Source: Zymoseptoria tritici IPO323
Taxonomy: Eukaryota; Ascomycota; Dothideomycetes; Mycosphaerellales; Mycosphaerellaceae
Length of the DNA stretch: 64,000 nt
Assembly (NCBI RefSeq): GCF_000219625.1
Contig: NC_018217.1
Coordinates: 2,480,001 to 2,544,000, forward strand
Direction of reading: 5' to 3'
Part shown: piece by piece, positions 1 to 64,000 of the stretch
How positions within the stretch are numbered: the first letter of the stretch is position 1
Layout: each line of letters starts with the position of its first letter
Translations under genes and position numbers: made by a program
The notes under the pieces: generated by a model
What the model was told of the DNA's origin: nothing
The model's database searches: none
The model's input: the letters and a program-made list of their open reading frames with translations, nothing else

Positions 1-360
1 GCCATATAAAGCTAGTTCGCTCCGGAGTTCCTTAATCTTTTGCTAGAGTTCGAGGAATTCGTATTCCGCCTAGGCTTCCTAGTTCCGTTTCTTACAGGTT
101 AGTGCGTCCCCTTAAACTAGGTTAGCCTAAGTAGTCGAGTCGGTGCCTTCCTAGGTTGTTCCGGCATCGTCGACAGTTTCCGCGATAGAGGTAGTGCTTA
201 GCTAGCAGGCGGCGGCGTCCGCGTTGGACTTAGCGGCTAGTATAGTACCCTACTAGCGAGTAAAGGTGTCGGAAGGAGATTCCTCGCGTCTACAAGTAGC
301 CTTAGGTACTATATCGATTAGGGGTTCGATACTATAGTACATAAGTTTAAACAAATTACG
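1..360 (-). pseudogene. gag N-terminal fragment of element C
   Basis: Read on the minus strand, the stretch near bases 1-75 gives a helical segment ending KIKELRSELALYG, interrupted by TAG codons where Gln or Trp is expected. It aligns with the equivalent part of element A's gag (KIKELRAELDYP near 9,790-9,850). The remainder up to the LTR is leader and low-similarity N-terminal sequence. It is broken by RIP-type stops and truncated by the window edge, so it is not functional. Confidence 0.65.
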
Positions 361-738
361 TATTAGGATTGCCTCGTAATAAGGCAGGGAAAGACTAAAG
401 TAGGGAAGTATTAAACAATAGGTTTTAGAATATAACGACTCGATTCGTTAAAGGAGGGAATAAAGGAGGAGAGCCTCCTTCGCTATATACACAGCTACTG
501 CTAGGTTCTATTCCCCTATCCTTTACTTCTCTTATTATAAGCAGGATTGTCTGTCCCTTCGTAGCCCTTCGATCCTTATTATTAGGCATTAAGAGGCAAG
601 CTAGATCAGACTGCCTTAATCTGTACGCTGTTGCGCTTTTCGTAACTAGGATAGCTCGTTGTTATGTTCTTCGAAACTAGGTTAGCCCAGCTTAGGGGAG
701 ATAAGGCCAGACTGCGCTTACGTAAGGGGATCCTCACA
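361..738 (-). repeat. 5' LTR of element C (378 bp)
   Basis: On the minus strand it begins TGTGAGGATCC and ends at CCTAATA, RIP-altered from CCTAACA. It is the reverse complement of 13385-13762 with about 95% identity by eye, and the differences are almost all C/T or G/A transitions. No polypurine tract lies beside it; gag-like sequence follows it leftward. It is therefore a 5' LTR of a minus-strand element and not the missing 5' LTR of element B. Confidence 0.85.
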
Positions 739-739
739 C

Positions 740-3632
740 CTAATTACCCTAAGGAGGGAGAAACTTGCTAAACTCTTTGTAGAAACGGACTATTTCGACA
801 AGAACAAGGATAGCCTCCCTAAGTCTAAGGAACTACCTATATTCGAAGGGAAGACCCGTACTAATTACGAAGACTAGCTCCGCGTAGTAAAACGCAACTT
901 CCGCAGATACTATAGATTCTCTAACTAAGAGGACCGAAAGGTCGACTACGCCGCTAACTATATAGGTAAGCTCTAATAAGACTACTAGGAGCGCTACGTA
1001 GATTAGCTCGATAGCTAGACTACGCTAACCTAGACTATAATAAAGGGAGTTATACTTAACTCTATAAGGACAAAGGCGGAACGCCGCGAGAAGGCCTATA
1101 AACAATTGCGGAAGGCCTCCCTCGAAGACTGTACCCTTAACTAGCTCTTTAAAGAGCTAAAGATCTTTTAGAAGGAGTTAAAAGAAAAGAACGAGGGGCG
1201 TAAGATCCTTAACTTTAAGGCCTCCTTACTATAGAACTACCGCTCCTACCTCTCTAACTACCTAGCTCTAGCTACTACGCTTATTAAGGCCTAAGAAAGG
1301 GTTAATAAAACCTATAGGATTATTAAGGGTTAGAAGTAGGAGTTAAGGGACAACCTAGGTCGTAGAAGAGGCAAGGGCAACCGAAAGAGACGTAGAAGTA
1401 ATAGTATTAACGACTAGAACTCTAAGAAGTCTAAGTTAGAGGACGGATTAGACTAGAGGGGCCTATCTAAGGCTACTTACTATAGTTGCTGCTAAGTTAG
1501 GCATATTAAGCGCGATTACCCTAACCCTTCCCTCTAGAAGGACTTAGAAAAAGAGGCGCCCCCTAAGTAGACACTACTATCTTAGTAGGCTAGGTTCTCT
1601 ATACTAAGGAGTAGCGCAGGATAGCGGAGCCGGGTTAGCGCTACTATAAGTATAGGCGCCTTATCGAAGTTACGCTAACCTTAAATAGTCTAGGGAGGAC
1701 TAGAATAATTATAGGACTAATCGATAGCGGCGCGTAGGATAACTTTTATAACTCCTTATTAGCAAAGGATATAGACTAGGTTATCTAGGAGCCGCCTACT
1801 AGGGTCGCGTACAAGACACTAAACAGGCAAAGCCTTTAGGTCCTTAGCGAAACGTAGAGCTTATATAAGGCCCGGGACGACTTAGGACGAATGTACGGAT
1901 ACGTCGACACCTTTAGAGTAGGGCGCATCTATAGCTATAAGGTCGTCTTAGGAATACCTTAGCTTAAGAAATACAATCTAAACATAGATTTTACCCTAAA
2001 AAGGGTTAATTAGAGAACGAAGCCCCGAAAACGATAGGCGATAGCCGTTATTAGGCTAGAGAGGTTCTATAGGGAGTGCCTTAGCAAAGTAAATATAGCA
2101 CTTTATGTTATAATAATCTAGGACGCGTCGGAAGAAGCTAGTCCGGGTTAGGGGGGCGTTCTAAGCGCCTACTCTAACTTCGTAGATGTCTTCTTAGAGG
2201 AACTCGTAGGCGAGTTAGCTCCCTACAGTCTATATAATCTAAAGATCGAGCTAGTAGAAGGAGGAAAGGTCCCCTTTAGTCTAATATACGCCCTATCTAA
2301 GGCAGAGATAGAGGCTATATAGACCTAGCTACCCGAATACCTAAAGAACAGGTTTATTAGGCGGTCGACGTCGTCGGCTAGCGCTCTAGTCCTCTTTGTA
2401 TAGAAGAAGGATAGTACCCTCTGCCTATATGTCGACTACCGTAGTCTAAACGTAGTAATAGTTAAGAACAGGGGGGGTCTACCTCTTATTAGCGAGTCCC
2501 TCGACTAGCTAGCTAGTACTAAGTACCTTACTAAGGTCGACCTGCGCTATGCGTACTATCGGGTGCGTATTAGGGAAGGCGACGAGTAGAAGACGGCATT
2601 CCGGACTAGGTACGGCTATTTTAAATACACAGTAATACTATTCGGGCTTTATAATGCCCTAGTAGTGTTCTAGAACTTTATTAATAGCGTCCTAGTAGGA
2701 CTAGTTAATATCTTCTATATTATATACCTTAACGATATTCTAATTTACTCTAAAACGCTTAAAGAGTATAAGGATTATATCCGGCAGGTCTTAGAACGGC
2801 TATAACGGCACAAGCTATACGCTAACCTAGCTAAATACGAGTTCTACAAAAGCTAGGTCGAATACCTAGGCTACGTAGTTACCTAGGATAGGCTGCGGAT
2901 CGACCTAGAACGTATTAAATCGGTCTAGGAGTAGCTAGTCCTTATGTCTATCTACGATATAAGGGTCTTTATTAGTTTTGCTAACTACTACCGACGCTTT
3001 ATTAAGGGCTTCTCGCAGCTAGCGGCCGCCCTAAACTGCTATACTAAAGGCAAGAAGGCGGCGAACTAGCGCTAAAGAGAGCGTACTTATCTCGAATTAG
3101 ATAATAGGGCAATCTAGTCCTTCTATAAGCTACGCTATAAGTTCGTAGAAGAGCCTGTTCTATACTACTATAACCTAGAGCTCCCCTATCGGGTAGAGAC
3201 TAACGTATTAGGAGAAGTAATATCGGGCATCCTATCCTAGCCTTATAACAAGGGGGGCAAACTGTAGTAGTTCCCGGTTGCCTACTTCTTAAGGAAGATA
3301 ATTGCGGTAGAAAGGAACTACGGAATAGAAGATAGCGAGCTCCTTACTATAGTAGACTCCTTTAAATACTTTAGGCACTACCTTAAGGGCGCCCGCTACT
3401 AAGTAGAGTTGCTAACCGACTATGCGAACCTTTAGACCCTTATAACGACGAAGACCCTCTCGAGGAGGCAAGTTAGATAGGCTAAATAGCTGTCGCAGAT
3501 TGATTTTAGGACTACGTATAGGCTAGGTAAGGCAAATAGCGCCGCCGACGCACTTAGCAGGAGACTAGACCTTACTAAGGAGTCGCATTTGGGCCGATAG
3601 GCTACCGAGGAGGAAGCAGACGCTAGCGTCCG
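740..3632 (+). pseudogene. gag-protease-RT-RNase H of element B (5' part of pol)
   Basis: Gag capsid-like sequence runs from about 740 to 1450 (LPIFEGKTRTNYED near 830-870). A degenerate CCHC zinc knuckle lies near 1475-1525 (C..C....H....Y, the last Cys turned to Tyr). The aspartic protease signature LIDSGA is near 1718-1740. Reverse transcriptase spans about 2150-2960 with YLNDILIYSK at about 2724 (YLDD altered to YLND by G to A), followed by RNase H to about 3560. The frame is punctuated by TAG/TAA at Trp and Gln positions. Translation runs to the exact edge of element A and resumes in frame at 10438. Confidence 0.9.
3628..3632. repeat. Target-site duplication of element A, left copy (GTCCG)
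   Basis: GTCCG directly abuts the left LTR end (TGTTAG..) of element A and is repeated exactly at 10433-10437 after the right LTR end (..CTCACA). Five bases is the usual duplication length for Ty3/gypsy integrases. Confidence 0.95.
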
Positions 3633-3961
3633 TGTTAGAAGCACCTCGAGAGGGAATGTAGGCTTGCACCGAAAACAAATAGTTGTAGAATGTAACAAGT
3701 CGATTCGATAAGGAAGGGAATGGACAAGAGCGTCCCCCGAGGCTATGTACCCGCCCTTCGTGTTGCCAAATGCGTCCCTCCGCCTAGACTAGGCACCGGT
3801 CGCAGTCTAACGTCCGCTCGGGGGCTATCGTGCGCCTGTAAGGTTCGTCCCTCTATAGGATGTCCTAGTCTAGGCTAGATAAGATAGCACCGGTAATCTG
3901 TAGTGCTAGGATAGTCCAGGTTAGGACAGGTAGGGGGCGTTATCGTAAGGGTGTCCTTACA
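3633..3961 (-). repeat. 3' LTR of element A (329 bp)
   Basis: In plus orientation it runs from TGTTAGAAGC to TCCTTACA and is the direct repeat of 10104-10432. The polypurine tract abuts it on the internal side, which identifies it as the 3' LTR of a minus-strand element. Confidence 0.95.
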
Positions 3962-3980
3962 TTGCCCCCCTCCCCTCTCT
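3962..3980 (-). other. Polypurine tract of element A
   Basis: On the minus strand this is a G/A-only run (AGAGAGGGGAGGGGGG) plus CAA, ending exactly where the 3' LTR begins. It would be the plus-strand DNA synthesis primer. Element B has the same tract at its 3' LTR. Confidence 0.85.
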
Positions 3981-4197
3981 ACAACTAACCTTAGTTGCGG
4001 TAGAAAATTTACAAGCTGTTAGCTGCTAGATGTCCCAATCTAGAAGGATTTGCGGGTCCGTAGCGTCGCTATATTAATTTAATTCTTCTTCTAAACTTTC
4101 TCTCTTCTTTACTAACTACTAAAAAGTAAGTATTCTAGGGTAGTGCTAGTATAGTCTAGTTTAGGTCTAGCAAGGCTAACATTAGCGCAGACATACT

Positions 4198-5099
4198 ATG
4201 TCTTCCGCCGCCGCGGCCCTCGTGCGCAACGATTACGCCAAAAAGGTCCGCAACGGGGCTTTTAACCATAATCCGTGCTTTAATTGCATTAAAGACGTTA
4301 AGCTGAACAAAGACTTAACTAAACTATACTAGTTAGCGTTAGAGAAGCCTATTAAGGGCATTACTGCTAAATGCGCCGGCTGTTTAGACAACAGAAATGC
4401 CGATTGCTTCTAGGTAGGATATTTCTAGACTGTTCTAGAGTCTTCTGGATCTAGGCTAACCCTAAATAGCTCCCTCCGGCCCGTAAGGACGAGTAGGACA
4501 CTATTAATGCCTAGATTTAAGCAGAGTACGCTAATCCGGTAGTAAACGCGGATAACAGGAAGAAGTTAAGGAGCAAGGTGCTCCTATTTGCTAGTTCGAT
4601 TAAGTTGTATATGCCGTTCTAGCTTATTTTGGACTAGTATACTGACAGTTGGCGCCTTAGGGAGCTTAGAAATAGCGTTCGCGGCCCGGAGGGTCTCACT
4701 TTGCACTAGGGTACCCGCGAGTAGGACACGATGGGTTAAAAGGTTAAGAAGCGGGACAGGTCGGCCGCTGCTTATATAGAGAAGGCCGTAAGTGTACCGT
4801 TCTAGCGCATTTTAGGCTATGCTAACGCTAGGATATAGGAGCAGGCTGCTACCGGGACCCTAAGGGCCAAGAGAAGCCGCCTAATTAATCTAAAGGGCGC
4901 TATTACGGTCTAGTCGTTAACAGACAAGCTTAACAAGTACAAGACTGCCTTGCATCGCAATAGCAAGGCCCTAGAGAGGTTTAATTCGTACGCTAGGGGT
5001 ACGGGAAAGACCAACAGGGAGGCGTTAAAGGCTTTAGTAAGCACTACAGCCGCTTAGGAGCGTAGAGAGGACGCTTCGGACGAGGATAGCGATAATTAA
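4198..5099 (+). pseudogene. Spliced accessory gene inside element A, antisense to gag-pol
   Basis: Three exons by my reading: 4198-4413, 4470-4787 and 4839-5099 (72, 106 and 87 codons; 264 residues). They are separated by introns 4414-4469 (GTAGGA, branch GCTAAC, TAG) and 4788-4838 (GTAAGT, branch TGCTAAC, TAG). The protein starts MSSAAAALVRNDYAKKVR. It has a Cys pattern C-x2-C-x28-C-x2-C-x7-C in exon 1 (NPCFNC, KCAGC, NADC), which looks like a zinc-binding module, and an acidic end (EDASDEDSDN). RIP-type TAG/TAA codons interrupt it at presumed Trp and Gln. Element B carries a homologue with exon 1 of equal length and both introns at the same places. I recognise no family. It runs tail-to-tail with pol, whose stop is at 5338. 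Confidence 0.8.
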
Positions 5100-5337
5100 G
5101 CCGGTTTAGTCTAGTTAGCTCTAGCAGTATACAGGGTATAACAGATAACGCTATTACGCAGAGTAATAGGGCCCTTTTAAGTTATAATAGCGCAGAATAG
5201 CTTAACGTAGACTAGAATAGTCCAGAATAGAAAGCCTTAACGCCCAAATAAAATCCCTAGAATTATTAAAAATGTTAAAGTCTAATATTATAAAGCAAAA
5301 AGGATTAAAAAATTAACTAAGGGGGTTAGCGTTTTTT

Positions 5338-8300
5338 CTAGAATTTACCGCGCGCAGTCGGTCCTTTCTGGCCTATTCTGCGCCGGTAGGCCCGTATTGC
5401 TGCCGGGCTAATATTAACTGCCGCTTCCTAGGAGTTCTCGGACTAGTCGTAGTCTTTCTACTTAATAAGGTACTCCCGATTGTTTAGTTCGTCTACACGT
5501 TCGGCTAGAATAGACTCGACCTCGTATTTATTATCCTCTCCTACGTTATATCGCATTATCCTGTCCTGTTTGCGATTAAACTAGTCCGGGATAGATAGTT
5601 CTAGCAGAGAAACATAGAAGGTTAGGTAGATCTTTAGTAAGTCTGGTAGATCGAGCGTATATGCGACGCGGTTAATAACCGCTTTTACCTTATAAGGTCT
5701 AATGTATTTGTAATCGAGCTTCGCCGAAGGTCTTAGTAACCTAATGTTGCGTATGTTAAGGTAGACTTCGTCTCCGACGTTAAAGGAGATGTCCTTCCTA
5801 TACTCGTTCGCCTACTTAGCTATTTGCTTCTTTGTTTTGGCTAGTCTAACCTACAGTTTCTTCTAGTTAGAGATAACGCGGTCCGCAAGTTGTGCGGCGA
5901 ACGGGGCTTCTCGTCCATTCTAGCGTAGTCTAGGCTAGTAGCACTACCGAGGGTCCTATGTCGTATACGCCTAGAATAGCGTAACCCCTGTTGCAGAGTG
6001 TACGCTATTATTATACGAGAATTCCGCAGTAGAGAGTAGGGAGGCCTAGTTGTCCTGTTTATAGTTGCAGTATATACGAAGATACTGCTCTAGCGTCTAG
6101 TTTTAGCGCTCTATTTGCCCGTCTGTTTAAGGGTAGAACGCTATACTTAGTTTTCGGCGTATGCTAAGGCAGAAACAGAACGTACTCTAGAATTTTAAGG
6201 TTAGGATAGGCCCTCGATCCGACGTAATCGTAGCTAGTGCGCTATAGAGTCGTACGACTTCCCTTATAAATACCTCTACGAGCTCTGCTGCGGTAATTGT
6301 CTTCTTATATAGCGCATAATAGACTATTTTGGTACATCTGTCTACGATTACTAGGATTAAGTCGTAGGCCTAGCCTAGAAGCATGCTAGGTAGCAGGTCC
6401 GTTATAAAGTCTAGCGTTACATCCTCCTATAGTGTAAGCGATAGTAGCTCTGCGTGCAGCAATCCGTAAGGTTTGTGCCGCCGTAGCTTTGCCCTACTAC
6501 ATGCTTAACACGTTCGTGTGTAGTCCTTAACGTATTTCCTTATTTTGGGCTAGTAGAAACTCCTTTGTAGAAGTTCGAGCGTTTAAGAGAAGCCGAAGTG
6601 CCCTGCTATAGGGTCGTCGTAGCATTCCTAAAGCAGTTAGAGTCTTATGCTTCCTTTAGGTACGTAGGCCTTGCCGTCTATATACGCGATTCTATCCTCG
6701 TTAGTCTATCGATCTGCCTAGAAAGCAGGTTCCGCTTAGTCCTTCTCCTTGTTAATCCTGTTAAAGGTCGGATCTTTTAAGAGGGCGCGTTTTAGGCGCG
6801 TTTTTAGGTCCGGGGCGTCCTTTACTGCCCCTACGTGCCTTACTAGTCTATTATAGTCCAGATACGGTTAGAATGCCGTCTAGAGGAGCCGTAAGCTTAC
6901 AGACGACTCTTCGTCTGTAGCCTACCGTCTAGAGTAGTCCTTATCCGTAAGGTTAGGCCTTCTGCTTAGTGCATCCGCCGCCCTATTAGCCTTGCCGGGT
7001 CTGTAAATAGTCCTAAAGTCGATCTGCGACAACTACTCGGCCTATCTAACCTGCCGCCTGGACAAGGTCTTAGTCGTTATAAGAGTTTGTAGGTTTGCAT
7101 AATCTGTTAATAGTTCGACCTAGTATTAAGCCCCCTCTAGGTATTGTCTAAAGTGCTTAAAGGAGTCTACGACTACTAACAGCTTAGCGTCTTCCGTAAC
7201 GTAGTTCCGTTCTGCCGCGATTATCTTTCGTAAGAAGTATAATACAGGGAACTACTACGTCTTGCTGTAGTCTTCGTATAGTTAGCTTAGGATACCCGAG
7301 ATTACCTCGCCTAAGGCGTCGGTTTCTACCCTATAAGGCAGTTCTAGGTTAAAATAGTATAGGATAGGAGCTTCCGAGAACCTTTTCCACAATTCGTCGA
7401 AGGAAAGCATAGCTTGCTCGTCGAGCTCTAAGTATACTCGTTCCTTCTTGCGTTAGTTTACTACCTTTTTCCCCTCCGTATAGCGGTTAAGTGCTGCAGC
7501 GAGGCGTAAGAAACCCTTAATAAAGCGCCTATAGTAGTTCGCGAAGCCGATAAAGACCCTAATGTTATATATTAACTAGGGAAGTAGCTACTCCTAGACC
7601 GATCTGACCTGTTCTAGGTCGATCTCTAGCCTATTACGTATAATAACGTACCTAAGGTAGTCGACGCGGTCCTTATAGAAATCGCACTTAGATAGGTTAG
7701 CGTACAACTTGTGTTTCCGGAGGCGCTCTAGCACCTCCCGGACGTAGCCCTCGTGCTCCTTCACCGTTTTAGAGTATATAAGGATGTCGTCGAGGTAAAC
7801 GACGCAGAACACGTCGATTAGCCCTACTAACACGCTATTAATAAAGTTTTAGAACACCGCGGGGGCATTGTAGAGCCCGAAGGGCATTACGGTATATTCG
7901 AAATGGCTGTATCTAGTCCGGAAGGCTGTCTTCTACTCGTTGCCTTCCCGGATACGGACATAGTAGTACGCGTAGCGGAGGTCTATCTTCGTAAAGTACC
8001 TAGCGCTAGCTAGCTAGTCTATTAACTCGGAAATTAAGGGAAGACCCCCCCTGTTCTTTACCGTAACCGCATTTAGGCCGCGGTAGTCGACACAGAGGCG
8101 GAGTGTGTTGTCCTTTTTCCTTGCGAAGAGGATTAGCGCGCCCGCCGAGGATGTTAAGCGGCGAATAAAGCTACTTTTTAGATGTTTAGGGAGCTACTTA
8201 CGCATCGCATCTATCTCTGCCTCCGACAGAGCGTACATAGGGCTAAATAGGACCCTTGCTCCCTTAACTAGGTCGATCCTAAGATCGTGCGGTCTATGCG

Positions 8301-10060
8301 GTGCTAACTTGCTAGCTAACTCCTCTAAAAAGACGTTAGAGAAGTTAAAGTACACTATTAGGATACTATTCTAGTCTAGTTCGAGTCTATCCTTAACCTC
8401 TTAGATCGACATAACGTAAAGAGCTGCCTCGACTTTACTAAGACACTCCCGGTAGAACCTGTCCGGGGATACTACCGCTATCGCTTAACGCCTTTAAGGT
8501 TTCTACCTCTAGAAGACCTTCTTTAGAGTAAAGTTAATACCCGGGTTGTACTTCTCGAGCTAGGGTATGCCGAGCACGACTTCGAAACCGTAGATACGTC
8601 CTACCTTAAACGTGTCTACGTACCCCTGCGCCTTGCTAGAGGTGTCTACAGCCTTATAGGAGTTTCTCGTTTCTCTAAAGACCTGTAGGCTCTAGCTATT
8701 TAGAGTTAGGTACTTTATCTAGGTAGATAGCTCGGAAACCGTCTACCCTATTTCCTTTACTAGTATAGAATCGCAGAAGTTGTCCTAGGCGCCGCTATTA
8801 ATTAGGCCCCGGACCTTTCTAGACTCCCCTAGGCCGTTTAGCGTTAACTCGACGCTAATTAGGCGCCCTTGCTAGGCGCGGCGCTTTCCTAGCTTAGCCG
8901 AGCGCCGCTAATCCTTATTATAGAGGACTTAGCCTACCTAAGCAACAGCGTCTACTTAGGGGGCGTCTCTTTCCCTAAATCCTTCTATAGGTGCTAGTTA
9001 GTGTAGTCGCGGCGGATATGCCCGACCTGTTAGCATCCGTAGCACGTAGCCTTAGAGGGGGCCTTTAGGTTCTGTTCGCTATCGCTAGTCCTTACCTTCT
9101 TGCCGTCCGGAGCAGTAGAGCCGTTGCTAGGGCGCTTCTTCGCCTACTTAGCAGACCTTTTAGTAGCCTGCCTCTTACGAGCCTCCTATTTAGAGCCCTC
9201 GTTAGCATAGTAGGCCTTTTTAGCCCTCTCCTCGGCGTCTACTAGGTTTAGTAGGGCGGTAGGGTAGTTCGAGAGGCGGTTGCGAAGGGTCTATAGAAGG
9301 GCGCTGTAGAACCTAAGGATCTTCTTGCTATCGTCCCTTTTATCGAGCTCCTTCTAGAGTGTCTTTAGTTCCTCGAGGAGTTCTTCCGGCATGCGGTTAC
9401 CTAGGGTAACCTTTTTTAGCTTCTCGTAGGCCTTTTCGCGCTATTCGGTCTCTGTGCCTATCGAGTTAAGCATAACCTCCTTTATTATAGACTAGGTTAG
9501 CTTAGACTAGTCGTTAAGGCCGTCGACGTAGCGTTCCTAGTAGTCTTGCTAGAGCTTTCCTATATAGTTAGCAGCAAAATCGACCTTGCGGTCTTCGCGT
9601 TCGGCGAATCCTTTATATCGTCTAAAGGCTCTTTCGAGGGCTCGGACCTAGTCGTCGTAGCTCGTACGCGACTTGCCCTCGAAGACTAGTAGCTCCTTTA
9701 ACTTAGGGAGGTTATCCCTCGTTTTGGTATGCTAGTTAGGTTCGGAGAAGAGGTAGCGGAGGGTAGCCGTCCTTAGGTTCCCTTCTAGCGTAGGATAGTC
9801 TAGTTCGGCACGGAGTTCCTTAATCTTCTACTAAAGGGTTAAGAACTCGAAGGTAGCGCGGGCGACTTCGTTGTCGTGCTCCCGGGTAGCCCTTTCTTCC
9901 GCGGTCTCTCCTAGGCTAGGCTAGTTAAGAAGGTTAACGTCCTGCAGCTAACTAGCAGGCGTAGCTAATAGCTCTATAGAGGAAGCGCCTACCTACTGTC
10001 GGGCGGAGGTGTTAGGAAGGGAATCGTCCTAACGACGGGTAACCTTTAGAGCTATATCGG
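5338..10060 (-). pseudogene. gag-pol of chromovirus A, RIP-mutated
   Basis: In coding order on the minus strand: gag from about 10060; zinc knuckle CYGC..VGHIRRDY near 9003-9045; protease LINSGA near 8780-8810 (DSGA with Asp altered to Asn); RT about 8350-7590 with an intact YLDDILIYSK near 7775-7805; RNase H about 7450-6950; integrase about 6850-5850; and a C-terminal chromodomain about 5545-5400 (KYEVESILAE, EYLIK, then Trp positions read TAG). The stop is at 5338-5340. The left gag boundary is approximate. The chromodomain places the element among chromoviruses, which in known cases can target methylated H3 chromatin. Almost every Trp codon has become TAG, so no full polyprotein can be made. 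Confidence 0.9.
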
Positions 10061-10103
10061 TAGTTTTTAGTACAGTTGTACGGTTGTTTTTAATCGAATC
10101 GAA

Positions 10104-10432
10104 TGTTAGAAGCACCTCGAGAGGGAATATAGGCTTATACCGAAAACAAATAGTTATAGAATGTAACAAGTCGATTCGATAAGGAAGGGAATAGACAAGA
10201 GCGTCCCCCGAGGCTATGTACCCGCCCTTCGTATTGCTAAATACGTCCCTCCGCCTAGACTAGGCACCAGTCGCAGTCTAACGTCCGCTCGGGGGCTATC
10301 GTGCGCCTATAAGGTTCGTCCCTCTACAGGATGTCCTAGTCTAGGCTAGATAAGATAGCACCGGTAATCTGTAGTGCCAGGATAGTCCAGGTTGGGACAG
10401 GTGGGGGGCGTCATCGTAAGGGTGTCCTCACA
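10104..10432 (-). repeat. 5' LTR of element A (329 bp)
   Basis: Direct repeat of 3633-3961, starting TGTTAGAAGC and ending TCCTCACA. It retains Gs and Cs at several sites where the other copy has A or T, and vice versa; every difference is a transition. Confidence 0.95.
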
Positions 10433-10437
10433 GTCCG
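10433..10437. repeat. Target-site duplication of element A, right copy (GTCCG)
   Basis: Exact repeat of 3628-3632. Deleting one copy together with element A joins B's codons in frame (..DASVR then LFRKVFAL..). Confidence 0.95.
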
Positions 10438-11989
10438 CCTCTTCCGAAAGGTATTTGCACTGCCGACAGGGCAGGATAGCCTAGTCTAGTATATTAGGGC
10501 AGCGGTAAGGACCCCGAACCTTCTAGAGCGGCTTAAGAAAGCCCTTAGTAAGGACCCTACTTATAAGAGGATAGTCTAGGGGAAGGCTGTTGCTAAGCCT
10601 ACCTTCTAGGCGGAGAGGTAGTCCCTAGAAGAGGGCGTTATATATATAAATAGTAAGGCATACATACTAGAAGGCGCTATAAGGCTCTAGCTACTTTAGG
10701 AATGCTATAACGACCCCCTCTCTAGATATTTCGGCTTTGCAAGAACCCTAGAGTTGCTTTAGCGTAGTTTCTACTAGCCTAAGATGCGGAAGTATATTAA
10801 GAAGTTTGTAAGGACCTACTAGGCGTACGAAAGAGCGAAGCTACGAAGGCACAAACCGCACGGCCTGCTGTACCCCGAACCCCCCTTACTAACTCCCTAG
10901 GCTAACATTACGCTAGATTTTATTACTAACCTCCCGCTAAGCAAGTTCCTAAGCTAGTCTTATAACTGTATACTAGTAGTAGTAGACCGCTATACTAAGA
11001 TAGTCTATTACGTGCTATGCCGGAAAACAATTACGTTAGCTAACCTTACTAAACTTATAATAAGAGAGGTTGTCCGCCTTTATAGCTAGCCGGCTACGAT
11101 TACGTCTAACCGCGGGCTAATCCTTACCTCTAAATTCTAGAGCACCTTCTACTACTGCCTCGGGGTACGCCGGAAGCTAAGTATAGCGTTCTATCCGTAG
11201 ACGGATAGTTAGACAGAAAGGCAGAACTAGATACTAGAGTAGTATTTACAGACGTACTATAACTATAAGCAGGACAACTAGGCCTCTCTACTATTGACAG
11301 CGGAATTCGCCTATAATAACAGTATGCATATAGCAACCGGGCTAATGCCGTTCTAAGTATATATAACGAGGGACCTACGAAGGTCCTACTAGCCTAGAAT
11401 ACGCTAGAAGGATAGCGAGGCGCTAAAGGCTGTCTAACTCGCGGAGCAGATAATTACTAATTAGAAGAAGATGCGCGAAAGACTAGCTAAGACGAAGAAA
11501 CAGATAGCTAAGTAGGCGAACAAGTATAGGAAGGACGTCTCCTTTAATATAGGTAACGAAGTCTACCTAAATACGAAGAACATTAAGTCTATACAGCCGT
11601 TACCTAAGCTCGACTATAAGTATATCGGACTATACAAGGTTAAGGCAATAGTTAACTACGTAATATACATACTCGACCTCCCTAGCTCGCTAAGTATCTA
11701 CCCTACCTTCTACGTCTTGCTCCTTAAGAAGTCTATCCCGGACTACTCTAGCCGCAAATAGGACAAAATAAAGCGGTACGACGTAGGGGATAAGGACGAA
11801 TAGGAGGTAGAAGACATCTTAGATAAAAAAGAGGACGACCTATATAACTTTAGTTACCTAATTAAGTAGAAGGGCTTCGAGGAGCATAAGAACTCCTAGG
11901 AGCCTAGATATAACATAAGCCTAGCGGTAATAAGAGCATTTCGCCGTAAGATAGGCTAGAAGGAGCTAAAAAGGCATAGGAAGATGTAA
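10438..11989 (+). pseudogene. Integrase and chromodomain of element B (3' part of pol)
   Basis: Continuation of B's pol after element A. The integrase core shows the first Asp (LDFITNLP). The second Asp appears as Asn (ITSNRGLI; GAC to AAC in TpG context). The conserved Glu remains in a T-E-R-Q-N context. The N-terminal HHCC module is degraded (His to Tyr, Cys to Tyr), all consistent with RIP. The C-terminal chromodomain lies at about 11795-11960 (EVEDILDKKED, FSYLIK, NSWEPRYNI with Trp as TAG). It ends at TAA 11987-11989. Confidence 0.9.
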
Positions 11990-12214
11990 GAAAAATCCCG
12001 AGGATTTCTAAGGGACTTAGATAAAATTATTTAAATTTAAAAATTCGAAGGGCGGAATCGGCTTTATTCTAGTCTAATCTAGTCTAAGTTAACTAACTCT
12101 GCGCTATTTAACAACTATCTAGGCCCCGCTATAGTCTTAATATACTATATCGACATTATCTATTATACCCCTAGTCCCGGAAGACCTACGCCCGCTATTC
12201 TAGTCCAGAATAGC

Positions 12215-13105
12215 TTAATTAAAGTCGGAGTTGCCCTAGTTCGGGTCCTCTACCTTACTACGGTCCTTAGCGGTCGTTAGAAAGACTATCTTACGTAACT
12301 ATCCCTTCTTTAGAGCCTAGTTACTTATAACAATGCGGTTAAACACCTCTAAGGCAGTGCTAACCGCGATTAGGCAATCCTCGGCCTCCTTAGTACGCTT
12401 ACGGTCCGACTTACAGCCGCGCACGTCTATTAAGCGGCGCTTCTTACTAGGGGTGCTACTAGACTACTACAAAGAATGTTAGTAAGGGCTAGATTAAGCT
12501 AGGGATAGTACATACAGCCTTCGCTAAGATCGCACTAGCCGAGCGGTTCCTCTTAGGCACCTTCTGTCTAGTATCCTCCTAGGTAGCAGTGCTAGGGTGC
12601 TAGGAGAGACCGTCCTCGCTACGGAAACTACTATCTAACTTCCTATTTAACTATCCTAATTAGCTGCTAGTCTAGAATACGCTAGAAAGGGACACTTACG
12701 CCTCTATAGAGCCTATAAAACACAGAATACGATCTAGCAAGTCTTCCTTCTTAGCCTTAGACTAGGTAGTGCGGCCGTAGACGGTATTAATATCCTGCTT
12801 AATAGCTTTCTAGGCGGGTTCTTAGTTAACCGGTATCTAAGTAGGACAGTTAGCGACAGAATACGCTAGAATTAACTAAACTAACTTACCTAAAGACAGT
12901 CCGCATTCTTGCTAGTTAGGTATCCGGAACACTTAGCCAGGATGTTACCGGGTAGGGGCTTCTCTGCCGCAATCTAGCAGATCTTAGACAGGTCCTAGCC
13001 CTCCTTAACGCTAGAGAGGCATAACGAGCACGGATTCTTGTTCTACCTGCTAGCTCGGACTTTCTTGTAGTACTTGTCGCGAAGATAGTAGAGTGCGCTA
13101 GACAT
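12215..13105 (-). pseudogene. Spliced accessory gene inside element B, antisense to pol
   Basis: Homologue of the plus-strand gene in element A. Exons: 13105-12890 (72 codons), 12836-12516 (107) and 12466-12215 (84, with stop); 262 residues. Introns: 12837-12889 (GTAAGT, GCTAAC, TAG) and 12467-12515 (GTATGT, TACTAAC, TAG). It starts MSSALYYLRDKYYKKVR and keeps NPCSLC, KCSGY (Cys to Tyr by RIP) and NADC at the same spacing. Exon 2 starts after NADC-L-stop, just as in A. The last exon begins near KKRRLIDVRG, comparable to KRSRLINLKG in A, and both end in a short S-D-x-N tail. Internal TAG/TAA codons make it a pseudogene. Function unknown; the Cys module suggests nucleic-acid or protein binding. 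Confidence 0.8.
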
Positions 13106-13368
13106 TATACTAGTCTAGTCGCAATGTTAGCTAATCTAGCGCTAATCTAGACTGTTCTAGAGCTAGCTGCTAGTACTTACTTTTAGTAGGTGTTTATAAG
13201 AAGAGAAGAATTCGAGGGCGAGAAAGAGTAGTATATGCGCGAGGGACCTACTTTTATTTCCTAATCGGGACACCGAGCAGCTAGCCTAGCAACGTTAGCA
13301 GTTAGTAAATTAGACCTATAGCTAAACGCTACTAAAGATTCGCGCACGCAACTAAGGTTAGTTATACC

Positions 13369-13384
13369 GGGGGGAGGGGGGCAA
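13369..13384 (+). other. Polypurine tract of element B
   Basis: GGGGGGAGGGGGGCAA directly precedes the 3' LTR, matching element A's tract. It fixes the plus orientation of B. Confidence 0.85.
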
Positions 13385-13762
13385 TATAAGGATCCCCTTA
13401 CGTAAGCGCAGTCTGGCCTTATCTCCCCTAAGCTAGGCTAACCTAGTTTCGAAGAACATAACAACGAGCTATCCTAGTTACGAAGAGCGCAATAGCGTAC
13501 GGATTAAGGCAGTCCGATCTAGCTTGCCTCTTAATACCTAACGATAAGGATCGAAGGGCTACGAAGGGACAGACGATCCCGCTTATAACGAGAGAAGTAA
13601 AGGATAGGGGAATAGAACCTAGTAGTAGCTGTGTATATAGCGAAGGAGGCTCTCCTCCTCTATTCCCTCCTTTAACGAATCGAGTCGTTACATTCTAAAA
13701 CCTATTGTTCGATACTTCCCTACTTCAGTCTTTCCCTGCCTTATTACGAGGCAATCCTAACA
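13385..13762 (+). repeat. 3' LTR of element B (378 bp)
   Basis: Begins TATAAGGATCC (RIP-altered TGTGAGGATCC) and ends CCTAACA. It is the reverse complement of 361-738. It follows the polypurine tract, so it is the 3' LTR of B; the matching 5' LTR of B is not in the window. Confidence 0.9.
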
Positions 13763-14265
13763 CTTCTCGTCTATATTATACGTATTGCATAGCTCTATAT
13801 TATACTACTTAATCTTACTCTTTAATAGGTCGTAGTATGCCTTATATTACCTTATAGAGTCTGCCTTCTTCCTGCTCTTATCTAGTAGATTAAGGTATTA
13901 TAAATCGATCTAATCCTTATATTAGCGTACGAATCGTAGGACCTAGTAGCGGCTTAGATAGACCTTTACAATATCGTAGACGAAGGATCTAAGCATAGTA
14001 GGTATTAGTAGAATGCCTCTACGTATAAGGGTATTAATATATCGTATAAGGGTACGTTCTTGTTAGTATAAAAGAATCGAGTTATTCTCGTCGCGTATCC
14101 TCGCTAAATTAGTTAGCTTTTTAGAGCGGCGCTATAACGTTGTCCGGTATACTGCATATTTATCCGTAATTTCCTAAATATTCTTTCTATCGTTCTCTAT
14201 TAGCTCGTCTAACGCCTTATTAATTAGAGCTATAGTTGTTGTATATTAATTCGTAGAAGTTTGGT
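13763..14265 (-). pseudogene. pogo/Fot1-like transposase, N-terminal remnant
   Basis: The minus-strand translation shows a psq-type helix-turn-helix (ALDELIENDRKNIQEITDKY with one stop read through, then TLQRRSKKL). A CENP-B/Tc5-type DNA-binding region follows (ERTLIRYINTLIRRGILL, MLRSFVYDI, WVLRF), then the entry to the DDE domain (YNIDEK). At that exact point element B begins. In intact family members this motif reads like YNMDEKGF and leads into the catalytic core, so only the DNA-binding half is in the window; the rest should lie left of element B. Stops are RIP-type. I could not place the terminal inverted repeat. Confidence 0.75.
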
Positions 14266-14299
14266 AAATGTTATAGTTGTTAACGTTCTAAGAATTCGA

Positions 14300-14914
14300 G
14301 AACGTTGCATTACGTAATCCGTGCATAGCGTGAGCACCACTTCTATTCACTTCCAGGACCGGCATCTTGGGTCTGAATTAATCTCACTCCCAATTCCGAT
14401 GGAACTATCCATGCGAACGAAGCCGCCAAAAACCGAGCCACCGGCTCGTTATTCCCTGCAAGATGTGATCGCCACGAGGCACCCTGCACCCCGCAGCACT
14501 TTAAACTCTCTCAAATTCACGAGCAGCGACACGGCACCACCAGGTTTTGAAGCCAATGCCAGACAACAGAGCGATGAGAACTCTCGTTCAGTGTCGGTGT
14601 CGCTACGCTGCTCTCCGGCTGTCCATGACATGCCGTGACTGCGTAATGGATACAGCGCTGTTTGTTTGCTACGACCGGCGCGATATGCAAGGTACCACGT
14701 TGCCGCGTGCGGAGGTTCAGGAACATGATGTCAAGACCATGGATGCCGTCCAACGTGGTTTAGCGGATCGCAACCGTAACATCACATAGCGATGGGATCC
14801 TGGAGTGGTCCCGGACCTCGCGAAAACATGAAGTCAAAGCTTGTCAGAACAGAACTCCTAATATCCGTTCGGCGGCCTCGACGTCTCTTTCGCAAAGCAC
14901 ATCACCAATTCACC
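14300..14914. other. Boundary from RIP-mutated nest to normal sequence; GH92 upstream region
   Basis: Up to about 14,300 CpA and TpG are rare and TpA abundant. From about 14,320 onward ordinary dinucleotide use returns within a few tens of bases. The rest is the 5' flank of the GH92 gene. The short open frames here overlap one another on both strands and show no domain, so I call none of them genes. Confidence 0.6.
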
Positions 14915-17828
14915 ATGTGGACGCTCATCAGCTCGTTGGCGTTGATCGCGCAGTGTGCGAACGCACAGGTCGACTATTCGAAGTATGTCAACCCATTCAT
15001 TGGAGGCGAGGGCCCTATTCCAGGACAAGCATCTGGAGGCGGCGATATCTTCGTGGGTGGTGCGGTACCGTTTGGTGTCGCAAAGGTCGGCATCGATACT
15101 TATGAGACCAACCTGACGCTCTCGACAATCAATGGCGGTTGGACGCCACAAGGTCTCGTCACTGGCATTAGCATGATGTGAGTTGAGCGATCACTTTTCG
15201 CGAGGATCAACGGCTTTGCTGAACCACTCGAACAGGCATGAAAGCGGAACAGGTGGACCACCCAAGTACGGCATCATATCGCAGATGCCTTTGACGAATG
15301 CCTTTGACGACTCGGTCAACCTGCTGGACAACCAGACTTACTGGCAGAAGAGGACGGTGGACGACTCGGCCACTGTCGGGTACTACGCCACGGAACTGGA
15401 GAGCGGAGTGAAACTGCAGCTCGCTGGTGCACGACACAGTGGGATCATGCAATACGACTTTCCAACGGATGAGGCGCACGTACTTGTCGACGTGTCGCAC
15501 TATCTGGCCGATGTGAGCGGATCAAATGCGGGCCAGTTCTACGGCGGTGGCTGTATCAACATTCTCGACGGTGGGAAGACCTATACTGGCTTCGGCACGT
15601 ATGGAGGTGGCTTCAGTAACACTGCTCCGGCGACGACGTACTTCTGCGGCGAGTTTGAGCAAGCTCCCGATGAGGCGTTGACCTTCCGCGGACGTAATAC
15701 GGATCCAGTGCAAAGGTGAGTACTAGAGGTTCCCGAGACTGTTCCACGGGGACGCCAGCAGGTCTTACCCTGCGTCAAATCCTCATTGTCTGGACCATAG
15801 CTGACTTATACACTTCAATTTGCTAGGCAACACACCCTTGCTGGCGAGGTTAGTTGTCTCTCTCCGATCGAATATGTCAAGCACCTTCTGATCGTACTCT
15901 GATAGCCGATACCCCATCCCACCTTCCGCGGTCGAAGCACGGAGGAGTCAGGACCATTGACAGACCGTGTCGGTGCCATCTTCAGCTGGTCAGGCTCGTC
16001 AAACTCTTCCTCGATCAAGTCAAGAGTGGGCATCTCGTTCATCTCAATCGAGAAAGCCTGCATGTTCAAGGACCAGGAGATCAAATCATGGAACCTGGAC
16101 GACACCGTGGAAGCCGCCGTACAGGAGTGGAACAAAGACGTCTTCAGCAAGATTCAGGTCCCAGTCGACCCGTCACAGAACCAGACCAACCTTGCGCTGT
16201 TGTACTCGAGTATGTACTTCATGCACTTGATGCCATCTGATCGTACCGGCGAGAACCCACTTTGGGAGTCGGATGATTCGTGGGACGACTTCTATACGCT
16301 TTGGTGAGTTTTGCAGGTCCTTGGGCGTTGGCGTGTTCGTGCTAACAACGTCAAGGGACATCTTCCGCTGCACGGTCTCGCTGTATCACCTCTTGCAACC
16401 AGAATACTACCAGAGCATGATTCGAGGCCTCATCGACATTTGGCGTTACGACGGGTACATGCCAGACGGGCGAAGTGGTAACTACAACGGTCTGGTCCAA
16501 GGAGGCAGCAATGCAGATAACGTACTCGCGGACGCCTTCGTTAAGAATTTGCCCAATATCAACTGGACCGCCGGATATCAAGCCATGGTGAAGAATGCCG
16601 AGGTCACGCCTTACAACTCCTGGAATATCGACATATCCAACGGCATCTCGCAGGGTCGTGGAGCTTTGCCTGACTGGCTCAAGCTTGGCTATATCTCAAG
16701 CGACAGGAGCACACGAGCGATCTCAAGGACGGTAGAGTACTCGCTCAATGACTTCTCGCTCTCGCAAGTCGCGAAGCAAGTTGCGCCCGATGATGTGGAG
16801 AAGTATCTGAAACGATCTGCGAACTGGCAGAACATCTGGTGAGTACTATGCGCTCCCGTAGAGGTCGTTGCTTCGAATGCTTCTCTGACCACTATTGCAG
16901 GGCCCACAACTTTACCCATAAAGGCTTCACTGGGTTTCTAGCTCCACGGAAGTCGTCAGGAGAGTTCGACACTGCAACCTACAACCCGGCTCAGTGCGGC
17001 GGTTGCTCATGGACAGACATCACTTATGAAGGCACTCCTTTTGGTATGCTCAATGAACTATAGACGAGCAGGGCTCCGAACACTGACGCTTGGTAGAATA
17101 CTCCTTCACAGTCCCCCACGATATGCAGACCCTCGTAGAATTCATGGGCGGTCCCGACGACTTCGAAAAGCGCCTCGACTACATCTTCGTCCCGGGCACT
17201 TCGGAGCAGGACCTAGCGGACAACGGAGCGGGAATCACCACGATCATGAATATTGGGTTCGTCACCTCAACATTTCAATCGACTTCATGGGCTGACGATT
17301 ATACAGCAACGAGCCAGACTTCGGCACCCCATACGAGTACCACTATATTGGGAAGTCAGCAAAGAGCGTACAACAGTCCCGAATTCTAGCAAACCAATAG
17401 TGAGTCCGATAGCGCTCATCATCGTTATACATCACTGACACGACCTTAGCTTCAAGAACGCAACCTACGGCGTCCCCGGAAATAGCGACGCCGGCGCCCT
17501 CAACTCCTGGATGCTCTGGCAGATGCTAGGCATGTACCCCGTCGTCACTCAGCCAGTCTACCTTCTCGTCTCGCCCTGGTTCTCCGACATCAACATCACT
17601 GTAAATGGCGATCAAAACCTTCGAATCACGGCTACCAATCTCGACAACGCGGACAGCTACTATGTCCAGTCCGTGAAGGTCAACGGACAGAGTTGGGATC
17701 GTAACTGGCTTTCGCACGAGGATGTGATGGTCAAGGGAGGCACGATCGAGTTTGAGATGGGGAGTGAGATGAAGATGTGGGAGACAGGTGATGTGCCGCC
17801 GAGTCCTGGGCATGCTGCACTTTCGTAA
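14915..17828 (+). CDS. Secreted glycoside hydrolase family 92 (alpha-mannosidase-like)
   Basis: Predicted extracellular exo-alpha-mannosidase. Model exons: 14915-15177, 15236-15715, 15827-15848, 15906-16303, 16356-16838, 16901-17043, 17097-17256, 17307-17399 and 17450-17828 (806 residues). A signal peptide (MWTLISSLALIAQCANAQ) is followed by YVNPFIG, then the family motif HESGTGG-PKYG formed across intron 1. Further family blocks are RVGISFIS, WDIFR, YEGTPFEYSF.VPHDM (across an intron), GNEPDF.TPY and GNSDAGALNSW near the C-terminus; many characterised members have GNDD here, where this one has Ser. The 22-base third exon is uncertain: an alternative joins 15715 to 15938 and gives 788 residues. 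It is the first gene beside the transposon nest. Family assignment is secure; linkage specificity cannot be read. Confidence 0.88.
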
Positions 17829-18143
17829 TTGTCGAGCGCTCTGCACGAAAGGAGGGCTGTGTGGAAACTACCGAGAGAACGAAATGGTATTTCCGCGCCT
17901 GGGATGATAAGCTCTGCTGCTGCCGCGACTGTTGGTCAGCCGGGTTTGAAGCGAGCGGCGGAGGGAGAGCTCGACTCGTTCTCTTCCACTCCGCCGTGAG
18001 ATCGTCGAACGTTGAGTGGGTCGTGGGAACAGTGTGGCTGTTGCAAGATACCTTGTTAGCTAATACTTGCTTTGAGTAATCTATTATGCATCCACTCTGC
18101 CATCGACTTCATGAACACTCCTTGCGCAATCTTCGAGGCCCTC
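17829..18143. other. Intergenic, convergent 3' ends
   Basis: Lies between the GH92 stop and the stop of the disordered-protein gene on the other strand. Nothing recognisable beyond presumed 3' untranslated sequence. Confidence 0.4.
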
Positions 18144-19211
18144 TCATGTTCGCCTGACTCTCCTCTCCTCTTCCCTCCTCGCTAATTCCACCATACGCTC
18201 GAAGACAGTCCTTCGCTCCGCCACCGCTGCGCCCCCGGTGGGACTTCTTGTCAGATGTTCTGGCTCCCATTGTGGCAACGGATGATTGTCGGCATCGCGC
18301 TCGATCTCTGCGTAGGACTTCTTCGTGTTGTACTTGTAGCTCCTCTCGCTGCGCAGAGTAGACGATGGAACTTCACTACCACCTGTCTTGGAGCTTGTTG
18401 GTTGGCCGCGGTCCAGCTGGAACGTGAATTCTCTGTCTGGGTCCACGACGTGGAGATGATCGTCGCCGGTGCCAGGGAGCTGATTTGCAAATGGCTGAGG
18501 GTTGTTGTATGCCCTAGCAAGAGGGTCCGGTGCAAGTTTCTTGATGCTGACGATACGAGTGCGGATCTGCGGGAGTTGCGCTTCGATCTCCGGTGAGTCG
18601 TGAGTGTCGTCAACCAATTTTGGAGACGATGGGGCCACCACTTGAGGCGACTCGGGGAAGTGGCCTGGCATCTGAGGGGTTGGGAGATCAGGCAGCGGGT
18701 GCTCTACAAAGGAGGCCGTGGTGTACGTAAAAGAGACGGGCGGTCGCACCCCGGTGGCGCGTAGTTTGGGCATTTCTGACCAAGAATCGCACTGCGGAGG
18801 TGGTGGCGATGGCTTCCGTGGAGACGAACCCGGCAGCAGCGCTTGTTGATAGACCGGAGGCGCATCGTAGAGCATGTATGAGTCTGCCGCTATGTTGACA
18901 GTGCTACGTCGAGTTGGTGAAGGAGGCGGTTGTGGATAGGGACTCGTGCGAGAGGTTCGACGGTAGCTGCTGCTGCGGTGTGGTGCGCCTGATTGCGCTG
19001 TCGAGCGGCGCGGAGGTGATCGACTTTGATGAGGCGGAGACTGAGCGCCGGCTTGTGGACGAGGATATGGCGTAACGTTGCGGTTCCGTCGACTGTATGC
19101 ACGGCCAGGGGATCGAGACAATGCGCGAGGAGTCGCATGATCGCTCGGCGAGGTGGTGAAGTGCGGACTGTGGTTCATCGTGTACGATTCTGCTGGGGTG
19201 TTTCCTTCCAT
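18144..19211 (-). CDS. Hypothetical Pro/Ser/Arg-rich disordered protein
   Basis: Single-exon frame of 355 residues from the ATG at 19211 (CAAGATGG context). A longer frame opens further upstream at 19298 but adds an unlikely leader. The first 170 residues are rich in Ser, Pro, Arg and Tyr with SPxR/SPPR-like repeats. The middle has PPPSP and PSPPPP runs. The C-terminal 70 residues are charged and helical (SYKYNTKKSYAEIERD, then ERRTVFERMVELARREEE), possibly a coiled coil and the only part likely to fold. No membrane segment or signal peptide. I do not recognise a family. Intact coding over 1 kb supports it as a real gene. Confidence 0.6.
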   Translation of the reverse strand: MEGNTPAESYTMNHSPHFTTSPSDHATPRALSRSPGRAYSRRNRNVTPYPRPQAGAQSPPHQSRSPPRRSTAQSGAPHRSSSYRRTSRTSPYPQPPPSPTRRSTVNIAADSYMLYDAPPVYQQALLPGSSPRKPSPPPPQCDSWSEMPKLRATGVRPPVSFTYTTASFVEHPLPDLPTPQMPGHFPESPQVVAPSSPKLVDDTHDSPEIEAQLPQIRTRIVSIKKLAPDPLARAYNNPQPFANQLPGTGDDHLHVVDPDREFTFQLDRGQPTSSKTGGSEVPSSTLRSERSYKYNTKKSYAEIERDADNHPLPQWEPEHLTRSPTGGAAVAERRTVFERMVELARREEERRVRRT

Positions 19212-19596
19212 CTTGGTGGTGAACAATTGCAATACTCGAGTTGAATGAAGTTGTCGATGTCGGTGTACGTGCAAACAAAAAGCGGACGAAAAGTCCACGC
19301 GGGAAGCTGCTTGACTTGTTACACAAACCCGCTCGTGCGGGCCGCGCGCGAGGACAAGGCTTGGAAGTGAAGTGAAGGAAAGGAAATACGGCGAAAGTCA
19401 TCGTCTGGAGAACAACAGTGGCTGCTGATCTCTAATGTGACTGTGGCAAACAATGCTGTCTCGTATACATCGTTGGGAAGCTGCTACTTACAAGCAATGC
19501 AATAGTCCCGTCTATGCAAGAGTGTCGTATCGTCATGCTCGCTTCCTCATAACCTCGCCGTGACCACCACGAATCAGAAATGCAAACCAAGTTCAT
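19212..19596. other. Intergenic between disordered-protein gene and cullin
   Basis: Promoter side of the gene on the left and 3' side of the cullin gene on the right. No further gene or repeat seen. Confidence 0.4.
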
Positions 19597-22366
19597 CTAT
19601 GCGATGTAGGAGTACATGTTTCCTTCCTCACGCTCCATGTAGTCCTTCTCGATCAACCGATCAATGTTCTTCTTGATGTCGCCCATACCAAGCACGCCAC
19701 GGCTGACAGTAGCCTTGATGACCTCTGAAACGAGTTCTTGATGCGAGATGGTCTTGCGACTCTTCATGATGCGAACGATCGCCGCCTGGCACTCGAAGTT
19801 GCGGTCTTCGGCCACACGCATATGGGTCTCTTTGTTCTCCTCCTTCGTTTCCTTGAGCTGGACCTGGTTGATTTTCACGCGATACTTGGGGTGTTCAAAG
19901 GTAAGATTGACGGAGAAGGTGTCGGTGTCGTTGATCTCTTTGCCGCGAGGATTTTTGGTCAGGGGTCGGAGCTTGGCGCAAGCAAGGGATTGAAGTGTTC
20001 GCTTGACTTCAGCTTCCGCTGTAAATCGTTAGCATGGTGTCAGTAGCCGACTTGCTGAAACAACACTTACGCAGACCTGTCTCTGACAAAATGTGCGAGT
20101 AGGAGAGTTGATCACCATCGCCAAGTCCGTTGAACAAAAGCATGACGATTGCCTGGAAGCTTGACACAACAAGTTCTTTGCTACCCTTACCAAATGTAGC
20201 TTTCATCTGGCAGTGCGCCAGAGCGTGCTTCCAATCCAATTTTCGGCCAGTGTGCTTGCTCTTGTAATGCAACTCAAAGTCATCAATGGCGCGCTTGATG
20301 TTGGCAGGAATGATGACAGGAATGTCGGGATATGTTGGCCAGGCTGCCGCAGACAAGATGTTGACGCTGAGGTCAACCTTCTTGCCCTTCTCGAAGCCAA
20401 GACGCTCCTCGAGGCGTTGCTTATACGACTGCATCTCCTCTCGGGCAAGCTCCACATCCTTGAACATCTGCTCCAGATTCTGCGTGAACCCGCTGCCGCA
20501 CTCGGTCTTCAGACGCGTGAGCATACTACGCTCAGCATCCGCCGAGGCGCTGCGTGCCATGAGCAGTCTGCGCGCAAGATCCTTCTTGTAGAAAGCCTCG
20601 AATACGGCTTTACCTTGGACAAAACGGAACAAGTCCAAGACTTGGTCGAGTTGAATATTGATCTCTGCATCTTCGTCGACATCATCATCTTCGTTGTCCT
20701 GCTCCGGAGCTGTTATTGTGGGAACAACTGATGCCGTAATGCTGGAAGACCTCCGCGCCGAGAAGACTTCTGGAATGGCTTTTGCACCGCCCCGGAGTAG
20801 CTGATCAACGTACTTGGCAATCATCTCGCCGACTTTTGTGTTGTCTGTACCATGAGTGGCCTCGCCCTTCTTCGTCTTGTTGATGAAGATCGCGAATGTC
20901 TCTCTGAGACCATGTCCTAGACTCTCATCCCGCTGAAATGCCGTTTGCCAGATGCAGTCAAGCCTGCGTTTCAAGGACAGAAGGTGGATCACCATGTCGT
21001 CTGCCTGATTTGCGAAGACGATGCTTGTTCCTGTTGTGTCCACCCATTTATCGAAAGAAGGGCGCAGATTGCTGCCGAGTCTTCGTCGCTTCAGTAGTGC
21101 GTAAAGCTTGGTCAAATCAGCCACTGCGTTGGTCTCCAGTAATGATGAGACTGCCTCGTAGTCCGTTAGATCAGCCTCTTTTTGCTGAATGAGATGATCC
21201 TCCAGCACAGTGAGTAGCTCTCTCTTGGTACTGCTATCAAGATCATATTCCTCGCATCTCTGCATCTCGCGAGCAATGAGCTTGTCAGATAAAGCCACAT
21301 ACTCCGGCACGGTCTTCTCGCTGATCATTTTGTCGGACCATTCTGCAACGAAGTGCTGACTGCGGCCAAGGAGACTAGGCTCAAAGGAGGCCGAATATGT
21401 AGAGAGGGAATGCAACATGTCGACGCTGCGCTTAAAGAGGTCTTGATCGAGAGACTCCGGCTTCGTCCGATCGACCATGATCAGATCGCAGATCCCGTCG
21501 ACGATCTTTGGTTTGAGGGTGACATTGCTGAATACGACCTCGCGGAATAGCTGTGGAATGAACTGGTCCAGCGTTGGCTTGCTTGAAGAAAGCAGATATG
21601 AGCGATCCAGGAAGAAGAAGATGGCCCGGATGGTGCTCATCTGCTCGGTCCAGCGAGCCCACTCCAACAGAACAGCCTTCAAGACTGTGACATTGTCCAA
21701 GCCAGCCTTCTCTAGCAAAGGCTCTCGCACGTCTCGTTCGATATGGCTCTTACATCTGTTCTCAAGCCTTGAGAACAATGTTGATGCTCCTCCTTGTCTG
21801 CACACATTTTCCACCCCTCGGTACAAATCCTCCTTACTGAAGCCATCCTGACCATCCTTGAATATCAGTGCTAGAGTTTCATCTAGCTGACCCCAAATCT
21901 TCTCCAGATATGCTTTGCTGTCCCAGCTCGTGTTTGTCTTCAAATTCTTCACAACCAGCTTCTTCGCTCCAGTGTTCGGATTCAGGCCAGTCCGCCTTCC
22001 TGACATGCTTGTTCGTCGTGCCTGGGGTGAAGGTGGCGAAGAGCCATTGGTGAGATCGACGACTCCCCCGCTGTTCTGCGCAGGCGACCGAGTGCTGTTA
22101 AAAGTGTACATCTCGCTGAATGCTAGGTTCGTTCGTGATGGTGGCGTTGGTATGTGATCGTGCCTGCGACGCTTGCCGCTGGGTGTAGATGGTTGGAAGC
22201 TTCCGGGCGACTTTTGTCTCTTCTGTGGGCGAGACTGGAAGTTGTGCTGCTGTGAGGAGGTATCGTCGCCGGCGACGGAGCGATTACTATGGTTTCGTTT
22301 GCGATCGGTGGGCGAGGAAGCTGTCCGGTTCGACGTCGCGCTCGGGACGTTTCGAGGCGGATTCAT
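19597..22366 (-). CDS. cul4: Cullin-4-type ubiquitin ligase scaffold
   Basis: Two exons, 22366-20071 and 20018-19597, with an intron at 20019-20070 (GTAAGT..CAG); 905 residues. About 130 disordered N-terminal residues precede the cullin repeats. The cullin homology region includes FEAFYKKDLARRLLM, LKTECGSGFTQNLEQMFKD and, after the splice, EAEVKRTLQSLACAK. The C-terminal winged-helix carries the neddylation site in AAIVRIMKSRK and ends YMEREEGNMYSYIA. That tail and the spacing fit CUL4 better than CUL1 or CUL3, which is my basis for the subtype. CUL4 with DDB1 and RBX1 ubiquitinates chromatin-associated substrates and, in Neurospora, takes part in DNA methylation by the DCDC complex. Length is usual for fungal CUL4. 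Confidence 0.9.
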
Positions 22367-22685
22367 GTGACTGATGTGGTGGGTGTAGTATATTGCAATA
22401 CGACCACTTCCACCCCGGACGCACGATGTCCTATACCGAAAGAGAGGACGGGATGTGTCAAGATTAGACTATGGCGAGGGCCGGAGTGAAGTCATGATGC
22501 TACATCGGTGGAGCTCGGAGCGGGGTGGAGTCCGTCTGGTGATAACGCGGCCGAGGAGCGCAAGGAGATGCATCTTTCGATTCATATGGAGAGTTTTATC
22601 ACAAATCAAACCTACATTGCTCCGAAATGTCGCATTAGGCTATCGACTGTATTATGTGCAGCTATGTACTGTGCGATCGCTGTCA
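22367..22685. other. Intergenic, cullin promoter and 3' flank of phosphodiesterase gene
   Basis: About 320 bases with no convincing frame. It holds the presumed cullin-4 promoter and the 3' region of the next minus-strand gene. Confidence 0.4.
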
Positions 22686-24035
22686 CTACAATCCAAAGCA
22701 ATTGCCATAGTATGACGCCGTGCCAACCCAATCCGAAAAAACTTTCGTGGCTTTGACCTGCTGCGCGATTACATCCAACACGGTGAACTCATTTTTCAAC
22801 ACTCGAGTAGCAATTAGATTCTTCACACTCGAGTAGTAGTATCCGCCATCCTCAATGGAAAATGGACCACTGCGTTCGAATGACCAGGTGATGATCTCGA
22901 GACCAGCCTTCTGTGCGGCGATGGCGTACGAGGAGGGCACAATCGTATCCGTACAATTGTCGGCCGTAATCAACTGGTAGATGGACGGAGCGATAATTTT
23001 GACACCTCGAGCGGCGAGGCCCGGCAACGATGCCACAGCCTCCTGATATCCTTCAGGCGTCTTGTCGGCCCGCTCGTCGAGGTACACAGCCTGGCGAGCA
23101 AACTCGGGCTCGGTGTCGATCCATTGAAAGATATCGTCCGCGAGGAATGATTGCAACCAGACGCGATCGGGGGAAATGTTGAGCTCCTTGAAGGTGTCGA
23201 TAAGTTGCTGGGCATAGATTTGCTGGGTGTAGTTGCCTTGAAATGGCATTTTGACCTCGGGCGTCTTGAGCTCTGCGGTGAAATTCAGACCATACGCCTG
23301 GACCTGGGCAATCTGCTCCTTTAGAGACACCGGTGTTGCGCACTCGTACGCATACAGATTCGTCCGCCAGTCCGGCGTGGTGCCAATCCTGCCAAAGTAG
23401 GGAGCCGCAGAGGTTATGTTCATAGCATGTAACGTAGTTGCTTCCATTTCCGCGCAGAGACTCTTAAACTCAGCCAATGTAAAGTCGCTGGTACAGCACT
23501 TGGCGCTAGCATTCTCGCCGGTAACGTTGTTGTATGGAACGAATGGCTTGGTGCATTTGGCTGCCAGCTCTGGCTTCGAGAGGACGTTGGTAGTGTAGTG
23601 TAGATCACAGTTGGAATGCCGGCAAACGAGCTCTCTGTCAGAAGTGAACGAGACATCACACTCAATGATACCTGCGGGACAAAGATCAGCTAAGGATACA
23701 AAGCCTATCATTACGACTTGCAGCGTACCAGCACCCATACGAGCAGCAGCATCGTAGCCTTCCTTGCTATGCTCCGGAAACATGAGCGGAGCACCTCTGT
23801 GAGAGATGGCGAACTGAGTAGTCTTAAGTGTGTTTTCCTGGCAGCTCTGAAGCTTCTCCTTCAAGGGCCCTTCGTCCATGTTGTCAATTAGCCAAAATGG
23901 TCTGGGCCCGACCTGGACGTTTCGGATGGAAGAAGTGAGAGGCTGCTCGGCATGATGATCTCTGGCCGCGGGTGCAGCGGCCACAGAGCCAATGGCCAGG
24001 AAAGCGACCGCCAAATGCTGTGTCGAGGTGTACAT
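22686..24035 (-). CDS. Secreted glycerophosphodiester phosphodiesterase family protein
   Basis: Exons 24035-23729 and 23671-22686, with an intron at 23672-23728 (57 bp, GTACGC..CAG, a multiple of three and open, so unspliced reading is also possible); 430 residues spliced. A signal peptide (MYTSTQHLAVAFLAIGSVAA) indicates secretion or vacuolar entry. GDPD-fold residues are in place: HRGAP (catalytic His and Arg), FPEHSKEGYDAAARMGAG (Glu), IIECDVSF (Glu and Asp metal ligands, joined by splicing) and VCRHSNCDL. Cys residues and N-glycosylation sequons suit an extracellular enzyme. The family hydrolyses glycerophosphodiesters to glycerol-3-phosphate and an alcohol. The exact substrate is not readable. 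Confidence 0.88.
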   Translation of the reverse strand: MYTSTQHLAVAFLAIGSVAAAPAARDHHAEQPLTSSIRNVQVGPRPFWLIDNMDEGPLKEKLQSCQENTLKTTQFAISHRGAPLMFPEHSKEGYDAAARMGAGTLQVVMIGFVSLADLCPAGIIECDVSFTSDRELVCRHSNCDLHYTTNVLSKPELAAKCTKPFVPYNNVTGENASAKCCTSDFTLAEFKSLCAEMEATTLHAMNITSAAPYFGRIGTTPDWRTNLYAYECATPVSLKEQIAQVQAYGLNFTAELKTPEVKMPFQGNYTQQIYAQQLIDTFKELNISPDRVWLQSFLADDIFQWIDTEPEFARQAVYLDERADKTPEGYQEAVASLPGLAARGVKIIAPSIYQLITADNCTDTIVPSSYAIAAQKAGLEIITWSFERSGPFSIEDGGYYYSSVKNLIATRVLKNEFTVLDVIAQQVKATKVFSDWVGTASYYGNCFGL

Positions 24036-24644
24036 CTTGACGTGAGAAGAAACAAGATCCCCGAATGACTTCTGGCCTCGCTGCTACGACCAACCAACGA
24101 AGCAAGAAGACGAGCTCCAGGATCCGGCGATGCCTTATCTTTTGAAAGAAACAAAGTCCGAGCCCGTGCAGCGAAGCAGCATCATCGGGATGGCGGTTCC
24201 TGCAGATTTAAGGACTATACCTATTCCAGGTGCACGTGGCATGGCATTCGGTGCACAGATTGGTTCCATCTTAGGCGAAACAAGAAGCAGTGGGGATGCC
24301 CAGTGATGCGACGCAGCCAGGAGTGGTGTTCATCGAGGATGTCATGTCCTGCAGAGACGGACCTCCGGCGATTGGTGTTAGCGGCTGGGCATGGGCTGGG
24401 CATTTTGTCTCCACTTTCCATCATCGCTCAAGCCTCACCCGACGTTGGTCACGACTTCGGCTGCAGCGGCCGAGATATTAATGCTGCGTGAACAGGGAGC
24501 TTTTGGGTTGTAGAGGTTTCTCAAGGCCGTCGATGCGTGGCCGCTAGAGGACCTTTTGAATAACTCCTGACAACTCGTCATTATAGGCCAACATACATTG
24601 TAAGTTTTGAACAGAACTTTGGTATACATGCCCAATGACGCTGG
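24036..24644. other. Intergenic, phosphodiesterase promoter
   Basis: About 600 bases between the start of the phosphodiesterase gene and the end of the Utp8-like gene. Short overlapping frames on both strands show no domain. No repeat noticed. Confidence 0.4.
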
Positions 24645-27371
24645 CTAGATTCTGATTCGCTCGAACGAGTACTTTCCGACCGCACGATTCTTTTGTTCGG
24701 CCTCTGCTCTTCTGCTCTTCTGCTCGGCGATATTCCACGATTTGTTCGTTGGAGCCCCAGAGCGTCCCCCCAAAGGCATGGCAAGTTGACCAGTCTCGAC
24801 GGCTGAATCTTCCAGGTTTTGATGACGTTTTCGCTTGAGGGTTGGTGTTTCCAAAGAGCTCGCCGCCTTGCTTATCTCATTGATGCAGTTCCCCAGAGCG
24901 GCGTCCGCGAACAATCCCTCCAACACCGCGCTGATCTCGTAGCGGAGACTCTGCATCAGATCTGAAGCTCTTTCAGGATCGCCGCTCAGACCGACAAGCC
25001 AGCCGCTCAGGCCAATGGCATCAATAGCGCAGCTAAAAAGCGTTGCAATGGTGCGTATTGCCTCGTTCCTTGGTGAGATGTCCTGAACGTTCTCCGGACC
25101 CTTGGCGTGTTCGATCGAGATGTCATCCTCTGGATCAACGTACAGCTTGGTCCATCCTCCGTTGATGAGTTCAAGACGCAGGATAGCGATAAAGAATAGA
25201 ATGTCATCGTGGTTCCACATCAGCGACATAGCCTTGGCCACATCTCTGTGCGGGAATCCGGATAGGCGAGCGAGAAGAACACTCAAGGCCTCACTGCGAA
25301 CAGCCACGCCGCTTGCGAGCATGTCCTCTGCTTCATCCATCTGCGTCTCGGCTGCGTTCAGCTCGGCTTGCAGCTGTGCCTCGTCGTCCACATCGGTCAT
25401 CGCAGCGTCCGCATCGGTGAGCAGTCCCTGGGTTGGAGTAGCGATGCCATCCTCGAGCGACTCCATGACAACTTTCAACCCCTGGACAAGTTCGTACACA
25501 TCCCAGTAGGCGTCGACGGTAATGAGATCGCAAAGCAGCGCAAAGCCTGTGTCGATCTCGTTGATGGCTGCCATTATGTCGCCAGGGGCGATTCGGGGCT
25601 TGGACCCGTCTGCCGAGGAAGCTTGGAGTGCTTGCTGAACATGCGTGGGGGCAATATATCCAGCCAGCAGGAGCCAGCAAATAATGTTTCTGGACCTGAT
25701 CTTCACCACGAGACTGCTTGTGTTCGGGTTGGAGTTCGTAGAAGACGGCCGCCAGGCGAAGACTTTACCGAGAATGTATGAGGCCTTTTTCGTGTCGACA
25801 TGTTGAGGGTCGTATGCGGCAGGTGGTAGGACCCAATCCTCGGTCTGCCGGTCATGTGCGGTGTTCCCATTCGTTAGACCACCGTTGGGTTGGGTGCTTG
25901 TGTTGTCCAAGCGTAAATCCTGTGCGATCAGTGCCTCCAGACCAGAGACGTCGCCGCTGACAACCAGATCGTCCACCTTGGTTGTCCATACCTCCCAACT
26001 CTTCTTTTTCTTCGACGACTTGTCAACCAGACTTAGCGCGTAGGCCTCTGTGGACGCTTTGCCCTTGCCCATGACCTCCGCAAGGAGAGGTCCGTCTGAC
26101 TTGGCATGCGCACTCTCGCTGACAACGTTGCCCAGTTGCACAACCACCAAATCGGGCTGGCGGATAGCAATGAATAGGCTTGGGTCAGAGAAGTTGGTGA
26201 TGATGTCCAGGGGAGTGTTGCGTCCGTTTTGCACGGTCGGCGTGAGAGAGCTCAATATTGAACCAAACTTGGTGTCGTAAACATCGATCCTATCTTCCGA
26301 CAAGGCGACAACGCTCGCTGTTGACAGGCGGGCAAAGCCGCTCACACGAGCCCCTGATTTCCTTCCCAGTTCGAATGATATCCGCGGAGAAGTCCCGGAG
26401 AGATCGTAGAGCGTCAAACGCTTCCGAATCAGCTGGTACAGGGTGCCCGACGCAGCATGTAAATCGTACGTGGCGACATCTTCGTGTGCTTGTTGCCGAG
26501 TGGGAAGATCGTAACTCAAGACCTCATCCAAGGGCGACCGGCTGGGGTTCACTGTGTCTCCCGAAACATTTCGCAATGCATAGATCCGTACTTTTCTAGT
26601 GGTGCCCATTCGCACCACCTGGAGAAGTAAAAGAGGTGTGCCTGTCCCGGTTGACTCCAGTACTGACAAAATGTCTTCCCGATTCTTGAGTAAACCTTTC
26701 CGGGCTGCGTCAAATGTCACCACAGACGAATGTTCGACCTCCAAACCGACCTCCGTCGTAGAATGCTCCCATCTTGACCCTTCAAGATCGCCAGTCAGAC
26801 AGTCAATATTACCGCTGGTATAGAACACCAATACACCGGACTTGCTACTGGGCGAGTCTATATCCTCGCCAAATTGCACAACTTCCAGTCCCGAAATGTT
26901 GCTGTGTCGCAGCTTGCGCTCTCTTTTGGCCGGTGCTCTAGGTTCGCGCTCCTCACTCCTCAGCTTCCCTAGCTCTTCGGTGATATTCACCAGTCGAGCT
27001 TTGGAGCTTGTGACCCCATCGCGCAAAGCGAGGTATGTTCTCCGTTGGGGTTGGGTTGGCTTTGCTCTTTTGCAGTAGATGGAGCATGGCGGTGCGGCGA
27101 GGTACGATTGCGGTGACAGGGCGTATGAGCTGACAGTACTCTGATTCTGGATCTGCTGGACTTTAGCGTGCGTCGATATGGTAGCTAGCAAGACTCTTAC
27201 GCTGTAGATGTTCAAACTCTCGCCGTCAATGCCAACAGCGACCTCATGACGCTTTCTCTTCCTCGAGCCAGAGATACTGTGTATGGGAGCGGCGAGAATT
27301 CGTCCTTTCTCTGCATCGAAGGGTGTCGGCAGAGATGCAATCGCATATGGCTCCTCGATCCCACCGGACAT
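24645..27371 (-). CDS. utp8: Utp8-like small-subunit processome protein
   Basis: Exons 27371-27201 and 27140-24645, with an intron at 27141-27200 (GTAAGA..CAG; open and a multiple of three); 888 residues. The N-terminal part resembles a beta-propeller: EPYAIASLPTPFD, SGSRKRKRHEVAVGIDGE, then SSYALSPQSYLAAPPCSIY. The C-terminal half is helical with an acidic patch (DADAAMTDVDDEAQLQAELN) and a basic tail (KRKRHQN, KYSFERIRI). This matches fungal Utp8, a t-UTP subunit of the U3 snoRNP processome acting in nucleolar pre-rRNA transcription and processing; in yeast it also helps tRNA export. The name rests on layout and remembered N-terminal motifs, so it is probable rather than certain. It is divergent from the Elg1-like gene. 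Confidence 0.7.
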   Translation of the reverse strand: MSGGIEEPYAIASLPTPFDAEKGRILAAPIHSISGSRKRKRHEVAVGIDGESLNIYSVRVLLATISTHAKVQQIQNQSTVSSYALSPQSYLAAPPCSIYCKRAKPTQPQRRTYLALRDGVTSSKARLVNITEELGKLRSEEREPRAPAKRERKLRHSNISGLEVVQFGEDIDSPSSKSGVLVFYTSGNIDCLTGDLEGSRWEHSTTEVGLEVEHSSVVTFDAARKGLLKNREDILSVLESTGTGTPLLLLQVVRMGTTRKVRIYALRNVSGDTVNPSRSPLDEVLSYDLPTRQQAHEDVATYDLHAASGTLYQLIRKRLTLYDLSGTSPRISFELGRKSGARVSGFARLSTASVVALSEDRIDVYDTKFGSILSSLTPTVQNGRNTPLDIITNFSDPSLFIAIRQPDLVVVQLGNVVSESAHAKSDGPLLAEVMGKGKASTEAYALSLVDKSSKKKKSWEVWTTKVDDLVVSGDVSGLEALIAQDLRLDNTSTQPNGGLTNGNTAHDRQTEDWVLPPAAYDPQHVDTKKASYILGKVFAWRPSSTNSNPNTSSLVVKIRSRNIICWLLLAGYIAPTHVQQALQASSADGSKPRIAPGDIMAAINEIDTGFALLCDLITVDAYWDVYELVQGLKVVMESLEDGIATPTQGLLTDADAAMTDVDDEAQLQAELNAAETQMDEAEDMLASGVAVRSEALSVLLARLSGFPHRDVAKAMSLMWNHDDILFFIAILRLELINGGWTKLYVDPEDDISIEHAKGPENVQDISPRNEAIRTIATLFSCAIDAIGLSGWLVGLSGDPERASDLMQSLRYEISAVLEGLFADAALGNCINEISKAASSLETPTLKRKRHQNLEDSAVETGQLAMPLGGRSGAPTNKSWNIAEQKSRRAEAEQKNRAVGKYSFERIRI

Positions 27372-27627
27372 TGCTGCGAAGGAAGAAGGCGTAAAAGGAG
27401 AAATGATTTATGAAGCTCACTTCAGTTCATTCTCGAAGTTCTTTCAGCAGCTTCCATCTTTTTTTGATGCTAGCTCGGAATCTCGGAATCGGGAAGTTTG
27501 GTCGGCGGCTCGCACCGGAGAAACCCGACGCGTCGCCCGCGAAGGCAGTCGCGTAACCTTGACTTCACACTTTAGCGATCGTGAGAGCCCACTTCACTTC
27601 CATTCACTCAACGCCAGTTCCCAATGC
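27372..27627. promoter_or_regulatory. Divergent promoter of Utp8-like and Elg1-like genes
   Basis: The two ATGs lie 256 bp apart on opposite strands, so both promoters must fit here. No canonical TATA box stands out. The open frame running upstream of the Elg1-like ATG into the Utp8-like gene is taken as fortuitous. Confidence 0.5.
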
Positions 27628-30600
27628 ATGGCAGCCGCGGCGATTCACGCGAGAGCTGCTATGTACACGGAGACTGATAAGAATGTTCATCCATTCTTTA
27701 CTCAGCTAGGTGGCAAAGAACCACATCTCGACGACAAGACTCGAGCGAAGCCGATCTTGACAGGCACAAAGCCAACCCTCGAAGACCGGACGCAGACAGC
27801 TGAAACCCATGGGATCGACTCCATCCTCACCGGCCAGACTGATGTTGGACATGACAAGCCGAAAAGAACAGACAGCAAGAGGAAGCCGAAGAGTGAGAAA
27901 GGATCGACGAAACCGAGGAATCAGCCGACTCTGGGAGAGATGATGGGAACAAAGCCGTTGCTACCTCAGAATGGAGCAGCAATCAACACAGATGCATGTG
28001 ACGAGTCAACCAAGAATGCTGGACGACAGAAGAGACGACGTACAAGCCAGTTCGACTCGGTAGAGGTTGGAGCGGATGACAACAGTGGCACGGGCGTAAA
28101 ACCTCCTGATATCGCTTTGCTGCCCAACAAGGACAGAGGGTCACCGCAAGTCCAGATTCTCATGTCGTCACCATTGCCGCCATTAGCAACTCTGGAGAAT
28201 GACGGCCCTCAAAGCAAGGAAGACGAAGTTGTGGTCAAAACGCCACCAAGAAAGGTTCTACGACTCAACGCGAACGGGAAATTCAGCTCTCCGCCGAGCA
28301 AAAAGTCGAACGAAAGCAGTGAACCCGATTCTCTTCCCTCAAAACGACGTGGCCGACCTCGGAAGGCTGCTCGGCAGGCGGAAGCGGTACAACTGTTGGC
28401 CAAGCTGTCGTATGGCACCGATGACGATAGCCGAATCACCATCGGAAGCAAGATCAATAGCATACTACATGGCGAGCTTGAAGTGCCCATCGAAAAGCAG
28501 AAATCACCAAAGAAGCGGACACCGCAGAAGCCGGCACGATCGACGCACCCTCTCTTCCTCGGGAAGGCAAAGGCACCCCCAGCTCTCAAGGCGGAATCTC
28601 CGCGCAAAATGTCCGCCATCACGCCCGGCAAGCTTCGGGTGCAGACCTTGTCCGATCGATTCCCTCATGGCTTGCAAGACGTAAAGGAGCCCGATTTCAT
28701 TTCGACACTTTTGAGAGACCGACTTTTGGTCAAGCAACCAGGTGCACGGGATCCGCCATTCCCAGCAAAAGACCAGGTCCACGTTCGTAGTCCAGCTACG
28801 TACACAGTCAAGCAGCCTATGAGTAATGCGACATTCGACCGGATATGTCACCGTCGCAAGCGCAAGCGCAAGCAGGCGAGAACGCTTGTGCATTCGCACG
28901 ATTCGGTTCTGACTACATTCGCATCTCAATTGAAAACCGAGGACGATCGCCAGGTTCGTCCAGATGGCTTCCACGAACCAAGTCAATCTCTGCGCGTACC
29001 CCATCGGCGTCTCATCTCAGGGGAGCAGATGGCTCAAGAAATCGTCAAAGAGCTCTCGGTACAGATGCCATCCGAGGTTGAGGACGAGCTTTCACTTTCG
29101 TCGTCTGAACGACACATTCATTCGGCCTTGCATCACGTATATGCTGGATTGCCGCACACCATGACGGCTTTCGATCTTTGCAGAGGCGAGCCACTGGCCT
29201 GGACGCAGAAGCACGCCCCTGTTCATTCAGCACATGTGTTGCAGCCAAGAGGCGAGATTGTCGTGTTGAGAGATTGGCTCAAATCACTGTCTGTACAGGC
29301 TGTCGGAGGTGCTGCCACGCAAGTCAAAGCTGGTCCCTCGAAACTCGTGGAGAAAGCAGTGAAGAAGAAACGCAAAAAGAAAGCTGATGATATGGATGAC
29401 TTCCTGATTGACAGTGACGAGGACCTGCGGGAGATGACTGAGCTAAATGAGGCAGAGGTTGAAAGTGGTACCTCCAGTACACGAAGGGCACAAGCAAGTA
29501 TTGTACAAACAGTGCAGGGGAACGCTAAGCTCAGCAACGCTGTCCTTCTGAGCGGGCCTCACGGTTGTGGCAAATCTGCCGCTGCGTATGCCGTGGCCAA
29601 AGAACTTGGATTCAAGGTCTTCGAGATTAGCTCCAGTGAGCGCAGAAGTGGGCGAGACGTCCTCGACAGGGTCGGCGACCTCACAGAGAATCATAATGTG
29701 CGGCATCACGGCACAGTCCAAGAGGACATCTCGACACCGGCCGAATCGACACAGCACGACGAGGCCTTTCAAAATGACCTCGCAAGTGGCAGGCAGGGAA
29801 AGATGAACGCTTTCTTCCAACCTCAGGCGGTCAAAAAGAAGCCCGCCCCTGCACGTGGTGCGTATAAGAGGAGAATACTTTGCTGCGCATGATCGGATAG
29901 CTGATACCTGAACAGTGAATGCCCTGAACAATGCACAGGCAAAGCCAAAGTCCACTCACAAGAAGCTCAAGGCCATAGAAGAGCTTATCGCGAAGAAGCC
30001 GCAGAAAGACCAACAGCAGTCGCTGATCCTGCTCGAGGAAGTCGACATCCTCTTCAAGGACGACAAAGACTTCTGGACGACAGTGATGAAGCTAATGATA
30101 ACGTCGAAACGACCCTTTATCATGACCTGCAACGATGAGGATACAGTCCCGTTCCAGGCCATGGTGCTACACGCAGTTCTGCGTTTCACCCAACCTCCTC
30201 CCGATCTTGCCGCTGACTACTTGCTGCTCGTGGCTGCCGCAGAGGGCCACTTACTTCGACGAGACCCAGTTCTCGCTCTGTATCGCCACAATCGCTCAGA
30301 TCTCCGAGCCAGTCTCGTCGAGCTCAACTACTGGTGTCAAATGGGTGTCGGAGATCCTCGGGGAGGACTCAGCTGGATCTACCAAAGATACCCTCCGGGA
30401 TTGGACAAGGACGAGGATGGCAGAACCCTGAGGGTTGCCAGTGTCCATACATACCAAGACAGAATGGGCTATCCATCGTGCTTTGATGTCACCCCCGAAG
30501 ATGCCTTGCTATGGGCGTGGCACGATCTAGGGATCGAGCCAGCCAGTGCACTTGGCTGGGGAATTGTGGATGCTATTGATGACGCTGGTGTCGCGTGTCC

Positions 30601-31387
30601 CGAGAATCGACGACTACAGCTCAATAAGCTCTCAAGGTTCTCAGATGCTTTGAGTGCGGCGGATGCTTTCTCTGCCTTAGGCCTGCCTGAAAGTGCACCA
30701 TTTGACCCAACATTGCCAGACCTTCCGGACAAGGCTCGTGGTCACTACATCGAGGGACGGACACTACTGCAGGTCGACGAGAGCGTCGAGCGCTTTGACA
30801 CAGCGAGCGCAATCTATGCGGCTACAATACTATCAGCGTATCGTAGTTTCGAGGCCACTGCTGCATCTCCCGAGCAGATCACGAAACGCATCCTCGCAGG
30901 CGCGCTCTCCGACCAGCAGATGCCCGTCAATACAGAGATTCTCAGTCGAGGCTCGTTTGCCTGCTTTGATCCAATCGCAACAATCAGCGAGTCCGCGCTG
31001 TCTGCGAACCCGGGGATCTTCCAGTCGGTCTTCGACGGCCCAATGCGCACTCTCGCTCTGGATCTAGCACCCTACGTCCGCACCATCGTGCAATACGACA
31101 AAGCTCTGGAGGAGCAACGCGAGCGACTCAGTCTACTCAACACCGACGGGCGTGCTTCGAAGCGTGCGAGAACTACCCGCGCTGCCAGGAGTGCGCTCGA
31201 AGGTAGTCAGCGATCAATTACCCGGAAGGAGAGATGGTTCGCAAAAGATCTCGACATGAGTGCGGCATTAGCGACTGGCGGCAGTGGTTGGCCAAGACTT
31301 GACCATATCGCTCCATCTGTCACTGCCAGCTCAAGGGATGGGACAAAGGACGATGGGCCACCAGCCTCCAGTGCTGAGAGTACATGA
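27628..31387 (+). CDS. elg1: Elg1/ATAD5-like AAA+ ATPase (PCNA unloader)
   Basis: Exons 27628-29857 and 29916-31387, with an intron at 29858-29915; 1233 residues. The ATG at 27628 was chosen because the frame upstream overlaps the divergent gene; 27661 (MYTETDKN) is a second candidate. A disordered, basic N-terminus of about 500 residues contains HPFFTQL near the start (possible PCNA-interacting segment), an AT-hook-like KRRGRPRKAARQ, and several KKRKRK-type nuclear signals. Walker A GPHGCGKS is at about 643. Walker B in ILLEEVDILF is at about 780, followed by sensor-1 MTCNDED. The long N-terminus plus a single RFC-type ATPase domain fits Elg1/ATAD5, which unloads PCNA after replication, better than RFC1, since no BRCT domain is seen. 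The C-terminus is basic. Confidence 0.82.
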
Positions 31388-31496
31388 GACCAATCTACAT
31401 CAGTATCATATAGGCAGCATGCATTGCGCTGTGTGGCGCCGGAGACGCGTCGATGTAGACCAATGAAGACTCGCTGTGTCCGATCTATATCTCATC

Positions 31497-32514
31497 TCAC
31501 AATTTGACCTCTCCTTCGAAGCCTTCTGCGTGCATGAAATTGGCCATCAACGCGGTGATCGAGGTCTCACCCTCTTTCACAGCCCAGCCATCGGTTCCTG
31601 GACCATTCTTCTCCACGCTGTTGTAGACATCTGTGAACCGTGGTGCCCACTTGAAATGTCTATGCGCCCACTTATTCGCTGGGGTAGCTGCGCCGCTATC
31701 GTCGGCTCCACCACCAGCAGCAGATTCCTTCTTTCTGAGAGCGGCTTCCTCCGACGCTGCATCGTCCACCGACGATGATCCCGGCAGCTCCTGAAAGCAA
31801 GCGCCCTTCTCCCACTGATTCTGTAACATCTTTGTGAAAGTCACCTTGGACTTTGTCACGCCTTTCTTGACAGGCACATTGACGCTGTACAGCTGTCCAG
31901 CGTTCCAGCTTGCGTTCTTCGCGAGCCATTCGCAGACCCGCAGACCCTGCGTACAGCTCTCTGCGACGACTTCTGGGTCGTTCTTGCGGTCGAAGAATGC
32001 GAATGACAATGCGATGGCGCGGTACCCGCATACCGAAGCTTCGAGCGCTGCACCAAGAGTTCCTGACGAGAGAGCGAAGACGGCCGTGGTGTTGCGGCCA
32101 TAGTTTGGTCCGGAAATCACTAGGTCGATTGGGCCACGATCTGTGAAGAAACAGTCCAGGCCTAGTTGGCTACAAGCTGCCGGTGTCGAGTTGACCAGTA
32201 CCCAAGGGTATTTTCCATTGTCGGTGTAGGATGGCAATTCCGAATGGACGTCAGGCGCATCTCCTTCTGGTGGCCAGTAGAAGACTGTCTTGACATCTTT
32301 GCCAACGATGTGAGACTTTCCGATCCACGAACGTTGTTGGTCGGGTAAGATCACGGAGACGGTGTGGCCAGCCGCTTCGAGAGTCCTGACAAACGGCAAG
32401 ACGTATGGCGAGGCTTGCGCGCTTGGTGGACCGTCATCGTTTGTGACCTGTCAACGGCATTAGCGAGCTAATCTTCAATTCGTAATGCCAAAGTCGACTC
32501 ACCAGGATATGCAT
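31497..32514 (-). CDS. SurE family 5'/3'-nucleotidase (acid phosphatase type)
   Basis: Exons 32514-32503 (only 12 bases, MHIL) and 32447-31497, joined across the intron 32448-32502 (GTGAGT..ACAG); 320 residues. Splicing creates the SurE signature MHILVTNDDGP with metal-binding Asp8 and Asp9. The second family block ISGPNYGRN follows at mid-protein, with SSGTLGAALEA and ALSFAFFDRK in the substrate pocket. A low-complexity insert (ESAAGGGADDSG) lies near the C-terminus. SurE proteins dephosphorylate nucleoside monophosphates, and fungal members are often annotated as acid phosphatases. No signal peptide, so probably cytosolic. Convergent with the Elg1-like gene, 109 bp between stops. Confidence 0.9.
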
Positions 32515-33351
32515 ATTGAAGTATTTACGCTTGACCGAGGAATGTTGATGAGTGCACATGGACGAGGAAGGGTGGAACAGAAGCCGACGTCGGAGCTGTG
32601 TCCGGAATCATGCAGAGCACAGCACATTTCACTTGCACATTCACTTTGGACATGGATTCCACTCTTTCATTTCATGACTACTTGAGTGGCCCAGTGCGAC
32701 CTGCGGGCAGACCTGCGGGCACAGATGCCCTTACAATGCTCACTGTTTCTGCCCTTGACCCCAGACAGAAATCCGGTATATCGCTTTCAGAACCGTGGTC
32801 CTTGTATTCAGGCTCACAACTGAGCCTGCTCCGCCTACTAGATTTCGGCGGCAAGCATCACAACGCTCACTCAATGGTCTCTTCTCCATCTGGCTGTTGG
32901 CCCTGACGTTGGAGGGATCGACCAACGTGCTGAAGCCGGTTAGCCAGCCCCGTTTACAACACGAGATCTTTTGCAGCTGCCTCTAGAGCTTGCAAGTGCA
33001 GACTTGGCCGAATGTCGGATCGTGACAACGTCGCTGATTGCATGACTTAATCACAGGATTGCCGCAGCAGCTTGCTCAGTCAGATTGTTCACGTGCACGT
33101 GGGATCAAGTCTTGGCCCTTCGGCCGGCCCTTTGTTCGTCACCACTCCAATCCTCGAACAGAGGCAAACCAGCTCCTCAGTGGGAAGGGCAATGAATCGG
33201 CTCAAGGATCAGCGAAAATCGGAAGCCATCGCCCGCTGCAACCTTGCTTGCACCAGTGCCGTTTAGTCTCGCCCAGATTGGCGTCATACCGTTTCGGCGC
33301 CCTTCAGATCTTGCACACTGCACATCGCACGAATCTGATATGTGTCGTTTA
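32515..33351. other. Intergenic, SurE promoter; contains CACGTGCACGTG
   Basis: About 840 bases between the SurE start and the 3' end of the OYE gene. No gene seen. A perfect 12-base palindrome made of two adjoining E-boxes lies at 33090-33101; a bHLH factor could bind it, but this is speculative. Confidence 0.45.
33090..33101. promoter_or_regulatory. Double E-box palindrome CACGTGCACGTG
   Basis: Two CACGTG hexamers directly adjoining form a perfect palindrome. It is 576 bases upstream of the SurE ATG and downstream of the OYE stop. Whether it is used is unknown. Confidence 0.3.
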
Positions 33352-34564
33352 TCATTCTGCAAGAGGAGTCCCATCCTTGATCTTCTGTACGAGATCTGGA
33401 TTTGTTACGAATGCTCGACCCTGTGATATGTTAGCAGTGCCTAGCAATTGACAAGGTCCACCATACAAAAGCAATCAGCACGTCCTTGTCCTTGTACTGT
33501 GTGTTCACGGCAGTGGCCGCAGACTCGGGACTGAAACCACCGGCCAGGACAATTGGTCCATAATCGGCCCATTGCTCGATGAAAGGATCAAGAGATTCGC
33601 CAGCTTCCTGTGAGCAACAGTCAGCATGCGTTCGCGCAGTCTAGCTGTGTCCGGATAGGAAGTAGACCGCCGATATAGCGTCGGTCGCGGGATACACCAA
33701 TGCTATAGGCTGTGCAATCCCTCCAGCATGGTTTTGACTTACAACATCGACCCTTCCAGCTATTCTCGACTCCACAAGATGAACATATGCAATCCCGAGT
33801 GCCTTGAGGCCAGCCAAGAGGTCGCAGAACTGCGGGACAGCATCTTTCATGCCCATGCTCTGGTAGGTACTGAACGGCGATATCCTATATCCAACTCGAT
33901 CACTTCCTATTGCCGCACAGACCGCTGCGGTAACCTCGACACCGAAGCGAGATCGCTTTTCGATACTGCCACCCCAGCCGTCTGTGCGCTGATTAACCGC
34001 ATCTTGTGTGAACTGGTCGAGCAAAGAGTTGTTGCCGCCGTGCAGCTCTACGCCATCGAAACCTGCGACCTCAACGGCCACTCGAGCGGCCTCTGCGTAG
34101 TCACTTATATAAGTCCAAATCTCTTCCTCCTCCAGTGCCCGCGGTACAGGACCGCCCTCTTGTGCTACAGCAGAGCTGGAAACGACATCTCCTGTACCGT
34201 CTCTTGCTTTGATCTCGGGATCTGCGCTCCGTCCCAGGGCCCAAAGCTGGAGGTAAATGAAGCTCCCAGCTCCGTGTACGCTATCGACGATTCTCTTCCA
34301 CGAATTGATCTGCTCTTCTGTGTAGATGCCGGCTCTGGGCTCGGTCGTCCCGCTTGCTTGTGGAGACACGAATGTAGCCTCGCCGATGATAAGTGTTCCT
34401 GGTATGCAGGCTCGTTTGCCGTAGTATTCCCTGGCGGAGTCGTCGAGGACGTTGTTCTCGTCGGCTAGAGTGCTTCCCAAGGGACCCATGACGATCCTTG
34501 ATGACAGCTCGCTACGTCCAATACGTATGGGCTTGAAGAGCCAGTCATCTTCCCGAGGAGACAT
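33352..34564 (-). CDS. Old Yellow Enzyme family NADH:flavin oxidoreductase, atypical active site
   Basis: Exons 34564-33743, 33607-33467 and 33420-33352; introns 33608-33742 (135 bp) and 33421-33466 (46 bp); 343 residues. It starts at the ATG at 34564 (MSPREDDWLFKPIRIG). TIM-barrel FMN-binding features: SRIVMGPLGS, FIYLQLWALGR, GFDGVELHGGN, DQFTQDAVNQRTDGWGGS, RVGYRISPFS, and after splicing PIVLAGGFSPESA and GRAFVTNPDL. The active-site His175 and Asn178 pair is kept, but the usual catalytic Tyr two residues on (HGANGY) is Ser180. The C-terminus stops at KDGTPLAE, shorter than the typical tail, unless a further intron was missed. Ene-reductase activity is therefore doubtful; an isomerase or altered-donor role is possible. 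Confidence 0.82.
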
Positions 34565-34971
34565 GCTGCTGGTCGTGTACAACAGTCTCGATCTGCGTGT
34601 TGAATGTGTCCTGCATAGAGCAAAGAGTTGAGGATTATTTGCGAGTGGACAACTCGCTGGAGGAAGAGCGAAATTCGGGCCCGAGACGTCACCTCACTTT
34701 TGGGTTCAGCACGCCTTCGAAGTCATCCTCGTCCTCACCATCTCACCACACACAAGCTGGTCTATGCAGTATCGATGCATTGCACTTCAATAGAAATCGC
34801 ACTGCTCGTTGCTGATACGGGATCCGCAGGCGGCAGCTCTCTATGGAAGTTTGTCCGTCCACAGCACATCCGCGGAGTATGCACACACCCCAGTGGCTTT
34901 CAATCCGTCTTTGCTCTTCCACTTGCAAGACGTCCTCTCTCGCCGATTTTCACATCGCTAATCGAGTCCGC
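34565..34971. other. Intergenic, OYE promoter and SDR 3' flank
   Basis: About 400 bases with only overlapping short frames. No motif recognised. Confidence 0.4.
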
Positions 34972-35904
34972 TTACTGGGATGATCCGCCTGAGATCGTGA
35001 TGACTTGGCCTAGGAATACATGTTAGCGACGACAGGATGACTACCAGCAGGAACCTGGAACTTACCATTGACCCATCCACCATCGTCAGAAGCCAAGAAT
35101 GCTACTACGCGAGCAACATCCTCCGGGGTCGCGCAGCGCTTGAGTGGACAGTGGTCGGCCATGAGAGCCTCGATCTTGTCTGCTGGCCAGTCAGGAGAAC
35201 CGCCAGGGATGTAGTGCCTGTGGAAGAGGTGTGATTAGCGAAGACGCCGGCCGTTATAGCAAGCACTCGACTTACCATGCATTTTGCGTAAACATATCCG
35301 ACTTGATGCCACCAGGCGCGACACCATTGACCGTAATCCCTCTAGCACCAAAGTCCGTGGCAAATCCCTTGATCATACCGATGACCGCCATCTTCGAAGC
35401 ATTGTACAACACATGGTCCTTGACACCAAGGAGTCCCGCGGCGATCGAGCTCATCAAGATCAACCGACCATTGTCCTCGAGGTACTTCCACGCCGCCTGG
35501 CCAACGAAGAACTGCGCCCTCGCATTCAAGTTGAACACATGATCGTACTTCTCCTCGGAGATTTCCTCCGTCTTATCCCAAGACTCGGTGCCAGAATTGC
35601 TCATCACGATGTCGATCTTGCCAAAGTGCGCCTTGGATTCCTCGAACAGTCGCTCAATCTCGGCCTTCTTGCTGACGTCCGCTTGGATGCTGATGGCTTT
35701 GGCGCCCGTGCCGGTCTCTTCGATCAGCTTGCAGACTTCGTCGGCCGAGGACTTGCTGTTGGCGTAGTTGACGACGACGCTGCAGCCGCGCTTTCCAAGC
35801 TCGATGGCGCAGCCTCTGCCGATTCCGCGGCCGGCGCCAGTGATGAGAGCGACTTTGCCATGGAGGGAGGCACTCTGAACGAGCACGGGTTGTTGTTGAG
35901 ACAT
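34972..35904 (-). CDS. Short-chain dehydrogenase, naphthol-reductase-like
   Basis: Exons 35904-35276, 35217-35066 and 35009-34972; introns of 58 and 56 bp with GTAAG donors; 272 residues. The ATG at 35904 (MSQQQPVLVQ) is preferred over the longer frame from 36030, whose leader has no counterpart in the family. Rossmann motif TGAGRGIG (22-29), SNSG (102-105), catalytic Ser153, Tyr167 and Lys171 (YNASK), then GITVNGVAPGGIKSDMF. SNSG in place of NNAG, and APGGIKSDM, are typical of fungal tetrahydroxy/trihydroxynaphthalene and versicolorin-type ketoreductases. Substrate assignment by similarity is tentative. No polyketide synthase is nearby, so a melanin role is not supported by context. It ends ISGGSSQ. 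Confidence 0.88.
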
Positions 35905-37179
35905 GTTTGGTGAGTTCTGCTCGTGGCTTGTAGAGTCGCGGAGCGGTGATGTTCTGAAAGTAGCTCCGGGACAGGAAAAAGATAGCAAAAGGAAGGTTGT
36001 GACAAGAACTCGCACTCGGGATCTCACCATATATTTATTGCTTCGGTCAGAATATACTCAACATTCATAACGCCGATGTCATGGTTCACCTATGCTGCAG
36101 GCAGGGCTGTGGGTTTGTGCGACCCGAGAGGGGAACCGATCGAGATGTTGCCCACCGCACTTCGTACCTACCCACCTCAGGTATCGTCGATAGATGACCG
36201 GTCATCAGAACGGTGGAGAAGGCCAGTTTTATCGGATAATAAGATGATAGCCCGCTGGTGTCGAGGTCTGGCGAACAAGAGGATGTCGTGGACGATGCCA
36301 GAATGCCAGTGGTTGCCAGGGTCCAGGTGAGATCCACTCTCTCGGGTCTTGTCCTGAACGCGAAGACCGACGCTGCAGGTCCGATCGGATGAGCTGAATT
36401 TAGATTCCGAATTCAGCTCGGAAGACATTCACCTGTTTGCTGTATCAGTGACTCTTCCGTATAGACTGCATCCACATAGCCAGCGTCTCATCGCCTCCGT
36501 CGCGGACACACAGAACGAGGACTACAACATGAGCCATCATAAGCCGGAAGCCCCTCGTGCGTAATACTTTTGAAAGATTCTCAGTTGTCTGTCTGACCTG
36601 TGCTCCAACCCCAGCGACTGAGGGTATACTGTCCGCCTCCACGTCAACGCCGATTGCACGATGCCAAAGCGTTCGAGTCTCACCCCCGATAGCACCCACT
36701 CGCAACTCTTAATGAAAGATTCCTCTACACCACGTCGTCTCTATCATCCTCCCGGACCCAAACGCACTGTGCAGGAATTCGGTGTACAATGCTTCGAAGT
36801 CGAATTGTATTCTGCCAGTGCCCACCACCGCCGCCGCCGCCGCTTGCCACGCCAAAGAAGCAGGAAATTCGCGCGCAAGACAACATACCAGAGAAGAAGC
36901 TGGAATCCTGCAGAGGAGAAGACTGCAGGAACCGTGAATTATCGGTTCGTGTCGTCGTAAAGTTTCATCCAGTCGTAGAAAAGTCCACCGATTCCGAAAC
37001 GCCGGCTCCCTTGCCGCTCCAAGAACAAGTCAACTGTTGTTCAAGGAACAATAATGGTCGATCCTGAGCGCGCAAAGAGAACAAAATTGAAAGAACTGCA
37101 GACCGATGTCAGCTTTGCCGGATGACAACCACAAGACTCAAGAGACTGACCGAATTATAAGACGCCCAAGAGAGAGCGT
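35905..37179. other. Intergenic 1.3 kb, no supported gene
   Basis: Lies between the SDR start and the cyclin stop. A frame of 99 codons (36661-36960, plus, Arg-rich with a run of Arg after HH) has no recognisable domain and overlaps other open frames. A 10-base inverted repeat with a 9-base loop is at 36391-36419. Confidence 0.4.
36391..36419. repeat. Short perfect inverted repeat
   Basis: Arms GAGCTGAATT and AATTCAGCTC are separated by nine bases (TAGATTCCG). It could form a hairpin or bind a dimeric factor. No T-run follows, so it is not a bacterial-type terminator. Significance unknown. Confidence 0.35.
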
Positions 37180-38889
37180 CTAAAACATGCCAGAAAGCGT
37201 GAAGCCTTTCTCCATCTCCGCTTGGACGAAATACGAGGCTCGTCGGTAACGCTTGTCATCGTACTTCTCAAACACGGCACCGTGGTGGACCTGGGGGTTC
37301 ATGCAGCACCTGTGAATCGCTTTGAGGGTGCGCTGAAGCTGGAAGAAGGTATAGCCAGAGTAGTAGACATGCGCCTGAGTCCAGGGACCTTTCCGTAACA
37401 TGATGCGGGCCATGCAGTGGGCGCCTGCCGCGAGGAAGCTCGGCTTGACGCCGACAAACCGCTCATCCATGATCGTGACCTCGAGAAAGTACTTTGAAAG
37501 CGTTCTCGTTTCAAGATCATAGTCGTCAGCTTTGCTGATGCGTCGTAGAAAGCTCATTGGACCTGGCCAGCCCAGTTCGAATTGCAGCATGCTGAGCATG
37601 AAGCGCTCAGCCTTGATCAGCTCTTCTGCACTGTAGCCGTTGTCGACCATGTAGATGATCTCCTGAATTGTAGGGCAGTTGACTTCTTCGTACTTGGCGG
37701 CGAGAAAGATGGCTGTGGCACCGACCAGCTGCAGCTTTCCAAGTGAAACAATCTTGACCGAGAGGAATCTGTCAATGTAGTTGACGGTGAGGAAGAGCGT
37801 CTCAGGCAAGAGGTTGAAGCGCTGGTGAACCTGTACGACCCAGTCCATGAGAACTCCGCGCATCGACCATTGGATCTCCGTCTGCTCGTTCATGTAATGC
37901 GGATTTGGGCGCATGCGTGCTTCCACTTCGCGCATGTACTCGAAGATCTCATCTCCGTATTCTGCGACCATGGAAGTGTCCCACTTCTCGTCTTCAATGT
38001 CCTCCGCCGTGCGAGTTGCGTTCACGTAGTTAGCCGCCTCGGCGATCTCCTTGCGAGCGGCTTTGTTGTCGGGATTGGGGTTGAGCACTTGAGTGACAGT
38101 ATTGAAGTCGGTTGTGATGTTGCCAAAAGATGTGCTTGTCTCGTACTCGGGATCTGCTGGCTCCTCTTCCTCCTCAAAGTCCATGTACTTGTCGTCGATT
38201 GGAGTATCAACGGGCTTGACATGCAGGCTAACGTTCTCGGCGGGCTGCTGGTATTCGTGCGCGTGGCTGAAGGTGAATTGGGCTTGGGTCGGAACTTGAG
38301 CGTGAGTGATGGCTGGCTGTTCGACCTTGGTAATGCTTTCCTGAACAGCAAAGTATTGTGTATCCGGATATGGGCCCTGCGCAGTCACCAGTCCGGCGGT
38401 AGTCGAAGATTTGTCCACCTGAACTTGCGGTACTTGCGGTTGCTCATCCTTGAGGATTGTGCTCTTTTTCGTGGCCACTTTGCGGACGTTGTCAGGTTGA
38501 CTTGATGTTTGCGCCTTCACCGCAGCAGGTGCTGGTTGTGTCTGGATGATCTGGCTGGACGCACACTTTGGTGCAACAGGTCGGACAGCTGGACGGCTGA
38601 ATGTGGGAACCTGTTGAGGCAGTGCGTGCTCTTTCGTGTATTGAATCTTGCCAGGCGTGCTCTTCCCAATCTCGGAGTCGTCCTGGTGGCCAAGTTTGAG
38701 GTTGTGCTTCAATTGAGTTTCTCCAAGCACTTTCTTTGCCATGGCAGGTGCGTTGAGTGCTGGTACGGATTTCGTGCGTTGGTGTAATGTTTTGCCGGCG
38801 ACGACGTTCTTCGACATGTTGGATAATACGGCATTTTCATCGCCGAACACGCGGATGCGAGCCTGTGGTCTCTGAGGCTGATCGGACAT
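37180..38889 (-). CDS. nimE: G2/mitotic B-type cyclin
   Basis: Single exon, 569 residues from the ATG at 38889 (MSDQPQRPQARIRVFGDENA); an upstream in-frame start would add 62 Ser/Pro-rich residues. A long disordered N-terminus (about 290 residues, Gln/Val/Pro-rich) is followed by an acidic DFEEEEEPADPEYE stretch. The cyclin box then opens with EIFEYMREVEARMRPNPHYM, MRGVLMDWVVQVHQRFNLLP and YIDRFLS, followed by the second cyclin fold (ISKADDYD, FVGVKPSFLAAGA). It activates Cdk1 for mitotic entry. A canonical RxxLxxxxN destruction box is not obvious; RIRVFGDEN near the N-terminus is the nearest candidate. Ends KGFTLSGMF. Orthology to Aspergillus NimE is by architecture. Confidence 0.9.
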   Translation of the reverse strand: MSDQPQRPQARIRVFGDENAVLSNMSKNVVAGKTLHQRTKSVPALNAPAMAKKVLGETQLKHNLKLGHQDDSEIGKSTPGKIQYTKEHALPQQVPTFSRPAVRPVAPKCASSQIIQTQPAPAAVKAQTSSQPDNVRKVATKKSTILKDEQPQVPQVQVDKSSTTAGLVTAQGPYPDTQYFAVQESITKVEQPAITHAQVPTQAQFTFSHAHEYQQPAENVSLHVKPVDTPIDDKYMDFEEEEEPADPEYETSTSFGNITTDFNTVTQVLNPNPDNKAARKEIAEAANYVNATRTAEDIEDEKWDTSMVAEYGDEIFEYMREVEARMRPNPHYMNEQTEIQWSMRGVLMDWVVQVHQRFNLLPETLFLTVNYIDRFLSVKIVSLGKLQLVGATAIFLAAKYEEVNCPTIQEIIYMVDNGYSAEELIKAERFMLSMLQFELGWPGPMSFLRRISKADDYDLETRTLSKYFLEVTIMDERFVGVKPSFLAAGAHCMARIMLRKGPWTQAHVYYSGYTFFQLQRTLKAIHRCCMNPQVHHGAVFEKYDDKRYRRASYFVQAEMEKGFTLSGMF

Positions 38890-41654
38890 CTCAGTCAGTG
38901 ATATTCGAGCAATGTGACAGCTGATCAGATGTCGTGATGAGGGAGCAGGTGACGAGAAACGATGGACAGGTGACTGACTCAACAAGTGAAGGTGATGGAA
39001 GGAGGAGGGTGCGCCAAAGAAGACGGCGGCGGAAGTGAAAAGATTTGGTGGAAGTGAGTCGGAAGAGTCGGGCATGTGTTGTTTGAAGTGAGGTGAAGGC
39101 TGGGTGTACAGTGAGGTGCGCCAGCGTCAACAACAATGATACGAGCTTACCTTCGCGTCCATATTGACTGCAGTTAGTATCCTGATATGGTGATGTCGAT
39201 GCTGGTCGTGCTGCAGACTTTGCGCACGCGATGTGCCGTTCGTGTCGAGTCGTTGGGGCGGTTGTTTGTATTGTCCCAAGCCGCCGATCAGCTCGAATCA
39301 ACAATCAATCCAGCCCAGCTTCACTCGCTTCTCGCTCTCGGCATGCACACGGGTCCACGGGTCGTCTTGGGTCACGAGATTGCCAGTCGTCTCGTGGCGG
39401 CGGACGAGTATATGCTGCTGTCGAAGACGATGTCGAATGTTAGTGGAGATGCTGCTGCTGTCTGGGAAGATTGAATAAAATCGCCCGTACCACTCTTCCC
39501 AGCTTGGGTTGCTTGATGGGAGAGCTCGGACCACAAACAGACCTAAACGGGCTCGGGCCGTGACGTCGAAAACGCGACTTCCTGGTCGGAAAATCACGTC
39601 TTCCAACAACACTTCGAGACATCACTCCTCACCTCTTCTCACCACCCGACAGCACCAACCAACGAAACAACATTCGAAACCATGCTCCAATATTTTGGAT
39701 TGACTCACTCTATACTTTCGTCTCTCCGAAATGTATTAGCATCCTGCCAACGACGTCTTGGACCGACTATTGACAATTGCTTGGTCGCTCGAGTACTCGA
39801 TCGCGAATCTACGGGTGTTCACGTGACGGGTAGCTCCCACTCTGACACCACACATCGACCGACATTTCGAACCCAACGAAAACTGCATGTTGCTCGGACG
39901 ACTCGGCGGTGAGCAAGCGCTCCTTGCGGCTGCCCGCGCGCAGTGTGTTGGCGAATATTCATCAGCCTATCCGCTCGGGTGACTTGAAACCCACATCGTC
40001 GGCGAACGGCAAGCCGGGGAGTCCAGGCACGCACGCTACTTCGTCAGACCCCTCATGCCAACCTCAAGGTTCCTTTTACCTCCGATGAGTCCATTATATG
40101 CAGGCCGCGAAAACCGTCCGCTCGACAAAAACCTTCGGCACAGCTGCTTGAATATCACTCGCACGCCATGAGCCACTGCTCTGCATCGTGAGAGTGAGAC
40201 TGCACCTCTTGGCTTTGCGCCGTGTGCCGCTTCTACAGTTGCTCTTTTCTTTCCTCAACGCAGCGCCAGAGTGCATGCTTTGCTCTCCGTACCTCGTTCA
40301 ACTACAGACCACACCTTACTCGAGCTGACCGCATCATTGTGCTACCTGTGCTCGTCGCCCATATCGCAATTCCGACCATTCCGCTGCCGATACGGTGTCC
40401 GCGGGAGTAGTTGTGCCACAAAACGAAACCACCGGCGCTCAAAGAGACTTCTGACATATCTCATTTGGCGCCAACGAAAAGTGAGAGCCATCATGGCGCT
40501 TTCATCAAGGTCACATCCGCAATGCTTCATTGTGGTGTCGGAGCTATCGCGATGAGTAGAGAGCATCAGGTCCGGCGATCGCAGCTCCTGATTGGAGCGC
40601 ACCCGGCGCAGCGGCTTGCGCAGCATCTCTCGCACTCTGCGGCTAGGGTCAAAGACTCGACTGGCGCTGCATCGACTATGCGCCTGAGCGGGCTCATTGA
40701 TTGTCAACGTGATAGGCTCGTATGTGGGTGTGATTGGAGTGCGATCTGCCCGTTTCTTTGTTCACCTCGCTGGCTCCAGCCGGCGCTGAAGCAGAGGGCC
40801 ACATGGACCTCTCAAGGCAGGCTCTCGTGATGCTATAGCAATGAATGCTGGACACATGAACATAAGATCTGTACAATGAGAAATATGTAAAGGTATTTGC
40901 GCCAAACCAGAACAGTCGGATGATGTGCCCGTGCTGTGCTTGTGCACAAAAGAAGCGAATCCAGCATGCCGAAGCCACACTTGCTAGTAACTCGCTCCAC
41001 ACTCCTCCACCTTGAGTTCTACCCGACTTGCACACACCACCCTCTCGAATACCTCAGTCAGTCGACAGTCGGATCTGGTCGTCGACATTCCTTCATCTTT
41101 TGCGCATTGCTGTCGCTGACTCCTCGGACCACCAGCGATTGGCGCAAAAGATCGTTGGGATCGGTCCAGTCTCGCCATCCGGCGGCAAGGTCTTCGACGG
41201 TGAGGTGTCCGACAAACTTGGCCATCCCCATCATACGACCATCAGCAGCCTTCTTCTACCATCGGCAATCCCTTGTGAGTACCTATCGACTTCGCCCGCT
41301 GTCGAAATGCCCCAGATATGCCTCAATCTCTTCACTGGCGGTCTGGAACTCCCAGCTCCGACCCAACACCCCATCTCCTCCCAGCGCCGCCGGCAGACTG
41401 CCTCTTCCTTTTGTTCGACGATGCCATAGCATACCAAGGCCAATGACAGCATTTGATCGGTTAACATGTCTTGCGCAGATCCTAGACTCATCGTCGCCAA
41501 CCACCACCCGCAATACGCCGCACCCATCCCTTTGCGTTGCGCCGACGACGACGAGGGCGGCGCAAAAGGTTGAACCGACCCCAAACTGTACCCACAGCAA
41601 CTCGAAGACACCTGCTCCCACTGCGACTTGCATCTAGACACAGAAAAGAAAGAT
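38890..41654. other. Gene-free 2.8 kb between divergent cyclin and Zn2Cys6 genes
   Basis: The largest non-repeat gap in the window. Short frames on both strands overlap heavily and have Ser/Arg/His-biased composition typical of chance frames. It must hold both promoters and probably long 5' untranslated regions. AG acceptors just upstream of the ATG at 41655 (..CATCTAG and ACACAG) would fit a 5' UTR intron. A non-coding RNA cannot be excluded. Confidence 0.45.
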
Positions 41655-43784
41655 ATGGAAGAACCCAATACAGTTCCGATGGGAGGCTATGACGCTGCTG
41701 GCACTGGCGAGACCAGGAGGCAAAATCACCCATACTCTACCCGAAATGGCTCCTCCTTTCAGGAGTCACACTCGAATGCGAGACTACACAACGGGAATGC
41801 ACAGCGCTCATTAAGAGGCAGCACCGGCGCAGCCGCCATGTCTGGGTATGCTCGAGGGTCGCCCGTCAAGAAAGATCAGAAACATGTGGTCTTCCAACTC
41901 ATAGATCCAGAAGATCCTCGGATACAGGCCCGTCTGCCCATGCGAGTGATGATTTCACCGCACGACACTACAGAGTCCATCATCACCACCGTCAAGAACT
42001 TCTACGGCGTGTACGAGTATGGCGTCAGTTTCGAGAACCGAGATGGCATCAGCATCATTGCAGCATACGAGAACTTCGACAACGACATGACTGTATATGT
42101 CAGGGCTGTTGCGCAGCCTCTTCCACCATTGAACGAGCACGTCAAGGATGCCGGTTCTCCCAAGAGACTGGCGCTCGGCGCACCGTTCGAAATGCGTCCT
42201 CCTTCCCACAGCGCCGCGCAATCACCGTCTCGGTCCGCTGCTCGATCTGCAGGAGTACGTAGTCTGTCTCCTCACTCGGACATTGGCCGTCGCAGTGCAT
42301 CTGCAGCGCCGGGTAACAAGGCGCGATTGCAAAAGTCGAAGAGCAAGGAGAACAGTGTGGCTGGAGAACATGATGGATACAGCAGCGATATCAATGACAA
42401 TGGATCGGTTGCCAGCTCGCGTCGTAGCAAAGCAGAGGAGATCAAGGCAGAGATTACCGTTGATAACATCGTTGAAGGTGGTCGGCGGAAGAGAGCTTTT
42501 GAGAGCTCGGTAAGACAATTCCGGCGCACAATATTTCGAATCTCTCGAGACTGACATCTCTCACAGGAACTGCCACTATTTGTGCCTCCACAAGTGCCGA
42601 TGAGCACTTCCATCTCCTCGATTTCGCCACAGCGCCGCGCAGGGCCTCCCAATGTGTCGCCATATGGCTATAACGGCCAGCAGACCTTCGCCTACCCCCA
42701 ACCGCTACCGTCGCCACAGAGTTATGGTTACGGTAGTGGACCTTCGAATGGCTTCGCCCTGCCTTCTTTCCCTTCCAACCCGTACCAGAATGGATATCAG
42801 CCTGCCAGCAGACAACTGCGCGGTAGCCGCGTCAGTCATCATTCGCACCGCAACTCGATTGGCGGTATTCTCCCAACCCCGGACCCGACTATTGGGAGTG
42901 TCATCTCAGACGAAGATGTTGCTCTGCAGCTCATGCGTCTTGGCGATCCTACTGCCTTCTCGCACGGCCGCACTTCTACCTCGACGGTGGATGATGCGTT
43001 GAGCGGCAAGGCCGAGGCAGCGTCTTCCGACGAGGAGGACGAGGATGATGGAGACGAGGACGAAGAAGGCGACTCCATGCTACCTGCTGTCCCTCGCTCT
43101 GAGAAGCCGGGTCCGCAGAGAAAGAAGCAACGCACTGCGAACGAGCTCCCAAGCGATGCCACTAGTTACGAGGACTACGAAGATCGCCGCGATGCTACCT
43201 TCCGTGGTGATAGCGATGTGGCCCACCGCGAGGACGGCCATCGCCACATGGGCAAGCCGAAACACAAGGCTCGCAACGGCAGTGGTCCCACTGGTACCGC
43301 CAACAAATCGAGCAAGCCTCGTGCTTCGTCCATCTCCAAGTCCAAGAAGCCATCCGTGGGGCACAATCATGCGAAGGTACCCATGTCGCCGGCATCGCTC
43401 CCATCTCAGTCGCGCAAAGCCTCCGTTTCGTCCTCCACCATCAACTTCCAGCACCAACTCGGCGTCGACGAGGAAGACCTCTCTTCCAAGCCACGCTGTC
43501 AGCGGTGTCGCAAGAGCAAGAAAGGCTGCGATCGTCAGCGACCATGCGGACGATGCAAGGATGCCGGCATCGGTGCCGACGGTTGCCTCAGCGAGGACGA
43601 GGGCAACGGCCGTAAAGGACGCTATGGGCGACACATGGGCGTTACGATCAAGAAGGGCGAGGGCAGTGTTGACGAGGAAGACTCTCCTCAGCCATCAATG
43701 TCGCAACATAGTGTGGCTATGCCCGCTAATGGGTACTTCCTTGCGCCGGCGCTGCCGGATAAGAGCAAGAAGCGTAAGCGCTGA
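41655..43784 (+). CDS. Zn2Cys6 protein with C-terminal zinc cluster
   Basis: Exons 41655-42509 and 42567-43784 with a 57 bp intron; 690 residues. The codon at 41628 is TTG, so 41655 is the first ATG of the frame. An N-terminal conserved region (about 75-155: KHVVFQLIDPEDPRIQARLP, YENFDNDMTVYVRAV) looks like a compact alpha/beta fold, perhaps ubiquitin- or PB1-like. A long basic and Ser-rich linker follows, with an acidic run (DEEDEDDGDEDEEGD). The zinc cluster CQRCRKSKKGC..C..C..C is at about 596-625, close to the C-terminus, followed by a KSKKRKR nuclear signal. Most fungal zinc-cluster activators carry the domain near the N-terminus and a middle homology region, which is absent here. Nuclear regulator; targets unknown. 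Confidence 0.85.
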
Positions 43785-44810
43785 ACACGAATGGACTGCA
43801 AGGTTGAACGGATACAGCTGGAGTGAACAAGCTGTTTAAAGAGTCTGAAAGTGAGGAGAAAGGCTCCTTTCTCGGCCGAAGAATGAATGAGGATCCTCTC
43901 GCGTTTTGACAGGAAGCACGGCGTTACATCTCCGAGGGCGGATGTTGTTCATGATGACATGACTTTCCTTTTGTTTGGCGCTTCCTTTCGCTCCTTACGG
44001 CAGTGCATTCCTGGTGGAGAAGAGACTGAAATGTGGTGGTGCTGTTGGAGACTTCTCCGACCTATTTCCTTTACAGCACACTCAGCGAGCAACACAAAAC
44101 GATGCATGCCGAAGAAGGATGCCAGGCGCGGGACGAAGATGAAGGACTGCAGGGCTTGCCCTTGTGCGATGTGTATGTATGTCAATGGGTAGATTGAATG
44201 CAAATCGTCAACATGGAAAGTTTTCTTCTCATCGTTGGTACGGTCTGCAAGGTTCGGTATCCCATCGAGTGCCCACGGTGAAGCGGTCTTCGAGCACATG
44301 TGCAGGTAGGTAGGTGATCAGGACGGTTTTGAGAGCTGTACAAAGAACTCAGCAGGACACTTTCGTAGCCACAAAGGGAAGTTAGTTGCCAGCAACCATC
44401 GGCCTCTCGTGGCTCATGTGCGTTCATTCGTGTACAAGTCTTGGACGGCAGTCCGATGGGAGCAATTCAATCTTCGATGGAGACATTGCAAAACATGTTG
44501 CCAGTGAGGATCGATGTCATTTTGAGCTCTTGCAAAGAGACTTGAGAAGTGCAAGTGCTACCATCAAGTCCCTCCTTCCATCACGTGCCTTAGGTTGTGC
44601 CTTCTGCTGGGTTGATGCCTGAAGGATTCGAGATCGACCGTGCCCCCAAGACACCGACTTCACCACTACAGATCACTGCGAGTTGGCGTCAAGAGTTCTC
44701 CGACCTCGTCGATCTTTACACGCCGAATCCTAGGGTGTCATCCCCTGCAAGCTCCTTCACTTCATTGATCCTAAAATTCATCCGCTCGCTCACTACTCCT
44801 GATTCCTACA
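43785..44810. other. Intergenic 1.0 kb, no gene seen
   Basis: 3' flank of the zinc-cluster gene and promoter of the next plus-strand gene. Overlapping short frames only. No repeat or tRNA found by eye. Confidence 0.4.
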
Positions 44811-47116
44811 ATGGCGGACGAAGAAGAGGCACCGCCGCCTCGCACTCTCAAAGAAAGAATGGCCCTTTTGCAACTTGCACAAGGTGCCAGACCACCGGCG
44901 CGCGAGCCTTCGACTCCAAGCAACACGAATGGGACCAATGGGACGAATGGCCAGACCCCGCGATCAAGACCCCCTCCTCCGCCTCCACCGGGGCGGCCCA
45001 ATATTCCTGCAAGACCAGCGCGGACGCATAGCTCCAATGTACCGCCTCTTCACGACCACGGCGCTGCATCAAACGGGGCTGTTGCGAACCTACCAGCAGA
45101 AGTCCAAGTGGGTGGTACGGTCTCCAGCAATGGTCAAAATGGAGGTTCGAGGCCGGCACTGCCTCCTCGAACGGCTACAGTATCTTCCCAATCTCCTGCA
45201 AATCCAAATCTACCACCTCGACGGCCTTCGGATCAGCCATCGCCAGCCTTGCCACCTAGGAGACCTTCAGAGGCGAACTCGCATGTTGAATACGATCGAA
45301 GTCGTAGAGGATCTGCGGGATCGACTTGTTCAGTTGGGACGACCCGATCATCAGTCTCTGCCATGTCGACTGCGACATCCATCACATCACAGGGTGAGCG
45401 CTATAGGATTAAAGCTCCTGATTATGACCCGTCTTCACTTCCTGCTCTGCCACCGAAGCGAACGAAAGAAGAAAGAGAGGCCGCCGACCGAAAGTACGCT
45501 GGCTTAAGACCGGTGCGTCGAGCATCGGCTCCCAAGGTCGGCTTGGTCCACAATGGAACGACTCCACCACCTGCAACCATTCCACCACCACTTCCTGGTC
45601 GATCAAATCCTATACCAGCACAACAGCTTGCCATTGAGCCGTCACCTGCGAAGCAGCCCACGGCGCTTGCTAGACAAGCAGTGATGCCACCACCGCTTCC
45701 TGGACGGCAAAATCAACCCAGAGAGCATTCATCACCTGTACAGCCAGCTCCGCGATCAATACGAGCGGATATTGCACCTCCGCCGCAAAAGAGGCCCTCT
45801 GCGCTATCATTTGGGATGAACAAGTCGACCAATGTCCCACCGCCAATACCAGGAGCTCGAACTGGCTCTGCCATTCAACTAGATGGTGCCAATGGTGCAC
45901 CTCCACCTATTCCATCAACCTCAAAACCAGATCTTGCGGCAATACAAGCGTCCAAGCCTAAGGTCAGCGGCACCGCGAACGGCGCTGCTCCAGCTCTTGC
46001 TGGCGCGTGTATGCATTGTCGAGATTTCTCTGGCCCAGACAATCATGCAGCTCGATTCCCTCGAGAGGCTCTTCCATCGCAAGATATCGGCTGGCTAGCA
46101 CAACAACTCTGTGCGCCATTTCACTCACCCACGGACAAGGCGAGAGCATTGTTCACGTGGCAGCACCACAACATCGCATACGACACCGAGGCTTTCTTCA
46201 ATAACAGAGTCAAGCCGTCGACTCCAAACTCCACTCTCGTCAGCGGTCTAGCTGTATGTGAGGGCTACGCTGGCCTCTTCGCGGCCATGGCGCTCAAAGC
46301 TGGCCTGGAAGCCGTAGTCGTAAGTGGTCACGGCAAGGGTTTCGGATACGCACCCATGAAGCCTGGCGATCCTCTACCACGGTATGAGGCCGGTCATGCA
46401 TGGAATGCGGTCAAGATCGATGGCGGCGAGTGGAAACTGCTTGATTGCTGCTGGGGTGCTGGATCCGTCTGTCCACACAAGACTCCGAACTTCACGAAGT
46501 CTTTTACCCCCGAATGGTTTTCTCAGTCGAACAATGACTTTGGCCTGCGCCACTTTCCTGGCGAAAAGGCTCACCAGTATCGCACCGATGGCCGTGTCAT
46601 GAGCTGGGAAGAGTATATTGGTGGGGAGGGAGCTGCATGCTCGGCGCTGCTCTATTCCGGTTACATCGCGGAGGAAGGACTCCTTAAGCCGGCGTTCAAA
46701 CCGACCGATGGCAAAATCGTACTGGCGCAGCAAGGCCCGACTGTCAGGTATGGACAACCCCTCTCCATTACAGAAATGGAAGTATACTGATGAACAGCAG
46801 ATTCTCTTTTCAAAAGGTCTGTCCCCATTGGGATCCTGTGAAGAACGGAAACGGGCCCTATTACCTTTACATACTGGTTCTCGAGAGCCAGAGCGGTGCA
46901 AAGGGGGACAAGATTCCATTCGACACAAACGGTGAGGTATGGTGGTGCGACGTCCCGACTCGCGATTTGGGAAGGCCAGGGCAGTCTGTGAGCATTTGCG
47001 CTGTCACCGACTTTGATGGCGGAAAGGGAAGAGGATTGACAAAGCAACGATTTTTGGAGAGGCTGGGGAGATGTGGAATGGCGTGGGGTGGTGTTGGGAA
47101 GTGGGACCTGGTTTGA
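44811..47116 (+). CDS. cyk3: Cyk3-like transglutaminase-domain protein
   Basis: Exons 44811-46747 and 46801-47116, with an intron at 46748-46800; 750 residues. Acceptor choice is ambiguous by three bases (CAGCAG). The N-terminal 380 residues are disordered and Pro-rich (PPPPPPGRPN, repeated PPPLPGR-type motifs, likely SH3 ligands). A Cys-x2-Cys motif (CMHCRDFSGPD) precedes a transglutaminase-like core with an apparent catalytic triad Cys483 (GLAVCEGYAG), His529 (GHAWNAVK) and Asp545 (LLDCCWG). The domain order matches fungal Cyk3-type cytokinesis proteins at the division site. No SH3 domain is visible in this protein, so the orthology is likely but not settled. The second exon encodes a beta-rich tail (GPYYLYILVLES). 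Confidence 0.78.
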
Positions 47117-47456
47117 GGTGATTATCATTGACGACCTGCGAATATACCCTATGTTTTGAACGAGCATGCGTGCTGGTTCGATTGTTCTGACTTGATCTTG
47201 TAATTTTGGCCACGCCTCGCGGCGCAGCTTGTATTTGCAGTGATACGCTTGAACTCGTAATGAAACCGCGCTGCGGTGCTTGGGACTTGGTGCGCCGCCA
47301 TTGCCCGGCCACGTTCTCCGCAGCTCCTGTGTACTCGTCACATGTCCGAGATGGCCTTTGCCGGGAAAACGATGCCTGGAGAGATGCTCGGTCCAACGGC
47401 CCTGTCTCGTTCCAGTTTCGCCCCAGACTGTGTCCCGGAGCATGTCCTTCCAATGC
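47117..47456. other. Intergenic, convergent 3' ends
   Basis: Between the Cyk3-like and LSm3 stops. No gene; presumed 3' untranslated sequences of both. Confidence 0.4.
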
Positions 47457-47857
47457 CTATTGCTGTGGCGATATGAGGACGACGGAGTCTCCTGTAGTAA
47501 TAATGAGCTTCCTGACCATCGAGTTGTCATCTCCAGAAGATCATACCTCTTACAAACAGCATCTCCGACTGCTTCTTGACCGTGCGCACATTGTCCTCGT
47601 CTTCCTCGTCCACCACGTATACCGTCTCAGTCACATCGCCTAGTACTAGATTGCAGTGACTGTCGTATGCCTGATGCTGCGTCAGTCTCAATCCTGCCTT
47701 TTCTCTCCCTCCCTGTCCGCGTTATGCTCACATGTAATCGACCTTGAAGTTCGCGGTCTCCTCTGAGCTTGACGAAGACGACTTCGTTGAGTGAAAGGCG
47801 CACCAGGTCGAGCGGCTCATTCACCGGATTGGCACTTGCATCTTCGATCTCGGCCAT
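47457..47857 (-). CDS. lsm3: U6 snRNA-associated Sm-like protein LSm3
   Basis: Three exons, 47857-47732, 47670-47547 and 47491-47457; introns 47671-47731 and 47492-47546; 94 residues. Sm1 motif: [20 protein letters not shown] then [19 protein letters not shown], with AYD formed across the first splice. Sm2 motif: [14 protein letters not shown], completed only after the last splice, because unspliced reading ends early at GMIFWR. An acidic insert (VDEEDEDNV) separates the two motifs, as in other LSm3 proteins. LSm3 is part of the LSm2-8 ring on U6 snRNA in the nucleus and LSm1-7 in cytoplasmic mRNA decay. Divergent from the PPR-like gene with 232 bp between starts. Confidence 0.93.
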
Positions 47858-48089
47858 CGGGCATGGAAGGATGGAGGGATAGATCTGTTGGCGTTGTCCT
47901 GATCAGAAGTCGACTTTCAAAGCTTGGTGAGGTCGATGCTTTTCGCTTGCAGTCTTCCGATTTGGCAAGTTAGCCGAGCTCGGCAGGGCTGGGCCGTGGA
48001 CCACTTTTATTGAGGAACTTTGAAGCGAACCGTCGTTCTTTCAACACGCTAACTAACTTCCCCATGGGAAACGGATTCACGGACCCCGA

Positions 48090-50333
48090 ATGTCGGTGAC
48101 ATTCTTGCTCGCCCGATCTCGCAAGGCGGCGTCTTTGATATGGAACTCCGGGCAGCGGAGCACGAGCGGGAATTGGCAGTGCAGCGAGTGTAGGAGGGCG
48201 GGAAGAGCATTGGGACAGCAACGCCGAGGATATAGCGAGGATCGAGAATCACCAGCGGGCAACCGCTCCACCTTTCAACGAGATGGTGTACATGAGGAAG
48301 ACTTCCGTGAGTCTCGAGAAGCGCATTCTCAAGTTTCCAGGAACTTACCGCGGGCGGACGGCATAGACGGACAATCACCTCCTACTGAAGGTTCGGTAGC
48401 AGAAGCACGGAGGGCTTTTTGGCAAAAAGAGCTCAAGCCAAGGAGTCGGCAGATTCTCGACGGCGAAAGTCGAGGCTCGGACGAAGCTGACGAAGAGAGC
48501 GATAGACTATGGGAACAATTCGACGAAATGGATGGTGGATCGTCAGCATTGGATAATCCCAAATCTTCGAGGCAGGATCGCCGGAGGACTGCGGACTTGA
48601 AGGACAGTGTGCGCAAAGAGGACCTGTCCGCAGCTCTTTTGGATCGCGATGCAGATGCTGTTGCTCAGTGCTTGCTGACAGCGATTCGACTAAACGATCT
48701 GGACTTTGTTCGGGACATACCCAAAACGACCTTTTCGGAGATCATTCGATGCCTCGATGCACGTCATTTCGTCGCGGAGCTCGGCAATATCCACGTCGAC
48801 TTGAGCTCCGTAGCAGCAAGTTCCATGAACGTCGCGCCAATGCGTGAGGTGGCTTTCGAATACGCTTCCGTGCTTCGTCAGGTCCTGGCCATTAGACGGG
48901 CAGCGGGGACTGGTGGAACTCTTGCGGACAGTCGTACACTGCTTCGCTGCGCTCGAGATTTGGGAAATCGAAAGATGGCCGAGTTGATATGGTCGAACCT
49001 CATAAGCCAGAGACTCACCCCCGACATTCAGTGTTATAACTATTACATGTCGGCCACAGTATGGAATGGCATGCATCTGGCGGGTTTTCGACAAAAGGTG
49101 CGGGTCATACCGTTCTTCCAAATGGCAAGGAAGAGCGGCGAGTACAAGGACAGGAGATACAAAGATTACAGCGTCGGCGAGAACGGCGTGCTCGAAAGCA
49201 CGATGCGCATCTTCAATGAGATGGTTGCTCGGAACATCGCGGCAGATGAGGAGAGCTTCCGCATACTCATTGTAGCAGCGGCGCGCGAGGGCGACATGAA
49301 GACGGTCAAGGCAATTCTGAAAAGGGTTTGGAGTATCGACGTCGACATTATACTGGCCAGTGGCGACACTCCGCAAACCTTGCCGAAGCCCATGCCGACA
49401 AACTCACCGCTGTATCCGCAATCGACGTTGCTTTTCACTATTGCCCACGCTTTTGGCATCAACAACGACGTGTCCGCCGCCATTCGTTTGGTGGATTTTG
49501 TCGCGCGTCACTACAGGCTGCAAATCAGCAAGGATGTGTGGGGTCAGCTCTTTGAGTGGACCTTCGTTCTGTCAATTCGACGACATGGTACCAGCACGAA
49601 CGACGGCAGCAGAGAAGGCCAAATCACTAGTGACAGCGTGCAGAAGCTTTGGCAGACGATGACCGGGCCGCCATACTTTGTCAAACCAACCATGGGAATG
49701 TACAATTACATGATCAAAAGCTTGTTCCTCCGACAGATGAGTGGACGGATTGCCGACCTGTTGAATGATGAGGTGCGGGGGCTTTACACACAGCAGCGGA
49801 AGCAGACGCGCTTCTTACTCAGCTCGCTCAAGCACAATATCGCCTCGAAAAACAAAGCCATGGGCTTTCGGCGGCGGCGATGGGAGTTGCAAGATCTCGT
49901 CGGCCAGCGTAACAACTTCTGGATTCGCCGATGGATCCGTCTACTGCTCGGATCATTCACCCACACTTATCGTCTGATCAACATCAAGGAGCAGTATGCA
50001 CGAAGCCTCCCTCGACTGCTGTGGAATTGGCGGAATCTCGTGCCGACCAATGTGCGATACGAGACGCCGACTGGAATGGTCCAGCTGGAATTTCGATCGG
50101 AGCAAGAGCTGATCGATGCTGGGCTCGCGAACTATGCCTCAAAAATGAGAATTAGAAAGATGCTGGAGCCCACAGCAAGAGTCGTCGGGGAGAGCTGGAC
50201 TCAGCGGACGCCTCACCTCACGCGAAGACTGGCAGAGGCTGCGGGAGTTCAGTACGTTCCTCAGACTCATACCGATGTCGTGAATCGTAGAGTTTCTCGA
50301 AAGACTAAAGTAAGACGGCCGCTTGATGTATAG
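48090..50333 (+). CDS. Mitochondrial PPR-like protein
   Basis: Intronless, 747 residues. The basic N-terminus with few acids (MSVTFLLARSRKAASLIWNS) resembles a mitochondrial presequence. A charged linker (to about 170) is followed by helical repeats with PPR-like character: LISQRLTPDIQCYNYYMSA, MRIFNEMVARNIAADEESFR and FVKPTMGMYNYMIKSL. The C-terminus is basic (RVSRKTKVRRPLDV). Fungal proteins of this kind include factors needed for expression of mitochondrially encoded respiratory subunits (Neurospora CYA-5 and ATPase-expression type proteins). I cannot say which transcript this one serves. Single-copy housekeeping context supports a real gene. Confidence 0.75.
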   Translation: MSVTFLLARSRKAASLIWNSGQRSTSGNWQCSECRRAGRALGQQRRGYSEDRESPAGNRSTFQRDGVHEEDFRESREAHSQVSRNLPRADGIDGQSPPTEGSVAEARRAFWQKELKPRSRQILDGESRGSDEADEESDRLWEQFDEMDGGSSALDNPKSSRQDRRRTADLKDSVRKEDLSAALLDRDADAVAQCLLTAIRLNDLDFVRDIPKTTFSEIIRCLDARHFVAELGNIHVDLSSVAASSMNVAPMREVAFEYASVLRQVLAIRRAAGTGGTLADSRTLLRCARDLGNRKMAELIWSNLISQRLTPDIQCYNYYMSATVWNGMHLAGFRQKVRVIPFFQMARKSGEYKDRRYKDYSVGENGVLESTMRIFNEMVARNIAADEESFRILIVAAAREGDMKTVKAILKRVWSIDVDIILASGDTPQTLPKPMPTNSPLYPQSTLLFTIAHAFGINNDVSAAIRLVDFVARHYRLQISKDVWGQLFEWTFVLSIRRHGTSTNDGSREGQITSDSVQKLWQTMTGPPYFVKPTMGMYNYMIKSLFLRQMSGRIADLLNDEVRGLYTQQRKQTRFLLSSLKHNIASKNKAMGFRRRRWELQDLVGQRNNFWIRRWIRLLLGSFTHTYRLINIKEQYARSLPRLLWNWRNLVPTNVRYETPTGMVQLEFRSEQELIDAGLANYASKMRIRKMLEPTARVVGESWTQRTPHLTRRLAEAAGVQYVPQTHTDVVNRRVSRKTKVRRPLDV

Positions 50334-50830
50334 AATTGTACCATATCTTACCGTGCTGCATACTTTTCTGCTCGCCTTCCACCACAGCACGGCGAACTAT
50401 GTACCTGAGCGGCTGAGCCAAGCTGAGTGCTGTCCCTGCAGAACCATGCGTGGATCATGTGGTGGCACGTGTCGAATGTTGCACTGTCCCGAAGTTGCTT
50501 AGCGTGTTGACAAGCTTTTTCGACTGAACTGGCTCTTACCTAGCCTTCCATGTGTTGACCTACGACTGCTCCATATGCGACATCTTGAAATCGAGGAAGC
50601 AGCACGTTGGTGTTCTTCACGGCGCCGCGCGTCAATTCTTGCCAAGTTCACAAGTTTCAGCGCGCATCACCCATGAATCGCAGGAATCTGTAGCAAGTTT
50701 GCCGCGACGCGGTACATCCTAGATTCCCCTCGGCATTGGACAGGCAAAACATCGGCATCTTCTCTCGATCTGCTGTCCCTCGACATCATCAAGACATCTT
50801 TGGGCGGCTTTCGTACTCGGGCAGATCAAG
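50334..50830. other. Intergenic, promoter of CorA-type gene
   Basis: About 500 bases between two plus-strand genes. No gene or repeat seen. Confidence 0.4.
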
Positions 50831-52720
50831 ATGACTTCCGTTAGAGACTTTGATTCTCGCACTCGGTCCGCGACCATGGGAACACAGAACACTCAAGCGC
50901 CGCTGTCTCCTACTACGACTGATAACCCGAGACGAGACCGACATGGGAGTATAGCCTCGAATCACTCGGCTGCTGGATCTGTAGCTGGTACACTTCGCCA
51001 TCGCAGGCCAACTCGATCCAACACGGTCAAGACATATCACGACGCGGTACACATTATGGACTCCTCCCAGCCCGGAGCCGAGCCTGGAATCGACACCCAC
51101 GCGGAAGCCGACAAGGTCCCACCACATCTTGCAGCTTTGAAGGAAGCCTGCGACATCAACATCATCGACTTCTCCGACAAGGACGTCCGCCGCGTGCAGG
51201 CTGACAATGAGAGTCTTGCCAGTTTCTTGGATATGCCGCGGACTGAGGATCTGCCGTGCCGGTGGATTTCGGTCAATGGACTGAGTTACGATGTTATTCG
51301 TGTTCTTGGAAATAAGTACGATCTTCACGGGCTGGCCCTAGAGGATCTCGTCCACACGCATACCCGGACCAAAGTCGACTGGTATGCCGACCATGCATTC
51401 ATCGTCCTCACCTTGCAGAAGCTGGTCCGACTGCATCAGCACGAAGGCAGTGGTGAGAATTGCGACTGTAATGACAGTCTGACGGAGGAAGACGAGGAAG
51501 ACATTGACGCCAAATTCGAGGAGCGCAGCCGGCACAGCAGAAAGTGGTGGAGATGGACGAAGAAGAAAGAACCCGACACGCTACCTCGATACCTCGACCG
51601 CAACAGAGACGGCAAGCTCGATGAATTCGTCACAGCTCACAACGGCATCTCCGATAAGTCACCATTGAAAGCCATCCGAACCCTGCAACGTTACGAGAGT
51701 GCTCAAATTCCCGAGCATACAGCGTGGATGGAGAAGCAAAGTGCTTTGACTGAGGAGAAGCTAGCAGTGAGTGTCGAGCAGGTCTCAATCTTCTTGCTAT
51801 CCGACAACATGGTCATATCATTTTTCGAACGATCGGCGAGCGACGTCGAAGAACCCATTCTGGAGCGTCTCGACAGTCCCGCGACCATGCTCCGGCGGAG
51901 CTGTGATGCTTCCCTAGTTGTACAGGCTATCATTGATGCGATTGTGGATTTGGGCGTTCCGATCAAGGACGCATACAACATGTGTCGGAAAGAGCTCCAA
52001 ATCGACGCCATGACCAACCCCAACACCAGAACCTCTCGCTCGCTGCACATCTTTGGAGAAGAAGTCGACATGCTGCAGAACCTTTTTAAGCCGATCGTCC
52101 ACCTAGTCAACTCTCTCCGCGATCACAACTCCGAACCATCACCCATCCCAGCTCCCGTCTGGACCCCGTCCTTCGAACGAGAGCCACCAAAGCAAGAATC
52201 CACGACCAAGCCATCCAAGCGAGACCGCCAGGGCGTGCCCGCCACAAATCGAACAATATCAGACTTCAGACGCATCGCCAAGGCACGCGCCGACACCGCG
52301 ACCAGCGTGACCATCACTCCTCTCGCACACACCTACTTCGGCGACGTCCTAGACCACTGCATCACCATGATCTCCGCGCTCGAGCAAATGGACGCGAGCG
52401 CCAACAACATCTCTACCCTCATCTTCAACACCGTCGGCGCCCGCACCAACAACTTCATGATGATCCTCGCCGTCGTCACCGTCTTCTTCGCGCCACTGAC
52501 CTTTATCTCGGGTTACTTTGGCATGAACTTCAGCAGCGGCGCAGGGCTCGCGCATCCTTTTGCGTTCTTCTGGGTGGTGGCGATTCCCAGCTTGATCGCC
52601 TTCATGCTGTTGGTGTTTGGCTTCATGCTCTGGGATAATATTCAAGACTGGCTTGCGAGACGGGGACTCAAGGCGCATTGGGGACGGCGAGCTCGAGCGT
52701 CACGGAATCGTCGGCAATGA
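50831..52720 (+). CDS. CorA-type magnesium/divalent cation transporter
   Basis: Intronless, 629 residues. A long cytosolic N-terminal domain includes an acidic and His-containing insert (about 205-260) and the helix preceding the pore (VEQVSIFLLSDNMVISFFE, LEQMDASANNISTLIFN). Two C-terminal membrane segments flank the diagnostic motif YFGMNF (GMN at about 564-566): the first NNFMMILAVVTVFFAPLTF, the second AFFWVVAIPSLIAFMLL. The end is basic (RRARASRNRRQ). CorA proteins form pentamers conducting Mg2+; the fungal plasma-membrane branch (Alr-like) has long N-termini as here, and mitochondrial Mrs2 has a presequence that is not evident. Location is therefore probably plasma membrane or vacuole. 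Confidence 0.88.
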   Translation: MTSVRDFDSRTRSATMGTQNTQAPLSPTTTDNPRRDRHGSIASNHSAAGSVAGTLRHRRPTRSNTVKTYHDAVHIMDSSQPGAEPGIDTHAEADKVPPHLAALKEACDINIIDFSDKDVRRVQADNESLASFLDMPRTEDLPCRWISVNGLSYDVIRVLGNKYDLHGLALEDLVHTHTRTKVDWYADHAFIVLTLQKLVRLHQHEGSGENCDCNDSLTEEDEEDIDAKFEERSRHSRKWWRWTKKKEPDTLPRYLDRNRDGKLDEFVTAHNGISDKSPLKAIRTLQRYESAQIPEHTAWMEKQSALTEEKLAVSVEQVSIFLLSDNMVISFFERSASDVEEPILERLDSPATMLRRSCDASLVVQAIIDAIVDLGVPIKDAYNMCRKELQIDAMTNPNTRTSRSLHIFGEEVDMLQNLFKPIVHLVNSLRDHNSEPSPIPAPVWTPSFEREPPKQESTTKPSKRDRQGVPATNRTISDFRRIAKARADTATSVTITPLAHTYFGDVLDHCITMISALEQMDASANNISTLIFNTVGARTNNFMMILAVVTVFFAPLTFISGYFGMNFSSGAGLAHPFAFFWVVAIPSLIAFMLLVFGFMLWDNIQDWLARRGLKAHWGRRARASRNRRQ

Positions 52721-53060
52721 ATTTGGTTCGTTGGCGCGGTTGTTCATTCTGTATAGCACCCATATACCCAGTGTTTGAGCGATGCATTCGATGAGATAAT
52801 ATAGTATCCAAGCGCCTGAGTTCTCCCTTTTGCACGATTCGACTTTGCTTGTGGACAACATTGAAGGAATTTCACTGCGAAATCAAGATATCGAGCAATG
52901 TTCATCATTGGAATTCGCCATTATGGACATTGAGAAAGCTGCGTTGGTATGTACGCTGTTCGCCATCAAGATTTCTACAAGAATCATGTTCGCCATAGCT
53001 CGCTCGTCGCTTATCGCCCATCAAAAGAAAGCCTGCCATAATCATAGATATGACTGATCC
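52721..53060. other. Intergenic, convergent 3' ends
   Basis: Between the CorA-type stop and the Pif1 stop. One 75-codon frame (52830-53057) has no domain and I do not call it. Confidence 0.4.
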
Positions 53061-55774
53061 CTACATGAAATCTCCGTCAACAAAGTTCTCCTCATAGCTT
53101 CTCGCAGTCGTGGCAGCGGGCGCCTTGCTGATCTTCTCCATGCGGTCCTTGTTCTTCTCAGCCAGCTCCACTCGCGCGAGCTTGGAGTAAAATGTTCGCA
53201 CGCGCTCGTGAGCATTGACTTTCTTCGGGTCGAATCTCAGCACTTGCAGACCTGCCATGCTCGTGGCACGACTGAGCGCAACGTAGGCTTGACCCTTCTC
53301 GAAGACTTTGCCTAAGTCAACCTTGACACGTTCCAGAGTCTGACCTTGCGCCTTGTGAATTGACAGCGCCCAAGCCAGAATGAGTGGTACCTGAGCTCGA
53401 GAGGCCTGGACTTCACCATTCGGAAGCTCGACTTTCCACGTCTCTGGCTGGCAGAGAAGATCGCGCCAGGTGCCATCTGCAATGGCGAACCGAACGAGCG
53501 GCCACTTGCGAGAAGTGGTAATGCCTTCCATCATGCGAGGTCGATCTCCAGCTTCGCCACCAGCCGCGGCATCAGTAGTGCTCTGCACGGTGCCTCCAGG
53601 CGATTGCATGAATGCGTCCTCGTTGTTGTTATAGCTGTCAAATTGTCGCTCGTCCATGAAGCCGATGACACGACCGAGGGATCCGTTGACGAGGGTTTCG
53701 TCGATATTCTTGATCAGCATGACCTGGGCACCTTTTTTCAAGGTGATGAGTTCGGGCGCAAGACAGTTTGCCAAAAGTCGGTCACGCTGTCCCTTGTCGG
53801 TGATGGAGCCGCCATCCTTGGCTGGGAAGGGAAACATGTTTCCTTGTAAGAGATGAAGTCGATTTGCATTCGCTCCCTCAACCTCATTACGCGTGGGGAA
53901 GAGCTCTGTAGCGTCAAGCATGTCGTCGAAGCTGAGAGGTCGTGACAATTTCCTGAAGGCTGCTGTTGATGATTCGGTGAGACGACCCTCACGCATCTCG
54001 TTGAGCATTCCAGCAAAGACTTTGACACTATCAGTACGCTAATTGAATATGTGGAGATGATGTTTGACTTACCGGGGTCCTTTTGACGGAACACATGGTG
54101 GAGCCCGATTGTGTGCTCAATGCTGGTGGACCAGGTGGATGCGTCGAAGGCGAATTTGGCAGCACGTCCTCCCTCAGGAACTGGCGGCAGTTGGAAGAAG
54201 TCTCCCGTGATGACAAGTTGGATGCCACCGAATGGACGGGCGTTGTTTCTGATCTGGCGAGCGATCGCCTCAAGCTTGTCAAACAAGTCGCCGTCGACCA
54301 TGGAGACTTCATCAACGACCAGTACTTTGGTACGCATCCAGCGATGCTTCGCCTTTTGATTCCTCTTGATCTTCTTGACTAGCTCGGGAATGTCCTCCTT
54401 GCCAAGACCAATGCCAGCGAAACTGTGCAGAGTCACACCACCAACGTTGCAGGCGGCCAGACCGGTCGATGCTGTTACTGCCACACGATCGGGCTCCCGC
54501 GAGTACTTCTTTCGCAGACATGCAATGATTTCACGCATGAGAACAGATTTTCCCGTACCGGCGGATCCGGTGAAAAAGGCAGACTTCTTCTGCTCGATCA
54601 CCAAGTCCAGGACATGTTGTTGCTCGTCACTGAGGAAGACACGCGCGGGTCGCTTATTTGTGCTCTTTGCTTTGGCAATGGACTCGTCTGTTCCTGCCAA
54701 ATTCTTGACCGTTTTCTTGCTTTCCTCACGATGCTTCTTCTGCCCTTCCTTGATGGCGCTAGCTGTGGTATTCCAGGGATATGCATTTTTGTCCTTCTTC
54801 TCCTTCGCCAGTGGAGTGAATGCCGTCACACTCTGGGTTCGCGGAGCAGCAGTGCGTGGAGGCTCTTCCGAAGTTTGTGCCTGCCAAGGCAATGTTCTCC
54901 TCTTAGCGGGCTTCGGCTCTGGCGAAGCTCTGCGCAGCGTGTCCTTGCTCGTAGGTTGACGTCCGTCGAATGCGAATTTCTGGAGAGACTGCTGCGGCAG
55001 TGCAGAACTGAAGTGTTCGAGAGGCGACGAGGACCAAGGTAGTGGAGCACTACTTCCAGGAAGCTCAGTCCGCGCCGGCGGGCTCATGAGTCCACGGCTT
55101 GGAGTCGCGGTGGTTTCAGTGCTTCGCGCAGTCGGCAATGTAGGGTATCTGATCTGCTGGCCTGGAGGTTGATTTGATCGAGATGCCTGCTTGGGAGGGT
55201 TTGGACGAGAGGTCTGCTTGGGAAGCTCGGGATAGCTGATACCACCCAGAGCCAGTGGCTCCTCCACATCGAGATCGATGTCGCTGTCGAAGTCGTTCTC
55301 GCCAAAGAAGTCCTCCGGTGGGGCAGACCCTCCTCCTAGAACAATCGGCTGATATTGAGAGCCTGGTCGCTCATCGTCGAAGGATCCTCCCATTGCTTTT
55401 GCCAACCCGCTTGCTGTCCTCTTGATACCTCCGCGGTGTGTCTGATAGCTCTTCACCTCATTAACGGCAGACGCCGAACTTTGTTTCAGTGGAGGCCTGT
55501 ATCCTGGGTTCGTGGACTGTGTGGTCGACTTGGATTGTGAGGAGGGGAATGTCGACTGAGATAGATGCGGCGGGCCATTCTTCTGCTCATGGTCCTTTAC
55601 GGCGCCTCGAAGCATCGTGTCCGATATCGTTGCGTAGTGGTGCGTCGACTCCGGCAGTTGTTGTCGTCGACAAGCAATCTGGGACGTCCAGGCAGGAACG
55701 TGCGCGACAAGAAGGCGGCGAGGAATGACAGCGGGCAGTCGCGTTCCCTTTCCCGCAATTCGTGCGAGGAGCAT
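53061..55774 (-). CDS. pif1: Pif1-family DNA helicase
   Basis: Exons 55774-54073 and 54019-53061, with an intron at 54020-54072 (GTAAGT..AAG acceptor, chosen because it restores [15 protein letters not shown]); 886 residues. The frame opens upstream at a TTG; the first ATG is 55774. A basic N-terminus ([20 protein letters not shown]) resembles a mitochondrial presequence. A second ATG at 55615 (MLRGAVKD, residue 54) could give a nuclear form. A disordered region runs to about 375. Walker A is GSAGTGKS (about 403-410), Walker [12 protein letters not shown], followed by [17 protein letters not shown]. Late motifs are [11 protein letters not shown] and [16 protein letters not shown]. It unwinds DNA 5' to 3' in telomere, replication and mitochondrial genome maintenance. 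Confidence 0.92.
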
Positions 55775-57537
55775 GCAGTACGGCAAGTACAGCGCTTGGG
55801 GATTGTCGTCAAGAAAACATTTGATTTGAATTTGATTCGTTTAGAGGTGGGGGATGAGTGCAGCGCGTACAAAGTGTCGCCGACGCGCCCCCCAGTTCTT
55901 CTAGCGCGCACTTTTTGAATCCGAACCTTAACCGACGGTCTCACTCTCGACCGCATTCTCGACCTCACTGCGACTGAGTCTAGCATGTGCTGTGTGTTGT
56001 AAAGTTGTCTGTCATTTTATGCTCCCGTTCGTGTCTCGATGTCACTCGGGTTTATCAGTAGACTCATAATTGCCTCGAACTCTGATAGACAACCCAATGC
56101 TCCCTATCACTTCTCGCATATCTGAGACTCCGCAGCTATGCCATTCAGGGACAGCACAGAGACGATGCCCCCCAGGTTCACAGCCTCTTCCTTAGAGTCA
56201 CTGTGCCACCCCGCCAGCCAGTGCAAGATGATGACACACGGCTAGCTTTACCTCGATTTGGCGACAATGATTCTGAAGACGAATCAGTAGGTGTTGAGGA
56301 AGAAGCAAGGAGCTGAAGACTCACAAAACTCGACGAGCGAGCTAACGGGATGTACAACGGCTCCATCACACCGTGAGAACCGCTGCCACCGTGAGGACCA
56401 CCTCCGCCCGATTCACCCGACACTGCATACACCATGCAAACGCCAGTGACCAGTGACCTGTTGTGTTGGCCCAGAACTTAGACGCTCCGCAGCCACGAGG
56501 GAAGTTCATCGACAGCTTGCGCCGTAATGCCGCCGCTTCGCTCGGCGAATGTTCCAGACGGTCAGTCAGCCTTTACGGTGAGGAGCCGCCACCTCGAAAG
56601 GCAGCGACCGCAGCCCGCGGTGCCCACTGTGCTGTCACCTCGAGAGGCAACGACAGCCTCCAGCCAGCGTGTGAGCGTAGCTGCGACATAAGCGCTATCT
56701 GCCGAGACTCCACCACAACTACGACGTCTGCGCGTCAGTGTAGAAGGATGAAGCACACGGAAGCTGGGGTGACGAATGCGACGGTGCGCTTGTAGCCCTG
56801 TACGCTGGAGAGGTCCTGTGGGGGAATGTGAAGTGAAGGTGAGGAGGTGAGGAGGGAAGCATGATAGAACAAGAGGTGGAAAGGGTGCAAAGGTGGCATT
56901 GTGAAGGTGAAAGTGAAGGTAAGCGAGGAGTCGCTTTCGGAGGTAGGTGTCGGTGTTGGAGGCGCGGTAGTGCCGTTGGCGGTGTAGCTGACGCTGTGCG
57001 TTTCTTCTAGCCGCAGCTGCGTGTTGGTGGCGCTCGCTGGAGATAGCTTGTCGTCGTCGGTGGCAAGAGAGTGCGTTGATGTTACTGTGGACGATGAAAG
57101 TGGTCGCGAAGTTGTGGAGCTTGCTCAAGGTAAAGATTAGCTCGTGGATGATTCACTCTGAAATGACGTCTTGGCGTTTCCTCGCTCTTGCCTAATGCAT
57201 CGATCGCTGGTGGCTGAGAGCTCAAGGTCATGAGGTCTCAAAGTAGCCAATCAAGGAGAGCGGCTGCTCCCATGCGGCGGTATATTCAACATTTCGATGT
57301 GTCAATCGCTCACGCCTACCTTACTGGAGCGAGCAGGGGTGAGCTTACCAGTCTGCTAATACGTGCACGTTTGAAGGGCCGCGACAAGGCGACCCGAAGG
57401 TATGAAGGAAGTCAAGATCGCTGTGGGAGGGCATCCTATCAAGGATGGAATCCTGTCATACAAATCAATCTATCATAAAAGCATGGGTATCATTCGGCAG
57501 TTTCGCTTCTCACGAGCAACATGCAAGAAGGTCCTCC
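55775..57537. other. Intergenic 1.8 kb, no supported gene
   Basis: Holds the Pif1 promoter and the 3' flank of the E2 gene. A 188-codon minus frame (56562-57128) is Arg/His/Ser-biased and overlaps another open frame containing GYKRTVAFVTPASV after a possible CACAG acceptor. A small spliced gene could hide here, but I cannot define one. Confidence 0.4.
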
Positions 57538-58356
57538 TCACAGCAGGTACTTCTTCCACAAGAGGAAGACGAGGGCCGCTGCCACGCCGTAGATGGCCTT
57601 GTCGATCCAAGCCGGCAGTCCCTCTTCTAGCCGTGGTGGCTGCCGCTGCTGCTGAGCAACGACCGGAGGAGCCGCGGCCACAGGCGCTGATGCTGGTATC
57701 GTTCGAGTCGGCGTTGTGCTTGAAGTCTCTGTTGCTGTAGTCGTGGCCTTTGCTGCTTCCCCGCTGGCACTCCCATCGCCTTTCGCAAGATCCTCCCTGT
57801 AAGCCAGCCGTAGCTGCTCTGGTACTGCTTCCTCAGTCTTACTTTCTCCACCTTGTTCCTTGACCATCTCGTCGAGCTCCTTGACAATCTCCTCGTTGGT
57901 CTTCCCACAAGCAGCACAACGCGACAGCTTGCTCTGTGCGGCAAACCTCCTTCGTACCGTGTCACTGGCATCCATACCTCCCACTTGTCCCTTTGCGTCC
58001 GTGTCCATGAAGCTCCGTATTGCTACCAGTGCTGTCCGAATACCCCAAGCCGGCTGCCATGTCTCTTCATGATGTCCGCTGATCGACAGGCAAATCTCTC
58101 TGTTCACCTCAAACCGGCCCGTTGGAGTGAGGAATCGAAACGAAGGCGGCTTTAGAGGGTATGCAGGTGGGAGGACGATCCGACCGTGATAGATGCCTCC
58201 TTCGTATGGTGATGGGGCTGGCGGGCCGCGAAGTGTGAAATGCCATTCGAAGAGGTCGGCCTCTAATGGTGCTGCATGGTAGTCCGACGATGGCTGGTTT
58301 GCCAGCTCCGATGCTTCCTTGAGGATTCTCTTGATCGTCGGGTTCTTGGAAGACAT
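57538..58356 (-). CDS. ubc6: Tail-anchored ER ubiquitin-conjugating enzyme (Ubc6/UBE2J type)
   Basis: Intronless, 272 residues from the ATG at 58356 (MSSKNPTIKRILKEASEL). The E2 core covers about 1-150, with YEGGIYHGRIVLPPAYPLKP, FLTPTGRFEVN, the catalytic Cys89 in REICLSISG, and HHEETWQPAWGIRTALVAI, the HEETWQPAW block being typical of the UBE2J/Ubc6 branch. A CAACGK motif and an acidic, then Ala/Thr/Pro-rich linker follow. A single C-terminal membrane segment (KAIYGVAAALVFLLW) with KKYLL at the end anchors it with the active site in the cytosol. Role: ER-associated degradation with ER-membrane E3 ligases. It is longer than yeast Ubc6, closer to UBE2J1 in layout. Confidence 0.9.
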   Translation of the reverse strand: MSSKNPTIKRILKEASELANQPSSDYHAAPLEADLFEWHFTLRGPPAPSPYEGGIYHGRIVLPPAYPLKPPSFRFLTPTGRFEVNREICLSISGHHEETWQPAWGIRTALVAIRSFMDTDAKGQVGGMDASDTVRRRFAAQSKLSRCAACGKTNEEIVKELDEMVKEQGGESKTEEAVPEQLRLAYREDLAKGDGSASGEAAKATTTATETSSTTPTRTIPASAPVAAAPPVVAQQQRQPPRLEEGLPAWIDKAIYGVAAALVFLLWKKYLL

Positions 58357-58849
58357 GGTCAAGAAGCATACATTGTTGCGAATGTCGCCGGTCTGTTTCT
58401 GCAAGCAAGAAGGTGTTTGGACGTAGTGAGATGGGTCTGACGGACAGCTGTTCGTTTTGCAACTTCAAGGATGATGTCGGACGCTCTCAAAGAAGGTTTG
58501 CGCTAGTGCACGTGAAAGCGGCAGGAGATAGCGTGGACCCCTCGACACGATTCCAAGCCTCCGACGTAGAGCTTCGATTGTTCAAGAAGTCAAAGACATA
58601 CTCATTGCACTTTTGTATATGTTGGCGAGTCGCCTTGGTACCAGATCTCAGCCGCTTCTTGCCAGCTCATTTTTTCGTACCTTCTAGAGAAGGAACAGCA
58701 TTGAGGTCATCCAACAAAAGGCCAGCTCTTTGTCTATCGCTTCTTTGTGTTCGCTCCGACCGGAATACGAAGAACGGCCTGAAAGCAGTGGACTCGGACA
58801 TACGCATCTAGACCACGCACCCATACCGCTCATACGCCCAGTTAACATC
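58357..58849. promoter_or_regulatory. Divergent promoter of E2 and UPF0303 genes
   Basis: About 490 bases separating two ATGs on opposite strands. In-frame upstream extensions of both genes start at non-ATG codons or lack conservation and were not used. No element recognised. Confidence 0.4.
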
Positions 58850-59392
58850 ATGGCCACCGAACCGATCATTCCAATGCCTCCTCGCGAGCTGGACGAGATC
58901 AGCCAGCTGGACCATTCTCTCGTGTTCCCCACCTTCACCTCCAACACAGCATGGACTCTGGGATCACTCTTGAGAACACGATTGATGGCTTTCGCCAAAC
59001 CGACAGTGATCGACATCAGCCTCGCGCACGGCAACCACTGCCTATTCCACGCCACGACACATTCCGGGACAGCTCCCGACAACGATATATGGGTCGCGCG
59101 AAAGAGAAATACCGTGCTACGTTTTGGGAGCTCAACATGGTACATGCACAACAAGTTCAAGGGAGATGAGGTGGCTTTTGCAGCAAAGTTCGGGCTGGGA
59201 CCAAAGGCTGGCGATTTTGCGATCCATGGAGGTGGATGGCCTGTGAGGGTGCAGGGAGTCGAAGGCGTGGTAGCTGTAATCGTGGTGTCTGGGTTGAAGC
59301 AAGAGCAGGACCATGGCATCATTGTACAGATTGTTGCGGAGTACATGCTGGAACTGGGCATCGAGATGGCGGACAAGAAGAAAGAAGACTGA
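58850..59392 (+). CDS. UPF0303/HbpS-GlcG-fold protein (YBR137W-like)
   Basis: Intronless, 180 residues from the ATG at 58850 (MATEPIIPMPPRELDEISQL). Conserved blocks: LVFPTFTSNTAWTLGSLLR, VIDISLAHGNHCLFH, NDIWVARKRNTVLRF, GDFAIHGGGWPVRV and VEGVVAVIVVSGLKQEQDH. The fold is the heme-degrading-domain-like (DUF336) alpha/beta domain. The yeast relative YBR137W is a decameric cytosolic protein reported to associate with the GET tail-anchored protein pathway. It lies head-to-head with a gene for a tail-anchored protein (the E2), which may be coincidence. The biochemical role is unknown. Length is normal for the family. Confidence 0.85.
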   Translation: MATEPIIPMPPRELDEISQLDHSLVFPTFTSNTAWTLGSLLRTRLMAFAKPTVIDISLAHGNHCLFHATTHSGTAPDNDIWVARKRNTVLRFGSSTWYMHNKFKGDEVAFAAKFGLGPKAGDFAIHGGGWPVRVQGVEGVVAVIVVSGLKQEQDHGIIVQIVAEYMLELGIEMADKKKED

Positions 59393-59823
59393 GGGCATCG
59401 CGGACTGGGCAGTTGTCACGAGGAGAACTCGACCTGGAAGTGTTTGAACATTGGACCCGCGGAGTTTAGGCGTGAAATGTAGAGCAGACTCTCGATGCAT
59501 AGCGCCAGGGTGTTGCAGATGCAAAAGTCCCTCATAATAGGAGCTCAAAGGTTTCCTTTGAGCTGCCCGCGCGTTCGCGTTCGTTGTGTTGAGTCCGGCT
59601 GTGTCCAGATTTATCGCCGCGCGTGTCGGGAGCATTCGTTCCTCGGAGGAGAGAATATGATACAGCCACTACATCTGTAAACCGTAGCGGAGAAGTAATC
59701 TCACAAAATTTGTACACCTCGCCTCATTACAACGCAGGCTTTGCGCCGGTTGGCGCGCCAGCAGTAAGAAGCTGTGATATCCAGTTAGCATGCGATGTCA
59801 TCACGCGCGATCATCCATTCATG
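59393..59823. other. Intergenic, convergent 3' ends
   Basis: Between the UPF0303 and Tom22 stops. Short overlapping frames; nothing recognised. Confidence 0.4.
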
Positions 59824-60268
59824 TCATACCTCATTCGCACTCTGCTGCATGCGCATCTCCCTCTCCATCTCCTGGTACTGTTGCTCCTCGCTGAACGCCA
59901 ACGCCCACGGCACACCCAAAAGCAGCGCGCTCGTGCTCACAACCCACAACGTCTTTCCGCTGAAGCTCAGACCCGATGATATCCATGCGTAGCCGGTGTC
60001 GGCGGCGCTGGCGATGCGCTTGCGGTAGGTGGGCGGGACGATGTCTTTGAGGGCGTAAACTCGGTCGAGGATGGTCTCGTCGAAAGCGTCGTCTTCGTCC
60101 ACGTCTGATATCTCTGATTCTACGGAAATCATCAGTATTTTTGATTCATGGAATCTTTCACAGAGTGCGCGCACCGTCACTTGTGTCCCATTCTTCCTCA
60201 TCCTCTGCCTTTGGTCCTGACTGTTGCGCGAAGAGCTCCTCATCGGGCACTTCTTCGAGTTGGACCAT
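59824..60268 (-). CDS. tom22: Mitochondrial import receptor subunit Tom22
   Basis: Exons 60268-60175 and 60119-59824, with an intron at 60120-60174 (GTGCGC..CCGTAG, chosen to give DTSDESEISDVDED); 129 residues. An acidic cytosolic domain starts MVQLEEVPDEELF and continues through EDEEEWDTSDESEISDVDED; such acids bind presequences. DRVYALKDIVPPTYR follows, then the single membrane helix (LWVVSTSALLLGVPWALAF) with a short intermembrane-space tail (EEQQYQEMEREMRMQQ). This is the characteristic Tom22 layout; the protein is the central receptor and organiser of the TOM complex. The intermembrane tail is a little shorter than in some fungi. Confidence 0.92.
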
Positions 60269-60616
60269 GCTGGCGGGTTATGTGGTTGTAGTGAATGTAG
60301 TCGTATCGGATCGAGAATGACTGAACGGTGATGTCGATGTGCGGTTGATGCAGAGTGCTCGTGTGGTGATGAATGGACGTTGAAGCAAGACAAAAGTTCG
60401 CAGACGTCAAAGCTGCGGCCGAACCTGAAGTTCTGAGCGGAACCGTGCGTCACCAAGGACAGCGGACGGGAACATTTCACCTGAACAACATGCCTTGTTC
60501 TTCTACATTGTTTTCACCCACAGCTCGCAACAATGTTGATCTTAATGGGACTGATACTGTCCTGTTGGTGCCATTGTGCTGTTACACACATGTCTACGAT
60601 GCGCATCGATCAGGAC
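60269..60616. other. Intergenic, Tom22 promoter
   Basis: Upstream of Tom22 and downstream of the next minus-strand gene's stop. No gene seen. Confidence 0.4.
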
Positions 60617-61484
60617 CTAATAACGACCTTCGAACGTGTTGGTCTTCTCCTTCACGACATCTGCGATGGCATCCTTGATCGGTGTCTCGCCTCCTACGAG
60701 ATCGAACACAAGGCCCTTTGTCGACTCATTCTTGATACATTCTACCACGACCGACGCCACATCTTCGCGAGGAACCGTGACAGTGATGTGAGGCTTTCCT
60801 GCCGCGACCTTGCCCGTGCCTGGGTCTTGAGACAGACCTCCTGGACGGACGATAGTGTACTCGAGTCCTCGGCGATCGTTCTCTGTGACGAGAGAGCGGT
60901 CTGCTGCAAATTTGGCGTGCATATAAGGCTATGTGTGAGTGTCAGCAAAATCACTCCAACATTCATCACTTCTCATTCGACATACCCCAATCGCATCCCA
61001 AGTCTTGTTACTCCTTTCCCGATCACCATCGTGATACCACTCTGGCTCCGGCTTGTTCTCGCGGTCTCGAACATCAACAGCCGAGACGATGATGTATCTC
61101 TTCACACCAGCCTTGGATGTAGCATCCATTGACCGGATGGCACCCTCCTGGTCAACAGCCTTGGTACGGTCGGCATTGCCGGCTCCAGCACCAGCTGCCC
61201 AGACTACCGTGCTGGCTTTCGTATCCTGGATGGTCTTGACCATGTCATCCACAGATGCTTCTTCGATGCTCTGGAGGACTGGCTTGCCGCCGAGTGATTT
61301 GACGTCCTCTGCGAAGAGTATGAGTCTGCCTGGTCTGTCATGCCAGACTTGATGCTTGGGATGTACCTTGTTGCTCTGGCTTCCGAATGACCGAGTATAC
61401 ATTGTGGCCTTCATTCGCCAACAGACGTGTTAGATGTCTAGCGACCTTCCCTGATCCTCCAAAGATAATTGTGTTCGCTGCCAT
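60617..61484 (-). CDS. NAD(P)-binding Rossmann (atypical SDR) protein
   Basis: Exons 61484-61367, 61308-60986 and 60928-60617; introns 61309-61366 and 60929-60985; 250 residues. It starts MAANTIIFGGSGKVARHLTR, with the nucleotide-binding glycine motif (FGGSGKVARHL) of the atypical SDR5/NmrA-like group. Further features: VVWAAGAGAGNADRTKAVDQ, GVKRYIIVSAVDVRDRE, and a YMHAKFAADR segment formed at the second splice, where Tyr-x3-Lys is the catalytic pair in related proteins. It continues with YTIVRPGGLSQDPGTG and ITVTVPREDVASVV. Similar fungal proteins are annotated as NAD(P)H-dependent epimerase or flavin-reductase-like. Cytosolic; substrate unknown. Confidence 0.88.
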
Positions 61485-61970
61485 GCTGGAAGCCGGGAGG
61501 TGTGGTGCCTTGATGAGCTATTGTGTTTGTACAGTTGTTCAACTTTGTACTGGTTTGGTTGATTATTGTGAGTGAGAGATGATGAGTGGAGACTGTTCAG
61601 TGTGCAGTAGAGTCGAGGGGATATACGGTAGCTAGGGTACGGTATATAGAGGGTAACATATGACGTCGTTGGATGGAGGTTTTTGATCTCTGCAGTCCCA
61701 GCGATGATGCCCTGGAGGTGGTCACGTAATTTCCAAACGATATGATCATGGACATAAATCAATTGCACGTCAACGACTGCAGAAGGAAGATGGCCGGAAG
61801 GCCTTGCAGTGAACCTCGGGAACAGAACGATACTTTGCATAGCTCATTCCATCATCGTATCCCTGTCAGTCGTCACACGAATGCTGCCGTACTACGTTTT
61901 CCATCAACGCACAGTCGTCCATTCTCGCTATTACATCTCCAAAAGCCCGTCTGTACAAGCAGCGAACGCT
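61485..61970. other. Intergenic, promoter of NAD(P)-binding gene
   Basis: About 490 bases including TATA-like stretches (GTATATAGAGG near 61640) on the promoter side of the gene at 61484. No further gene. Confidence 0.4.
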
Positions 61971-63501
61971 TCAACACTTGATAGCGAACTGCTTCAGGTA
62001 CTCGTAGTCGGCCACGTTATCAGCAACCGTCTTCTTGATCAAGTCGGCCGCTTCCTGGCCATACAGCTTCGTCCAGTCCGCGTGAAGCTGCTCCTCAGAC
62101 TTGGGCGCATGTTTCTGCATATCATGGTCAGTACTCGGGGCAGTACACATAGCATATACACGCTTTGACTTACGTGAACTCTAGGCTTCAAATCAGTCGA
62201 GTTGATCGCATCATCGTGGAAGCCGTTCCACTTCTCAAACTGCTCCTTAGCAAACGCGTGCGACTCCTCGGAATCCCACTGGAGCATCTGCTCGTTGAAA
62301 TCGATGCCGACAGATTCGCAGTACTTCCTGAGATATCCCTCGGGATTGTCCAACATGTCATCGGCGTCGAGTACGCAGATCTCTACCTGACCAGGCTTCA
62401 GCTCTTGGTCCTCGGAGGACTCCTGGCCGCAAATCTTTGGTCCAACGATGCCGGTCTCCTTGAGATAGTCGAAAAGACGACGGAGCTCATCATACCCGGC
62501 TTCCTCAGGCATGAAAGGAGCGAAGCCAGTCCTCTCCAACAACGGAGGGATGCAGCATCTGTAATAGCTCGGAATGGCACTTTTCGGGTGACGGATCAGG
62601 AACGTGAAGTGAAACTTCTCGAGCACCTCCTTCGGTACGACAGTCGGATTGTTCGGCTCCGCGGCCGAGTGCTCGTACGGGAATGGCGCCTTGGAAGGCG
62701 AAGCTGGCGATGCCGACCTACCCGCGACCGCCGGAGGGGTCATTACGACACCACTGTCGGTGTCTCGAGTGACGCCCTGCCCCTCAGCAGAAGCGTCGCC
62801 GCTCTCGAAGACCGGAAGGCCTCCCGTGCCGACGCCACGCTTGACCCTAGAAAGAGACGGTGCGATGGCTGCAGCTTGGTGGTTCGGAGGGAGTAGATAA
62901 TGCGTGATGTCCTTGATGAACACTCGCTTTCCCTGCGGAGAGGTCAGTATATTCCTTCATCATGGCCGCATTACATAATGTCGTGTTGGGTTTATGTGAG
63001 CATGCAGATGGAACGGCGTCGGTCAACAAGCTGGAACCGGCCAATGTAAACAAGGTCAGATGCAGCAAGTCGCTAGTCTGAGGACTGTGATGCACTGCAC
63101 GGATATGTGAATTGGACGAAGCGGGCATCAGGGTCAATACGGAGTGCCAAGGGGAATTCGAATAGGAGCGGCCACGGTAAAAGGGTAAGTCGTACCTCTG
63201 CAGATTCCTTTTCGATTCTGTCCATGATAGTCTTGAAAGTCGACTGGCTGAAGCCACTCTTGAGACGAGCCTCCTCATCGTTCTCGAAACGGGTTCCCAT
63301 ACGTTCAGGGCCATAGTAGAAGGCATCACCGAAGGGTTCGTGGATGGTTTGGATGGAGTTGCGTCGAGTCATGAAGACCTTTGAACATGGTCAGCTTTCA
63401 TGCACTCCGCATATCCCTCAGTCGTTCGCCGCACGTACCCGTTCGAATGCAGTAGAGCATGCCCGTGGATGGGTTGCTACGAATACTGGCTTGTTCGACA
63501 T
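61971..63501 (-). CDS. Sulfotransferase-like P-loop protein
   Basis: Four exons, 63501-63439, 63378-63196, 62932-62174 and 62114-61971; introns of 60, 263 and 59 bp; 382 residues. The 263 bp intron is unusually long for this window, so a small exon could be missing. The N-terminal PAPS-type loop THPRACSTAFERVF (about 10-23, split by intron 1) is followed by TRRNSIQTIHEPFGDAFYYG. The second cofactor motif FLIRHPKSAIPSYYRC lies mid-protein, after a Gly/Ser-rich insert of about 70 residues. C-terminal block: KWNGFHDDAINSTDLKPRVH, ending KQFAIKC. The two motifs fit the sulfotransferase superfamily. Fungal relatives are mostly uncharacterised, so substrate and even sulfo-transfer activity are unproven. 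Confidence 0.8.
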
Positions 63502-64000
63502 GATCGATGCTGAGCCGGCCTCGGCAGTGTAAAGCTGTGAGGATTTGGCGTTGACTTCTCGCAGTGGAAGTACCGTGCGATTTTGTGTAGAAGAATGGAA
63601 GTTTTGATGTCACGATGTTAGTGAAGATCTTGAACAACAAGCAGTCGTGCCTGATGAAACAAACAGATCGCGATTTCTTCGCAGAAAACACGGGTTTGCC
63701 CTTACGCACGAGGCGAGCATAGCGTGGAGTGCATGATGAAGTAGCGAGCCCACGTGGGGAGCTCTCACCTGTACGAACGTGGCGGGTGAACCAATGGCAC
63801 CACAGGGACGGCACGACTGTGCATGTCTCGCCGCGAATGTTCTTCCGATTCCTGGTTCATCAGCACAGAGTGACGGAAAGGCGAGCCAATCCAGATGGGA
63901 AAGGTTGGGAACGCCCCACTACAGAAAACACTAATTGCGAATCTGCGGCGCAATCCGGCGTTATGTAGCCATGTTCCTGGCATGTAGAACCGGCCAGAAC
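63502..64000. other. Right window edge, upstream flank
   Basis: About 500 bases upstream of the sulfotransferase-like gene to the end of the window. The frames present are short and overlap on both strands. No gene or repeat is supported. Confidence 0.4.

What the first reader, a model, noticed from the sequence alone, without database searches (positions are those of the whole stretch)
4198..5099. Two-intron gene encoded antisense inside LTR retrotransposons, conserved between two families
Element A has on its non-coding strand, between the pol stop and the 3' LTR, a three-exon gene (216, 318 and 261 bases) with textbook introns: GT donors, CTAAC branch sites, TAG acceptors. Element B, a different family by LTR, has the same gene at 13105-12215, with an exon 1 of exactly 216 bases, exons 2 and 3 of 321 and 252 bases, and both introns at equivalent codons in phase 0. 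Both encode a C-x2-C .. C-x2-C-x7-C module and MSSA..KKVR starts. Because the gene is antisense, its introns would not be removed from the genomic RNA and could survive retrotransposition. That suggests a separately transcribed accessory protein such as a silencing antagonist, integration factor or regulator. Antisense ORFs are known in some plant LTR elements. I know of no spliced, intron-conserved one in fungal chromoviruses, but I could not search.
Basis: partly seen in the sequence, partly recalled or inferred. Interest (0 to 1): 0.88.

Follow-up and report, generated by a model that had tools for sequence, protein, structure and literature searches.

The report
Spliced antisense gene in fungal retrotransposons
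Several related families of virus-like jumping elements in this fungus carry, on their opposite strand, an old intron-containing gene for a small cysteine-rich protein, probably a helper or regulator of the element; a gene placed this way is already known in Botrytis, but the introns kept across families stand out here.

Summary
Element A (3633-10432) and the interrupted element B (gene at 13105-12215) are Ty3 chromoviruses with RIP-type mutations. Each carries a three-exon gene antisense to pol, beside the 3' LTR, with both introns at the same codons in phase 0. Family C (40 DNA copies listed) shares sequence, both introns and the 5'-UTR intron, and adds one intron. Family D (12 copies with a near-full exon 2) shares layout and a cysteine exon, but no significant sequence similarity. 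A, B and C group by reverse transcriptase.
Codon-position bias, A-B similarity far above shuffles and a small excess of synonymous transversions point to a protein gene kept by selection; every copy read is mutated. Best mechanism: an antisense accessory protein, probably a nuclear zinc-binding regulator, made from its own promoter (inferred). Antisense genes at this place are published (brtn of Boty; plant Grande, Retand). BRTN could not be compared and the protein database was switched off. New variant of a known kind; the conserved splicing is the unusual part.

The parts
3633..10432 (-). Element A, complete mutated Ty3 chromovirus inserted in element B; LTRs 3633-3961 (3' LTR) and 10104-10432 (5' LTR), target-site duplication 3628-3632 = 10433-10437
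   Evidence: self-BLAST and flank reading
4126..4190 (+). 5'-UTR intron of gene A (65 nt; GTAAGT donor, GCTAAC branch site, CAG acceptor)
   Evidence: donor GTAAGT in 38 and GTGAGT in 2 of 40 A copies; the combined pattern occurs once per strand in window 1-14000, exactly at genes A and B
4198..4413 (+). gene A exon 1, start codon and six-cysteine module (codons from 4276 to 4407)
4414..4469 (+). gene A intron 1, phase 0
4470..4787 (+). gene A exon 2, with a basic stretch near its end
4788..4838 (+). gene A intron 2, phase 0
4839..5099 (+). gene A exon 3 with stop codon
5247..5252 (+). AATAAA after gene A; weak evidence, since AATGAA stands in 17 of 40 copies and RIP could make the one from the other (AATAAA 22, AGTAAA 1)
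5377..5526 (-). chromodomain at the pol C-terminus of element A
   Evidence: PF00385 E=2.1e-8, X at stops
6190..6369 (-). integrase core fragment of element A
   Evidence: PF00665 E=0.0048, below its cut-off
7648..8121 (-). reverse transcriptase of element A
   Evidence: PF00078 E=2.1e-30 (G000:C2:2487648-2488121)
740..3632 (+). element B internal part left of the A insertion (contains RT)
10433..13762 (+). element B right part, 3' LTR 13389-13762
11804..11947 (+). chromodomain at the pol C-terminus of element B
   Evidence: PF00385 E=3.8e-5, 23.9 bits against a cut-off of 25.1
13115..13180 (-). 5'-UTR intron of gene B (66 nt)
   Evidence: donor GT in 20 of 20 B copies
12890..13105 (-). gene B exon 1 with six-cysteine module
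12516..12836 (-). gene B exon 2
12215..12466 (-). gene B exon 3 with stop codon
12063..12068 (-). AATAAA after gene B (19 of 20 copies)

Best explanation
A group of fungal Ty3 chromoviruses carries an old accessory gene antisense to gag-pol, between pol and the 3' LTR. Shown by sequence: a conserved coding frame, two phase-0 introns in the same place in A, B and C (and, by layout, in D), a 5'-UTR intron after a pyrimidine-rich stretch in A, B and C, and an N-terminal six-cysteine module. Inferred: RNA polymerase II starts upstream of the 5'-UTR intron, in the internal stretch next to the 3' LTR (A: about 160 nt) or in the LTR itself, and makes a spliced antisense mRNA. The genomic RNA carries only the reverse complement of the introns, so they are not removed and pass through reverse transcription. 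The protein probably binds zinc, enters the nucleus (basic stretch KVKKRDRS / KVPKRNRS / VKRKREL before the last coding intron) and regulates the element's own transcription, silencing or integration, in the manner of antisense-encoded retroviral regulators such as HBZ.
For: Exons and introns confirmed. Intron positions identical in A and B, score 303 vs shuffled maximum 59 of 300; A-C 119 vs 55, B-C 68 vs 57, the last only just above. A/B differences by codon position 53/39/62% (chi-square p=1.5e-6). Six cysteines in A and B; five of the six are lost in some copies of each family, always to Tyr as RIP would give (one B cell is a gap). In A, 13 of 15 stop-bearing codon columns are sense in other copies; in B 10 of 18. 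Divergent A copy L073: transversions 6 nonsynonymous and 5 synonymous against 1350 and 234 possible, ratio 0.21, p=0.015. 5'-UTR intron in A, B and C. Family C and D. Opposite-strand RT on the 3' side of the gene in 36 of 40 A, 17 of 21 B, 11 of 40 C and 10 of 12 D copies, with an RT list of 150 out of 500 candidates. A, B and C group in an unrooted RT tree at 0.95, A with B at 0.99. Chromodomains.
Against: No transcript, protein or binding data. Every copy read in the spliced frame is mutated (A 4-20, B 11-20, C 2-9 internal stops), so none here is shown to work. The start codon is ATA in 10 of 40 A and 2 of 20 B copies, and the B intron-2 donor is AT in 7 of 20. Stop counts alone favour the frame only modestly: one reverse frame of A has no always-stop codon against 2 in the gene frame, and in C one reverse frame has as few or fewer stops than the gene frame in 5 of 6 copies. 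Unspliced antisense-strand frames of A and B also align, up to 138. The AATAAA of A may be RIP-made (AATGAA in 17 of 40). C's first coding intron ends in AAG, a rare acceptor. For the C copy in L078 the RTs seen nearby lie on the gene's own strand; the antisense link of C rests on 11 of 40 copies. D has no significant score to A, B or C. No Pfam family reaches its cut-off in any of the four products. DNA binding and nuclear entry are guesses from composition.
Confidence: 0.6

Rival explanations
1. The gene makes a particle or integration factor rather than a regulator: a nucleic-acid chaperone or nuclear-import helper made in trans, comparable to retroviral accessory proteins.
For: A short Cys-rich, basic protein fits nucleic-acid binding of either kind; the sub-threshold PDB matches of the D module are mostly nucleocapsid and Lin-28 zinc knuckles (best E=0.028 to a multiheme cytochrome; nucleocapsid from 0.083).
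Against: Separate antisense transcription would uncouple it from Gag-Pol stoichiometry; the PDB matches are not significant and reflect cysteine spacing.
Confidence: 0.2
2. The antisense RNA, not the protein, is the functional product (double-stranded RNA or silencing control), and the coding frame is secondary.
For: PMC7264820 (passages read) raises this for plant elements; antisense transcripts over the 3' end could pair with genomic RNA.
Against: Codon-position bias, conserved cysteines and phase-0 introns in A-C need a translated product at some time.
Confidence: 0.1
3. A host gene or another transposon's gene was captured recently and rides as a passenger.
For: It has introns and a UTR intron like a host gene.
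Against: Own-genome searches with A, B, C and D listed no strong match that looked like a single-copy gene; but the lists were cut, the surroundings of single matches were not inspected, and the assembly may be incomplete. The gene is kept in three families whose RTs are only 57-72% identical.
Confidence: 0.08
4. Chance or RIP-made pattern read as a gene.
For: RIP makes many TAG motifs that mimic acceptors.
Against: Alignment score, identical intron columns, codon bias, GTAAGT/GCTAAC pattern only at the two genes in window 1-14000, and the independent family C.
Confidence: 0.02

Closest known systems
brtn of Boty / BcGypsy1 (Botrytis cinerea, Sclerotinia sclerotiorum)
   Same: Antisense gene in a fungal LTR element, between pol and the 3' LTR according to the review PMC7264820; a Boty-like copy with a chromodomain and brtn is described in PMC4227169. 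PMC5987419 reports a Monilinia transcript similar to both Boty Pol and BRTN (passages read in all three).
   Different: BRTN sequence and exon structure were not available, so homology and splicing could not be compared. The host of this window was not identified.
Plant antisense additional ORFs: Grande gene23, RIRE2, Retand (TRP28), PvRetro13
   Same: Same position and orientation; Grande's gene has its own promoter and a nuclear protein; Retand's TRP28 is predicted to bind DNA (PMC7264820, PMC11963269, passages read).
   Different: Different hosts and, for Retand, a non-chromovirus lineage; the word intron does not occur in PMC11963269; no TRP28 (PF04195) match here.
HBZ of HTLV-1 (and APH-2 of HTLV-2)
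   Same: Antisense-encoded nuclear regulator of a retroelement (PMC11963269 background passages); HBZ also has a spliced form (recalled).
   Different: HBZ is a bZIP protein transcribed from the 3' LTR (recalled); here a Cys module, and the start site is only inferred.
Zn(II)2Cys6 fungal zinc cluster
   Same: Six cysteines as CX2C..C..CX2C..C near the N-terminus.
   Different: Spacers do not fit (A and B: CX2CX13CX14-15CX2CX7C; D: CX2CX9CX7CX2CX7C) and Pfam finds no zinc cluster.

Membership tests
Ty3 chromovirus (carrier element) | RT, RNase H, integrase and C-terminal chromodomain in pol between LTRs | tested here: met
   A: RVT_1, RT_RNaseH_2 (28.2 bits, cut-off 29.8), rve (weak), SH3_Tf2-1, Chromo. 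B: SH3_Tf2-1, Chromo (just under cut-off), RT by similarity to A. LTRs with 5-bp target duplications
Antisense additional ORF between pol and 3' LTR | coding gene antisense to pol, on its 3' side, in many copies of the element | tested here: met
   opposite-strand RT on the 3' side of the gene in 36 of 40 A, 17 of 21 B and 10 of 12 D gene copies; 11 of 40 for C, where the capped RT list leaves it inconclusive. Asked from gene to pol only, not from pol to gene
brtn / BRTN | sequence homology to BRTN of Boty | not testable with these tools
   Zhao 2011 not held; protein database switched off
brtn / BRTN | position antisense between pol and 3' LTR | tested here: met
   position of brtn taken from PMC7264820
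Zn(II)2Cys6 cluster | spacing CX2CX6CX5-12CX2CX6-8C (recalled) | tested here: not met
   CX2CX13CX14-15CX2CX7C in A and B; D CX2CX9CX7CX2CX7C; no Pfam zinc cluster
Plant TRP28 antisense proteins (Retand) | PF04195 domain | tested here: not met
   not among Pfam matches of A, B, C and pieces of D at E<=1 to 10; products read with X at stops, so weak matches could be missed

The most novel reading that the evidence does not exclude
A clade of fungal chromoviruses is defined by a spliced, antisense-encoded six-cysteine protein whose introns, including a 5'-UTR intron, have survived the radiation of several families because they lie on the strand that is never spliced in genomic RNA: a fungal counterpart of the HTLV antisense regulator HBZ, with its own promoter.
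Probability: 0.45. Interest if true: 0.75.

Novelty: new variant of a known kind. Interest (0 to 1): 0.6.

Why it matters
Introns inside a retroelement should vanish on a trip through spliced RNA unless they lie antisense. Introns at the same codons in families whose RTs are only 57-72% identical give a natural record that this gene is transcribed and spliced apart from the genomic RNA and was not copied back from its mRNA. That makes the open question of what antisense genes of LTR elements do directly testable in fungi, and gives search motifs (exon 1 ending C-[FLY]-x|GT; GTAAGT..GCTAAC 5'-UTR intron) for finding unmutated homologues.

Tried and rejected
Pfam and PDB sequence searches of the gene products gave nothing significant (best sub-threshold Pfam lines: a zinc ribbon, E=0.42, on D exons 1-2 and an unrelated receptor domain, E=0.016, on the start of D exon 3). 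A viral-contig scan with the A/B/C alignment gave 68 pattern matches and no confirmed relative. Stop counts in six frames were too weak alone to prove the frame. The 3' region of an element with a stop-free RT in a 1399-aa open frame (C1:5978369; flank L077) shows no tblastn match to A, B or C below E=0.5; the same test turned up family C in L078 by accident. Structure prediction was not run: the only stop-free exon 1 among the gap-free A copies lacks two of the six cysteines, so a model would mean little. The antisense reading of element D's 3' end first looked like an unrelated gene; its upstream part showed the cysteine exon and two phase-0 introns. A first exon model of family C was off by one base and was redone. 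Left out of the copy counts: four broken or partial A copies (L071, L072, L074, L075) and L027; L073 was treated apart.

Full report
WHAT IS THERE. The window lies in a 39.7 Mb, 21-contig genome (G000:C2:2480001-2544000). Window 1-13762 is a triple nest. Element B (+ strand) starts about 7 kb upstream of the window and ends at 13762. A second B copy, B' (- strand, 5' LTR at 363-738), sits inside it, and so does element A (- strand, 3633-10432). Each of the three has its own 5-bp target duplication. A and B are chromoviruses: pol pieces of A match RVT_1, RNase H (just under cut-off) and a weak integrase core, and both have an SH3 Tf2-1 domain and a chromodomain at the pol C-terminus, B's just under its cut-off.

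THE GENE. Gene A is on the + strand, antisense to pol, its start codon about 236 nt inside the inner edge of the 3' LTR. Gene B is the mirror case. The window copies have 13 (A) and 18 (B) in-frame TAG/TAA codons, the terminal stop included, so neither frame is open as it stands. In A, 13 of 15 stop-bearing codon columns are sense codons in other copies, and in 12 of these 13 the commonest sense codon is CAG, CAA or TGG, the expected sources under RIP; in B, 10 of 18 (7 CAG, 3 TGG). Forty copies of A (40 of 47 candidates scored) and 21 of B are listed in the own genome, as lower bounds. I read 40 A and 20 B copies; one short B copy and four broken A copies were left out and one divergent A copy, L073, was treated apart. 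Internal stops per copy are 4-20 in A and 11-20 in B; none read is intact.

WHY IT IS A GENE AND NOT A PATTERN. The A/B protein score is 303 against a maximum of 59 in 300 shuffles, and both introns fall in the same alignment columns. A/B differences by codon position are 53, 39 and 62% (chi-square p=1.5e-6), as for coding on this strand and in this frame. In L073 (86% DNA identity), transversions, which RIP cannot make, are 6 nonsynonymous and 5 synonymous against 1350 and 234 possible: ratio 0.21, p=0.015 on small numbers. Against this, stop counts separate the frame only modestly. One reverse frame of A has no always-stop codon while the gene frame has 2; in family C one reverse frame has as few or fewer stops than the gene frame in 5 of 6 copies; and unspliced antisense-strand frames of A and B also align, up to 138.

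NEW FEATURES. (1) A sixth cysteine: A has CX2CX13CX14CX2CX7C and B CX2CX13CX15CX2CX7C. Five of the six positions are lost in some copies of each family, always to tyrosine, the RIP outcome of TGC or TGT; one B cell is a gap. (2) A 5'-UTR intron at 4126-4190 in A and 13180-13115 in B, with GTAAGT donor, GCTAAC branch site and YAG acceptor. The donor is GTAAGT or GTGAGT in 40 of 40 A copies, GT in 20 of 20 B and 6 of 6 C copies; the branch site is GCTAAC in 31 of 40, 17 of 20 and 5 of 6, GCTAAT in the rest. The combined pattern occurs in window 1-14000 only at these two genes, and twice in window 15001-64000, both strands scanned. Pyrimidine-rich sequence precedes it. (3) AATAAA about 148 nt beyond each stop codon: 19 of 20 B copies, but only 22 of 40 A copies. 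AATGAA stands in 17 A copies and RIP could turn it into AATAAA, so this signal is weak in A.

MORE FAMILIES. Family C was first seen in L078; 192 exon-level matches were counted with its protein and 40 DNA copies listed out of 57 candidates. Its similarity to A is clear (119 vs a shuffled maximum of 55) and to B just above chance (68 vs 57). Six copies were read: a 237-codon product, phase-0 introns at the A/B places, an extra phase-2 intron, and 2-9 internal stops. Its first coding intron ends in AAG, which is unusual. For the L078 copy itself the RTs seen nearby are on the gene's own strand. Family D (12 copies with a near-full exon-2 match) has the same layout. Exon 1 carries CX2CX9CX7CX2CX7C and ends two codons after the last cysteine at a GT donor, as in A, B and C. 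Two phase-0 introns follow, then a much longer third exon (one copy read). D has no significant score to A, B or C, so its kinship rests on layout alone. No product matches a Pfam family at its cut-off.

LINK TO POL. An RT on the opposite strand, on the 3' side of the gene and 1.5-6 kb away, was listed for 36 of 40 A, 17 of 21 B, 11 of 40 C and 10 of 12 D copies. A same-strand RT within 6 kb was listed for 1, 3, 3 and 1. The RT list holds 150 of 500 candidates, so misses, above all in C, may be list limits. I did not ask the reverse, what share of pol copies carry the gene. In an unrooted RT tree A and B group at 0.99 and with C at 0.95; D is 53-60% identical to them. The 3' flank of an element with a stop-free RT from another group shows no match to A, B or C.

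HOW IT LIKELY WORKS. Shown: gene structure and conservation. Inferred: own promoter, spliced antisense mRNA, zinc binding, nuclear entry, control of the element. Because the gene is antisense, the genomic RNA carries the introns in a form that is not spliced, which explains their persistence in families whose RTs are 57-72% identical.

WHAT IS KNOWN. Held papers name an additional gene brtn of Boty-like elements of Botrytis and cite Zhao et al. 2011, whose title calls it antisense (PMC8365987, PMC4227169, passages read). A review places it antisense between pol and the 3' LTR and adds Sclerotinia (PMC7264820, passages read). PMC5987419 (passages read) reports a Monilinia transcript similar to Boty Pol and BRTN, without strand. 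Plant elements have comparable genes of unknown function (PMC7264820; PMC11963269, passages read). The original brtn paper is not held. My searches that could have shown a spliced, intron-conserved antisense gene in fungal LTR elements (two listed nothing; otherwise listings and abstract starts seen) showed none, which is weak evidence of absence since most subscription papers are not in the library.

VERDICT. A real, old, intron-bearing antisense accessory gene of fungal chromoviruses; new variant of a known kind; function unproven.

Noticed in passing
G000:C2:2473036-window 13767 (L076 and window 1-13767): Triple nest: element B holds a complete antiparallel B copy (B') and element A, each with its own 5-bp target duplication.
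   Followed up: yes
G000:C4:955277-959164 (L004, L027): Antisense-gene ends of families A, B and C lie within about 4 kb of each other, suggesting another nest.
   Followed up: no
G000:C11:376241-376384: Weak match (46%, E=1.3e-5) to exon 1 of family D: a possible fifth family.
   Followed up: no
G000:C2:1894099-1894200: Lone exon-1 fragment of family A type (82%, residues 1-34, no stop); surroundings not inspected.
   Followed up: no
window about 43497 (+): CX2CX6C..CX2C..C motif of a Zn(II)2Cys6 type in the gene-rich part of the window, probably an ordinary host transcription factor.
   Followed up: no
G000:C10:1573500-1575100 (L097): Family D's third exon runs on for some 400 codons of charged, Arg-rich sequence that A, B and C lack.
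   Followed up: partly
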